DNA from: Cliona cf. orientalis
Taxonomy: Eukaryota; Porifera; Demospongiae; Clionaida; Clionaidae
Length of the DNA: 64,000 nucleotides
Direction of reading: 5' to 3'
Assembly: GCA_963930775.1 (NCBI GenBank)
Contig: OZ005704.1
Location: 3,038,001-3,102,000 of the forward strand
Program-made: the position numbers and the translations under genes
In this document: in pieces, positions 1 through 64,000 of the stretch
Numbering within the stretch: position 1 is the first letter of the stretch
Layout: each line of letters starts with the position of its first letter
Notes under the pieces: generated by a model
What the model was told of the DNA's origin: nothing
Seen by the model: only the letters and a program-made list of their open reading frames with translations
Databases searched by the model: none

Positions 1-469
1 ATACCATTGACTAGCCCAGCCTCCCTTGTTTCAGCCAATGACGAGCAAATACGTATTGCACCAATACTAACAGCATAATGTGGCTGAGCTTGTCCGTAGC
101 ACTGTCCCCTATCTACCAGCTCTACGTTAATCTCGCCACTCTCCAACTGATAGTCATAGCAGTAGACGACACTCTCTTCTCCTTCTGATGGCAGGCAATT
201 GCAAGTGGCCCCAGTCACTCTTGCAACGAAAACATCACCACTGTGCATCATAAAAAATTATATTATGCCAAACATATTCAATATTGTTGCCATTCTAAAG
301 AATCTATGATTACTGTTTTTAGTCAGGTAGCTAGTACATGGTCTTACCTACAGACACCGCTTTGCAACGAGTAACTTCTTGTCCTTGGAACACCGATAGG
401 ACATGAGCAACAGTCAATCACAGCGGGGAGGCTCAGGATAGACAAGATACAAACCAAGAACACCCTCAT
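1..469 (-). CDS. secreted NTR/TIMP-like protein, 5' exons (runs off window)
   Basis: Two exons are visible. Exon 1 (469 down to 348) starts with ATG and encodes a hydrophobic signal peptide (MRVFLVCILSILSLPAVIDC) followed directly by a C-C-S-C cluster; it ends at AG|GTAAGA. Exon 2 (240 down to 1) follows a CACAG acceptor, the split codon AG|T is in phase, and it stays open to the window edge. The mature start with a C-x-C just after signal cleavage, then about 17 residues later a Cys followed by a GDVFVARV strand, is the pattern of netrin-like (NTR) domains such as TIMPs, where the N-terminal Cys is functional. Four further Cys lie in exon 2 (T-C-N-C, Y-C-Y, Q-C-Y), plus one in IRICSSL. It would be a secreted protein. 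The family call rests on Cys spacing and strand pattern only. A generic Cys-rich secreted protein is the alternative. Confidence 0.55.
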
Positions 470-535
470 ATCTGATCCGTGACAGTATGAAAGCGATACG
501 GTACATATAAAACTTGTTTATGAGGCCCGCTGTAA

Positions 536-884
536 GGCCACTTCAACTGCAATAGTTGTTTCACGGGCATGCCAGACAAAAGTTCAGGGTCGGTAGGTCG
601 GTTTGAAAAAAAAAAAAAGCAATTAGAGTTGCTGATTTCTTGTGGCTCAAACTCGGCTCCACCCTCTCTACGATCGCCCCAAGTGTATCTGTCCACTCGT
701 ACTTAACAATCTTATGAGAAACGACTGGCGATCCACCTCATTTAGTAGATACACTGAGCGAAGCATTCATCGACACCATTGCGCATGCGCACTTATGCAT
801 TTACGTCATTTTTATTTTCTTTTCAAATCTGCAAATTAGAGGGTCGGTCGGGCCCGTGAAACAACAATAGCAGTTGAAGTGGCC
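536..884. mobile_element. MITE with 32-bp TIRs and TAA target duplication
   Basis: The ends are inverted repeats: 536-567 begins GGCCACTTCAACTGC and 853-884 ends GCAGTTGAAGTGGCC, with about 2 mismatches over 32 bp. TAA flanks both sides (533-535 and 885-887). A 3-bp TWA duplication is typical of PIF/Harbinger-type elements, so this is probably a Harbinger-like MITE of 349 bp. It contains no coding capacity. It lies 67 bp upstream of the ATG of the secreted NTR-like gene, so it probably supplies or displaced that gene's promoter. It holds a GCGCATGCGC palindrome (782-791) and an ACGTCA motif (804-809). Confidence 0.75.
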
Positions 885-894
885 TAAGAGCGAT

Positions 895-1035
895 ATGGTA
901 CCCCCCGTGAAATGAGCCCCCCGTGAAATGGGCCCCCCGTACCCCCATATCGCTAGCGGTATGGGTCCCCCAGGGGCCCTATATACTAGTCTGGAGGTTT
1001 GGACCCTCCCAGTGATATGGACCCCCTAGCGCTAT
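895..1035. repeat. GC-rich CTAG-centred palindromic repeat cluster, copy 1
   Basis: Runs of C/G alternate with short imperfect palindromes centred on CTAG, for example CATATCGCTAGCGGTATG near 945-962, then CTATATACTAGTCTGG. The same style of unit recurs at 1660-1800. The composition is strikingly different from the AT-rich surroundings. No coding sequence is evident from about 890 to 2000. Confidence 0.5.
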
Positions 1036-1659
1036 GTGTGACGAAGCGCCTTAGGAATTCAGGCGTAGTAACAGCGTCCTCGTACTCGCTTCGTCGCCTA
1101 CAGCACGAGCGTCGTGGCCATAGCTTGCACAATTCACTGTTATAGTAGCAAACCTTCGATCATCTTTGATGTAGTCTGCCACGCCCCATTTGCACGAATG
1201 TAATCGGCTGTGTATATAATATAATATAATATTATAGTGGAACAATGCCTTTAATCGTGAGCCAGAACGAGCCAGAGTCGATGGTGGTCTACTAAATTTT
1301 GATGTGTAATTTCATTAATAATATTTATGTATGCTGCGCAAAGCAATCGAGATAATAATTGTTATAGAGCGTTCTTTTAATACGAGACTGTATAGAGTCC
1401 AGATACTCGAATAGGAATCTGACTTCATGGGACTAGAAAAAAAATGAGAAGCTCTACTTCACAATGGGAACTGACTTCTCCTAGTTATCGTACGTCCGAA
1501 GGGGTGTGGCTTGATTCAATCACCGTGCGGCGGAGAGGCGATGATCATCATTGTAACTGAGTAGCTAACATTACCTGCTAGAGTCATCAGGAACTTGCTG
1601 ATCCGCAAACAAGTGACAAGAAGCAGCAATAATAATATGATTCTGGAGCTGGGGGAAGG

Positions 1660-1800
1660 GGGGTGCATATCCCTACGCGGGCCCTATATCGCTAGTGATA
1701 TAGTATCTGGTACGGGGTCGCATATCTCTAGCGATATGAGGCCTGGGGGGCGTATATCACTAGAGATATGGGACCGGGGGGACCCAAAATTATGGGGGGC
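1660..1800. repeat. GC-rich CTAG-centred palindromic repeat cluster, copy 2
   Basis: At least three ATATC-N-CTAG-N-GATAT palindromes occur about 33 bp apart (near 1685, 1720 and 1755), separated by G- or C-runs such as GGCCTGGGGGG. Same architecture as 895-1035. The short overlapping open frames on both strands here are a by-product of the palindromy and I do not call them genes. Confidence 0.55.
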
Positions 1801-2000
1801 CCATTTCTCCACTACACCGGTTTCACATTGTACGCGTGTAATGTAATTATGTATATACACACCATCGGCTGACCCCACCCCTGGGATCGCGCAGCCTGCA
1901 TACAAATAATTATGGTCGCTCGTGCACGTATACTCCAGCATAGCTCATGATAATATTGTATGATCATGATCATGTTGCTAAAATTATATCAATTATTAGG

Positions 2001-5000
2001 TCATGGATTAAAAATCTTTTGCAATTTTGCCGTTTTGTAGTCAGATCTCAACTGAATCATTGTCTGCAAGACATGCCTCTCAAACTTGACCTGCAATGGA
2101 GTAATAATTTATTTAATATGGGGCTGATCAGATTTCTGTACAATCATAGCGTTATGCCACATACTCCAGTCAACTCACATAAGGTTCTTCCGAGAAAACT
2201 TGAGCAAGATTATCAGCCTTCACAATGAAAATGTTGCATAATGTTTGAAGATTCTCAAATAATTCATCCAGAAATGGATTCTATGAACACAAAACAATAA
2301 CTATGATGAAACCACAATGTCATGATTGTATATTATACACAGTACCTTGAATTCCTTAATGACTCGTCTATACTCATTCATATCACAGATGATTATCATG
2401 GCCCCTACAATTATCACCACAAGATGCATGAAAACAATGCTACACAAAATCAAAAGAATACTTACCAATTTCATTGACAGAATACTGCTGTATGTGCTCG
2501 TAGATGACTTGGTGTAGTCTGACCCCCAGCTCCAGCAACACTATCTCAAGGTTTTTGCCATCCAATGACTGTCTCAACACCTTACAGCAATCACTGATGT
2601 AAGTGACTGCTCTGGTGCAGGCCTGTAGCAGTGAGGGTGTGATGGCATGAAGTATGTGTGTGTGTGGGGGGGGGGGGGGATGAAAGAGGGAGAGGAAGGA
2701 GAGAGAGAGGAGGAAGAGCACGTGTGAGAGAGAAAGTGAGAGCGAGAGTGTATCTTGGTACAACAGCGATATGACTAACCTGTGTTCCCTCCGCTACTTC
2801 AGGGACCTCTGGTCGATAGTCAGTCTTTTTCTGATACGAAGAGAGCAACTGTTTCACGTGAGATACTATCCCACCCATGGATCTGCAGTTTGAGAAGTGA
2901 TATTATTAATGATTAATAGCCAAATTATTACTAATGCAATTACTTTTCAATTCCAGACTCAAGCTTCACTTCCAGTTTTGACATAACACTCCTCCTTTCA
3001 TCCATGCACTGTGCAGCCACTGTCGGATTGCTATAATATTATTATACAGAGAGAAGTGCATACGGTAAAGGGTCGTCAGTGCATATGAACACTTACTGTA
3101 TGTTTGGTCGAATGACTTCCATGAAGAGCTTCTCAATCAGGTGCATGTTGATGTTAACATTGCCCACTACCAGACAGAAGTAACCAATGGGAGCAGTCTT
3201 CGGGTCAGCTGCAAACAAAAACAGCATCTATGACCAGCATGCCCAATCAACTACCGTATATATGCGTGGAAATTTTCACTAATTTTGCCCCCTGCTCTCA
3301 TTGACAACATTTTTATCATGCTAACTGTCAATTTTGGATAGAGGATACAGCAACCTGGCGAAAATTTGTTCTACCAAATCTTTTGTAACACAAAGGTAGC
3401 TGAGCTTGAAGAAATTTTTATCCAGTTAAAATTTCCACGTACATGTACATGTACCAGTGGCGGATCCAGGATTTGTGATAGGAGGGGGGACGCGCACTTT
3501 GCGACCATGCCCTCTAACGCTTGACCACACCCCTTAAATTGCCGCTCAACGCTAGTCGACATGTGGTAAATGGAAGTGGCTCAGCCATTTGAGCTAAAAA
3601 GCACTATGTAAGTTGGTTTATAGATAGTTTTACTCCACAGTTGATAGCCCTATAACGTGTGCCTCTCTTGTAGCTATATAGTTTGCATGTGTGGCTCTCC
3701 AAAAAGAGGGGGCACGTGCCCCTTGTGCCCCTATGCTGGATCCGCCTATGTGTACATGGTAGCACATACACCACTGGTAATTTAAAGTATCTACTGTGGT
3801 GCTCAAATCTCAAGATTTGGCATCGTTTGTAGATACATGTTTCTATAGATAGGAGAGAGCACAGTGCAACATTCATTTCATTTTGCTCATGGGGCAATGC
3901 CTAGTCCCAAATTCATGGGGGATCCTAATTAATAATAGTATATTCAAGGTAGAGAACCAAAAGGGGATGGTGAAAGCACCTCTGCCCTCTGAAATAAATC
4001 TGCAGTCATTTAGACTACTAGTATGACCATTCTGCCAAGACCACACACCATCAGCACATAGGTGTATTGTATTCACAAGTATCTCCAAATCCTCACAGCA
4101 TACATTGAGTATCAGTAGTGCAAACAAATACCTGCAAGAGCGATGTCCAGTGCTGTGTGAAAGTGTTCAGTGCAGAGCTTGTCTAGAATGATAGAGTAGA
4201 GTCCCCTAGCCACCTCAGACAGCTCACGCTCACTAAGAAGCTAAGTACAACACCAAAGAAAGTAAATTATATTATAAGCACAGTATATACATGTATACAT
4301 GTACATACACATGATATATCATGATACTTACAGTTGAAGCTCTCTTGATAGCTCCTCTGCACTCGTGGAGAACCGAAGTACACACCTCCTGAGAGACGTA
4401 GGTCTGGTCTCCACTCAGAGGACTGGCAACGGCTAACCTGAACACAATACAACAATAATGGTTTAAACCATTAAAGTAACCCATAGTACCATCTCAAATA
4501 GACACAAGTGCTATTGTCTTACTACAGTGATGCGATCAGACTCCACACACATGCAATGATATGTAGACTGCTTTACTGTACAACCACTACGTTCTACATG
4601 CATAATGTAGATTTTATCATACAGATAAAAATACAGTAAAGAAAAAAATGTGAATCTGTCAAAATGAGCCTCTCGAAAAACATCAAAACTACTTACATTC
4701 ATGCGTTTAATATTTCAGTTGCATATAATTATGGCACAATAAAGATTGTGTAATACAAATTTATGTGATCAACTCTCAACTAGTATAATGAAACTCACAC
4801 ACACAAGACTGTCGCTTTATGTAGTCTAGAAGTTACTCACTTTGATCCCATCTTCTTGGATATTCCAACTGACTCCTGGAATTCACTGAGAGCATGGGAA
4901 CTATGGGCCTTCTGGTGAGCTATTTCAGTCCTGAAATATGAAAAACTCTAATAACATGCTCACATGCAATGCATTCACTCTCTCAACATATGTACCCCTA

Positions 5001-8000
5001 TTATGGCAGTGTTCTCCCTAGCATACCTAAGGCAAGCTGGCCCAACAAGCCTTCAGTACAGAATTTGCTTTGATGTGGGGAATGGGGATAACACAGACTC
5101 TTTAATGTGGCTATAGGCTCCACCCACACCACGCCTTCCTATCATGTCTTAAATTTTGTTTGTATGGATGTACACTTTCTTAACACATGTGCACCTCGCT
5201 AACGATGCACCCACTGCTAAGGCACAAGCATGGACCTACTCAGCGTAGGATGAGAGGTACTTGCTGAAGAGGTTGACCCTGATCATTTTTGAGAAGTAGG
5301 TGGAGTCAACAGTGATCTCCAGTTCACTCAGTCGGCTCTGGAACTTCAGCGACCTAGAAATACGATCAGTACCAATCAGTTATACAGTATCACTGGTATT
5401 CCCCAGTGCACTGGGCATCCCTCAGTTGGAAAGGAATACATCACACTCCATCATTAGATTCTCTTTCAGTGGACTTTCTGATGGGAGTCATTCATTACAA
5501 AACCAATCTGGCATTATTTCACACACACAGTCGTGTAATTATCGATCATTTCTGTCTTTGTGAAAAGGATGCCAGATTGGTATAACACAATACGTAATCA
5601 CTGTGTGCTCTAATCACCCGCTTACCCACTGACCTACCTGCTGTAGAGCTCATTCAACGTCATGAGGTATCTCTCTTTGTCAGACTGAGCTGCATACAAA
5701 GGTCGAAGGTCGCTGTCGATCCTTTTCTGTAGGATATTGAACATAACATGAGTGCCACGCAACACACACCTTCAACTCCTCCCACAGTACAGGCGTGAGC
5801 TTACCTGTACCACCTTTTCAATGATGGTCTGGATAAACTTGGTCATAATGACATCAGGATTCTCAAAAACTTCCACAGTCTGATCGTGAACCTAAAAGCA
5901 TTACAGAAGGGATGTGTGTACATGTGTGTGTGAATGTATATGCGTGTGAGCTCGTGGAGTATAAGGTACACTGCTTACCTTTTTGCATAGCCTTTCTACA
6001 TATACAAACATATCTTCAGGTGACGAAAATTGCTGATTCTGAAATTTTACATGAGATTGTGTATGTAATTATGTGTGCATGAGTGTGTGTGTGCATTTGT
6101 GTGTGAGTGTGTGCATGCTAGGCTAATACATGTACATGCCTATTAAGGAGCACCAGCACAAAGAGGATTGCGTATCATGCTGGCCCTACACCCTTATCAT
6201 AGTTACCAACATTCATTTTCAACACAGAGTTAAGAATGCTAAAGGAAAGTCCCAGGCCACAGATAATGCTAAAGGCTGGCTAACTCGAACACATCCTGTG
6301 ATGTGGTAGTGCATACAGGCTGTGGGCCTTCAGGAAGTTCAAAGTCACTACCCTGAACAGGTGTTCAACTGGTTGCAGTGGGAGTGCATGATTTTAGCAG
6401 GTGCAAAGGAAAAGGTTCATTATCAGTTTGCATGGAGTGATGTCAACACCTCTTACTACAGGTACTCACAGGGATATAGTGATGAATATAGTTGTCCTGG
6501 ACCTTCTGTGAACCCTGCATTGTGACAAACCAAAATTCATTGCCAAGGTAACTTCCACCTATTGACAGGTCTACTATCCAACCCCCATGTGCATATCTAC
6601 CCATTTACATGTATCATCACCATGCATATTAATATCAATTTTGAGCTACTTGGCATTAATTACCACCCCTAGTACACAAGTAATTTTCGTACAGGTGACA
6701 CTACAATTTCTACAGGTGTACCAAAGCAGGCACTGGAGCTGTTCCCTCTAGAAATGGGGTTGATACACTGTCTCAATTTTATGTGAGTACTGCACATTGG
6801 AGGTATTGATGTAGGGACTCACATAGGAGAAAGGGACCAGTGCATGGGCGTACATCTTCATTCTCTTAGTGTCCAGCGTCATCTGAGCATCAATGAACTC
6901 GTTGATCAACTGGTTCTCAATCTCAGCATACTTGTCTGAGATACGCCTCCTCACTTCAGTGTACCTGCAAGCACAACAACAACAACAACACAGTGACTGG
7001 ATAAAACACATTACAAGTGCAAGTGCATATGCAAATGTTCATGCACTAGATATTTTAATGGGATCAAAATATTGGCTGGTCTGCTTGCTTTATAGACTCT
7101 AGGGCTACACATCAGGGCTTCATTTGGGGAGGGGGAGGGGCCCCCTTGCCCCCCCCCCCCTTATATTATCACACGCATAAAGTCAAGAAATCGCCTTAAT
7201 GTTAATAATAATCATGATATTAAGTATTCAAAATGTAGTGCCTGAGAGTGCAATCTCAGGGAGTCCAAAATGCAAAAATTTCCTGGGGGAGCATGCCCCC
7301 AGACCCCCTAGAGATTGTGTGCACGGAAAATAGTCTTACCACTCCTTGATCTCATACTAGTTTGCTGTGCCCCCCCCCCCCCCCCCCCCCCCATTGGGAA
7401 AGTTCTAAATGAAGGCTTGCACATGCATGCATACACAACTATTAGCCTGGAGTCTGCACTTTCACCACCAGCCTTGTACCCTTGCCTTCTCCTAGCTTTC
7501 AGTATGCAATATTGAAGTACTGATACATGGATCTGAAAATGAGGCCAATCACGATTTATATTTACACTTAGCACTCATCTGAAAATGCAAGCAGCACACT
7601 ATACAAACACAAATTTATCAGATCTACAGTAAGCTTACTCCGATGTCTGTGGCAGATCCTGGGAAAGAGCGTGTAATTTGAATATCAGATCAGCAGCCTC
7701 CAGTTTCTGCATACATACGTACATGTATGTAAAGCAAAGCATATCGAGCACTCCCACAATGAAAAAAATATCAGGGCCCATTGTCCTTACCCTAGAGGGA
7801 TCGGTGAACACAGGCATGGATGGCTTGGCCTTGTTCTGGAACTCTGTGAGGTGGTGCATGAGGCTCTGGGCCTCCATGCCTCTAACCCGCCGGTTGTTGG
7901 TGCTCTCCAGCTGCTCACCAAGGTGAACAACCTTGGTCGCCACGTTGGATATCCGGTCCTCAAGCTGATGAAACTCACTGAATGCTTCCTAAAGAGAGTA

Positions 8001-9155
8001 AATTAGCTATGTGTACCATGTCACAATACTAGCACTTTGGGGTGGAGTAGAGAGAGGAGAAAGGTGTTTGGGGAGAGCTTGCTGAAGACAGGCAGACTGG
8101 CCTGCTCAAATACCTGTACCCTGCCCTGACCCCTGGTAATTAGCCTTATCTTATAGGGAAGGTTAACCAGGATATCCTCCAATACAGATCAAAGTATCCT
8201 AAACCACAACAAAACAGCAGGAAGAATAGGAGCTACTGTGTGCTTACTTGGGGAAATTAATGGAATTTTATGGGTGTACATGCAATACATGCAGTACACA
8301 CACTTTCAGGTCAGACTTAGGAGTCTACAAGCCTTTGATAACCTACATGTACATAGTGTACACTTATGGTCATCAATAAGACTCACTGTATAAGTGCTCT
8401 CTAGGTCTTTAATCCTGGAAGTGTGCTGTCCCTCCTGCTTCTGACAGACATGCTCCAGCTTGTCAACACGCCGCTGGTTCTTATCAGACAGCTCCTGGAG
8501 GACATGGATGCTCTCTTCAAAGGACTCTAGCAGAACCTGAGGAGATAGTGTTCGTGTACATGTACGAGTGTGTGTTAGTGATGTGTGTATGTATGTACAT
8601 GTACGTGAGGTGAGAGACATTCTATGTATGTATTTGAATTAAAATTTCATGAATCATCTGATGTCTATCTCAGCAACAGTACCACGTTGAGGACCATAAT
8701 GGCCAGCAAGACAATACTTACATGTACTCCACACCATAAACTCTGTAAGTATACAGTATTTGCTACATGTCAGCTAATATTCAGGTTGCACATTAATTTA
8801 CTAGTAGAATCATTACTTTAGTTTGTCCAGTCTTGCATGCAACATGTTCACGTACCTCTGGGTTAAATGGCTTAGACTTATCCTTGTTTCTGTGCAGTGG
8901 TCCCAGCCCAGTGTCCGGGTTAAGCTGGGCTAGCTTCTCAACATACTTCTCCAGAGTGAATGACTCCTGGGATGGAAGAATAAGGATATTATTGTACTTG
9001 CCACCATACCATGCCCCCTTCCAGCTGATAAGCACCCACCCACGCACATAAACACATCATAAAAGGCATATGCACATAATATGCACACCAGCAATAGGCA
9101 CACACTCAAAAAGGACCACCTGTTCTGACCAGTTCAAAGGGAAAGGGCAGAGCAT
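2001..9155 (-). CDS. EXOC5: exocyst complex component 5 (Sec10), complete
   Basis: EXOC5/Sec10 is a subunit of the octameric exocyst that tethers secretory vesicles to the plasma membrane. I could read 21 exons with GT-AG borders and consistent phases: 9155-9120 (candidate first exon), 8966-8856, 8536-8387, 7988-7791, 7706-7639, 6964-6823, 6514-6470, 6038-5979, 5891-5805, 5726-5638, 5353-5240, 4930-4841, 4437-4332, 4240-4132, 3208-3097, 3030-2944, 2882-2780, 2622-2466, 2404-2346, 2280-2179, 2090-2001 (stop TGA). The product is about 704 aa, against 708 in human EXOC5. Landmarks matching EXOC5 are VATKVVHLGEQLES, the QKKTDYRPE segment, SLDGKNLEIVLLELGVR followed by IYEHIQQYS, and a C-terminal QLRSDYKTAKL. 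The N-terminal third is helical/coiled-coil, as in the family. The first exon (MLCPFPLNWSEQ) is the least certain part; its donor GTGGTC is weak, though length and phase fit. Confidence 0.93.
2659..2745. repeat. simple-sequence tract (GT)n-(G)n-(GA)n
   Basis: In an EXOC5 intron, a short GT run is followed by a 12-G run and then a purine-only GA/GGA stretch. It is low complexity, and the long frames read across it on the minus strand are artefacts of the tract. Confidence 0.85.
3252..3440. mobile_element. TACCGTAT-type MITE, decayed
   Basis: The left end reads TACCGTATATATGCGTGGAA. About 180 bp on, an inverted TTCCACGTACATGTA is the decayed partner. It lies in the EXOC5 intron between the 3208-3097 and 4240-4132 exons. 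The same terminal hexamer opens several other elements in the window (10223, 32897, 37707, 47760, 50998, 57924). Confidence 0.4.
3455..3752. mobile_element. short TIR element with GGCGGATCCAG ends
   Basis: The left end CAGTGGCGGATCCAGGATTT and the right end CTGGATCCGCCTATG are inverted partners. The body has C/G-rich stretches and no intact gene. CA-starting ends with a GGCGGATCCAG core look hAT-like to me, but I cannot define a clean 8-bp target duplication because both flanks are TGTACATG-rich. It is intronic in EXOC5. Confidence 0.45.
7110..7400. repeat. poly-C/poly-G rich segment in EXOC5 intron
   Basis: It contains G-runs at about 7124-7139, a 12-C run (7149-7160), a GGGGGAGCATGCCCCC palindrome near 7285-7300 and a 23-C run (7370-7392). 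It is low complexity and not coding. The complementary G-runs could form G-quadruplexes in the EXOC5 pre-mRNA, since the gene is transcribed from the G-rich strand's complement. Confidence 0.6.
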
Positions 9156-9279
9156 GGTATGCTTCTGGAAAATCAATTTCAAGAGTGGCAGTACAAAGGT
9201 CGAGTAAACTACACGGAAATGCGTAAGTTGTACAATTACAATAATAACGCGCGGTATAGTGACAATCGTTTACAAGTAA

Positions 9280-9326
9280 TGACGTCAATGACGACCGTGA
9301 ATATCATTAAAGGCCAGCCTATATAG
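9280..9326. promoter_or_regulatory. shared promoter region: perfect CRE and TATA box
   Basis: A palindromic CRE, TGACGTCA, is at 9280-9287, with a second half site (TGACG) at 9289-9293. A TATA box (CTATATAGG) is at 9319-9327, about 75-80 bp upstream of the ATG at 9402. The region lies between EXOC5 (leftward, candidate ATG at 9155) and a small rightward ORF, so it may act as a bidirectional promoter. Confidence 0.5.
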
Positions 9327-9401
9327 GACAGCTGGGGTTTGTTAAATCACAGAGAAAACAGCTCAAAAGTAACTCAGCCTTGTTTTGTCAACCATCTAAA
9401 A

Positions 9402-9656
9402 ATGTGCAAAAAATATAGCAAGCTTCCCAGTAAGGAGGAGGATCCCTTCTCAGAGGACATTGCCAGCTACCACAAAGGTGATACTGACCCCAAGAAGCAC
9501 ACCAAGTGGGAGAAAGTGAGAAAGGCAGCTGGAAAAGTGTGCAACTTTTTGTTTGGTGACTTTTGTCAAATGTCAGCTGCTGATGCTTCCAAGTATATTA
9601 GACAGCCCACTGGCCATGCTGCTGCGTATGCTCTGGGGGGCCTTGGCTACTGGTAG
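9402..9656 (+). CDS. small intronless ORF, 84 aa, function unknown
   Basis: I chose the ATG at 9402 because the reading frame upstream has no earlier ATG, and a TATA box lies about 80 bp upstream. The product is basic and hydrophilic at the N-terminus (MCKKYSKLPSKEEDPF). A predicted amphipathic helix follows (KWEKVRKAAGKVCNFLFGDF), then an Ala/Gly-rich tail ending GLGYW. There is no signal peptide and no domain I recognise. The 84-codon length and the plausible promoter make it more than noise, but without homologues I cannot say it is translated. It is oriented head to head with EXOC5. Confidence 0.4.
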   Translation: MCKKYSKLPSKEEDPFSEDIASYHKGDTDPKKHTKWEKVRKAAGKVCNFLFGDFCQMSAADASKYIRQPTGHAAAYALGGLGYW

Positions 9657-10222
9657 ACAAAATCACTGCCGTCCATCATCGCCCTCGCATGACATCAATC
9701 AAATCACTTTGTAACTTGCACGGAGCTGGTGTGCTAAACTCTCTTATCCAGTGTGTGTCTTCTACCTCTGCTGTCTCCTGCTTTAGTTGTCTTTATATGG
9801 ACAATTGTCAAATATTAGTTATTATATGTTGCTGGACTCTCAAATCAGACTTCACAGGTACTCTCTATTTTTTGCCCTTCAGCCTATTGGTGTCAGTATT
9901 GCCAATCTTGTTTTATATTCTCTATTTCTTGCCTTAGTTGGCATTTTATCAGTTTTGTCTGTCTTAGTCTTTTATAAAGATATTTACTTGTAAATCTATT
10001 CTTATATGAAGTGTCAATTATTGAAACATTTCATTACAACGAGTCTTGCGTGTTGGTATTTTGTGAAACGGGGGTGTCCACTGCCAGGTATACCTGGTCC
10101 CAACTAATGATACACCAGAATAGTCATAATTATTATAGTTCCGCTATGGACACTACTTTAAGGTGACAATTACGTTTGATTTTCTGCAGATTGGTGCATA
10201 CCCACGGACTAATACTATCTAA

Positions 10223-10365
10223 TACCGTATGGCAGGTAATTTTCATGGATAGTCCAAAAAGGCACTCAAAATTAATTTTCATGGTTTTAAATTTCGTGAT
10301 AGCAACCAGTCCAGGGGCATGGCACTGCACAAGCGACGATGTAATCAATACACATGCTTGATCTC
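10223..10365. mobile_element. partial copy of the TACCGTATGG MITE family
   Basis: From TACCGTATGGCAGGTAATTT onward this matches, in inverse orientation, the right end of the full 461-bp element at 32897-33357, including the shared segment ending near GACGATGTAATCAATACAC. The other terminus is missing or decayed. Confidence 0.6.
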
Positions 10366-10691
10366 GCTCTTGTTAAGCCATACCTAGAATTTTGTGAATA
10401 CGATAGTAGTTAGCTTTTCGCTCACAGACAAGGCTAGCCCTTGCTAGTTTCTGCTTATCCTATTTGTCCATCTCTATATCTGGCTGTAATATCTAAGTAA
10501 CAAGTTCCTCAGGGGCGTGATTATCATTGGTAGTCAATGAGGCTAATGTTGCATCAACTGGAGACTTGGGGCATGTTGCATTTGTTTGTCACCCACTACC
10601 AAGGCAGCTTTTCAGTATTTCAGCTAAACGCTTAAGCAAGCAAGGGCTTCACTACTCAGAGTCCACCCATTTACCAGATAGTGTTTCAGAA

Positions 10692-10922
10692 GTAGCTTAT
10701 GGATCAAACTGTGCCCTTACTCCTCAGACTCAATTGAAATTCTGAACACGTTTCACCCTTAAGCCTTCTTCAGGTGTACATACAAGCACAAAGCAAGACA
10801 AGAAACAGAGAAAGAATAGCTGGACAGGCTAATTTATACTATATAAGTGTTAATAGTTGTTCACACCTTCGAATTTCAATTGAGTCTGAGGAGTAAGGGC
10901 ACAGTTTGATCCATAAGCTACA
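10692..10922. repeat. perfect 51-bp inverted repeat, Penelope-related loop
   Basis: 10692-10742 and 10872-10922 are, as far as I can read, exact inverse complements over 51 bp, separated by 129 bp. The loop begins with CGTTTCACCCTTAAGCCTTC, which on the minus strand reads CTGAAGA...GAAACG. It resembles the hammerhead-like tail of the Penelope-type fragment at 49.9 kb. Probably a remnant of an inverted retroelement insertion. Confidence 0.6.
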
Positions 10923-11911
10923 TTTCATCTATGGAATCCCTCAGGAGAGCGCTAAGATCACTAAACAGTGTTTCAGAAGCTCAACTGCAAACAGCTCTAA
11001 GGAGATGACTGTTAGAAAAATAGAGCCAGCAGAGAAGAGAGAATAGCTGGATGCAAAGACAAATACTACACAAAATATGGTAAGAAAAAAATGAAGCTTT
11101 CACATAGCTAAGAACAGGTGTGCATGCATATTTGTGTTTGCATGTGCACGAATGTGTGGACTCTTCCAAGATTATGGACTAGAAATCAGCTAAGGTTTGA
11201 GTTCTGCCTCAAAGTCAACTTCTGGTACCAATCATCAGACAGCTAGGGGTCAAACCCAATAATCATAGTCCAATACTATAAAGCCGTTACTATTGCCACC
11301 GGAGAATTGGTGGTTACTAGGGCCACACACTTTAATACTGCTGCCACCAATCGATGCCTTACAGCTGAAATAATGCTCCTGCCACCAACTAGGCCCCGCC
11401 TAGTCCACTGGCGCGGGAGTACAACCAATTCTCCCGTAGGTGAAAGAGTAGCTACGCACAAATTCAATTCAATGGTTTGTTCTTCGTATTGACTTTAATT
11501 TGCTAGTGGCAGCAGAGTGATCGCTGAAGGTATCAACTGGTGGCAATAGCAGATCTGTGACTATTTTGGATACTGACTTGCCGGTGTAGGTGCCATTCCA
11601 ATACCATAATTTGAGCACTGGGAGGTTACTGCAGAAAGGGCTCCTCATATAAAATATGGTTAGGCGTTTGGCCCCACTTCATGTATATATGTATACGTGC
11701 GTCGTACCACCAACGAGGTTAGCATCAGTGTTGATGAATAAATCCTCATATACGACAAGAGAGGGTTACGTTTACTTTTAGGTACTACCTACCGGCTCAA
11801 AATCCTTCAGAGCTGGTCCTGCCATCTTTTCCGAGTGGGAGCGGCACACCGATTCTTAATAATGCTCACTGTGTAAACATTTGAGGGTGTGGCCAATTAC
11901 GCTGCTCAGAT

Positions 11912-12169
11912 ATGCGCATGCGTAAAAGATATTTTTTTATTCCTGTTACGTACGACGAGCGCTCGGTATGCTTGTCAGCAATCTTCCCATCCAGAAAAAA
12001 AGATAACTTCGATTCATTCTGTGACAAGCCTACAGACTACAAGACACAATCTGAAAGCTGCAATTATAAAACGAACAAGACTCGGAGATTAATTGAGGCC
12101 ATCAAGAAAGGTGCCAAAAAATTAGGGAATTTCATGCTGAACTGCATACGTATCTATCCAGCCATCTAG
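11912..12169 (+). CDS. possible small ORF, 85 aa (weak)
   Basis: An ATG-started frame of 85 codons. Its basic helix-like stretch near residues 60-75 (TRRLIEAIKKGAKKLGNFML) recalls the one in the 84-aa ORF at 9402. The PSRKKDNF segment also loosely resembles PSKEEDPF there, so the two might be diverged relatives. There is no recognisable domain or signal peptide. A GCGCATGCG motif overlaps the start region. It could be chance. Confidence 0.22.
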   Translation: MRMRKRYFFIPVTYDERSVCLSAIFPSRKKDNFDSFCDKPTDYKTQSESCNYKTNKTRRLIEAIKKGAKKLGNFMLNCIRIYPAI

Positions 12170-12417
12170 TGATGAACCCCCTGACTATATCTTCCCAGAT
12201 CTATGTAGTTATTATATTCTTGAAGGCCTTCCTTATTGGTAGCCGGAGTACATCTTCATGATTTAATATTTATTAATTTTAATATGCGCTCCTATATTAA
12301 ATTTAATAAATAATAATTATTATAGGTATGACATAGTATCATTCATACTATTGATTCATCTTATTGCATTTCACTTGTGCTATTTAGATCTACTAACCGT
12401 TGGAAGTCAGCAAGAAT

Positions 12418-12494
12418 TGCGCATGCGCCATCTAGCGACCCTGCGCATGCGCATCCCTGATGACATTAATTTTATCTCTGTGTCCCTTACGTCA
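12418..12494. promoter_or_regulatory. ZNFX1-like gene promoter: two NRF1-type palindromes and a CRE-like site
   Basis: Two perfect TGCGCATGCGC palindromes (12418-12429 and 12442-12453) lie 100-135 bp upstream of the ATG at 12553. A TTACGTCA-type site follows at about 12487-12494. TGCGCATGCGCA is the consensus for NRF1, a common metazoan TATA-less promoter element; its use here is inferred. Confidence 0.5.
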
Positions 12495-12552
12495 TTGCTC
12501 ATATTTATAATTAGCAAAGAGTCTTTATGTACTGGGCCATTCGTCGAATAAG

Positions 12553-15500
12553 ATGGAGCGCAAACGTAGGTATCAGCCAAAGGGACGCTACCATTCCCAA
12601 CTGAGGCAACGAGATGTGGATGTAAGTAACTGTATACTCAAATTTAGCCATAATTTAATATAATATGCTTGTGGTTGTTATAATTGAGTGAGAGAGAACA
12701 GTGTACTGGTGTGGGTAGTGGTGAGTGAGCAGTCTGTCACAGTTGCAGTGAGTGAGTGTATCACAGTAACTGTGTGTCTTACGTTACAAGGCCATATTGA
12801 TATATATATATTATAGGTAGCTGCTACGTAGTCAAGGCCCAAGCCATAGTGTACGCCACACCCCCCTATTGGGAAAGAGGGATCTGATGACCTTGCATGC
12901 AGCAAGTGGTGTGCATGGAATGCAATAGCTAGTCCTCGGATAATCACAAATCATTTGAAGGATCAGCTATGTATACACATGCCATTACAGGGGCAGCGCT
13001 GCCGGTCCGGCTGGCCCAGTCTTGGCCGGACCACTTTTTGGCAGCATAATTTATTCATAGAGCCAGCCCACAGTTGAAAATGAGGGGCATAGCCACGTTG
13101 GATTTTGGCGCATGCAGGTGCCTGTGTACAATGTAGCGCACTGTCGAATGTAGGCGCTAGGCAAGTACGTGCACCACAGCTGTACTACAGTGATGATGTC
13201 ATGGTCATGAATATAACTAAAAGGGTAAAATTTCATGGCACGTTTTGCGCACCATTATCTTGTAAATATCTGGCCTGACCAACTGAAAATTGCTTCCACT
13301 GTCCCTGATTAGCATAGCCACACAAAAATATCATGTATATATCATCACCTAGTATGTATTATTATCACTGGCCATACTTTCCATAATGGCAAATGTGCCG
13401 TCTATCAACCTTTTATTGCTCCATATAGCTGTTTGCCATAATAATAATACATGATGTGAATGGAAAGCGCCCACTCTTGAGTAAGCACCCAGGCCAGATC
13501 CTTATTGCCATGCATGGCAAGTACTCAGGCAAAGTCTGCATGCCAAGGAGTGCCTGCATCAATCTAATGAAAGTAGCTACATGCGCAGTCAACAGTTAGT
13601 TCATTGAACCTGTTCGCCACAAACAGCTGATTCAGGGCAGTAGACTCACAAATTTAGTGTGAGTAGCTTCTGTACTTTACAAAAGAGCGATTATGTCTAA
13701 GCTAGCGGTGGTTGAGATAGAGTTGCTATTGTGATTGTTCATTGTGCATGAATTGGCACATGGTAAGTGCCCAGTATACTGGGTAAATATCCAGGTAGTG
13801 ACTCTAAAATCGAGAGTTACGATAGAGTGTTCATGGGTGCTTGTCCTTATTTTTGTCTGTTGACTTCAAAGTTTTGACCTCGAACTTTTAATTGGCTCTC
13901 TGAGTGTCACCAAGACAGAAATAATGGACTCCGGCTATTTTCTGAGGAAAAACAGCAATAAGTAGTCTAGGGGTTCCTGGTATATGTACACTGTAGTTTG
14001 TACCACTGCAGCCACCTGTAATAGTGTAAAACCCATACACAACTCATAGATATTCATGCATTGGTATTTGACTCATTGATATTCATACAATAGTATAAGG
14101 CATGACTTATTCAACTCATTGTGTAGTGGGAAACTCAAAAGAGTCCAGATCATGAACTGTCCGTACATACTTAAAGTAGTAGTACCCCCACAAGGGGTAA
14201 AGTAATCAGTTGCCATAATAATTATAGCGGATAATTTTCGTGGGGTGCTAATTTTTGTTATTATCGTGTGACTTGGCAGTCACGAAAATTTCCCACCCAC
14301 GAAAATTAATGCCTACTGTGATATTATACAGGTGAGTGGATAGATGATGGGTGTGGCCGAAAACATTGTGGCAGCATGGCCAACTGTTCGCAATGTTAGT
14401 AAGCAATAGTAGCCACTGTCATCCGGCTAATGGCATCCTCAACACTAGTATTCTTCTATTTATCCAAGTCTCTACAGATGCGGCTTCGTGACAAGGAAAA
14501 TCGCTCAAGCGTGTGTATCGATTACATCATCATTTGTGCAGTGCCATGCCCCTGGACTGGGTTGCTGTCACAAAATTTAAGACCACGAACATTAATTGAA
14601 GGGCCTTCTCCTCCAAGCATAGTGATTTCGCATCAATATCTACAAAAGCTGCCTAGAATAGCTTCAAGAATTGACCACAGTGCACATTTTCCACCATGCT
14701 TTGTTTCTAACCGATCACCACAAGTGACCTTTAAACGTTAGCTAAATGGGTATGGGTGTATTGGTCTCAGCTGGTTGGTCTTGCCAAATTTCAAAGTTTT
14801 ATAGGACCATTTTGTTACCTAAAAGCAGTCCGCAATGGCGTAGTCGAGGGTCGGCTACACCAGACTAGCCTGAAAGCAGCCAATTGCGGCAATTAGGAGG
14901 CGTGGCCTATCGATTTGGGGGCGTAGCCAAAATTTACCTTTGTACTCCCCCCTTCTTCAACTCCTGGATCCACCTCTGAAGGGCACCGCAAGAATGCATA
15001 TGACACCATACATAATTATAATTGGGGCAAGCCTGAGCGAGCCGGTTCCGGGAACAGCTATAGCTATATGCGCAAATTGTATATTATATTATATTTTTAT
15101 GATACGTCAGTCATGCGAAATATATATGCTCAGCATGGCTCTATGGACATAAGCGCGAACTATTCTATTGCACATTCTCATTTCTAGGTCACAGGCCATA
15201 TGTACACTGCTCTAGGCTCCTGTTCTAATGTAGTGAATTGCAAATTTACACTTAGGTTAGGGTTAGGGTTTGGGTAGAGTAACAATAGGTTTGGCTATTA
15301 GTCGGGTTAGGGAACAATGGCTGAACAATCCTTTGATGGCAAACTTGGACGTGGCTCCATGTAATTAATGATATGCAATGTTTAGGTTAGGGTTAGAGTT
15401 TGGGTAGGGTAACAATAGGTTTGGCTATTATTCGGGTTAGGGAACAATGGCTGAACAATCCTTTGATGGCAAACTTGGACATGGCTCTGTATCCACTAGT

Positions 15501-18500
15501 TATTGATCAATTATGTCTCCGCTTCTGTAAAGAGTCAACCTCCATATAAGGGGCAAAAGGCCCGCTCCCAATGTGTCCGTTATTCGGAAATTCTACTGTA
15601 GCTATATTGGAAATTGTACATGCGAGGCATAACTAGGGGTCCTGGATGTCAATGAAGATATTTCAAAAGACATCCTCTCTGCCTCAGACCTAGGAACTGC
15701 TAGTTACTTACTCTTGGTTATAATATTAGCTATCTTACAGTCTCTTTTAGGTCAATTAATTTTTATATAAATTTCTGGCTAGAGTTGCATATAAATAGTG
15801 ATTCATACCAAGCTGTCAATCTAAACAGGCTATTTGGGGCCCAACCCACAAAGATAGCTAATTCTTTCTGATCATAATTATTATGATAGGTATGTGTTTT
15901 TCCGGTACAGTGAAAATGATGTAGGTTTTATTGGCGAAAGTAAAGTTGTAAATTTAACACATGGAAGCCCATGACACTAAGTATTAAGATCACCTAATTT
16001 ATAAATTTCACCTCCTGCAATTACAAAAATTGGAGGGTAATGCTCACCAAAGTTAGGCATATGTATAGTGACATTATTATAAATTTTAGGCTGCAGCAGA
16101 TCCTGAGGAAGCACCTGAAGATGAGGCACAGATTGTACGTACACACAGAAGGCCAAGCCCTGATTCAGCAAGATTTAGAGAAACAAGACACTACCAAAGA
16201 GGAAGAGCCAGTAGCTATAGAGGCAGAAGTACTAGGTATACTAACCCTGAAGATAAGACAGGAGAGTCATCACAAAACAAGGCAGGGCACTACCAAAGAG
16301 GATCAGCTAGTAGCTACAGAGGCAGAAGTACCAGGTATACTGGCCGTGAAGCAAAAACAGGAGAATCATTGCAAAACAAGGCAGGGACCTACCAAAGAGA
16401 AAGAGCCAGTAGCTATAGAGGCAGAGGTACCAGGCATACTGCCCCTGAAGCAAATTCAGAAGAATTATCACGTATAAATGAGACAAAGCCATTTCAAAGG
16501 CCTCCAAGAAAGAAGGGAGGAACCAAACCTCATGATCACTCTCAAAACACGAGTAAAGCAGCATCTTCTGGCTCAGCTATTCATCCTCAAGTGCCAGTAG
16601 AGAGCAAAGATCGTTCATACAATATTTATAGGCTGTCACAGCGAGAAGTTTTTTTGTTATGCTCTGGAGACTCGGCAAGTGTTGTGAATGGTTTGTATCC
16701 AAAAATAAAAGCTTTTCAGAACACCTTGCAGGAATCACAGAGGATCCAGAAGCTGGATGTAATGGATGCTCTTGTTCTACTCATGAGCAAGATTGCCAAG
16801 TGTTTGCAAGGGCCTACTAGTGAATCATCATCGCAAGCCGCTTTGATATTAGGTGAAGCACTTAGTGAGAGGTGCCATGCATTTCAAGTACGTTTGAAGC
16901 TATATGTCTCTCGAGATTTATCTTTGAGAGGTAATCATCCCATGGAATATATGCACCTGTACACAACCAAAGCAAGAGTTGAACGAGTGCTAGAGCTATT
17001 TCAGATCCTTCTTGAATCTCTACCAGATTCTTCATGGAGTTATCTGCCTGTCCTTGAGCTGCAAATAGGAATTTGTCGCTTAAGTACAAATGACCAAAGC
17101 GAAATCACAGCAGATCATGAACTACAGGCTAAGCAGATTGTTGAACATTTCAATGAAATAAGAGATGACAAGTGTCGAATGACAACGGTTGAGGAAATCT
17201 CAGTTACAGATACTACTCGGGACAACTCAGAGTATCGTCAGCTTTCAATTCTCCCTCAGTGGGAAGAAATTTCATCTGTGGATTGCAAGCTTCAATTGCG
17301 GCCAAATATTATCCGTGGATGTTACACTGATTGGATGCATTACTACAATATACACTTTCATCTTCTTCGTGAGGATTTCATTGCACCGCTGCGAAGAGGT
17401 ATCTGCTCCTTCCTACAGGGAGCCCGTGGTCGAAAATTGCAAGACGTCAAAGCATATGAACATATTAGGATCATCCAGCCTGTGATATCATCAGAAGGAG
17501 TGTCCTATGAGCTAAAATTTGATGTGAGACACCTGAAACGGTGTAAGTGGGAACATTCAAAACGATTATTGTATGGAGCTCTATTGTGCCTCTCACCAGA
17601 CAACTTTAAAGAAGTAGCACTGTTTGCCACGGTTTCTAACAGAGAGCCAGATGAACTGAAACAGGGTAAAGTGATGGTCAGATTTGAAGGTGAGTACAAT
17701 ATACAGAAGTATATTGGCAAACAGACGTTTTCCATGGTGGAGTCACTTGCCTACTTTGAAGCTTGTCGGCATATACTGTCATCCCTACAACAGACAGAGG
17801 TAGATACAATGCCATTTAGCCAATATATACTTCAAAATGAATGCAAATCTGTGTCTCCTCCAAACTATATTACAAGAAATCCAGAATTGTGCTATAATTT
17901 ATCTTGCTTACTCAGTGACACATTCATTGAAAAAGATGATTCCACTGTTGTGTCCCTACCCGTAAATGCACAATCAGAACGACACGTAAAGCTCCTTGAT
18001 AAATATCAATGGCCCAGCTTAGAAGAGATGGAATTGGACTCTTCACAACTTGAAGCAATTCAGATGGCATTAACACAAGAGATAGCAGTTATTCAAGGAC
18101 CACCTGGTACCGGGAAGACATACATTGGACTAAAAGCTGTCCAAGTGTTGCTCATGAATAGACATGTATGGGATCCAAAAAAAGAGTCACCCATTATTGT
18201 AATGTGCTTAACTAATCATGCTTTAGATCAGTTTCTTGAAGGTATATTGGCAATCTTTAATCATGAGCAAGACAAACAAAAAAAGGTGAAAATAGTGCGT
18301 ATTGGAGCCAGAAGCAAGAGCGAAGTCATTCAACAGCTAAACATAACAAAAGTTGTAAAAAATGTGTATATACCACATCATATAAATGAGGAAGTACATG
18401 ACTGTAGAGATGATGTGGACTTAGCAACAACAATGGTGAAAAGGACACGTTCAAGAATGTTGAAGTTCTTTAGACCTTACTTGTTTTCACTGCAAGAGCT

Positions 18501-21500
18501 CTCAGAGTACCAGGTTATTGACCCGTGGCATTACTACCAACTAAGAGAAACCCTTGAATCTCCTGAAGAAATGGAAAAGTCTTTGGAAATATGGCTAGGA
18601 ATTTATCGGATCACATATCGTCAGTTAAAAATAACTAATACTAAAAGTATTCAAGATACTCCAAATGTGGAAAATGATGATGAAAGTAGTGAAGATGAAT
18701 CAGTTGAAGTATCCAGTCCCATAAACGTTCTGCAAGATGCACCCATGGATTTGAGTGAAAGTAAATGTCAAGACACAAGGCGGATCATTCCTTCTGACAC
18801 TGAGATCAGTACTAAAACAGTATCAGACACAGATCATCTGCCAGATCTGACCACAACTTCCAAAAGGGATTCCAGTACTGAGTCGAATAGTGATGATGAA
18901 GAATCAGATTCTAATGAAGAGAGATTAATAGACATAAAAGGAGAAGCCAGTATAGAACAAGAGGCCCGATTAGTTGGTAATCAGCCACAGAACTGGTTGA
19001 GATTAAATGATGTGCAAGTTGAAGAGCAATATGAACCTGAGTCTCGCATGACTCATGATGAACTAGAGCTTGATGATATATATGAAGATAATCAAACTAC
19101 TGTAACAGATAGAAATGAAGAAGCAACTATTACAATATCAGTACGATCTCTACAGAAATGTGAAGATGCACGAGGTCTCATAGCAGCTGGAAGAGCCTAT
19201 GGTCCTATGTCACAAGATGAAGTTGCTGACGTGCAAAATATAAATGCTCTGGACCATACTAACCGTTGGAGACTTTACAACCATTGGGTGAACTGTTGTA
19301 TTAAACAGTTATCTGAGACCTATGAAGATCAACTAACTGAGTATGAGAGATGTTGTAGGAGAAAGAAAGCAGCTATGCAGAGGGCTGATCGTTACGCTCT
19401 AGAAACTGCTGACATTGTAGGAATGACAACAACTGGAGCTGCCAAATATCAGCATATACTGCATCTTGTAAAGCCAAGAATCATAATTGTGGAAGAGGCA
19501 GCAGAAGTGCTGGAGTCGCACATTGTGGCTGGTTTAACTGCTGGTACACAGCACCTCATTCTCATTGGTGATCACAAGCAGCTTAGGCCTAAACCAAATG
19601 AATATGAACTGGCCAAAAAATATAAGCTGGATATATCACTTTTTGAGAGATTGATTTTGAATAATTTTCCTCATGCAACTCTACAAATACAGCATCGTAT
19701 GAGACCAGAAATTGCACGACTTGTCAAACCTCATATTTACAGTACACTGATCAATCATGAGTCTGTACAGAACTATGGTGATGTCAAAGGAATCGATTTT
19801 AATCTCTACTTCATTCAACATGAGTTTCCTGAAATGGAAGATGAAAACCTCATTAGCCATTCTAATGAGCATGAAGCAAAGTTTTTGACAGCATTATGTG
19901 AGCATATTCTAAAGCAAGGATATAAACCATCCCAAATAACGATTCTTGTTACATATAGTGGACAGCTACTGCTGATGAGATCCCGCATGCCTCGAGCTGT
20001 TTTTGAGGGTGTACGTGTTTGTACAGTTGATAACTTTCAAGGTGAAGAGAACGATATTATTCTGCTATCTTTAGTGCGAAGCAATGCTGAAAATAAGATT
20101 GGATTCCTCAGAGAAGAAAATCGTGTTTGTGTTGCTATGTCAAGAGCTAAAATGGGATTTTACTGTATTGGAAATTTTAAAATGCTTAAATATAATGCTC
20201 CAATATGGGAAGCCATTATGAGTGATATGGAAAGAAAGAATCTCATTGGAGAAGTGCTTCCTTTACACTGCACTAATCACAGTGATACCAGATATGTAGC
20301 TAAGACTTCAAATGATTTTAAACAATTCTCACCACATGGTGGTTGCCTGAAAGATTGTGAGTATAGGCTTCCATGTGGCCATGCCTGCATACTGAAATGC
20401 CATATTCAAGATCCCGAGCACAAAGAGTATCAGTGTAACAAACCATGTGCAAGAAAATGTCCAGAAGGCCACTCTTGTCAACGTCTATGCAATGTCAAGT
20501 GCAAATGTATGGTAAAGGTAATTAGAACAATGCCTGATTGTGAACATTCTCAAGAAATGTACTGCTATGAAGATCCAGTGCTGGTCGAATGTATGAATCC
20601 TTGCAAGGAAAAGTGTCGTAATGGTCACCTTTGTCCACAACTATGCCATGAATGGTGTAGACCCTGTGTGATAATAATGCAGAAGGAAATGCCAAAATGT
20701 GGTCACATGAGATCAGTCGAGTGTTATCGGTACTCTAATTTCAACTTGTGTGATGCAGCCTGTGATAAGAAATGTGATAATGGTCATCCCTGTTTGAGAA
20801 AGTGTCATGAATTGTGTGGCAGATGTGAAGTCAAAGTTCTCAAAAAAATTCCAGTTTGTGGACACAGCATACTCTTACAGTGTTACTCATTACCAGATCA
20901 TTCGTTGTGTACTGAACAGTGTGAGCAACTATTGGCATGTGGTCATCGCTGCCCACTTCGATGCAGTGTGCCTTGTACTATTGCTATTTGTGAAGTGATG
21001 GTGAATGTTACTCTTGACTGTGGCCACTCAGTCTCCATGAAGTGTAGTGAATCTACTTCATTAAGAAATAAATTCTGTGACAAGCCCTGTGAGAGGACGT
21101 TACCTTGTGGTCACAAATGCACCATGAAATGTGGACAGCAATGTACACAAAAATGTGCCAAAAAAGTAGCTAAAAAATGGCCATGTGGTCATAAGCTAAA
21201 ACGACCTTGCTTCCAGCTGCTTCAACCAAGTGAATATCCATGTAATAAGAAGTGTAAGACTATCTTTCAATGTGGTCATCCTTGCCCAAATGTTTGTGGA
21301 AAACCTTGTGCTGATACTTGTAATGTTAAGGTAGACAAGGAGTGCCCTTGTGGTCATATCAATATGATTTCTTGTTCTATTACACCTACTGATGCCGAAT
21401 GCAGTCAGCGGTGCAAAGCAATCCTTTCATGTGGCCACAGATGTGACGGTAAATGTTCACAGTGTATCGTAACCCAGAGTCATGAGCCATGCAAGTATGA

Positions 21501-22893
21501 AACTGTTGCAGTACGTTTCTGTGGTCATCGTATTCAAGTTCCCTGTCAGGATGTCAGTGATCATCATCCAGGTAGAAAAGTATGTACCTCGAGTTGTGCT
21601 CATAGGAAGTGTGAAAGTGACTGTACAGTCAAATGCCTGAAATGTGATTTGCCATGTGCTTGGAGTTGTCCACACTTTAAGTGTACAAAATTATGCCACG
21701 AAATTTGTGATAGACCAGTGTGCAATAAACGCTGCAGAAATACACTGCCTTGTGGTCATCAGTGCTTTGGAGTATGTGGAGAACCCTGTTTATCTATTTG
21801 TCCATTATGCCAAAGGAAGAAATTTAATAAGAAATTAAAACTATCAACTTTTTCTGACAAGAAACAATATGTACAGTTGCCATGTGATCATATTCTTACT
21901 GTTGAGTTGTTGGATGAAGATATTTCCAAGCAGTCACGGGCTAGACAGGTTTTACCTTTATTGTGCCCAGTAACGAATTGCTTTCACCGTATCCCTGCCA
22001 GTTACCGTTATGGAAATGCTGCAAAAGGTTCTCTACATAATGTTGTATCTGTCCATGAAATAATTGAAAGTAAAAGGGCCACCACTGTTCTGGAAGGGAA
22101 AGAAATACTTCAACTATCTTTTAGATTGGATAATTTATTGCAAGGACATACTAGTGCTAAACGTTATGTTAGTTGGGATCAGAAGAATCAAGCTCTTTAT
22201 CGTGATCCCACTGATGGTACATTTCATCAGTATGAACCCTTTCCACAAATTAGTTCCTGCATTTTAACCTTACAGAGAAGGCTTTCTAGCCCTGAACAGC
22301 AATACAGTACCCAGGGACAGGAGAAATTCATCATTTATCTGCTTCTGAATGTAATCCGATTGCTAAACATAGCTAGTGATTACCAATTAAATGAAGAATC
22401 ATTAACTGACATCAAAAAACAAGTGACCTTGGGGAGACATCTCCAATGGTTTGCCTTGTATGTGGTTCATCGATGGAAGGAAAGATCATCCAGACTCTCT
22501 CATCAAATGGTAGTCGACTTCCAACATGAAATTTTCCAGTCGAGCATTCTCATTCAGTACTGTCTCCTAAATAGGCTTCCTGAACAAGAGCAATCATCTT
22601 GTTCGGCTTATATTCTTCAGTTGAAAGAATTCCTGATAGATTGTGCTAATAATCCCGAGCAAAGAGTTACTCACCATCAGTACACAGAACTTACAATTGC
22701 TGGCCAACATCTAAAAAGTATTCCTAGCATAGTCAGCTGCGAGCAGCTACTGTCAGATATTGATAAGTCCCTTCCACTCATTACAAAAGGGGATTGGTGG
22801 AAGTGTGTCAATAATCATTACTACTGCACTCCCTTTACAACATCTGGACATGATCGCAAGACACCCAATTGTCCATTTTGTGTTTTAGATTAA
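12553..22893 (+). CDS. ZNFX1: NFX1-type zinc finger helicase (ZNFX1 homologue)
   Basis: Exon 1 is 12553-12621 (MERKRRYQPKGRYHSQLRQR..., donor GTAAGT). Exon 2 is 16090-22893 after a TTTTAG acceptor, phase 0, giving about 2,290 aa; human ZNFX1 is about 1,918. Order of parts: an Arg/Gly-rich N-terminus with three 33-aa repeats (about residues 58-156), then a ZNFX1-typical region (LRPNIIRGCYTDW, HFHLLREDFIAPLR). An SF1 helicase follows, with Walker A GPPGTGKT near 693, VEEAAEVLESH near 1155, GDHKQLRP near 1183, HRMRPE near 1225, DNFQGEEND near 1336 and SRAKMGF near 1373. A long acidic insert lies between the first two motifs. An array of NFX1-type Cys/His zinc fingers spans about 1435-1935, and a C-terminal RZ-type finger (KCVNNHYYC...CPFC) lies near 2260-2290. 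ZNFX1 proteins bind RNA and act in RNA silencing inheritance and antiviral sensing in other animals. All helicase motifs are intact. Confidence 0.93.
14208..14620. mobile_element. TACCGTATGG-family MITE, decayed copy in the ZNFX1 intron
   Basis: AATTTTCGTGGGGTGCTAAT and the following CACGAAAATTTCCCACCCAC block match 32913-32990. The segment near 14516-14600 (ATTACATCATC...GCCATGCCCC) matches 33205-33290. The terminal TACCGTATGG has been lost. The frame at 14430-14741 runs through this element and is not a gene. Confidence 0.6.
15254..15490. repeat. 128-bp tandem duplication with TTAGGG-like motifs
   Basis: Two copies begin TTAGGTTAGGGTTAG (about 15254 and 15382) and share the tail ending GATGGCAAACTTGGAC, with a few substitutions. 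They lie inside the ZNFX1 intron. The TTAGGG-like hexamers are not a telomere array; only two to three occur per copy. Confidence 0.75.
16192..16488 (+). repeat. three 99-bp in-frame coding repeats of ZNFX1 N-terminus
   Basis: TACCAAAGAG recurs at 16192, 16291 and 16390, an exact 99-bp period (33 aa). Each unit encodes a YQRxxxSSYRGRxTR core with Arg-Gly dipeptides. It keeps the frame of the main ORF. The repeat is an Arg-rich, probably disordered RNA-binding-like tail. Confidence 0.85.
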
Positions 22894-23676
22894 GTACTTG
22901 TTCATGTTCTCTAACCATTATAAATGCACCTTAGTTGTTGATCATGTAGCAATCGTTCTATACTTTGTGTGAATGTGTAGTATATCTATGATTGTGGCTT
23001 ATAATTATTCAACTTCATCTGTATGAATCTGTGTGTTTTTTGCTTGCTGTACCAATAGTTTTCTTTTAGCTATAGAATTTTCTATTAAAACTAGTTTATT
23101 CCAAATCAGTTGCATTTTGCTGCTGTCTAAGTTGTCAATTTTATTGACTACTGCGCAAGAAGCTAGATCTCGTAGCTAGAGTTTTCAACAATAATTATTA
23201 GGCTAATATCTATATACATGTCGCTAGATAGCTGTTAATTTTATAATCTGCTTCAACCTTATAACTGATCTATATTATTAAAATGTATGTCTTTCAATAC
23301 TTGTTTTCCAAACTTTCGTGTGTACGGAACTAGCTAGGGATATATATGTACATGGCTGTGATGTGAACGAGTCTACAATGCAAACATAAACCTAGCCATA
23401 AGTAATCGATGTATGTGCACTATGTTCTAAATTAATGTTTTTCACAGAAGAGTCAGTATTTGGATGTCCCAAAAGATTAGTAAGTCTAAAATTAATGATC
23501 TGCCAGTCACAACCACCTTGCAAGTTGCAACGTATATACACAGATACTGCGGTAATACTGTATACTGAAACCATAACATTATTGATTTTTAAGATTAGAT
23601 ATCTTAATAATATATTATTACATCTTAATAGATATCAAAGACAATTGTGCTAGCAACTGAAGATCGAAGTGACAGA
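22894..23676. other. intergenic, no gene seen
   Basis: AT-rich sequence between the ZNFX1-like stop and the next gene's ATG. It includes an AATAAT/TATTAA-rich stretch suitable for 3' end formation. I see no conserved coding sequence, RNA gene or clear TIR element. Confidence 0.5.
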
Positions 23677-26600
23677 ATGACTTACTTGCACATTTTGTTG
23701 TGTCTACTATCAACTCAATTCCTAACTGCAGAGAGCGTAATAAAAAAGATCATCTGCATTCAAGAATCTGAAGGCAATCAACCTTCTGAGTGTTCTAATT
23801 GTAGCTGGTATGGAACTCTTACACCCACCATATCGCTGCTCATTGAAGATAACACTGACTTAAAATTTTGCAATAGCCAAATGAAATTAAGTGACTTGAT
23901 TCATGTTAGCAATAAGACCAATATATCAATTTATGGTCTTAGTATGACAGTCATTCAGTGTCAGAACGTGAGAAATGATCCAGGCAATGGTACTGGATTT
24001 AGGTTCACGAACATCTCACAGCTTCAAATAGGAAACCTATCATTTCATGGCTGTGGTGCAATACACAACGGATCAACTATCCTCAATAACAGCCAAACAA
24101 TGGCCTTCTTAGCGAGCATTTACATTTATTATTCGGTAAATGTACTAGTAAGGCAAGTCAGGATAGAAGATGGGAATGGGACTGGATTAGCAATCATTGA
24201 CACTACTGGATATGTGGAAATCTCACACAGCTTTTTCAATAACAACAGCATCAAGGGTAACACCACCTTGTCAGGTGGGCGGGGCATGTATATAGATTTC
24301 ACTTATTGTCCTCCCGGTGAGGTTAGTGGGTGCAATAATTTCAACAGAAACAACAAAAATTCCACTTATGTGCTTACCTGCAATACCTTTGAGGCTAATC
24401 AAGCTGAATTACATGTAGATCTAGTCATGAAATGGCACCATAAACCTACACCATTGCAATATCGAGCTCAGAAGAAAATATTTCAAGAAATAGGATTCGG
24501 TGGTGGTCTCACCATCTACATCAGAGCTGATGCTTCTGGTAATAATGTTACTATGGAAAATTGTAAATTCTATGCTAATAGAGCTATTCTAGGAGGAGGC
24601 CTATTACTTAGTTTTCACGATGCACCTAGCAATAATTCAGTTTCCATTAGAAATTGCTCTTTCAACAATAACACTGCAGAAAGAGGTGGTGGTGGTATAG
24701 ATGTTGGATTCCTCATTGTTAATGATTACCCAACAGCACAGCTAGCCAGTGGAAATTCTGTAATGGTTAACCAATGCAATGTGACAGGGAACATTGCTGC
24801 ATATGGTGGTGGTACAAAACTATTCAGTACAAGGAACTTACACAGGAGTCTGAACAATACTATTTTGTTTGAAAATTGTCGGTGGGAACAGAACAAAGCT
24901 CAATTTGGTTCAGCTATTGAGATATCTCCACATATCTGGGACATTATTAGCACAGGATACCTGCCACATCTAGAGTTCAAGGACTGCAATTTTTCATCAA
25001 ACTTCAGACAAGAGATTAAAATAGAAGAAGGGCTCTCTGCCAATTACACATGGGGAAAAGGTACAATTCTTCTATCTTCCTTTCCAGTTTACTTTTCAGG
25101 TAAAAACATATTTCAATCTGGTAACAGTTCCGCCTTGTACGCATCATCTAGTTGTATTAAATTTGCTTCTGGATCATACGTAGAATTCAACAATAACACA
25201 GGCTATGAAGGTGCAGCTGTCGCCTTGATCGGATTATCTTCACTTCATGTAGATGATAACAGTACATTTCTTTTCGTTAATAACACAGCAATAACTAAAG
25301 GAGGAGCAATAACTTACCGATCAAACACTAAGCTTGATTTTGTATCTTCAAAAAGTTGCTTTATTCAGTATGTTGGTACTACTAAATCTGTTGAAGAACG
25401 AGCTATAATATTTCAGTTCAAGGATAATAAAGTGAGCACTGGTAGATATCGTTACGGCCAAACAATATTTGCAACAACCATACTTCCATGTGTGAGGGGT
25501 TGCTCTGGAAGGGAAGGCAAGGAATCTGTACATGGCTTAAACTGCATTGGAACATTTAAGCTTATAAATGAAAAGTATCATGAAATAACTACAAGTGGAG
25601 CTAGATTTGCTGTTCAGAATAGCTATGTTAAACATCCGATAAGCGTTATACCCGGTCAAGAAATTGAGTTTGAATTTCAACTTTTTGATGATCTTGATCA
25701 TGAAACATTTGACTCTTACCATGTTTTGCTGGACAAGAGAAGCAGTAGACAAGGCAGTGTACATTTGGATCCAATTTATGAATACATACTAGACAAACGA
25801 GTGCGATTGTATGGAAATCCAGGGGATAAAGCACATGTCTTTCTTGGGACAACTGGATTTAGAGAAATAGCAATATCATTTGAGATCAAGATGGAGCAAT
25901 GTCCTCCAGGATATGTTACCTACTTAAATGCAAAACTGAAAAGCATTGAGTGTGTTTGCTCTGCCAATACACCCAATAAAACTTACATGGGAATAGAACG
26001 CTGCAATCAAAATGAACTAAAAGCATACATGAAACATGGCTATTGGTTTGGCTATGACGGTTCACTTGAAACCGAAGAGACTTTGAAATCAGGATACTGC
26101 CCTCAAGGATTCTGTTTTGTAAAAAGATCTGAACTATTTAATTCGAGCAGTGAATCACTCACTCAATTTGTCTGTGGTAACTATCGACAGGGAAAGCTGT
26201 GTGGCAGTTGCATTGCCAATCATTCACTCTATTTTCACAGCAGCAACTATAAATGCTTCGCCAACAAGAATTGTGAAATAGGATTCCTATTGTATTTAGT
26301 GTCAGAAATAGTTCCAGTATCTATCCTATTTATGGCTGTTATTTTCTTCAATGTCAGGCTTACTTCTGGGGCTGTGAATGGGTTCATATTCTTCATTCAG
26401 TTCATTGATACTATATTTATTGATGCGAATGGGTTAATTCCATTGCATCCCATTCTAAGTGTATTAACGTCAGCTTATCTCTTCATATACAGGATGTTTA
26501 ACTTGAACTTCTTCACCTTGGATCAGCTGTCATTCTGCTTGTGGAAGGGAGCAAACACTCTTGATATCCTCGCTATTAAGTACGTTACTATCATTTATTC

Positions 26601-27531
26601 TCTTTTTCTGGTGTTCATAACTGCACTTCTAATGAAACTTTGCAACATTACACGTTTTAAACAAAATACAGTGTTTCAACTTACATCATCAGATACCTCA
26701 GTTAAGGGAACCGTAATCCATGGCTTTTCTACCTTTTTTGTGATGTGCTACTCTCAGTGTGCAAAAGTAACACTATTCTTGTTGACTCCCTCAAATATCT
26801 ACTCAGTAGGGTCACCAAACAAGCACAACACCACAAAAGTAGTTTTCTATGCTGGAGACTATTTATACTTCTATAATGCTCACTTAAAATACGCTATTCC
26901 AGCCTTAATTATTGGAATTGTGCTCATTTTGATGCCCCTGATTCTTCTCTTGATTTATCCTCTGTGCTATAGAGTATTTGCTACACTTGGAATTCAGGAA
27001 ACCAGATTTGTAAAAGTTCTTTGCAAGGTAGCACCTCTGGAGAAGATGAAGCCACTATTTGATTCATTTCAAGGTTGCTATAAGGATAAATACCGTTTCT
27101 TTGCTGGACTCTACTTTTTGTACAGACTTGTAGCATTAATTAGCTTCCTTGCACTAGATTCATTGACTATCTTTTACATTGCACTGCAAATACAATTGAT
27201 TCTAATGCTGGCTCTTCAGGCGACCACCTATGCTTACAGAAAACGCTCACACAACATCCTAGACACGTTGCTTTTTGCTGATCTAGCTATCATTAATGCA
27301 CTAACAATGTTCAACTACAAACTAGCAGTGAGCAATGATAATCTTCTTACTATTAATATACTGAGTGGAATTCAAGTATTTCTGATTGTACTACCACTGC
27401 TGTACATACTCTGCTTTGTTTGCTCAAACATTATTATGAGAATCAAGATGAATAAAGCCGCAAAAAAGGAAGAAAGTTTAATGGACACTCTGGGACTTAT
27501 TGACTACCGAGAGTATAACTCTACTATGTAA
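23677..27531 (+). CDS. beta-helix ectodomain, Cys-rich, multi-TM surface protein
   Basis: Single-exon CDS of 1,284 codons from the ATG at 23677, which opens a signal peptide (MTYLHILLCLLSTQFLTAES). Residues about 60-600 carry many NxS/NxT sites and repeated short blocks of the type xNNNx...GGGI/GGGL, characteristic of a right-handed parallel beta-helix (pectin-lyase-like fold). About 740-865 is Cys-rich (CPPGYVTYL, CVCSANTPNK, C-G-N-Y...G-K-L-C-G-S-C). About 866-1250 holds nine or ten hydrophobic segments, then a short basic/acidic tail. It is therefore a plasma-membrane protein with a large glycosylated ectodomain. I do not see GPS, class-B GPCR or ion-channel signatures. Similar large single-exon genes occur as expanded families in sponges as far as I recall, but their role is unknown to me. 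Confidence 0.85.
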   Translation: MTYLHILLCLLSTQFLTAESVIKKIICIQESEGNQPSECSNCSWYGTLTPTISLLIEDNTDLKFCNSQMKLSDLIHVSNKTNISIYGLSMTVIQCQNVRNDPGNGTGFRFTNISQLQIGNLSFHGCGAIHNGSTILNNSQTMAFLASIYIYYSVNVLVRQVRIEDGNGTGLAIIDTTGYVEISHSFFNNNSIKGNTTLSGGRGMYIDFTYCPPGEVSGCNNFNRNNKNSTYVLTCNTFEANQAELHVDLVMKWHHKPTPLQYRAQKKIFQEIGFGGGLTIYIRADASGNNVTMENCKFYANRAILGGGLLLSFHDAPSNNSVSIRNCSFNNNTAERGGGGIDVGFLIVNDYPTAQLASGNSVMVNQCNVTGNIAAYGGGTKLFSTRNLHRSLNNTILFENCRWEQNKAQFGSAIEISPHIWDIISTGYLPHLEFKDCNFSSNFRQEIKIEEGLSANYTWGKGTILLSSFPVYFSGKNIFQSGNSSALYASSSCIKFASGSYVEFNNNTGYEGAAVALIGLSSLHVDDNSTFLFVNNTAITKGGAITYRSNTKLDFVSSKSCFIQYVGTTKSVEERAIIFQFKDNKVSTGRYRYGQTIFATTILPCVRGCSGREGKESVHGLNCIGTFKLINEKYHEITTSGARFAVQNSYVKHPISVIPGQEIEFEFQLFDDLDHETFDSYHVLLDKRSSRQGSVHLDPIYEYILDKRVRLYGNPGDKAHVFLGTTGFREIAISFEIKMEQCPPGYVTYLNAKLKSIECVCSANTPNKTYMGIERCNQNELKAYMKHGYWFGYDGSLETEETLKSGYCPQGFCFVKRSELFNSSSESLTQFVCGNYRQGKLCGSCIANHSLYFHSSNYKCFANKNCEIGFLLYLVSEIVPVSILFMAVIFFNVRLTSGAVNGFIFFIQFIDTIFIDANGLIPLHPILSVLTSAYLFIYRMFNLNFFTLDQLSFCLWKGANTLDILAIKYVTIIYSLFLVFITALLMKLCNITRFKQNTVFQLTSSDTSVKGTVIHGFSTFFVMCYSQCAKVTLFLLTPSNIYSVGSPNKHNTTKVVFYAGDYLYFYNAHLKYAIPALIIGIVLILMPLILLLIYPLCYRVFATLGIQETRFVKVLCKVAPLEKMKPLFDSFQGCYKDKYRFFAGLYFLYRLVALISFLALDSLTIFYIALQIQLILMLALQATTYAYRKRSHNILDTLLFADLAIINALTMFNYKLAVSNDNLLTINILSGIQVFLIVLPLLYILCFVCSNIIMRIKMNKAAKKEESLMDTLGLIDYREYNSTM

Positions 27532-28248
27532 ATCTTGAGAGTAGCTATCACAAATGAACAAAGAGCAGCATGCAGTAGCAGAATTAATAATAGCTTACTA
27601 TTAATATAATATAGCTCAGTGTTATTAAAATTATAGTATGCCATATACGTGTGCAGTGTGGAAATTAATCAACAGGGGTTTTTTGGCTCATGGCAAGCCT
27701 GTCACTAGTACAGTTTAAAATTGCTTACCATGTATCCTGACATACACGTGGACATAATTATTATTATAATACACGCATACAGGGAGTGGACACAGGATAT
27801 AGAGTAGGGTAGGGTATTATCGGACGGAGGCAGTTACTGGACGCCTCGCACATAATTGCGTTTATACGGCCAACGGTATTACGTAATCTTTCACCATTTG
27901 CCATGAGGTAGGGGCCATGTAAGTACTACCTATATCTCATTTCTTGTGGTGTGCATCCACACAGAAGCTGCACAATGCTGCTCTAAACAGTTGCAACTTT
28001 TTCGTATTTCTTTCAAGAAGCTGGTTTTTCATGGTAGCTAAGATTTATGCATATTATTACTATGGTACAGCAGCATCAATTTTTGATGAATTATTTTTTC
28101 ATTTGGTATGTGCATACTAGAATGTATGGAGAATTTTTAGAATTTTTTCCGGAATTTTTTGACCTTATTGTAAGCATAAACCAGATATTTTTTGTAAAGA
28201 ACTTTCAGAGGTAGTTTCTGGACAATGCATATATTGCATTACTTAATG

Positions 28249-28447
28249 TAGAGTAAGCGACCAATCATCGGACACCGTCGAAATTCGGACGCCTTTCCTG
28301 GGGAAACGGAAGATGCTATCGACGTCGATCTTGCACCAGTATATGCATCCTCCCACACGCTACTTTGATCCCGCATCTGAGCTTCCAGCTTTGCGGGGTG
28401 TGGTTTTTACGTCCAATTAAAGGATGCGTCCGATATACATCATAAAT
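28249..28447. repeat. left subterminal inverted repeat of the 9.9-kb element
   Basis: Starts TAGAGTAAGCGACCAATCAT and holds CATCGGAC, ATTCGGACGCC, GCGTCCGAT and further CGGAC-type motifs. Inverse partner at 37135-37333. The outer 447 bp (27802-28248) carries more CGGAC/TGGAC copies but is otherwise diverged from the right arm. Confidence 0.85.
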
Positions 28448-28769
28448 CGTCCAGTTTGGTCGATATTCGGACGCAGCTCGTAAAATTGTTTTTGAAGAGT
28501 TTTATTTCACTGAATTTGGAAATTAGTAACCTCTATAGTATATATATCCACTATTAGGCCTCCAAATCAGACCCCCCCAGTGCCCTTGTTTGTGCTAACC
28601 GCGAAAACCACAAAATCGTTACTAGCGTGATCAATTTCCGGACAGTGGCTTAACCTGCCATGAACGATGATATCAAACATTTCACACATATAGAGCATGC
28701 ATAAGATATTATAAAGTTATATTATTAGATTTAGACCAGTCTACATCATGTTGCAATTGGTATCAGTCA

Positions 28770-31700
28770 TTAAGTGCTACATAGGGAACATTGCCAGTGA
28801 TCTGGAACTTTCTGGGGGGCAATTTTCACACATGAACAGTGATACCATTGCTTACAGCCTTCACACTCAATCATGAAGGAATCATACTCCTCTGGTAGCT
28901 TGCATGTACAGTAAACTTTGATATTCAGTGATCTATCAGTTGGGCGAGGTAAAAATTCTCGTGCTCGTGACACCTTAGGAAATGGTGACATCACTCCATC
29001 CGATAAGCACGTGTACAGATGAGATCTCATTTGTTTTTGATTGAATGAAACGTCAGCAGGTGAGTTACCTGCACACACTTCAACTGCATATGCCACAGCA
29101 AATAATCCACAATCTAGAGTTCCATTTTGCTGCTGGACAGGTAGCTTCCTTAGCTTCAAGGTAGTATGGTTTTGGGGAACGGAATAAATCTTGCATATCT
29201 GCAAAACTGTGGCTAAGTTGAGCATCATGAATGAGCCCAAACTATCCATCACTTGAATCACTCCATTACCACAGCATGATACACACAACCAATGCTCGGA
29301 GCTCCCTACAGATCCGTGACAAAATTTATCTTTATACAATGCTACGTACCTCTGGCATTATAGTAGTGTACAAACCTGTGTGTAGTACTTGTACAGACGG
29401 AACGTCTCGTGATATTGGCTTGAAGTCAAGATGATGGCCAAGACATGTACTTTGAAACCCTTTCAGTCTAGGATACTGCTCACTCAGCAGTGTCTGTGCT
29501 GCATTGATAATATTATCTGTGAGTTCTTTCCCTGTTTGCAAGACTTCACGATCCCTCTGATTGAGAAAGAGGTCTTGTATCCACCAGTTAATGTCTGGAT
29601 CAGGGTCATTGTCAGAAACCAGTACAGGCTCAGAAGTCACCAACACTACAAGTATATATTATTATCATGACAGGGTCACAGGGGGTGGTGGTGAGGGGGG
29701 GGGGGATTCTTATTAATTTTTGTTACACCATCCTATTAAGCACCTTGTTTTCTCTTCCTCCTAGCCACACCACAACGTGGGTTCCAATGGTCATCCTTTG
29801 CAGTTGTCAATGATGTTTGCGGGCCTGGGCTATCTGCTTGATGATGTCGAGCTGGATACTTTGAGTCCTCTGAATATTTTTGACATTATCTTGTCATAAT
29901 AATAATAATTTATCATTAATTAGATTCAAATTACCTCTTCCCCTAGTTGATCTCTGAAAACAATTATTTTCTTTCAAATTGTCGACTTGCAAAATTTTAG
30001 AATCATCTCCTGTATTTAATTATTATGCTGCGTGGCATAGGTAGCTAGAACTATGCTGGCCCATCAGATAATGCTATTATTGTCAGCCAATGTACTATTA
30101 ACTAAAAAATTGAGAATTTTGCTCGCCTATAATTGCTGCCCCCCAGTCATGTCATAATGCCATTTATTACCTATTTTCACTCTGCTTCTGGTCAACGGAC
30201 GAGGACGGTCTTCCTTGTTTGGTGATAATCCTGCAGGATCTCTTGGTGTAAATCCTGCATTAAATTTTTATAATAATAATGCGAGTCTGCTCATGAATTT
30301 GCATATCATAATAATATTATTTAGAAAAATGGTATGTGCATAAATAACCTGTGCAGTGTGGATTTTAACGGTCGGTCATCGGCTAAAATCCGACCAACAT
30401 GGCTCCATGGCCGCCCAAATCACTCCTGGTCGGACATATGGCCGCCTTACCATCGCTTGCCAGTATAGTTTGCAATGCACGTGCGTTCTAATACTGCTGG
30501 CTGACAGTGGTCACTAGCTGGGGGATGTTAGTAGTAGTAGTCACAAGTTACCATACTTAGCACCCACTTAGCTTACAACTTTTACTACTCTGTGCTGTGG
30601 TTTGTGGTAACTGTACCTTTGCAGCTGAACATACATGTAGCTATAGCTGTATAGCTGTGCTTGTGCATGCAAGCCATTGCTGCTACCTTCCCTTGCAAAG
30701 ACACTAGTCTTATATCTGGCTGTATTACGCATGGAAATGTACAATGCATATGATGTCCGATCAACAGTTAGTGATGTCTGATCAAACTGGAATATGGTCT
30801 GACATTTGTCAGATCATCAACAAAAAATTATAATCCACACTGCTGTGGGGGGAATCCATTTCCTCTTGGATGACCTAGAAGTTGGTTTTTTTTTACTGCT
30901 CTGACTGTTTGATGGCAATCCTAATCCCAGATCAACTGAAAGCTTTGTGACTCCTGGATATTAAGTGAATAGCTTGATAATTGTGGAGTGGGAAATTATC
31001 AAGGGAACCTGATTCTTTCAACCATAGAAATATGATCAAAGGTACTGCCACATTTGTACCACAAGTGATGAATTTGTATGTTATTGTTGTTAGTACAACT
31101 ACCTTGTTTTCCTAAAGGCAGGTCTTTCTGGTGTGACTTATTTTCTTGCAACAACATACCACAAGGTGACTGCACTGCTTCTATAATAATAAACACAATA
31201 ATATTATTATTAATTAAGATTATAAGATTTATGTACCCTCTTTTTTTCTATGCTTCATAATCACCAACTGAGTACCATCATCATGTGAAAGCTTTGAAGT
31301 TTCTGCATGCATGTATAAAGTGGATCTGCATATTAAGCATGATGTAAAAATTAATATGACATTGTAGTACCTGGTTGTGACTGTCGGCTTCTTCTCATTG
31401 ATCTGCAAGGAGGCTCTTTTCCGTATTGACTGCCGTTCACTGTACCTGGTTGTTCTCTTCTCCTGGTTGATCTGCGAGGAGGCTCTTTTTTGTACGGACT
31501 GCCGTTCACTGTACCTGGTTGTCTGCTAATTCTTCCAGTTGATCTTTGAGGAGGCTTTTTTCTGCACTGACTACCTGCTGCTGTGAGTAAAATTAATGGC
31601 ACAGTAACATGGGGAAAATGTCTGAAGTAAACGTAAGGGAGGAAAGAGGGAGTATAGGAATACACATGCAAACAATGTGACAAAATTAATACTATAATTA

Positions 31701-31996
31701 CATTCTTTTCTTTTTAAGTTAGTCAACACATCAGACGATTCTGTTGAATCTGCATTAATTTGAAATCAAGCAACGATACAAGCTTGTACTTAGCATAGGT
31801 ACCATAGAGAAAGGGTGTGTCAACCAGATAGTCATCATTGTCATGAGCAGAATCTGACCAGTGAACAGTCTTCTTGGTAGAGCCTACAAAAATATATTTG
31901 ATCAAGAATCATCTTTTTACAGATGCCACAATTATAAGGGAGCCTGCAGTAAACTGCTCACCAGCTATATTTGTGGCTTCTGCCCACCTTGGTTCT
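28770..31996 (-). CDS. Ulp1/C48-family protease with PHD finger (transposon gene, multi-exon)
   Basis: Clear exons: 29305-28770 (stop TAA), 29645-29376 (donor GTTTGT), about 29868-29744, about 30255-30192, with further candidates near 30930-30850, 31190-31100, 31577-31372, 31884-31690 and 31996-31960. The protease part has the expected SEHW (His), VMDSLGS (Asp), QQQNGTLDCG (Gln and Cys) catalytic pattern of Ulp1-like cysteine peptidases, preceded by NIINAAQTLL as in transposon-borne relatives. The last about 50 residues form a C4HC3 PHD finger (VYCTCKLP..., MIECEGCKQWYHCSC, WQCSLC). Upstream exons are Lys/Arg/Ser-rich with a tandem QPGTVNG...KEPP.RS.RR repeat, NLS-like. C48 enzymes cleave ubiquitin-like conjugates, and C48 genes occur in several DNA transposon groups. 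The middle exon borders are tentative. Confidence 0.65.
31372..31577 (-). repeat. coding tandem repeat, basic (about 60-70 bp x 3)
   Basis: Three near-copies of a unit encoding G-S-x-Y-x-K-E-P-P-x-R-S-x-R-R...QPGTVN, inside a minus-strand exon of the C48-PHD gene. DNA-level repeats include GTACCTGGTTG at about 31368, 31443 and 31511. The peptide is strongly basic and resembles a disordered DNA-binding or nuclear-targeting linker. Confidence 0.7.
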
Positions 31997-32140
31997 GTGA
32001 GCAATATATAATAATTATATAAAAATAATATCGCCAAGCATAATTATTGCATTCGTAGTTGCTTACAAGTACAGATTCATCCATAGATATTATCACCTTC
32101 GGGCAGATCAATTATCGGTCACTCAAAAATACAAAATCCC

Positions 32141-32586
32141 TAGCCTCGTCCCCAGGCCCTTTGAGGAGGAGGAGGAGAAAGGGCCTGGTACACACTATTT
32201 TCGCATGCTCCGTTACCCTAAGAATCTTAGGGGATCAGATACTATAGTATACTTCCTAGTATACTTGCCCTTTGACCTTTATTCCTCGCGCTTTCGCGAG
32301 GAGAAAATGGCAGACTCAGACGGATCGATTTTCGAGCGAGATTTCGAGACAGCTGTTGCCATGCCGATTGGTGGTGGGACTTGGACTTGGAACAGCAATG
32401 GCTCGCATTTAGCATGCGCGTTATCGCAAAGGTCAGGAGGTCATTCCGTATTCTTTACATGTGTTGGACCGTTTCACTATTATACACGTGGTAAGGATTC
32501 GTGTATGGAAAATTTGACACATGCACAAACAGTGTGTACCAGGTCCTTTCCCCTCCTCCTCCTCAAAGGGCCTGGGGACGAGGCTA
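32141..32586. mobile_element. MITE with TAGCCTCG termini and 8-bp target duplication
   Basis: Inverted ends TAGCCTCGTCCCCAGGCCCT (32141 on) and its complement ending at 32586 extend for about 50 bp with few mismatches. AAAATCCC flanks both sides (32133-32140 and 32587-32594). An 8-bp duplication fits hAT- or P-type elements. It is 446 bp with no gene; the frame running 32205-32723 crosses it and is spurious. Nested in the 9.9-kb element. Confidence 0.85.
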
Positions 32587-32896
32587 AAAATCCCCATGCT
32601 TGGGGCGTGAGCCAAGTTGATCCAGACTTGACCTCAACTTGCCATGTGGTCACGCTGCCCAGTACTGACGGACGGATAGAACCGATTGCTCACAATGCAT
32701 ACGGGACAATAAGCGATGCATAGTGTACCAGTGAGAACTGATTTTGAGTTAAGGGCACTATTAGCAACTGAATTATTCTTTTCCAAATTTGAAGTACCTA
32801 GCACCCATATTATTATAAGCCAGAGGATTATTGTGCCAAGTCTGCTACACATGCACACTACAGAATGTAATTACACTTCTGCTTAGTGGGTTTGTA

Positions 32897-33357
32897 TACC
32901 GTATGGTGGGTAACTTTCGTGGGGTGCTAATTTTCGTTATTTTCGTGGTTGACTTGGCAATCACGAAATTTTCCCACCCACGAAAATTAATGCCTCTTCT
33001 TTGTAATACTAAGCCATACCTACAGAGACTTGGACAAAAGGCATGAGATAGAAGAATATTAATGTCGACGATCTGTCAGCTGGATGACAGCGGCTACTGT
33101 TACTTGCTAACACTGGAAAGTATTGGCCACGCTGCCACGAAGTTTGTGGCCACTTCCATCATCATGGACTCGCATAGTACCATATCACCATATCGCGAGT
33201 GCGTGTATTGATTACATCATCGCTTGTGCAACAGTGCCACGCCACTAGTCTAAGACTGGTCGCTGTCACGAATTTAAAATCATGATAATTATTTTTGAGG
33301 GCCTTTTCGGACTTTCCACGAAAATTAGACCCCACGAAAATTACCCGCCATACGGTA
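32897..33357. mobile_element. TACCGTATGG MITE, complete 461-bp copy
   Basis: TIRs TACCGTATGGTGGGTAACTT and, inverted, TACCGTATGGCGGGTAATTT, continuing for about 38 bp through TCGTGGGG. Flanked by TA. A second internal CACGAAA...TTTCGTG palindrome follows the left TIR. Two decayed relatives lie at 10223-10365 and 14208-14620. Confidence 0.85.
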
Positions 33358-33818
33358 TAACTTAAGCTTATCTCATGTGTCATAATTACCCCGCGCACAT
33401 GTACAAGGGGTAAAACCATTGGTTTGTCCCTCTGTTGTGGGCTACTCTAGCGAGCTAAACTCCCTTTTGCTTACCGCTCAGTGGGCGTGGTTTTTCAAGC
33501 TCATAAATCGCTAAAATTTAAATGGCTTACTAGTGCTACAAAACGTGCATTCTCTATTCAGCATACCTGAGGTTTATCAATCACACCCACTCTACTGGAA
33601 GCAACTGTACATACTCAAACTCAGTGTAGGAAAGTGTTGTCAAGTCATAATAACAGCTCTGCAGTAGAGTATTGCAATACTATGCTACAGAGAATTCGGG
33701 GTATGTGCTATAATAATAATATATAGAGAGAGCTCTAGTTATTGTGAAGGCTTAATGCCAGCCTACTTCCCTAGCCTATAAAGTAAGATGTACCACCCAT
33801 GAGCTATCTTTTGTTATG

Positions 33819-35555
33819 CTACAGCAAAAGATTAAGGTCCCGGTACCTACACGAAAATAAAATAGTAACGTTTCCCCGAAATTTACCTTTTTTCTTAATC
33901 TTCCTTGCAATTTTTTGCTCCTGCTTCAACCTGGCTCTTTCCTCTCGTTTTCTCTTCCTTTCTTCTTTCTTTTGGGCCTCCTCTTGTTTTTTCTTTTGCC
34001 GTTCTTCAATTAGCTGTAGATTTTCCATACTTGTGAGAACTTTTCCGGCAGACTTGGTATGCTTTGTTGGTAGTTCATTTGGTGGTATATTTGGAACCAA
34101 AAAGTTACTGATACTTGTAGCATGTCGAAGGGATACCCTGGCAGGTGCTGTAGTTTCTTTTTCTGAGTTCGACAAAGAAGACAGAGCTGGGCTCAAGGAT
34201 CGTGGAGTGGATGAAATACTGGATAGTTCGCTGAGCGGGCGTGTACACCGGCTGGGACTATACAAAGGTATGTAAGCTAGCCCAGTCCTCTCAGCAAGAT
34301 TCTCAGGATGGAATGATGAAAATTTGTCATCCTTTGAGTTAATTGCTGATCTATTAAAAGGATAAATTCCAGTAGCTTTGAAACTTGCAATGATATTGGG
34401 TGGGGATACTGCTTTGTGCCAAGATTTGGAAAATATCTCACAAAATTCAACTCGGGTAACTACCTGCCCAGGATTTTTAGTAGAGAAATTGTGACATTCT
34501 TCTCTCCAAGCAACCTTCAATGGAGAAAAGCAACCCTTATCTAGCGGTTGAGTGATATGTGTTGTATGGGGAGGTAATGCAAAGACAATGACTTTGCTTT
34601 CAGCAGCTAATTTAATAGTTTCAGGACAGTAATGAGATGAGTGCCCATCTAGTAGTAGTAATACCGGACGAGCAGGAGGAATGTACTCCAAAAAATGACA
34701 CTGAAACCAGTAGTAAAACAAATCACTAGTCATCCAACCATTACTTGATAGTCCATAAAGTGTTCCTGGAACTTCACCCTCTGTCCATTTCTGATTCAAA
34801 GATTTTCTGTCAAAGACAACAAAGGGAGGAAGGGCTTGTCCGCACGCACTTGCACATGCAAGAACTGTCACTTGTGACTTATCTCCACCAGTAAGGTAGC
34901 TGGGATTTTTTGAGCCAACTACATCTACTACCTTTAGGCACTTGGGATTCAATGGGAGCCCAGTCTCATCGCAATTGTAGATTCTTTGTGGCACATCATA
35001 GATTTTGTTAGATCGAAGGCATTCTTCAAGCATGTCATAGTAGCGAAGCAGCACATCATTATCAGAAGCCATTGCTCTTGCGTATGAGAGTGATACTGCT
35101 GACCGCAAGGTAAGATTAGGATGCCTTTGGCGAAATCTTTCCCACCAACCATTGGTAATAGTTGTTTGAATTCCTTTATCATCTAGTATTTGCTGAACTA
35201 ATGAAAATACTTGTTTCCTTGTGTGGGGGTACCCAATCCTGGCAGTTTGCACCAAGAAACTCGTAAGCTCTTCTTCTTCTTCTACAGTTAAATATGGATC
35301 ACGCCCTGACTTCGCCCCCACCAAAATTTTTCCAGATACATGATCGTGCAAAGTTGACTTGGGAACTCCATACATAGCAGCAGCCCTCCGAACACTTTCC
35401 CCCTTCTCATAGGCATACATAGCATTGCTCATACATTCATCATTCCAATTATATCTGTAAGGACCACGAATCGGTATACTTTTCGTAGTAGGGATACTTA
35501 ACGGCTTAGATTTAGCCCGTACAATACGTTCTGCCAATGGTTTGTGGGGATACAT
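33819..35555 (-). CDS. pogo-like DDE transposase with CENP-B-type HTH
   Basis: Open for 578 codons from the ATG at 35555. Residues about 35-75 form a psq/CENP-B N-terminal helix-turn-helix (ESVRRAAAMYGVPKSTLHDH), about 85-150 a CENP-B HTH region (GWWERFRQRHPNL), and about 190-400 a DDE_1 catalytic domain. Acidic residues are in YNCDETG, LLLLDGHSSHY and QPLDKGCF, the DDD arrangement of the pogo/Tigger/jerky group. The C-terminus is a Lys/Glu-rich coiled coil (EERKRKREERARLKQ). The frame is uninterrupted, so the copy may be active, recent or domesticated. At 33886 a donor (KKKG|GTAAAT) lies just before the stop. Phase 1 there matches a downstream exon at about 31996 (PRWAEATNIAG), so the transposase may splice into the C48-PHD gene rather than end at 33819. 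Confidence 0.85.
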   Translation of the reverse strand: MYPHKPLAERIVRAKSKPLSIPTTKSIPIRGPYRYNWNDECMSNAMYAYEKGESVRRAAAMYGVPKSTLHDHVSGKILVGAKSGRDPYLTVEEEEELTSFLVQTARIGYPHTRKQVFSLVQQILDDKGIQTTITNGWWERFRQRHPNLTLRSAVSLSYARAMASDNDVLLRYYDMLEECLRSNKIYDVPQRIYNCDETGLPLNPKCLKVVDVVGSKNPSYLTGGDKSQVTVLACASACGQALPPFVVFDRKSLNQKWTEGEVPGTLYGLSSNGWMTSDLFYYWFQCHFLEYIPPARPVLLLLDGHSSHYCPETIKLAAESKVIVFALPPHTTHITQPLDKGCFSPLKVAWREECHNFSTKNPGQVVTRVEFCEIFSKSWHKAVSPPNIIASFKATGIYPFNRSAINSKDDKFSSFHPENLAERTGLAYIPLYSPSRCTRPLSELSSISSTPRSLSPALSSLSNSEKETTAPARVSLRHATSISNFLVPNIPPNELPTKHTKSAGKVLTSMENLQLIEERQKKKQEEAQKKEERKRKREERARLKQEQKIARKIKKKGKFRGNVTILFSCRYRDLNLLL

Positions 35556-35712
35556 CTTCACGTTTGATTAACCTATACAACAAACAGATATTAGAATCTA
35601 TTCTAGAGTACATACAAATTTAATATTAATAAGCCTTGGAAATCAGCAGACAATGGTTCAATGTGTTCTTAGCTATAAGTAAACTCCCATCATAACAACT
35701 ATATATAGTGTA

Positions 35713-36180
35713 CAGTGGAACCCCGCTTAACGGACACCCCTCAACGGCCGATACCTGTGATATAACAGACAATTCTAAATGTCCGTATTGTATTTCCATA
35801 GACTTCAATATATTCAAATCCCCTCAACAGCGGACACCCCCCGTATAACGGACACTTATTTTGGTCCCGTTCGAGCCTGCGCAATATTGAACAACCTCAC
35901 ATAATGGACAGTTAGGCCACACCCACCATTAGAATAGGTCGGTTTTAGCAACCAGTAACTACTAAATATGTCTCAGATTCTTGCTTAGGAGCTGGCAGTT
36001 GACAGATCTCTCATCGATATCAATACGGTCTTTTTCGTCGTCCACAGAAGTGCTTTATCATGGCTGGCCACGATTGTAGGAGGGGCGTGGTCAACCACTA
36101 ACCCCTGAGCTAAGAGATACCTCGCTACAGTGGACAAAATTTTTGGTCCCAATGGTGTCCGCTTTAGAGGGGTTCCACTG
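35713..36180. mobile_element. Tigger/pogo-type MITE
   Basis: Ends CAGTGGAACCCCGCTTAACG and, inverted, CAGTGGAACCCCTCTAAAGC, flanked by TA (35711-35712, 36181-36182). CAGTGGAACC is the characteristic Tigger-like terminus. It is 468 bp, non-coding, and sits about 150 bp upstream of the pogo-like transposase ORF. Internal sub-repeats (CAACAGCGGACACC, GTATAACGGACAC) look like spaced binding sites. Confidence 0.85.
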
Positions 36181-37134
36181 TACCATAACACAGAGGTTTG
36201 CACCATTATAATCATAATATTATACCCTCTCATGACTGGGAGGTCTGGGACTGCAGGGTTGCAAATGTTAACAGGATTAGTATCATTCAGGGTGTGTCTA
36301 TAAAATATAGTTAAAATAATGGCTGCCAGCAGCAACAACAGTGTGTGGCAGAGTGCTCAGTGCATGGTCAACAGTAAGAGAGAGTCCTGTTAACAATGGT
36401 CATAAAATTAATTGCACATGCATGCTTCGAGCATTACAAAAGTTAGCTGATGAAGACTTACCCAACTTGATATCATCTTTTTATTATATTAAATGTATAA
36501 GCAATATCCATAGTATAAATATGTACAGAGTACATGCAACACTTGAATCAATATCCATACATGAGTCCCCTCCCACCTTCTCCTCCCATTTATGATTCCT
36601 AACATTTTTGGTTTCTTGGAGTTCGAGGATCGGACAGGGATTGTCTAGTGACAAGTGCATCCCCCCAACCACGCATATATACACACATGCACACCAAAAA
36701 AGCTCTTATAACATAGCGTCATCATTGATACTAAGGTCCAAGCCAAGACAATATTGAATTTCTTTGACCGGTCTCATGATTCTAGCAACCCTCATCTAGA
36801 TCTTAAAGAAGTTGCCTAATATCATTAATAGCCTAGTACGTACCTTGAAAAGTACTCAGGGACACTAACACCACGTACCGTCTGATACAGCCCGCCAAAG
36901 ACGATTCTGAGGCTTTACAAACCGCAATAGGCACTACTGCGCATGCGTCCGAAAAACGATCTCGTACTTGAGGTCGGCAGAATAGTTGCGGTTGGCTCAG
37001 CCTAGAGCCCCCTGGTTTCTAGTTTGGAGCCTGAATAGAGGGTAGGTAGGTGTACGTGCATACCGACTTTGACCACCCTGCGTCGCTCGTAACGGCGTAA
37101 ATAGTTCGTGTCCGAAAAATGATATTATCGTACG

Positions 37135-37333
37135 AATTGTGATGCATATCGGACGCATCCTTTAATTGATCATTAAAACCACACCCCGCAAAGCTGCAAG
37201 CTCAGCTGCGGGATCAAAGTAGCGTGCGGGAGGGTGCATATACTGGCGCAAGATCGACATCGATAGCATCTTCCGTTTCCCCAGGAGAGGCGTCCGAATT
37301 TCGACGGTGTCCGATGATTGGTCGCTTACTCTA
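37135..37333. repeat. right subterminal inverted repeat of the 9.9-kb element
   Basis: Inverse partner of 28249-28447, ending GGTCGCTTACTCTA. It lies 373 bp inside the right terminus. The outer part (37334-37706) retains CGGAC/GTCCG motifs but diverges from the left arm. Confidence 0.85.
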
Positions 37334-37708
37334 TTCATGAATTATTTCACAATTTTTGGATGAATCTTCAAATCTAAAGGCAGGATGTAAGAAGGATATT
37401 GTTCGTGATGCATTTGATGCCATTTATGTGTCATATATTGATAACCGCAGCCGCGATTTTTTTATGTATTTTCTTTCACCTTTGTCCGGTAATGGTCGAC
37501 ACTGTCCGCTCTCTACCTCCAGAACCAGCGGTACTTTGTGCGCACGCCCTGCACGAACGGAAGTAGGTGGGGCCATGGTTAAGGGCTCGTTTAGTAGGTG
37601 GTGTTTGGGCCTATCTGTGGTTGCATAGTCGCGATCTAGTGCTGCTCGTTTGTCTGTGATATAACGCTGTCTTTTCTTAGCTGTCCGAAATATGCCAACC
37701 CTACTCTA

Positions 37709-38392
37709 CCGTATAGCGGGAAATTTTCGAGGGTATTAATTTTCGCTGTTTTCGCGGATCAGGGTGAATCCGCGAAATTTTATACCTCGAAAATTTCCCG
37801 CTATACAGTATGACTTGACGACCCGTTCCTACACTGACTTAGCTCGAGCATGCGCAGTCCCACCAGCACATGATATCAGTAGAATGGGTGTGGTCGATAT
37901 AAACCACAAGGCATGCTGAACAGAAAATGCACTATTTGTAGCGTTAGCAAGCCACTTTCGAAAGATACTGCCTCCTTTTCGAAGAAAGAGCGAACATATA
38001 GCTGATATTTTTCTTGGGACGTGTCCAACTATTGTTGAAGACTCGGATTTTGTGACAGCTACAGCGTAGGGGTCACGGACGTTGCCGGGCTCTTGGATAC
38101 ACGTCAGGTTTTCTCCAATTTCAGCCTTCCAAATGCTTTGATACTCGTGGTAGCCACGGATCATCACCTCCACAACACAGCCTCGTAGTTCAGACATAGT
38201 TAGCTCGTGTTTGACACTACCTCCATATGATGATTTCCACGTGCGTATGAAAGAAGAGGGGCGTGGTTTTATTGCATCCAATTTGAGGGTGTGGCTTTGT
38301 CTCAGGGCTGATCCTCGAAAATTAAAACGCGAAATAGTTCAAAATCCCACATCCGCGAAAATTGCTACCCTCGAAAATTTCCCGCTATACGG
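37709..38392. mobile_element. TA-flanked TIR element carrying a HIRAN-like ORF
   Basis: Left end from 37707 TACCGTATAGCGGGAAATTT; right end, inverted, TACCGTATAGCGGGAAATTT, perfect over about 28 bp through TCGAGGG. TA lies at 37707-37708 and 38393-38394. The left 103 bp is itself a foldback: its inverse (CCTCGAAAATTTCCCGCTAT) recurs at about 37781-37806. The left TA is shared with the end of the 9.9-kb element. Total 684 bp with a 122-codon ORF between the ends. Confidence 0.75.
37829..38197 (-). CDS. HIRAN-like domain protein inside a small TIR element
   Basis: From the ATG at 38197 the frame runs 122 codons. The open frame extends about 28 codons upstream without ATG, so a spliced 5' exon is possible. 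The core GYHEYQSIWKAEIGENL, EPGNVRDPYAVAV, VGHVPRKIS and LFLRKGGSI follows the HIRAN-like pattern (W..x..G..L...EP.N..D..AVAV....VGH.P). HIRAN domains bind single-stranded 3' DNA ends in HLTF; stand-alone relatives are common in some invertebrate genomes. It is entirely contained between the TIRs. The role is unknown; it may be mobile cargo, or a captured domain. Confidence 0.5.
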   Translation of the reverse strand: MSELRGCVVEVMIRGYHEYQSIWKAEIGENLTCIQEPGNVRDPYAVAVTKSESSTIVGHVPRKISAICSLFLRKGGSIFRKWLANATNSAFSVQHALWFISTTPILLISCAGGTAHARAKSV

Positions 38393-38602
38393 TAGTAGAG
38401 CATAGAAGATAATGTTTCCTAAATCACACAGTAATGACGTATGATAAAAATACACACTTTGATACTAAAATTAAAGGACAAATAGAAATGACTAACATGA
38501 AAAAATACACACACAAATTGAAATACTGTGGGAGGGCCAAGGCTCAACGGTAATTATGATGGACAAAAATGTCTATGAATTAATACTGTAGGAAAGACAT
38601 GA

Positions 38603-41600
38603 TTATTGCCTTGTGGTGCTAGCTTTACAGTTCATATCAGCGGTTGGTGTCTCCCCATTTGCAAGAGAGTTCAATGGCCACACTGAAGAGGATAATGGCT
38701 GTGAGGAGCATGTGCTAGAAACTGACGATAATCTTTTCATTTCATCAGAGGCTACTGTGTCCTATATGTGCATGCACAAGATGTAAGAACTTGAACAGAC
38801 TATTATTATTACCAAAAAGGAAGCCTTATGAACTCCACATCTCCCTTTATACTCACTGATTCTACTATGCTACAGTGCATGCAGCTTGCACTGTCCAAGC
38901 TGCTATTATAAACAGTCCTCTCCTCGATCCTTAAACTTGCATAAAAATAATAGATTCTTTCCTCACTTGGAGATCAGAGAGTTTCTTTTCTTCATCTGCA
39001 TTAGCTTCCTTAGCAGGAGAAGCAGGAGTGAGAGTTGGGACAAATGTGACATCAAAATATGAGCCAAGATTGTCTGATGACCCCTCTTCCATATCAATGA
39101 CCTGTTTTGGAGCCAAAAGACCTTTCTCACACGGAACAGTGGACATTTCTGTGATATAGTGCTGAGAGTTCTGCTGATAAAAACACAATGTGCATCAAAT
39201 GCGAGGGAATTGCATACTAGCATCTATCATGAAATATTCTCTAGCATGAATTGAACAATGATAGGGGAGACTGGGGATGAGGCTAACAGCTGCTATAGTC
39301 GGTTTGCTCACCAAAGCAGATGTGAGAGTCTTTTCTCCAAAGTGCTTGCTGAGGAAGTCTGATTCAGCAACTTTTCCCTTCCACCATTTTCGATAGAGCT
39401 CTTTGACTCGTTTTGACTCCGAGATCAGGACAAAGGTGATGAAGATGAACAGTCCTTGGAAAGCCACAAAGATGGTGAAAATGTATGCAAGCACAAACAG
39501 CTCCTCAACTTCTATCACCAGAATGCCAATGATCCAGGTGATACCCATCACCACACTCAGAGAGATGCAGGCCTTTAACCATTGCCTAAAGTAAAGAGGA
39601 GATACGTACTATTCAGCACAAGATATGCACCTGTCATTCAAATTGATTTGTTATTGCATAAAATAATGTACCACTCTATACATTCATGACTTCACATGAT
39701 TTCCTTATGTATACGTGCTTACTATTAACAGATTTATGGAATGTTTGGATTAAAACTTCTATAATATACTTCAATCAGTTACTCCTACATGCAGGCTGTT
39801 CATGACAGCCTGCATCATGACTAAAATGGTCACCATTAGTTCTATCGATTAAGCAATTTGTAGCTGCCATGCTTATTACTAAGCAATTAATTGCTCACTT
39901 GACACTTGTAGCTCTGCTCTTAGTGGTCTGTCTCTTGTGATGCTTGTACATGATGACAATGGCCATGATAAAGAACCCAATATTGGCCACGAATATCAGC
40001 AACACTGGTGCAATCAACGACCAAATGAAGGAATTTTCAGGGTTCAAATAACAACTATTAATGAAATTTAAGTGTTAAGGAAGATTTATGGGATATATTT
40101 CTGATAACTCACGCTTGCTCGTAGCCATAGTCATATGTGTGGTTCCTTCTCATTTCTTCATTCCTAGCAAAGCCAAGAGGAACTGTGAGAGCACCAACAT
40201 AGAGCAGAGGCACACCTGCATAATAATATGATAGTGACAGTTTAGGAAGAGTAAATAATGACAACTATAGCCTCATGCCTAAACTCTTTCTCTGCATAAT
40301 AGCTAATGATCAAGAGTCTGTACACAAGACTATACAGCAACTAAGAGATTTTTAGTATGCAACATTTTTATGCTTGAAAATAACTCACCATAGCTGATAA
40401 TTGTGAAGGCGGCTATGTATCTACCATGGTGCTTGACAAAGACTAGAATCAATGCAACATAGAGGACCACACCCTCCATCAGCATCCACATAAAGGAGAC
40501 TAGGAACCAGTAGTGGAGAAGAACAGCCACCAATCGACAACCTAGTGGGACTCCACCCACCAACTGCCCAGAATCAAAGTCAGGCTTGATACCTGCCACA
40601 AATATGATCTGAGAAATGCCCAATGTGACACAGAGCTGGATATGAATGTAGTTCCTTATCTTCTGGAGTGGACGATTCGTTGAACGACTGTTGTGGATGT
40701 GTGTATATATTCATTTAATTATGATTATACATGTAGACACTCCACGTTTATATGAACATTCAAGATATCACTTACTTTAAGAAAATGAATACCATGATGG
40801 TCAGTGCCATGGCAATGAGTGAGACAGTAACACCGATATAGCCAATAGTCTCCAAGGCCAAGGTGTGTGAAGGGGAGAGGTCAAGAGGTCGAGCACTGAG
40901 CAAGATAGCAAAGTGGGTGAGGTGGTTGCACCTACAGACAGCCTTGCCAGACTTGATCTCGGGCTCTGCATTACAGCCCTCCTGAGACCACCGTCCAGGA
41001 AAGAGGACTGCAGAAGAACTATTCCTGCAGGAAAATGAGCATGTAAACAAGTCAGCCTAGAAAGGCTATACACGACTCCAAAATATCTAATATCTTATAC
41101 TGCCAACATACATGTACAGTAACTGTTACAATCACACAGTTATTACCAAATACAGTAGCTCAATTTGAGCACACTTACGTTTTGTCAAACTGCCAAAAGA
41201 CACACTTTACTAATCCATTAGGATCGTTCTCCAAGAGTACCTGTGGAATTGCATTGGACGTGAGATACATACAACTTTCATACCAGCTAAGTCTAATAGT
41301 TGCTACACTGACCAATAGCTGCAATAGGGTATAGTTTGTATACGGTACATTAACCCATGGCTAGCCATATAAACAGCAGCCATCCCACGCACAGCAAGTG
41401 GAGGATTACCATGGCAATTATCAACAAACCTGATCATATGGTGTGAGCGTGAATGTGATGTTGACTGGAGTGGAGAGGTTGGATGTGGTGCAGTTGTCAC
41501 ACTGGAAAGTGGCAGAGATAACAGGAGAGGCCAAACGCAAGATCTCTGTTGCACTGTTGAGAAAGAGAGGGAGGGAGGGAGAGAGAGAGCACAATTGTGG

Positions 41601-43126
41601 AATTAGTGTATAGTATGCACAACAATGAATGCATGTGCTTGGCATGCATGCATGTTGTGTATATGATCAGAGGGAATGATATCGTATAAAATACTCGGCT
41701 GCTGAGCACACACATACACACATGTACTCACAGCTGAATGCCGAAAACATGCACGTATGCAGGAAGCTAGGGGGTCTGAGTTCTCAGTGAAGTAATAGCT
41801 ATCAGTACAAATATGTGGCACGGAATTGAGTTACAAATTCTTGCACATAATGTGACCAACCAAGATACAACAATACGGGGGGAGAACCCGCCACTGCTAT
41901 CACCATAATAGTTCATGTTGTTCTATAGAAATTTGCACGCAGAAAGGAAGTTCAGGCCACTTCCAGCACTGATCCACCCATGATTGGGAACAGAAAAGGG
42001 AAGTTATTGCTTCTGCCTCACATCATCATGATAATAATATTATTATTATTATTTCCTGTTATTCTTGGAATTTCGTCCCCCTTGCTGGGCCTCCTACACA
42101 ATGCTCCCTGAGACTACAAATTGATTGGATGCAAGCCAAATTATGCTTTAGGACATGTAAGGATGTAGTATGCTGTTAAGCTACAAACATTCCATGATTA
42201 TGCTTCCAGAGGATTTTGACGTCACCAAGTCCCCTGCAGCTCAGCAACTAGCCAGTATTGTGGTCATCATCACTAGCTACCTTTTCTCACATATTAGATT
42301 TCTTTAGCAAGCAATGTTTATGCATCTCTCTTTGTTGCTATACATGGGAGCCCTTCCACATGCTTTTTTGTTGAAATAGCACCAAATGCGTTACAAATCA
42401 CTGACTGCACAGGAATTGACTGCAACTAGCCCCACAGGTAGAATAACCAATAAGTAGCTAGGTGTCAACAACTTAAGGCTAAGCCTGCTACACATTCCAA
42501 TGGGTCAAGTTGTTGACACCTAGCTTCAGGTACACTTGTCCAGTCTGTGAAAACAAGACACCTTTATCTTGTTACTATTGATAGAATTTGTCAATCCATG
42601 TCTGTTGAACACTTGCAGCCATGCCTTGCCAACTTAATGCCAAGGTCAGGGTTCGTGGAACAACACACCTATTAAGCACATGCTTAATCAACAACAGCTA
42701 CAATAGCTATAGTAAAAGAGCATGTGCTAATTTATAGCAAGATGTGTGTATTAACCAGAGAATATAATATTATGCTAGCCATGCTAGCTGATGGTCACTC
42801 TGTACCCCAGCAATGTAATATTCTTGGATAATTTGATAAGCGTGACTCATAAGGTCAAAACATCTCAAGTCAACACTAATTCTGAGAATTAGGTATGCAA
42901 ATGAGGTTTCTAGAAGACTCACTTGTCATCGTCTGATGAAGTTCCATTAAGACTGTCTGGCAGCAGTCCCGACAAATTCCTGAACAAGAATGAAGCCATT
43001 CTGACCTTCTGGTTCCCATCGCCCACCACATCCCCTGGAATGCTGATGTCAGCAGCACCCTCAAATGTCTCTTCAATGGGAGCATCACACTTCTGCTTTC
43101 TCGCCATCACACGGAGCTCTGATGGA

Positions 43127-43158
<32 letters not shown>

Positions 43159-46018
43159 AGAGAGACATAGTTACAATAATTGAATCCCAACCTACCACAC
43201 CAATCGGATTGTCACAGCTATAGTTAATTGGATGCCTTTAGCATTGAAGTGAATGGCTTACCTATGTTATCAGTGGGAACAGAACGAGAGCCATCGTGAC
43301 TATTCAGAGCAAAATCGTCCAACACCTTGAGCAGTGTGCTGCCAGCTAGCACAGAGTCCTGAGCAAGTGGCCAAAATGGATCAGTAACACCATGAGAGCA
43401 ACCATAAAGCTTAATTAACTTACTTTTGTTGGACTAGCATTGTTCCCTTGGGACGCTACTGTTAAGTTATCAGCAACTGACAAGAACACCTGTATTCAAG
43501 CAATAGTCCACACCATGTTTGAACATGTGTACCAGCTTTGTTTGCGTGTACATAATACACATGTGTGCTTATGCACTGTGCACATGTGTGTGCATGTAAG
43601 TGTGTGTGTGGTATTTGCCCCACCACCCCTAGTTTCAAGACTATAAGGTACCAATAAGTGTCACTATTACATAATGGATGTGCCTGAGTAAGCACTGGGA
43701 TGACTGAGATTGTATGGTTGAGCTCATGCAGCAACTCGTGTTCATACTATAACCTCTATTTACTTTTGAACACTGTGAAAGATCACAGTATCACCAAGCA
43801 CACTTCATGCATATTAATGCTCACCTCACTAACTGACAAATTGACGGCATCATTCCCCAAGTTACTATTGATTCCACTGAGGAGATAGGTTGCAGCTATA
43901 ATCAGGTCCGAAGATGAGTCTGGACTCTCTGACCCTACACTGCCTCTCACCTCCTCATTCAATCCATAAAGAGCACAGATCGGGCAATCTCCAATCTGTT
44001 TTATGTGTGCATACATATGCAGAGCAAAGTAGCGATTAGCGATAGTTGCCATGATAAAAATTAATTATTGTGCTCGGCTTCTAGTACCTGGTTGTATATG
44101 TTTGATAGTTGTTCATTGCCTTTAATACTTTCCAACACTTCCCTCTCTGCCTCACTGGGTGGGGTAGATTTGGTGGTTGGCAGAGTAGAGGTGGTGGTAA
44201 CCATTGATGGAGTGAGTCGTAGTTTGACAGTGGATATCTCACGACTGAGGATAGTTGCATTATTTCCCAGTGGTTTGAAAGACTCATTAGTTATAAGTCC
44301 ACCAAATTGAACACTTGCATTAATCAGTGACACTCTGCGTGTATGTGTACTCCATTTGCTATAGCTGCAAAAAAATTGGGTGTCGTTAATAATGTTATCA
44401 CAAAAAGGAGATTATATGCAATCTACCACGCTAACATAGGGATTGTCTTGTTTGTGATTTTAATTATTGCATATCCAGTGCTGGCCATTGCTTAGCAACC
44501 AAAAATTGAAAAAAAAAATTCAGCTACCAGAGGGGTGTGCATTCGATCATGCATCTCATGTACCCCAATTAAGTATTACAAGGTTATAATAATATTATGT
44601 ATACTCATGCGACATACTTGAGGGCTGTTTGATCATTAAAGTCATCCTCAAGCAGCACACGCCCACCTTCCAGTGCTGAATTAAAGGTAATATTCACATT
44701 ATCCAAATTCACTTGATCTGCACCTTCCTGATTGAGCCTCACAGTCTGCAACCATCTGAACTGTATATAGTCACTCTGTGCAATACTGTCACTACATAGA
44801 GTTAACTGGACTTCATGAAACTTATGGTCCCCATAGAGTTCAGTAGTCACATTGTAGCCACGCAGCATGATGACTTCATCATGGCTATTATAATCTCCAA
44901 TATGGATTAAGTTGTTCCTTCTAGTAGTATCATTTGTGTAAAATCTTATTGGGATCCAGTCATGACACTCAGCGAAACTAGTACACAGACGGACTGCAAA
45001 CTCAACTCCTTCATCAAACGAATCCAAACTATTTTGGTAGCCCAATTGTAGATCAAAATTCACGAACCTGTAAATTGCAAGCAGTTAACTGACACCCAAT
45101 CAGACAATCTCATTAGCTGTAACTGATTTAGTCTGGTGCTTATATTAAACACTTACACAGTATCTAATTGTGAATGGGCGCTGTAATTTTTTTCCTGGAA
45201 GATCTTCAATGCTGATTTCTCATCACCCAAATCCGTGTTCAAACATGAATCACTAACATCCCCTCCATCATGTGAAGCATTCACTTTGGTGCTAAGTATG
45301 AGCTCCCTGGGAACACTGGCACTCCCAAGGCAGAAACCAGTATAATTGTTGAATGGTATATCTATACCCCCTGGCAATGTCTCAAAAACTGATAAGTTAT
45401 TCTGGTATCCACTCTGCACCTTCACTCTGCCGCTGCATGTACATATAGTAGTAATCTGCTATAATTATTATTGTGCATAAAATTATCAGCATCTTACTTC
45501 CTTGTGTGCATGCTGACTACAGCCCAGCAATCACAGAGCCCTCCACGGTGCTCCTTCTGGACAAACCGGAGTTGAATACAGTTTGACAGATTATTTGCAG
45601 TCAGTGCCGTTCTCTGTGGAATGGGCAGCCTGAAGCATCTCAATCTGATCTGGCCATTGGCCTGTGTAGTTGATCCATTGCTTAGGCCACATTCACCATC
45701 TGCATAATATTATTATTGTGTGTGCAAGAATGAATGCAAAATTATGGCTCGGTCATGCATAGCTATCCATGCAGTTCCAATGCAATAATACTGCATGCCA
45801 AAAAAGTCACGCGGCTCACCGAGCTGAGGGTTTAGCTCCGTCCATTCACCAGTAGAGTTGAAGTCTCCGAGCACTGACACAGGGTAATAGTCGGCAAGAG
45901 AAGAGTTGCAGTCAGGCGAATTTGCGGTTATCAGAGTGTAGCGGATTTCTGATGCTAACACAGCTCCGTGCAAATGGAGCACCAAGGAGAGAAAAACAGT
46001 GACAACATGAAGCTTCAT
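38603..46018 (-). CDS. adhesion G protein-coupled receptor with Reelin-like ectodomain
   Basis: I count 18 exons. E1 46018-45820 starts MKLHVVTVFLSLVLHLHG, a signal peptide. E2 45699-45498, E3 45432-45157 and E4 45067-44618 encode Cys-containing modules ending QFRWLQ...VNLDNVNITF, close to the Reelin-repeat pattern. E5 44364-44088 has a Thr/Pro linker. E6 43995-43825 onward to about 41179 form a GAIN-like region. Exon 41024-40776 has the GPS (W-S-Q-E-G-C...VCRCNHLTHFAILLS), with the canonical HL|T cleavage site, and TM1. Exons 40687-40389, about 40216-40112, about 40056-39900, about 39585-39312 hold TM2-TM7 (family B2 features such as GCRLVAVLLHYWFLVSFMWM and GITWIIG). Exons to 38967 and 38761-38603 encode a Ser/Thr-rich cytoplasmic tail ending TTRQ. 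Product about 1,150-1,200 aa. The ligand is unknown. Confidence 0.88.
42456..42525. other. perfect 19-bp stem, 32-nt loop hairpin in GPCR intron
   Basis: AGCTAGGTGTCAACAACTT (42456-42474) pairs exactly with AAGTTGTTGACACCTAGCT (42507-42525). A 70-nt hairpin of this shape could be a pre-miRNA-like structure or the relic of a very small MITE. No expression evidence is available here. Confidence 0.5.
43129..43160. repeat. (GA)n microsatellite
   Basis: GAGAGAGAGA tract immediately upstream, in gene direction, of a GPCR exon. Together with a similar purine tract at 41568-41590 it provides polypyrimidine sequence on the coding strand near acceptor sites. Confidence 0.8.
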
Positions 46019-46311
46019 ATTGCGACCGCTGTAGTATACTAAGTTGACTTTCCAGTGATTGCGGTACTATTTATCGTTGTCTTCGAGCCTTAGACATCAA
46101 CCACATCCGGGATGCTAATGAATGCTAATTAGAATCTCTTAGCCCAGCCCAGCCCAGCCAGCATACAATAAAGCATCTGAGGGAGCATTCATATAACTTG
46201 CCTTTGCTTTTGAAGGCAGCTACTTGTATATAGAATCTAGCTGATATTAAATCACAGTTAGTACTTACATTATTGAGTGGTGGTTTTATAATAATTTGAC
46301 ATGCATCATAC

Positions 46312-46707
46312 ATAGGCTCCAACTGTCCCTGAATCTCCGGGACAGTCCCGGATTTTTAGCAACTGTCCCGCGTCCCGGAAGGCTCTACTATAATTGTATT
46401 ATTGGTCCCGAAGAGGTCCAGACACTAGCATAAACACTGTAGTAGTAGTACAACTAGTCACTTATTGGTGGTAAAATGAACAAGCTGCTTGTGGTAGTGC
46501 CTTACAAACTTTGGTTTTTGCAGTAGCAACACTACAGGAGGTCTACTAGGCTTGCAAATTCATGCTCTAGAAAGTATATTCTGGGCATTGTGGTCATCAA
46601 TTCAATCATATTGGGTGTGGTGTGGGTGGAGTTTTAATTAATGTTGGGCGTATCTAGTGGGTGTGGTCTATGTCCCTCGAGCTGTTCAGGAAAAGTTGGA
46701 GCCTATG
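46312..46707. mobile_element. TIR element with CATAGGCTCCAACT ends
   Basis: CATAGGCTCCAACTGTCC at the left and AAGTTGGAGCCTATG at the right are inverted partners. ATCATA flanks both sides, offset by one base, consistent with a 7-8-bp target duplication. The body repeats CGGGACAGTCCCGG-type palindromes near 46340-46380. No gene. Confidence 0.6.
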
Positions 46708-46709
46708 AT

Positions 46710-47759
46710 CATATTATTATAATTATAGCACTGCAAGTACCGGTATTATTATTAAAGCAGCGTCATAGCAAGCAAATAAAATTAAATTGTTGATGCAGTG
46801 AGATCAATGTTACAACATTATTAAATTTTATTTTACAATATCACATGCCAGAAACATGAGCCAAGTCGATGGTATATTCATTCACGATTTTAAGCCTGTG
46901 TGCATGCTATTTGTGAAATCAACTCAGCAGTCTATAGATCTTCCTGAATTTGTTTGTGCAAGTAAACAATCCAAGTTCTCTGTTTATCTGTTTCCCAGTA
47001 AATTTCAAAGAATGGTGCCAAATGTGCAAGTGCACTGTCCATTGTATCCTAATCAGGCCTCATCATTTGCAGTGCAGTGGAGGTGAGCCAGTTGCTCCAT
47101 AGCAGCCAACCACTCTTGGCGCCAACGCCGGCTATAGTCCCTATGAACCACACTTGTAGCTATTATGTGGAACGGATGACTTTAATGCTTGGTAATAACT
47201 CTTGCTAAACAGGGACTCTTAATAATTAACTACATACCAGGCACATAATGCATCCAATTCAATTAGGAATTAAGGTGGTAATGATGGTCACAGTGAGTGC
47301 AGCTTATGAATGTCCAGAATTTGAGATGGAGGCCCAGTATGTTATGCAGGAAACCACAAACTGCCAGCAGCAATTACATCAATGTCCACAATTATCATGA
47401 ACATGATTGGAGCTCACTCCTTAACAGTTTTACCTATGTCCTAATTAATGTCTCATTAGTGGATGTCGTATGTCTAGCAAGCCCAGTTCACAAGGAAGGA
47501 TATCGGGAGAAGCTAGCAGGCATGCTGTGGTAAGAAAATTACTGTGTTAATCCATAAAAGTAAGCGCATAACACTATTGTGTCATCTAGAAAAATATACC
47601 AGCAAACATCCATAGGCAAAGAGTATTTTATTAATTGTCTAGTGAGATTAAATCAACTCCATTAACTGAAATTGTTTGAGTGGATCAATGAGTGGATGGC
47701 ACTGTAATTAATGTAGCAATTGCATTTCCTTGCATACACAATGTTCGGCCATTAATGCA
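46710..47759. other. intergenic, no convincing gene
   Basis: Two frames of about 77 codons (46856-47086 and 47297-47533) show no domain, signal peptide or splice context, and I do not call them. Several GCATGC- and TAATTA-rich stretches are present, but no paired TIRs. Confidence 0.4.
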
Positions 47760-47980
47760 TACCGTATAGCCGGAAATATTGGCGGGCATTAAATTTGGCG
47801 GTTGAGCCCCAAATCGCTATTACAAGAATATTGGTGGATTTAAATTTGGCGGTTCGATACGGGATTGCCATAAGTATATATGCGAGCAGGAAATTTTGGC
47901 GGATTTTAATTTGGCGGTTGCAATATAGACCGCCAAACCGCCAAATTTAATTCCCCGCCAAATTTTCCGGCTATACGGTA
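47760..47980. mobile_element. TACCGTATAGCC MITE, 221 bp
   Basis: TIRs TACCGTATAGCCGGAAATAT and, inverted, TACCGTATAGCCGGAAAATT, flanked by TA. The body repeats TTTGGCGG/CCGCCAAA four to five times. Sequence unlike the other TACCGTAT elements beyond the terminus. Confidence 0.85.
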
Positions 47981-49925
47981 CATTATTTTGGCTATTCTCA
48001 GACACACAATGTCTAGTTGCAGTACAATTACCCAGAATAGTTTCTCATCATTTAATATTAAGAGTAGCATAGGCATCAACATGACACGTGTAGAATGGAT
48101 TGATACAGGTACAGATGTAATAGCTAGAGATGCGTGCAGGTGTGTCACTGTATCTACGTATTAAGCATCGTGGGACACCACACTATATAATATTATGCTG
48201 TGCTATGATGTGGGTATAGAGCCATACCTACTAAAATAGGGTTTGACTTTGCACTACTCCAATTGCCAGCTTTGCATGATCTTGGGCAATAGATATCATT
48301 AGGGTGTACAAAAGGTCCCTTATTCATGGAAATGTTCCTAGGAATGCCCTTGGTTGCTCTAGGACAGGAGCACTGATTTAATATTCTCTTTCACAGTAAC
48401 TCCTAATTAGGATAACAGCTTATCATGCAAATTACATCATATACCTATAATTCAATTCTTGTGTAAGGGAAAGCTGTAGGGGGACACAGTTGAACACAGT
48501 TTCACATGAGAGCATACAGACACAAGCCAGTAAACAGATGAGATGGATAAGCACCACCCTCTGTGAGATACAAGTAACCAACAGAAGTGCAGGACCACCC
48601 ACACAATATCGTCATATTATTATTTACACTGTGAAAGTCAGAAGGTCTGGTAAAGAATTGCATGCTAGATTAAGTCATATATAACTGAAAATTCCCTTTT
48701 TATTATCATTAGAACTGCACACTGACTGTTTTCCTGGAATGTTTTCAACTACAAAGCATACACTGTAGCTGTATTCCGTCATCTATTGGCTACAGTATCA
48801 GTGCTAAGGAATGCAGTGTAGAGCTGCACAGACCACCACCTGTTTGGGTGGTAGTCTAACCCGTTTTGTCTGCTAAACACATGCACAATCATGGGAGTAT
48901 GCCATCACCCCTATCAGCAATAGCGTCAACCACAAAACAATACTATTATACATTGCAACGGGTATATATGTATAACAAAAGACAAATTCCATCAGCCGTA
49001 TGTGATATATACACACATGGGACACAACATTCAGAGCAACCATCAGTCACCTGTCTATTGACTGCGGTCTTGGGGTGACACTGGGCATACGCCATGGTAA
49101 CGACCAAAAGCCCACATTTTTTTAAAAGTTCACAAGGTATAAAATTACAAATTGTTGAGTGTTCTATTTTATGAGCCAGTACGATACATGCACACATACT
49201 ACCTTGTATACTTACATGACATTGTATAGTACAGTGTTAGGTACACGTACACTATCAACAATATTATAACTTGAAAAAAAATTGTATACACCAGTATACC
49301 AATAGTACAGTGTTACATTAGTGGGCACGAGACTAGTGTAACACACACCACTTAGGCTCACTTGTAGGTACATGTTCATACGTACATACATGTACAATAC
49401 GTGTAACTGAATGTGGTAGGGAAACTGTAATAAGAGGTACAAGTAAACAACATGATAGGACGTTGTAGTCAGTAGAATTCAAATTGTCTCTACCAATCAC
49501 TACAAATTATTATCCTACTGCACGCACACACCAATCCTCCACACCACCTCGGTCTCGGGTGACTGTCTTGCGTAGGCCGCGAGTTCACACGCTTCCAGCA
49601 TCACCAGCAGCCAGTGATCCAGGCATGTGACCCTTAACGCTGACGTAACAGTGAAGTGAGCAAAGAATGCCACCAGGGATTAGTAGTCAGGCAACATCTT
49701 TTCAAGAACCTACAAATTATTTACAACTGTAATATCCCATGCATGCAGCTAAGATAATCAAACTTAACTTAACAGAAAATGACCCCAGACACCAGAAACT
49801 CCCAAATTTTAATATTAGTATGGATGTACCATACTAACTACAGATACCTCTGGCTGTCAAGTTCGAAATGAGTGAGATTGATATAAACTAGTACTAACAA
49901 TCATATCCTCTTGAGCAGATAGACA
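47981..49925. other. intergenic, no gene recognised
   Basis: No recognisable coding domain. One short minus-strand open stretch (49679-49515) looks codon-like (CLDHWLLVMLEACELAAYA) but has no ATG or acceptor I can support. TGTACA-type palindromes are frequent around 49200-49400. Confidence 0.35.
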
Positions 49926-49983
49926 CAGTTAATACATACAACATCAGGACGTTTCGGCCCTTGGGCCTTCCTCAGCTAAACTG
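49926..49983 (-). ncRNA. hammerhead-ribozyme-like motif of a Penelope-like element
   Basis: On the minus strand: CTGAGGA (matches CUGANGA), a stem II GGCCC-AA-GGGCC, then GAAA, then a stem III ACGTC-CT-GATGT (A-U, C-G, G-U, U-A, C-G). CAGTT and AACTG lie outside as a distal stem I. Penelope-like retroelements are known to carry hammerhead motifs in their terminal repeats. The base pair adjoining the cleavage site looks mismatched (G.G), so this copy may be inactive. Confidence 0.5.
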
Positions 49984-50100
49984 ACAGTGAGTTGTGGAAC
50001 TACCAACTAAATAGTACTCAAGGTGTGGATAGCTCATGACACGTGTGTGTGAGTGTTGGTAAGGGTGTCAGAGGGTGAGAACAAGGGTGAGAAATGGGGC

Positions 50101-50472
50101 CTAAGCATGGGATAATAAAGGGTCAGGTGTGAGGCATGGTGAGAGTGAATCGATTTGGAATCCTTTGTCCAGATTCAAATTATTCTTCTTCTCCTTAATG
50201 GCTATCCCTTCCTTGATCTTCTCTTTGTCCAGTGTCCTTCCCTTATCAGTATGTTGGCTTCTTCCCATTGGATGTTGTGGCCTGATTGTTTGACATGTAC
50301 TAGCTGCCAGTGCATTGTTGCTGTCACCGTTCTTCACTGCATGTTTGTGTTCACTCATCCGCTGTGTCAGTGTTCTCCCAGTCTCTCCTATGTACTCTTT
50401 GCCACACTCACATGGTATTGAGTACACAACACCCTTGTGATCTAGGCTGTTCCTGGGGGTCGTGACCTTCAT
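50101..50472 (-). pseudogene. GIY-YIG endonuclease fragment of Penelope-like element, left arm
   Basis: Encodes GVVYSIPCECGKEYIGETGR then LTQRMSEH, the GIY-YIG core with Cys residues and the catalytic-type Arg seen in Penelope-like elements. The 5' part of the element (reverse transcriptase) is absent. The reading frame after NNALAAS changes relative to the family-like continuation, suggesting a frameshift; hence a pseudogene. Confidence 0.75.
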
Positions 50473-50489
50473 AGTTCAGAAGCTGCCTC

Positions 50490-50850
50490 ATGAAGGTCAA
50501 GACCCCCAGGAACAGCCTAGATCACAAGGGTGTTGTGTACTCAATACCATGTGAGTGTGGCAAAGAGTACATAGGAGGGACTGGGAGAACACTGACACAG
50601 CGGATGAGTGAACACAAACGTGCAGTGAAGAACGGTGACAGCAACAATGCACTGGCAGCTAGTACATGTCAAACAATCAGGCCACAACATCCAATGGGAA
50701 CAAGCCAACATACTGATAAGGGAAGGACACTGGATAAAGAGGAAGATCAAGGAAGGGATAGCCATTAATGAGAAGAAGAATAACTTGAATCTGGACAAAG
50801 GATTCCAAATCGACAACAACTGGTTCACTCTTACCATGCCTCACACCTGA
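50490..50850 (+). pseudogene. GIY-YIG endonuclease fragment of Penelope-like element, right arm
   Basis: Same domain as the left arm (KEYIGGTGR instead of KEYIGETGR). After about residue 50 the family-like sequence (HVKQSGHNIQWEQANIL, then KIKEGIAI) continues in the +1 frame, so this copy is frameshifted. The Glu-to-Gly change beside the catalytic Arg motif also separates the arms. Confidence 0.75.
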
Positions 50851-50997
50851 CCCTTTATTATCACATGCTTAGGCCCCATTTCTCACCCTTACCAACACAC
50901 ACACACACGTGTCATAAGCTATCCACACCTTGAGTACTATTTAGTTGGTAGTTCCACAACTCACTGTCAGTTTAGCTGAGGAAGGATACTGACACAG

Positions 50998-51221
50998 TAC
51001 CGTATTTCTTCTAAAAATTCGGCATGGAAATAATAATATTGCCTTAGCTTCGCCGAATTTTTAGAGGTTAATATTCATCATTCTATCTGCGTGCACATTC
51101 CATTCCCGCTTATAGCATATACGCATGACGACCTTTGCCGAAAAATTAGAGACTATATTCAATCATTCGGTAAAGGGTGCCGAATAATTAGAAGGGCCGA
51201 ATTTTTAGAAGAAATACGGTA
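50998..51221. mobile_element. TACCGTATTTC MITE, 224 bp
   Basis: TIRs TACCGTATTTCTTCTAAAAA and, inverted, TACCGTATTTCTTCTAAAAA, perfect over at least 30 bp (continuing TTCGGC), with terminal TA. It sits 10 bp beyond the broken right arm of the Penelope-like pair. The GCCGAATTTTTAGA motif repeats internally. Confidence 0.88.
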
Positions 51222-51690
51222 TATACAGTGAGCCTCTACGATATTAAACTAGTACTTATCAAAGTCTAGGAGTGTGATCACACCAAAATGAATGTGTCAC
51301 AAATGAGTTGTAGTCTGGGTGACAGACAATACAATGCAAGCCATGATAATATCAGCATATTATGTTATACTACTTTATTACCTAATATTAAATGATCACA
51401 CATATCCCAAGCACAGATATAGCGCTGCCGCGCCTCGTGATTAAGGAGGTTCTCAATAGTAGACAATCACAGGCGGATCCTATATTCATCTGTAGCTGTG
51501 CACGCCAAGCTGCAAGGTGGGGCAGCCATGTAACACACTGTACTCTGAATAATGCGCACCATCCTAGCTTGAGGGTGTGGCCCATTTGGAAGCTGCACCC
51601 ATCTCAGATGTGTGATCTGACTGCCCAGTCTGCCTGACAGATGAAGAGTGCTTTGCCGCAAAGAGGAGAAAGGTATATCAAGAAAAGAAG

Positions 51691-54600
51691 ATGCCAGGAA
51701 AGCCTACCAAATTCGTGGAAGAGCCATCAGCCTTGCTGTGTCCAGTCTGCAAGAAGGTCTTCATTGAGCCAGTCATCTCCATCAAGTGTGGCCACACCTT
51801 CTGTCGGACCTGTATAGAGGAGCTCATCAAAAATGGCCGAAACTGTCCCCTGGACGACCAAGAGTGTGACTCTAGCCAGCTGGTGTTGAATCGAGCCGTG
51901 ATGGGCCAGATTGAGGACCTCCACATCTATTGTTGCCATGGACTAGCGACCAGTGACAATGGAGAGACTTATGAGGCTGATCCAATGGGATGCAAGGAGG
52001 TCATCCGCCTTGGAAGGAGGGATGAACATGAGAGCCTGTGTCAGTTTGCTCGAGTGAGCTGCCCGATTGGAGGGGAGTTCTGTGGCCCACTGAGGAAGCA
52101 CCAGCTCGAGAGACACATGGCAGCATGCACCAGAGTACCCTGCCCCTACTGTGACTTCGGTGTGTATGTGTGTAGTGTGTATGTGTGTTTGTGTGAAAGA
52201 GGGAAAGGGTAGAATACAATGTGCATATTACATGCACATGTACAAGTTGTGTTTGGTATGCATGCATGTACTATAGATCTACTGAATGTGCTGGTCATGC
52301 CCAGTTTGGGTCATAATTTTGTGGTTACTGATATAGAAATCCATCCAGTCTCACATTGGCATCATACACTGTACACTCACTCTCTGAGTCTCGCTGTCTC
52401 TCTCTCTTCTACCAATGCAATACTATGCATGTACATCTACATGCACATGCAGGTTGTTATTTCACTGGTACAAGAACAGAAACTGCTGAACACAAGAAGG
52501 TGTGTTCCTTCAAGGATGAAACCCAGCTCCTTGCCATTGCCATGAAAGAGGTAACTTTATTCTCCTCTTACCTTCAGTGTTCTCCCCAGCATAATAATGT
52601 ATAAAGCACATTGGCTATGCATGCCGTTTTGACATGATATCTGAATGGGAGATCAAAAAGCTTTAATACCTTATCCAAACCACTCCCTTCCACCATGGCA
52701 TTGAATTTTAAACACAGACAATGTACATGTACATGGTTTCCTTTCTACAGATGAAGGAGGTGAAGTTATCCAATGATGAACTGAAGCAGCATTTGACTAG
52801 ATCTCTGAAATCCGTAGAGAAATTATCAGCTGAAAGAGCTACAATGACCAAGCAGTTGGAACAGCAAGCACTGTGAGCGTAGTATGGCATATCACATGCA
52901 TGTATATGTACATGTACGTTATTGCTGATAAGTGTTATGGTACTGTGATCAATTCCTAACGTCTCCTTCCATCCTTTCTTTCTCTGCCCTTCCCACTTCT
53001 ATCGTACATGTATCTCTCTCTGTTTCTGTCAGAACCATCACTACACTCACGTCAAGGATGGACAGACTTGAAGCTGAGCTAGAGAGTGTCAAATCCCTTC
53101 GGCTGCGACAATCCACCCATCGGATGCCCACAGACAGAGGAGGAGATGTAACTCCAAGGTACGGCCGAAAAGATCGGCAGACTTCAGTCAGTGTAGACCA
53201 GAGGCGGTGGTCGGGAGAGTCCATTAACTCTGTCGCTTCATCAATCTTCGAGAATCATCACAAAGTACCCTTCACATGGCAGATGCCATTCACTGTCAAA
53301 TGTATTGGCACATTTAGGTGAGCATGGTCCATCAATATAATATTTGTACGTGTACATCATATGCCAGTTCTCCCTGCACAGAGAGTCTGGCGTGTGAGAC
53401 TAGACATGTACATGTACATGTACATGCATGTTACTATGGTTGAGAGCGAGATGATCTTGGCAACATTGTTAGCTTTTCATTGGCCATAAATGGTTACCCT
53501 GTATATTACAGCTGTTGGTTCAGTGTTTACAATGGTCAGCACAATAAGGTGATGCTGTGCTATCAAAGCATAATAATATGCACTGTGCGCTAATGTGCTG
53601 GTGTGGTAGTGTACAGCTGGCGTGGCATGGCATCGTTGCTGATTGTTAGTGGTGAGGGTACTAAGCCATGTTCACGACAGGTGTCCCCACCACAAGTGCA
53701 TGGTGCCACATCAACTCAATGCTGGGTGTGGTTGTACCTTCGTCTTTGATTCAGAGGGCTGCACAATCTCTCCTGATCTAAAATGGGTACACACATTTAT
53801 CGTCTTGTTATCCGCACGTATCAGTTATGTGTACGTATGGTTATCCGTCACAGTTTCACTTCCAGTTAGTGCTTACCCTCTCCCTCCCTCCCTCCCCCAC
53901 TCTCTCTCCCCTTCTCCCCTTCTCCCCTTCTCCCCTTCTCCCTCCTTCCTTCCTTCCTTTCAGAGGTCACAAGGGCACCATCTGGTCGTTGGTGACTTAC
54001 TCTGACCGTCTCTACAGCGCCAGTGGCGATGGTACGATCAAGATGTGGGAGGTATCTGACCTCAGGAGAGGCTGCCTCAAGACTGTGCCTGCTCACAACA
54101 AGGACTGTGTGAGTGCATGCTTGCATTAATCACGGCCATGTTAGCTAATTAAGCAGTTATGTTGATGGACAAAATTTCACATTGTTAGTAAATAGGGTGG
54201 TATTTAAATGACCTGGCCAGTTAGATGTGTACTGTGTACAGGCACAAATGAAGAGGTAGGTCACAATTTTTAATGGATTTCAATATTATTATTATGTTGC
54301 TCTAGGTTGCAGGCGTACACTGTAGTTTACATGCATGTATGATAACACGCTGTTTAAAATATTATGTGACCAACCTCTTTTGGTGCTAGCATTTTTGCAG
54401 TGAAGCCTACAAATGACGTGCTTTGAGCAATTGTGTATAGTACATGACATTGTACTAATAACTGCAAACATAATGTGTTACATGTAGCTGGAGATCTTAG
54501 CTAGGTACTAGGTAGGTACAAGAGCTTGTCTTTGCATGCTAAGCACTTGCATGCTAAGCACTAGTATGTACAGCCTATCTATTCACCTCACTGTGATCTA

Positions 54601-57600
54601 CATACAACATGCACTTGAGTCACGCAAGGCTGTTCTCAACAATATTTACATGCATTATAATATCTAAAATCTTTACTCATCCGTTTTTCAGTCAGTACAG
54701 TGACATAGATTGTACATGAATATTTACATGCACATTGTAGATATACATCTAGATCAGAGGGCATGCAAAAATACATGTACATGCTTATAGGCTAAAAATA
54801 GTAACCATCTCTCTGTATTCATAATGCAGCTGATGTTACTAAACTTAGTAACATCCTACTGCCAGGTTTAAAATTAAAATTTGGTGCATGTAAACAATTG
54901 AGTGCATGCACACATGTACATGCGATATGCCCTCTCTTCAAAGCCCTTTGCTACTACACTAAAGTGTGCCTGATTTTTATAATATTTCTTGTATATACAT
55001 GTATTGTGTATATACCGTATACATGAAAATTTTGCTGGATAAAAATTTCACATTAAAATTTGGTGGAATAAATTTTTACCAATGTGGTAAAGGTCGCCAT
55101 GTCCTCTATGTAATCATTAACACAGGACAAAAATTAGCATGATAAAATTGCACCATGGGAGCAAGTGATGAAATTGGAGAAATTTTCTCCTGGTGAAATT
55201 TCCTATTACAATATTATGTAAATCTCTACGTCTATGATATTATGTAAATCTCGTATTACACCAATCTGGTGTTATTTTACACAATGATGATGAGATTTAT
55301 CATAATACTGAGTAGCATCAAATCAAGAATGCATTATTGGCATTGCACATTCACATACGTGCAGGCCCTGTGTCTAGCTATTGGTCGTGGTATCCTGTAC
55401 AGCGCAGGCAGTGACCTGAGTCTGCGGTCGTGGCACATCGACTCCCTCGAGGAGATTGGAGTTGTCAAGGTAACAGCCAATATTGCTACATGCATTTACA
55501 ATGTAGATCCTACTTGTAACAAATACTGTGATCTGATTGGTTAATAGAAAAATGTCTTGCCTATGGTTAGGGTTGTTGCTAGGCAGCACTTTATGTGTCT
55601 GGCTTTTGGGCATTGTTACAAGTACATTATAGGATCTAAATAATAGTTAGACACTACTTTGTCGGTTTCTACGTGATTTAGAAGACCTCAGGGTTCAGTA
55701 GAACCCTCGCTTCACTCGGGATTCTACACAGAGCCCTTCAGTCTTCTAAATCACATAGAAACCTCCTAAACAGTGTCTAACTATTATATAATCACCACCA
55801 GTCAGTCCTGGTGTACCTGCAGTCTGCCTGCGAGGTACCAGCCAGTAGCTAGGTGGTGGCATGGCACTCACTGTTCAGAGAACGTTGCATGCCAAAGTTA
55901 AGTACATGTACATGTAACATGATGACTACTGATCGTCTGTTGCTCCAGTGAACTCTAGCACTACATATTAGGGTCGCTACATTGTGATGTAAATGTAGGT
56001 ACAAGTGTATATGCATGATTTTACTGCTGTGTGTAGCCGTAGGCCTACTCTGTGATGTTTTTGCTCCCATATGATACAGAAAGCCCATGACAGTATGGTG
56101 AGCGCCATGGTCTGCAGCAAGGAGTATCTCTACACCTCTTCACTGGGATGCATCAAGGCAAGTGCCAAACAAGTAATTGTAATATAATTATTCGTTTGGG
56201 GTCTATGGACAAACTAGGCACCTCCGAATGTTGGATTTAATAGTTCAGTGTTATACATGTACAATATCATAATATAGTTAGTCTTTGAACACTTACTGCA
56301 TCTGTGTGTAAATTGTCTATGACACTATAGCACATCACGATATCCATATGCATTCATGTTCATGTACGTGCAGGTTTGGGATGTTCTGACTCTGAAGGAG
56401 ATCCATCGCATACCTGGGATCTCCCAGTCCTGGGTCAGGGCTCTGGCCTACGACAGGAGAAAGGTAAATTACATATACTTGTATAATATTATACTGCATT
56501 TACACTCAGTGCTGATGCATGCATGAATTTGTTCAGCATGCTACAAAGTAGCTGATGAGTCCTAGAAGCTGGACTTTATTCTTTTTCAAGGGACCAATGT
56601 GGTGCGCTAAGCAAAAAAAAAAAGAATTACCACATGGTGCAGTTTAGCCATCAATTGTCCCCTCCAGGCAGCATTGCAGTTTTGTGTAGGTTAGGGCTAA
56701 TAGTCTCTGCAGGTGTAAATTTACATGACCTTGATATTCATGCTGGTCTTGCATCACTGGCATAGTGTGAATTGAAGATGTACATAATGTTCATATTATG
56801 CATGTACATATTATATGCATCTACGACAATCTTGTGGAAGGTGTAGTAGTACCTGAAACCAACAACGCATACAAGTCTACATACACAATACATGTGCAAA
56901 AACACAATGTAATGTCATGTACACATACACTCACCACACACTCACTCTCACACATACAAGGATCGACTGTATAGCTGTTCGTTCAACAAGATTCACATCT
57001 GGAAGGGTCATGAGGACTTCAGTCTTATCCAGGAAAAGGAGACAAACTTTGGTGCCATCTACTCATTGGCAACCACTAAGAAATACCTCATCACAGGTAA
57101 TACGTGTACATGTACAAACTCTTGTAGTTGGAAATGGTCGGCAACACTTTTTGGCATATTTATTGGCAGAAGCAATGAATCAATAATTGTTAACTGTTAC
57201 ATAAGTCATGGATAAGTTTTATCGAAGTTCTTTGAATTCAGGGCTTCTCATGAGACTAAGGCACAAACATCCATGGAAATACATGTACATTTATAGTGAC
57301 AGTGTTTTGATTTTTTTGATAAGATAAATTGTGCATAGGCACACAGTGACCAACTAACAGTGGCCGGGATGTCTTGTGCAAAAGCAGTTAATGACCCTTT
57401 ACCAAGCATTACATTTGCCACTGATTTACATTATAGTGTTTCCCTCCCCTGACAGGGACTCACAACCAGAACATCCAGGTGTATGACCTCTCCTCGCTGG
57501 AACATGAGTGCACTCTGAGTGGCCACATTGGCATAGTCACCGTCCTCAGAGTGACAGAGTCACCCTACGGAGTCTACATGTTCTCTGGGTCATCAGATGC

Positions 57601-60600
57601 AACTGTGCAGGTACATTGTATATTGTACATTGTCATACATCAGTCACAGTGAAAGTTGTTAGAGCAATTATTATCATAGAGTCGGTAGACTCTGTAAGTA
57701 GGGATGGCCCGGATATTGCCATATACATGTATGTAATACATTACAAAAACTTTAACTCAGAGTAACTTAAATTTTAAGATTTTTAACTCTCATATTCATG
57801 ATCTATGCCAGAATACCTATCTATCAAGCCCCCACACATCCATGGAAATGATCAGGTATGCCTGAACCAGCTGTGTAAAAAATAGCCAATTGTCAATCAT
57901 TCTTTCTTTTTCATTACCAGGGCTACCGTATTTACTGTAATTTAAGCACCAGGGAAAAATAATTCCAACCTCGCTTGGCGCTTACATTTAAAAAACTCGC
58001 TTCGATGGCGAATGGCGCTTATATTAGAGTGGCGCTTAGTAATAACAGTGGCGTGTAGTACAAGGTACGTGTACCAAAATTTAATTACTAAGCGCCACCT
58101 AAAAATAATTCCGTCGACGTTTGGTGCTATATTTAGAAGGAAAAAAATACCATAAATGGCCAGACGGCGCTTATATTACAGTGGTACCTAAGTTACAGTA
58201 AGTACGGTAGCTCAAGACTCTCTGAACCGCTCACCGTACAGTGTCACACTAGTTTTGTGTTATCATGACAGTTACGTAATGGTGGGTTTGGTCAGCGCAT
58301 TATACGATTGGATGTGTCTTATACGCCATTTTGTCATATAATGTGCATGCTCATAATGTGTTACCATGGTGAAGTCATATGACAGGAGTTAAGCACTGGC
58401 GCCGCACGCCACCACATCGATCACGCGGGCGCAGACAGACTAGACCTGACAGGAGAATACACTAGGTCGTGAAAATTAGTGAGCAAACCTAAAAAACTAG
58501 AAGTTTAATGTGCCGTGGCCGCAGTACGTTAACGACGACCTAGTGAGGGGCGTGGCTACAACTCGCACACGAGCGATTTTCGTCTTGTCATCCTGGATAC
58601 GTATACTGTACCCTTGCGAAAGAGGGCCCACTACGGAATGTCCGCCCACCCCCCACTTTGGGCTCAATTTCCTGCTAAGGTCTAGTGTTTACTCGAATAT
58701 GCGCCCATGTGTAGCTGCCCTTGAAAACGCAGCTCAAATGGCTGATTTATAAGGACTGAACTTCGAATAGTCTATGTAAGATCGATAACTAACGTGCTAA
58801 ACAGCTGTAAAACTAAGCCTAGCTAGCTTTATGCCACGTTTCTGCAAAATAAACTAACTAGCGATCGTAGCCACGCCCACTTAATAGAGAGCTGCACTCA
58901 ACGACACACGGTGAAGTATCGCGGCTGCCCTTGCTCTGAATTGGTAACCGTGCTTGAATAAGGCTGAAATCAATAGTAGCCGCTGCTACTATTCATATTA
59001 TGAAGCTAGCGTGGGAACTTACCTGGGCGCTCTTTCGCGAGGGTATGGTACTATTATTGTACCACTGCACCATTGAAAATGAAGTTAAGAGTCAATGAGA
59101 ACATTAAAATAGATAGCATTGATGAATTACGCTAAAGTGAAACAAAAAAAACAAGCATAAAAACAATGAAATTGAAGGGTGAAGTAGGGATGGGAGGGCC
59201 AAAAAGTATACAAACAAGATTTGTAGGGATAATCATGTCCATTATACATCCCTACACTTGCTTTTTGAGTAGGTGCAGGAATAAACTAACCAGGCAGTAA
59301 TGCGACAGTCAATCCCCCCACTCCTACGAGCCATAACAATAGCTAGGGGATAACATGAATTCTCTTGGTTAAGGATAGCACCAATGGATTATCAACAGGC
59401 ATAATATATGGTAGCTATAATAAAAAAAAAAAGCAAGCGTTGGGATGTATAGTGGACATGATTATCCCTATAAATCTTGTTTGTATACTTTTTGGCCCTC
59501 CCATCCCTACTTCAATTTCATTGTTTTTTATTACGTCCAGAGTCCCAATTAGAAACAAAGAATTCGGCTCTCGCTATGATGAAATTATGATGAAATTGTG
59601 ATGAAATGATGATGAAACCTATGATGAAACTTATGATGTAATTGCTGTGAAACTGTTTCAAAATGTTTAGCGCGCATGAAAGGTTGTTGGGACCCAGAAT
59701 TCGAACCTAGCGTAGGAGAGATCGTGGACTATCCGATGATATCCTTATGGCGTTTCTCTCAGTTCGCTTTCTCTAGCGAGCTCGCTTTCAGAGCTGGGGG
59801 ATTTCCCTATTCAGTCGAGCACATGGCAGGTGAAGGTCAACCGGCTCAAGCCGCGCGCCCCAATATTGTACGCGTATACGGAGCATGCGCAGTTTGTCGA
59901 TGTGTCCTAGTTCGAATTTATGGCGGCGTATTCGTGAGGGACTCTGGACGTAGTCTCTAAGTTGTTCATTATCTCCCCAGTAGCAATTTACTTTTCTGTG
60001 GTTATGAGGTAATTGTAGTGTAATCTATGATGAAATTATGATGCAACCTATGAGGTAATTATGAAAAAATCCAGGGCTTCGCTGGAGCCTTTCTGGGACT
60101 TGAAAATCAGTAAATATGTAGAGTATCTTACGTGTGTATCCAGCGAATACATTACAAGCTGAGCGCTACTTTCTCTGAGAAGTACTGTTGGTTGAACTTC
60201 ACGTGTTTTCTTGGCTTACGTAATGTCGTGGATAAATATAGCTAGTCTTGCACTATATATAGCACGCATCATTGTCACAAGGGGCCGGCCCGCGCGCGAC
60301 TGCAGCAACGTGACCAACCTGAAGTTTGGAAGGAATACCGCGCTGTCGAGTTCGTCTCTGTGATTGAAGCATCGAAACTTGTCGCTATCAAGGTTGAGAG
60401 TCGATCTTAGACACCATCTCCATGATTTCTGGGGCGAGCATCGATCGATGCGTACGCATTCTATTGACGACCTTATACCACATGCACCATTACACTATGC
60501 AACTACTGGGGAGATGGTCAAGGGTTCATACTTGTAATATTATGGATTGACTATAGTATTCAAGTATTTTACATCTACAAGAATAGCAGTACCAATGGTG

Positions 60601-61736
60601 TTTGTGGCAAGAATTTATTCCTTTGTTCCATAATGCATGGCCTCCTTTAGAATATGACATTGTAGTAGTTGACAATATTTGAATAAATAACACACTTTAG
60701 CAGCATAGCTTGTGTCCTGCTCTTGGCTTATTTGTTTGTTGGGATACAAGCATCATCAGTCCTCACTCTAAAGCAGAGGCAGTCGTTTTTGAGGTACTGG
60801 CAGTTCTTAGTGGGGTCATAGTCCAGGGAGGAGTGTGGAATGAAGCACCTGTGACCATAGCCGCTTGGTGCTATGTCAGCGTCCACAGGTCTCTTGCTAG
60901 CAGGGTTGTCTGGGCTGAAGGAGATGCTCTTAGAGTAGTGGTTCTTGTCTTCAAGCTGGTTGACTAGCTCGACAGTGACTCTCCCTGTAAATGGCCAGGC
61001 CAGTGTCTCATCATTTGCCCCTCGCATCAAGAAGGCATACACTGAAATGTGGCTCTCTCTGCCACACCCATATCCATTGGGGTCCACCTTGATGCACATC
61101 TTGTAACCCCCTCCATCACTGCCTGTGTAGAATGGTGGGCTGCTTGTCACTCTGTCTGAGAACTTACTCTCAGTGAAGTTAGGGATTTTGAAGTTAGTCC
61201 ACATCTTTCTTTCATAGTTTCTCTCTTGAAGGTAGGGCAAGGGCAGAGTACAAAGTAATCTGCTGACAGCCTACAAGTACAATGTCATATAGTGTATAGT
61301 AGCAGTAAACTGCTATAGGGTGTGTTTATGTATTATGCACTGTAGTGTCTTGATCACATGATTATTGTGGACCCATTGTACCCAAAGTGCAGAGGTGAAT
61401 GTGGCTATTGGTAAATTGTAGTAGAGTGCCATCTGTCCTTGTTTGGTGTACATAGAGCACATGCTAATAATCATTCTGTTTATAGGTATGGAATCTGAGC
61501 AACATGCTGCCCATCATAGCCCTTCAGCGTCATGAGAAGTCTGTCCAAGCAATGACTATCTGGCAAGACTCTGTCTTCACTGGATCAGAGGATATGGAGA
61601 TAAAGGTGGGTATATATGGCTAGCTACAAGCTAGCACTACAATATTATTATATTCAAATCTATATTCATATCTTATCCCCCTCTCTCTCACTCTCCTCCA
61701 TTTCAACTATAGGTGTTTCGTCATTTCAAACTATAA
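51691..61736 (+). CDS. TRAF7: TRAF7-like RING / TRAF zinc finger / WD40 protein
   Basis: Twelve phase-consistent exons: 51691-52159, 52453-52550, 52751-52872, 53033-53317, 53964-54108, 55365-55469, 56080-56157, 56374-56463, 56961-57096, 57456-57610, 61486-61605, 61713-61736 (stop TAA), giving 608 aa (human TRAF7 670). RING at about 16-55 (CPVCKKVF, CGHTFCRTC, CPLDD), TRAF-type zinc fingers at about 60-190, coiled coil at about 190-260, and seven WD40 repeats from about 325 (GHKGTIWSL...MWEV through SVFTGSEDMEIK). TRAF7 is an E3 ligase/adaptor in MEKK3-NF-kB/JNK signalling in vertebrates. The intron after 56157 has a GC donor (AAG|GCAAGT) paired with a normal AG. Starting at 51691 omits the long disordered N-terminus of human TRAF7; an upstream 5' exon is possible. 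Confidence 0.92.
53876..53961 (+). repeat. polypyrimidine CT/CTCC tract before a TRAF7 acceptor
   Basis: Tandem CTTCTCCC and CCTT units run directly into the CAG acceptor at 53961-53963. It is an unusually long natural polypyrimidine tract, about 80 nt with very few purines. Confidence 0.85.
55013..55200. mobile_element. possible decayed TACCGTATA element
   Basis: Begins TACCGTATACATGAAAATTT, and several AAATTT(GC)TGG / CCA...AAATTT inverted segments follow. I cannot find a clean right terminus, so boundaries are approximate. Intronic in the TRAF7-like gene. Confidence 0.3.
55641..55786. mobile_element. 146-bp palindromic MITE in TRAF7 intron
   Basis: TAATAGTTAGACACT at the left and AGTGTCTAACTATTA at the right. 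The arms continue through GTTTCTAYGTGATTTAGAAG, so nearly the whole element folds into one long hairpin with about 60-bp arms. No coding sequence. Confidence 0.8.
57924..58209. mobile_element. TACCGTATTTACTG MITE, 286 bp
   Basis: TIRs TACCGTATTTACTGTAATTT and, inverted, TACCGTACTTACTGTAACTT. The body repeats TGGCGCTTA/TAAGCGCCA. Lies at the start of the long TRAF7 intron. Confidence 0.85.
59159..59530. mobile_element. foldback element with about 105-bp inverted arms
   Basis: 59159-59263 (AAAAACAATGAAATTGAAGG onward, including GGGAGGGCCAAAAAGTATAC) is the inverse of 59422-59530 with few differences. A 158-bp centre separates the arms. Intronic; the open frame at 59365-59601 crosses the right arm and is not a gene. 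Confidence 0.8.
59568..60062. repeat. GATGAAAT/GATGAAAC short tandem repeat flanking a GC-richer core
   Basis: TATGATGAAATTATGATGAA-type units occur at 59575-59650 and again, fewer, at 60018-60065, with a GC-richer 350-bp core between. The core contains GGTTCGAATTC (minus strand), a tRNA B-box-like motif, so a SINE-like origin is possible but no tRNA fold is evident. Confidence 0.5.
60728..61204 (-). CDS. MATH (TRAF-C) domain protein, nested antisense in TRAF7 intron
   Basis: From the ATG at 61204 to TAA at 60728, 158 aa. The open frame continues about 20 codons upstream without ATG before a stop, so a 5' exon could exist. The whole product is one MATH/TRAF-C domain: WTNFKIPNF at the start, SPPFYTGSDGGGYKMCI, DPNGYGCGRESHISVY, FLMRGANDETLAWPFTGRV, and a C-terminal FRVRT strand. 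MATH domains bind receptor peptides and trimerise in TRAF proteins. No RING or zinc fingers are attached. It lies entirely within intron 57611-61485 of the TRAF7-like gene on the opposite strand. It may be a solo MATH gene, a retrocopy, or the terminal exon of a longer gene. Confidence 0.78.
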   Translation of the reverse strand: MWTNFKIPNFTESKFSDRVTSSPPFYTGSDGGGYKMCIKVDPNGYGCGRESHISVYAFLMRGANDETLAWPFTGRVTVELVNQLEDKNHYSKSISFSPDNPASKRPVDADIAPSGYGHRCFIPHSSLDYDPTKNCQYLKNDCLCFRVRTDDACIPTNK

Positions 61737-62620
61737 TGAAAGAGATTTGTAGAATCTACATAATATTATTATGTTTTCAGTATTATCATGAGTATCATCC
61801 AATGCTAGTATAATAAGACAAGTAGTATTTTTATGATAAGTTGATAATGTCCAGTACAAGGAGTGTTTTCCTCTCCATTTTTACCATTAGTGTATATATG
61901 GCTGCATGCACAGCCCACCACACTAATGTGCACCAGCAGCAATGTTACTCCTTTGAAACATTGACATAATATTGCAAAACTAAAGTATGCTACACCTGCA
62001 TACAATCATAGTTCATAATAATATTATTATTATGGAGTAATATAAAAGCCACAACTAGTATAATATGCACTATGCTAAGTTCAGTGTCACTATCTTATAA
62101 GCAATGTCAAATGAGCACACTGGTTCAAATCTCACCTGGGCATATTTTTGATGCTGGGAAAAGTAGCTAGTTGTCTCACATGTATGATTGGGGCGAGCCG
62201 AAGCGAGCCCACACAGGTGATATCAATCGAGATTTTCCGTGTATATCTGCCGTACGTCCTTCCGTACCGTATATATATATCTTCTATTTCAACGATGTAC
62301 ATTCAATATTTTTCAATTAATGCGCATGCGTAATGACACGAGTTGCACACAACGTTAACTCAACGTTCATTAAGGTACCATTTAATTGCGTGGGCGTGAG
62401 CGTCAGGAATGGCTAATTCAATTAGCGAATCGTGAAGGGGCGTGGCCGAAGAGGCCATACGAGTGCTTTTGGTCGAAGGTGGGCGTGTCCAGAATCGGCC
62501 AGGGATGATTATGCGCGTGTAATTAGCGACCGGAAGTGGCCCCTGAAGAAAAGGCCGGTAATTGCCCACATCAAAGCAAGATCAAAGCATTCTTGCTTAA
62601 CTATTAACCGCAACGACAAA
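61737..62620. other. intergenic, no gene seen
   Basis: AT-rich with ATAATATTATTAT stretches. A GCGCATGCG palindrome is at about 62322-62330, and GGGCGTGGCC-type motifs lie at 62390-62490. No conserved coding sequence or structural RNA identified. Confidence 0.45.
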
Positions 62621-63461
62621 TTAAACACTAAGTAGAAAAAAAAAGCAAATTTAAATAATTAAATAAATAATCTAATTCATGGGGGGTTTGGGAGCACTTG
62701 GGGGGATAATTTTTACATGGGCACGCAGAATGGGTCGAAACTAGAGATTTGATCCTGGGGAATTTTGATTCACGCCTTAGAATTAAAGTTATAGCCCTTT
62801 GAAGTTACCCCATATGTTTGTATAGGAAGCCATGCATTTGCAATGTTTTCCGCCCACGCGCTACGTGAGGGGCGGGGCCACGCGCGCACATTAACGTGAC
62901 GACCATTACCCACTTAGATCAAAATTGATGTATAGGCTGCCTGCTTGCATTGTATGGCTCTACTATGCATCCAGTTCAACTATGTGGCGGTTTTCGAACA
63001 ATTTTTTTTCTGCTTAGTGTTCTAGTCGCCTTGTTAAACACTAAGTAGAAAAAAAAAAGCAAATTTAAATAATTAAATAATTAAATAATCTAATTCATGG
63101 GGGGTTTGGGAGTACTTGGGGGGATAATTTTTACATGAGCATGCAGAATGAGTCAAAACTAGAATTTTGATGGCAGGGAATTTTGATTCACACTTTAGAA
63201 TTAAAGTTACGGCCCTTTGAAGTTTTCCCATATGTTTGTATAGGGAAGCCATGCGTTTGCAATGTTTTCCGCCCACGCGCTACGTGAAAAACGGGGAATC
63301 CCCGTTAGGCACGCGCACACAAACGTGACGACCTTTACCTACTTTGGTCAAAATTGAAGTATAGGGTGCCTGCTTGCATTGTATGGCTCTACTAAGCATC
63401 CAGCTCAACTATGTGGTGGTTTTGGACAGTTTTTTTTTCTGCTTAGTGTTCTGGTCTCCTT
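62621..63461. repeat. tandemly duplicated TIR element, two about 415-bp units
   Basis: Units start at about 62621 and 63033 with TTAAACACTAAGTAGAAAAA and each ends TTTTCTGCTTAGTGTTCT followed by AGTCGCCTTG or GGTCTCCTTG. Within each unit the ends are inverted partners (AACACTAAGYAGAAAAAA). The shared body includes CTAATTCATGGGGGGTTTGG and TTTTCCGCCCACGCGCTACG. The units are about 85-90% identical by eye; the second carries a small insertion near 63289-63310. Confidence 0.82.
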
Positions 63462-63462
63462 G

Positions 63463-63494
<32 letters not shown>

Positions 63495-64000
63495 ATTAGG
63501 CCTAATTAAGCATGTGGGCGTGTTCCTGGCACTGTGTGGAGTGTGTGCGTGTGCGTTAATGCAGGTTTTATTGCTTCCGATTGGGCGTGGCTTCACGGGC
63601 CAGTGCTTGGACATCGGGGCCGGGGACTTGGCTGCGGCGATAGGTGGGCGTGTCCCGGATGCGGTGGTGACCTTTGAACCCGTCCAGGAGGCTTTGGGGG
63701 CGTGGCAGGAGGTCAAAGGTGAGGCCATGTCTGTTAATGAGGCACTGTACGGCGGTGCGATCGAGGGGCCTGTACGGCTGGACGGAAGCTGACGATGGTT
63801 TGAAGCGGATGTGGTTGCGATGACGTGTTGTTACTCCGCCCACACAGGAAATGAGGTGAGCTCTTGTGTGGGCGGTGTGGCAGAACGGCCTCCAAGTGTT
63901 TGTGTGTGTTTTGGCCTTGAGGAAGCTGTGTGTTTTAATTGGGATTGATTGTGGGCTTCCGGTGGACATCCGGTGGTTAGTAGGCACTTGATTGAGAATG
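63462..64000. other. poly-A tract and GC-richer tail, no gene assigned
   Basis: A 27-A run (63464-63490) is followed by sequence clearly richer in G and C than the rest of the window, with repeated GGGCGTG motifs. Long overlapping frames exist on both strands (63514-63792 plus, 63987-63568 minus), but they oppose each other, match nothing I recognise and are expected in GC-rich DNA. The A-run could mark a retroposed 3' end. Confidence 0.4.

Follow-up and report, generated by a model that had tools for sequence, protein, structure and literature searches.

A recently moved two-gene pogo-type transposon with a predicted Ulp1/SENP-type protease-PHD gene, nested in a MITE of the sponge Cliona cf. 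orientalis

Can a pogo-type DNA transposon own a second, protease-like gene, or does such a gene merely happen to lie between its ends? The question is raised by a window of 64,000 nucleotides from the sponge Cliona cf. orientalis (assembly GCA_963930775.1, contig OZ005704.1, positions 3,038,001 to 3,102,000, the whole stretch that was analysed), in which a pogo-type DDE transposase gene is accompanied by a gene encoding a C48 protease domain and a PHD finger. Tc1/mariner-pogo elements are usually seen as single-gene. The original prediction was a composite pogo element of 9.9 kb; the analysis described here leads, very probably, to a different reading, namely a recently moved two-gene pogo transposon with Fot-like domains that is nested in a MITE and whose second protein may counter SUMO-dependent silencing.

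The features on which the original prediction was built are present. The termini at 27802 and 37706, of the form GAGTAGGGT...CGGAC, match in inverse orientation, TA lies outside both of them, and the pogo-type DDE open reading frame and the C48-PHD gene lie between them, both on the minus strand. These outer ends, however, are not those of one 9.9-kb element; they belong to a short MITE of about 0.82 kb that is split in two, with a left half of 447 bp that starts GAGTAGGGTAGGG (27802..28248), a right half of 373 bp that ends ...ACCCTACTC (37334..37706), and the left and right copies of its TA target duplication at 27800..27801 and 37707..37708. The left end of the MITE has at least 40 scored matches in the genome (144 candidates, window included) with 93-100% identity. 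Its halves are contiguous in five of the seven other copies fetched (L003, L004, L005, L007 and L008), L006 has some 280 bp between them, and L002 has the left half alone within the fetched stretch; the DDE gene that was expected in other copies with the outer ends is absent there.

The subterminal inverted repeats that had been noticed inside the outer ends do exist (28249-28472 and 37110-37333, 224 nt, 89% complementary), but they are actually the TIRs of a second element of 9,081 bp, 28251-37331, nested in the MITE. Its left TIR, of about 200 bp, starts GAGTAAGCGACCAATCATCGGAC and occupies 28251..28455 on the plus strand, its right TIR occupies 37127..37331 on the minus strand, and the two agree at 93% over 202 nt. 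A TA target duplication flanks this inner element (28249..28250 and 37332..37333), as is characteristic of the pogo superfamily, and the empty site with a single TA that had been sought for the larger unit was found for the inner one: in L003 and L008, both intact copies of the MITE, the sequence runs ...ATG-TA-TTCATG..., and the window has ...ATG-TA-[GAGTAAGC...GCTTACTC]-TA-TTCATG.... The probability that 27802 and 37706 bound one 9.9-kb pogo element is therefore practically nil, in spite of the matching outer ends and their TA flanks, since this unit is ruled out by the contiguous MITE copies and by L003 and L008, which show the empty site; moreover, the DDE gene has closer TIRs with a TA duplication of their own, and the two other full-length copies in the genome have the inner ends with different flanks. 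What stands of the composite pogo lineage is that the C48-PHD gene lies inside the own ends of a pogo-type element; what falls is the outer boundary.

The CGGAC motifs, previously described as dispersed, are crowded near the ends: each of the 224-bp inner repeats has 4 occurrences of CGGAC/GTCCG (17.9 per kb), the 8.6 kb between these repeats has 16 (1.9 per kb), and the rest of the window, 54.1 kb, has 14 (0.26 per kb). The MITE and the inner element resemble each other at their ends, where GAGTA, CGGAC and TA are found in both.

Three full-length copies of the inner element, the one in the window and two more, share their ends, are bordered by TA on either side, lie in different flanks and carry both genes, and they differ by 0.24-0.58% substitutions over about 4.13 kb. 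Because two more near-identical copies share ends and both genes, the DDE and C48-PHD pair has moved recently as a unit. Within the inner element there are three inverted-repeat stretches: an insertion at 32141..32586, which C4 and C6 carry as well, a second stretch at 32895..33359, whose middle is inverted between the window and the C4 and C6 copies, and a third at 35710..36183, which again recurs in C4 and C6. Signs of decay are seen in the C6 copy, whose DDE gene has one in-frame stop, and in a partial copy, C1, whose C48 gene has stops and a frame change, as well as in two related loci, with a frame break in the C48 gene of L058 and a short DDE frame (399 aa) with a stop in L059.

The transposase gene (33819..35555, minus strand, first ATG at 35555) encodes HTH_psq (28.0 bits) and HTH_Tnp_Tc5 (23.1 bits) domains, both exceeding their cut-offs, and DDE_1 (PF03184) with an E-value of 5.6e-28 and 98.1 bits against a cut-off of 22. 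The catalytic triad D199, D306 and D342, of DD35D type, with codons beginning at 34970, 34649 and 34541 on the minus strand, is invariant in all nine aligned sequences. By domain set and DD35D triad, the predicted transposase would be a Fot-like member of the pogo superfamily, the transposase tree built here holding relatives from this genome alone. The description of pogo elements as being of 1.2-5.2 kb with transposase ORFs only does not fit 9,081 bp and a second, non-transposase gene, but that trait is descriptive rather than defining. When the DDE protein was compared with solved structures, the one match was weak and irrelevant. The DDE alignment, run once against viral contigs, gave a single relative, a distant pogo fragment (32% identity); its contig, which bears a phage-like-looking frame too, is probably a chimera.

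The last exon of the C48-PHD gene (28770..29305, minus strand) encodes the C-terminal half of a clan-CE protease domain, with the catalytic H, D, Q and C, and the PHD finger (about 28773-28920). It is separated by a GT-AG intron of 70 nt (29306..29375) from an upstream exon that encodes the N-terminal half of the protease domain (29376..29658, minus strand, its putative 5' boundary being the limit of the open frame). A frameshift in this gene was considered and rejected, the break between the frames being the intron, which also joins in frame in L057 (60 nt) and L059 (206 nt); GT and AG are seen by eye at the corresponding place in L058 and L060, and the donor could not be pinpointed in L061. 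Further upstream, an open frame that spans three 66-nt direct repeats (31351..31713, minus strand) and encodes a basic, repeat-containing sequence is a candidate exon, for which a Pfam search gave no match.

The protease residues H95, D111, Q150 and C156 are invariant in all nine sequences of alignment A1, which omits L052, L058 and L061. When the alignment profile was compared with solved structures, SENP1 was the best match (E 2.4e-7), and the H-D-Q-C positions align with residues that we take to be the catalytic ones of SENP1. None of the pogo-paired proteins tested reached the Pfam Peptidase_C48 cut-off of 20.7 bits (15.6 for the window exon alone, 17.6 for L059, 17.2 for L065); L052 equals it but is not a pogo protein. 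The PHD finger exceeds both of its cut-offs (PHD_5, 34.6 bits against 27; PHD, 30.2 against 24) and matches PHF2 (E 4.4e-11), EBS, PHF8, BPTF and TAF3. The ligand of its nearest solved structures is presumably H3K4me3, and by analogy the finger may bind this mark as well.

The pairing of the two genes recurs in the genome. Among the matches listed, a C48-PHD match lies no more than 10 kb away from 25 of the 72 DDE loci, and in 25 of 25 cases it is downstream of the DDE gene and shares its strand. This count includes the window element's own three copies and is drawn from 148 C48-PHD loci (150 listed matches, two second pieces of a listed locus being omitted; 150 of 360 candidates scored) and from the 72 DDE loci behind 100 matches (further pieces of the same loci being omitted; 75 of 805 candidates scored). 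Random placement of the C48 loci, uniform along the hit-spanned contig stretch and without modelling the clustering of transposons, gave a mean of 2.0 and a maximum of 7 pairs in 2,000 runs. Conversely, four of the five divergent C48-PHD loci fetched have a DDE gene upstream in the same orientation. In L057, L058 and L059, the three of these four for which both ends were recovered, both genes lie within a single TIR pair. The C48-PHD frame of L065 begins 91 nt past the last DDE codon. The expected co-occurrence of the two genes thus holds in the three full-length copies and in several divergent families, whose paired transposases have diverged to about 44% identity. For the other 47 DDE loci, the matches listed include no C48-PHD gene at this distance, and some of these loci may have C48 genes that were missed; a second C48 query, inspected by eye, added no pair. 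Two of these unpaired loci were examined: L079 belongs to the L061 family and has lost the C48 part through an internal deletion while keeping the right end, and at L081 a PHD finger was found but no protease, so some members lack the protease. The DDE open reading frames of L063 and L064 end in a Cys/His-rich finger.

This recurrence bears on whether the C48-PHD gene is a chance passenger, i.e., a gene of another transposon inserted once into a pogo element and carried along ever since. C48-PHD frames are indeed abundant, with at least 150 matches in the genome, 28 of which lie in frames of at least 1,000 aa of another gene family, and the inverted-repeat stretches within the inner element would also suit an insertion; in one such frame, of about 1,145 aa, Pfam gave no match at E 1 or below for the 985-aa N-terminal stretch. 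A passenger is nevertheless very improbable, given that order and strand recur in divergent families, each within one TIR pair, and given the conservation of the catalytic residues and the constrained kind of codon change. In all ten comparisons, made for both genes in five family pairs, it is the third codon position that varies most, a pattern of the kind expected under purifying selection, NG86 dS being undefined or saturated in these ten. Additionally, a C48 clade of six families that includes the window has a support of 1.000, and a repeat search (minimum 20 nt) found no repeats bracketing 28770-29658 alone. In trees of nine families of this genome, with C48 partial for L058 and F69, the C48 and DDE histories agree only in part (Mantel r 0.50, with 66 of 5,000 permutations as high): L065 falls with the window's family in the DDE tree (0.952) but with F71/F73 in the C48 tree. 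We tentatively suggest, as a reading somewhat short of probable, that a pogo lineage carries a chromatin-targeted, anti-silencing SUMO-isopeptidase and that pogo families have traded its protease-PHD cassette, with repeated gains or exchanges, the cassette being common also to another abundant, apparently mobile gene family of this genome.

As for function, the minus-strand transposase would bind the CGGAC-rich TIRs and cut and paste the whole unit into TA, the ends and the TA duplication being observed and the chemistry presumed. The second gene would produce a Ulp1/SENP-type cysteine protease, a putative isopeptidase for SUMO or another ubiquitin-like protein that the PHD finger would hold at active chromatin, where it may lift SUMO-dependent silencing at or near the element promoters and so help the element. 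A benefit could also arise if the isopeptidase removed modifiers from the transposase and from repair factors; that these are its targets during transposition, rather than silencing chromatin, is in keeping with a role of Ulp1/OTU domains in the control of transposition and repair suggested by Bao et al. 2010 (PMC2836005, available portion), but the PHF2/BPTF-like finger points to chromatin, and we regard this as a rather unlikely, if serious, contender. The protein might instead be mainly a tether to target sites or chromatin, with the protease fold used for binding and not for cleavage, as the recurrence of fingers without a protease (L081, L063 and L064) would allow; the four invariant catalytic residues argue against such a tether, which is unlikely. 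Finally, the clan-CE domain could be a deubiquitinase or an acetyltransferase: weak, sub-cut-off Pfam matches to the YopJ acetyltransferase (22.5 bits in L065, above the 17.2 bits of C48, also below its cut-off) and to RickCE (22 bits in L046) hint at this, and OtDUB is among the matches of the protease profile, but the best solved-structure matches of that profile are to SENP1, which makes another activity quite improbable.

How does the two-gene pogo element compare with known systems, as these are described in the available portions of the cited papers? With the Fot-like pogo family (Gao et al. 2020, PMC7386202) it shares DDE_1, HTH_psq with HTH_Tnp_Tc5, DD35D, the TA target duplication and TIRs; it differs in its length of 9.1 kb against 1.2-5.2 kb, in a TIR of about 200 bp that falls between the four TIR types stated for that family, and in its second, non-transposase gene, and the word "protease" is absent from the main text of that paper. 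Ginger1 transposons, which have either Ulp1 alone or Ulp1 with PHD, likewise place a Ulp1-type protease and a PHD finger inside a DNA transposon (Ginger1-9_HM), but C-terminally fused to a Gypsy-integrase-type transposase (PMC2836005), whereas in the sponge element the C48-PHD gene is separate and stands beside an IS630/pogo-type, DDE_1 transposase; the same paper proposes that Ulp1/OTU domains act in ubiquitin-like control of transposition and repair. A transposon-borne C48 peptidase is also known from CryptonF and CryptonS, as an additional protein in some CryptonS, but Cryptons use a tyrosine recombinase and no DDE transposase (PMC3212892), and "PHD" is absent from the main text of that source. 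Mutator-like elements with ULP1, compared here by citation alone (in PMC2836005), carry a Ulp1-type domain with a Mutator transposase. Exceptions to the single-gene rule exist, i.e., TBE/Tec of ciliates, which are multi-gene Tc1/mariner-type elements with long TIRs (about 700 bp) and DD34E instead of the pogo DD35D (PMC7325037), and MarCry-1_FO, also Tc1/mariner-type with more than one gene (PMC3212892), but their extra genes are a recombinase or a Crypton and not a protease-PHD gene (PMC7325037, PMC3212892). Ulp1-PHD fused to the Ginger1 transposase and C48 in Cryptons are already published. A pogo element that carries a Ulp1/C48 or PHD gene, by contrast, did not come up in the literature covered, which lies outside Repbase reports and most subscription journals, or in the available portions of PMC7386202, PMC7325037, PMC2836005, PMC3212892 and PMC6875170.

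That a second, enzyme-like gene has been kept while the transposases diverged to this extent points to selection on something beyond cutting and pasting. According to the available part of PMC8131101, Argonaute-directed silencing in C. elegans needs SUMOylation of HDA-1, and in flies Piwi acts with a SUMO E3 ligase. In view of this role of SUMO in silencing, a SUMO-protease-like gene joined to a chromatin reader is a testable candidate for counter-defence and, if the cassette recurs in other large frames, it would be a portable module.

The termini, the outer TA, the roughly 200-bp inverted repeats and the CGGAC motifs noticed in the original prediction are all present in the window sequence; the single 9.9-kb element they were taken to bound (27802-37706) is not borne out. 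These outer ends delimit a short MITE of 447 + TA + 373 bp (27802-28248 and 37334-37706), since its left and right parts adjoin directly at five of the other seven loci retrieved from this genome. With 27800-28450 as query, 40 matches were scored among 144 candidates, and among the matches listed the window alone extends past query position 451. At L003, L004, L005, L007 and L008 the right part, 96.8-98.7% identical to window 37333 onward, begins immediately after base 451. L006 has both parts with about 280 bp between them, perhaps another nested element, and L002 has the left part alone within the stretch fetched. The outer MITE's right TA is abutted by a short inverted-repeat stretch (37707-37810, arms 37707-37732 and 37785-37810), and beside the MITE lies an open frame of 1,299 aa (23632-27531) that encodes a right-handed beta-helix domain (PF13229).

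The junction reads ATG-TA-TTCATG in the intact MITE copies L003 and L008, whereas the window reads ATG-TA-GAGTAAGCGACC...GGTCGCTTACTC-TA-TTCATG. The TA that is single in those copies stands on both sides in the window, and 28251-37331 was therefore inserted into the MITE's TA, which was duplicated. This inner element measures 9,081 bp and has the TA of the MITE as its target. The predicted empty site with a single TA does exist at L003 and L008, but it belongs to the inner element and not to a 9.9-kb unit. Across the first 200 bp of the inner TIRs, 17-20 of 20 positions are identical per block. Contigs C6 and C4 each carry one further full-length copy, with these ends, a TA at either side and other flanking sequence, and a fourth, partial copy on C1 matches the element's first 2.4 kb at 94%. 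The three full copies show 0.24-0.58% substitutions over about 4.13 kb. A third inverted-repeat stretch (32895-33359) occurs in the C4 and C6 copies in rearranged form, its middle portion being inverted in the window relative to them; the stretches 32141-32586 and 35710-36183 are common to all three copies, so that a unit already holding them has moved.

The pogo-type transposase gene (33819-35555, minus strand; DDE hereafter) encodes HTH_psq, HTH_Tnp_Tc5 and DDE_1 domains, which together are the Fot-like set as described in PMC7386202. D199, D306 and D342, with DD35D spacing, are invariant in nine aligned sequences (the window and eight own-genome relatives); the DDE gene of the C6 copy is decayed, with one stop. 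The second gene encodes a Ulp1/SENP-like protease and a PHD finger (C48-PHD), and its two frames are divided by a 70-nt GT-AG intron (29306-29375, minus strand), whose removal leaves an uninterrupted frame up to the stop. The frame is open across the intron in the C4 and C6 copies, which explains their longer C48-PHD frames in the genome match list; in the partial C1 copy the C48 is interrupted by stops and a frame change. A profile built from the alignment pairs the protease half with SENP1 (E 2.4e-7), and H, D, Q and C line up between the two. These residues are invariant in all nine sequences of an alignment without L052, L058 and L061, of which four (window, L057, L059, L065) come from pogo families, transposon context being established for those four alone. 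The nearest solved structures to the PHD finger are PHF2, EBS, PHF8 and BPTF, and by profile also TAF3.

Five divergent C48-PHD loci were fetched, at 7.5-8.5 kb each, and in four of them a DDE gene precedes C48-PHD on the same strand (identity to the window 59, 56, 50 and 44% for DDE and 53, 55, 54 and 43% for C48, respectively); in the stretch fetched for L060 no DDE gene was found. L057, L058 and L059 hold both genes within one TIR pair (about 203, 360 and 229 bp, respectively) with the terminal motif TA-GAGTAAG(C/T)GATCA. Decay has left L058 with a C48 frame break and L059 with a short DDE frame. The proposed union of a pogo DDE and C48-PHD in one element thus holds, both lying within their own TIRs in several families, but the ends in the window are 28251 and 37331 and not 27802 and 37706. 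Genome-wide, among the matches listed, a C48-PHD match lies within 10 kb of 25 of 72 DDE loci, on the same strand and downstream in every case; loci placed at random gave 2.0 pairs on average and never more than 7 in 2,000 runs. At L065 the C48-PHD frame opens 91 nt past the last DDE codon. Third-position changes exceed those at first and second positions in all ten comparisons (five family pairs per gene), the pattern that purifying selection on coding sequence would produce; with NG86, dS came out undefined or saturated in these comparisons, so that no dN/dS ratio is given. The element has a cut-and-paste-type structure with a TA target, its two genes have recently moved together, and the second is recurrent and conserved. 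As to structure, and not the function of the second protein, a two-gene nested pogo element is very probably the best explanation.

Among the matches listed, 47 of the 72 DDE loci are without a C48-PHD partner, and a second C48-PHD query (131 rows listed, judged by eye) gave no further pair. Two unpaired loci were inspected. L079 (1-1146) is an L061-family copy (96.5%) in which an internal deletion removed the C48-PHD part and spared the right terminus and the end of the transposase gene; no left end was detected in the 1.4 kb fetched upstream. In the pogo family L081 a PHD-finger stretch (3140-3250) precedes the right end, and a protease domain was looked for and not found. Among four further DDE loci fetched, L063 (75-2900) and L064 (2-3274) have a C-terminal Cys/His-rich finger, PHD- or RING-like and without a Pfam call, and L062 has neither finger nor C48-PHD. 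The cassette also ends large frames (1,000 aa and above) in at least 28 match rows, at least 18 of them on C1. In the one examined, L066/L052 (C2:5618900-5622374 region), it is C-terminal in a large frame that may be a divergent transposase, the 985-aa N-terminal stretch giving no Pfam match.

Ulp1 and PHD domains are known as fusions in Ginger1 transposases (PMC2836005), and C48 peptidases in Cryptons (PMC3212892) and Mutator-like elements (cited in PMC2836005); TBE/Tec (PMC7325037) and MarCry-1_FO (PMC3212892) are Tc1/mariner-type elements with several genes. Pogo elements are described by Gao et al. as 1.2-5.2 kb long with ORFs encoding transposases (PMC7386202). The word "protease" is absent from the main text of that paper, as are "protease", "PHD" and "SUMO" from that of PMC7325037, and no pogo element with a Ulp1/C48 or PHD gene was found in the literature, Repbase reports and most subscription journals lying outside this scope. 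What appears to be new is therefore the presence of a C48-PHD gene in a pogo element; such domains in other transposons and multi-gene Tc1/mariner-type elements were already known.

The second protein is tentatively taken to be a SUMO-type isopeptidase that is targeted to active chromatin and could help the element against SUMO-dependent silencing. SUMOylation of HDA-1 is needed for Argonaute-directed silencing in C. elegans, and a SUMO E3 ligase interacts with Piwi in flies (PMC8131101). Bao et al. propose instead a part in transposition and repair (PMC2836005); for the C48-PHD protein, a part in transposition or repair seems somewhat unlikely; that it is a tether for which cleavage is not needed appears unlikely. 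Tested singly, the pogo-paired proteins all stayed below the Pfam C48 cut-off, and weak Pfam matches to YopJ acetyltransferase and RickCE, families that are likewise clan-CE-like, occur as well; another clan-CE activity, a reading that overlaps with anti-silencing, transposition or repair, and tethering, is quite improbable.

Trees of nine families of this genome (C48 partial for L058 and F69) divide the C48 sequences into one clade of the window, L057, L058, L059, L061 and F69 (support 1.000) and another of L065, F71 and F73 (0.978), F69, F71 and F73 being further paired families. With four other C48-PHD sequences added, the two pogo-paired clades stay apart (separating branch 0.792). The pairs L057+L058, L061+F69 and F71+F73 occur in both the C48 and DDE trees, and L065 groups with the window's group in the DDE tree (0.952). 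The C48 and DDE distance matrices are moderately correlated (r 0.50; 66 of 5,000 permutations as high). Together, the two C48 clades, the conflict at L065 and this moderate correlation make two gains of the cassette, or its exchange among pogo families, probable.
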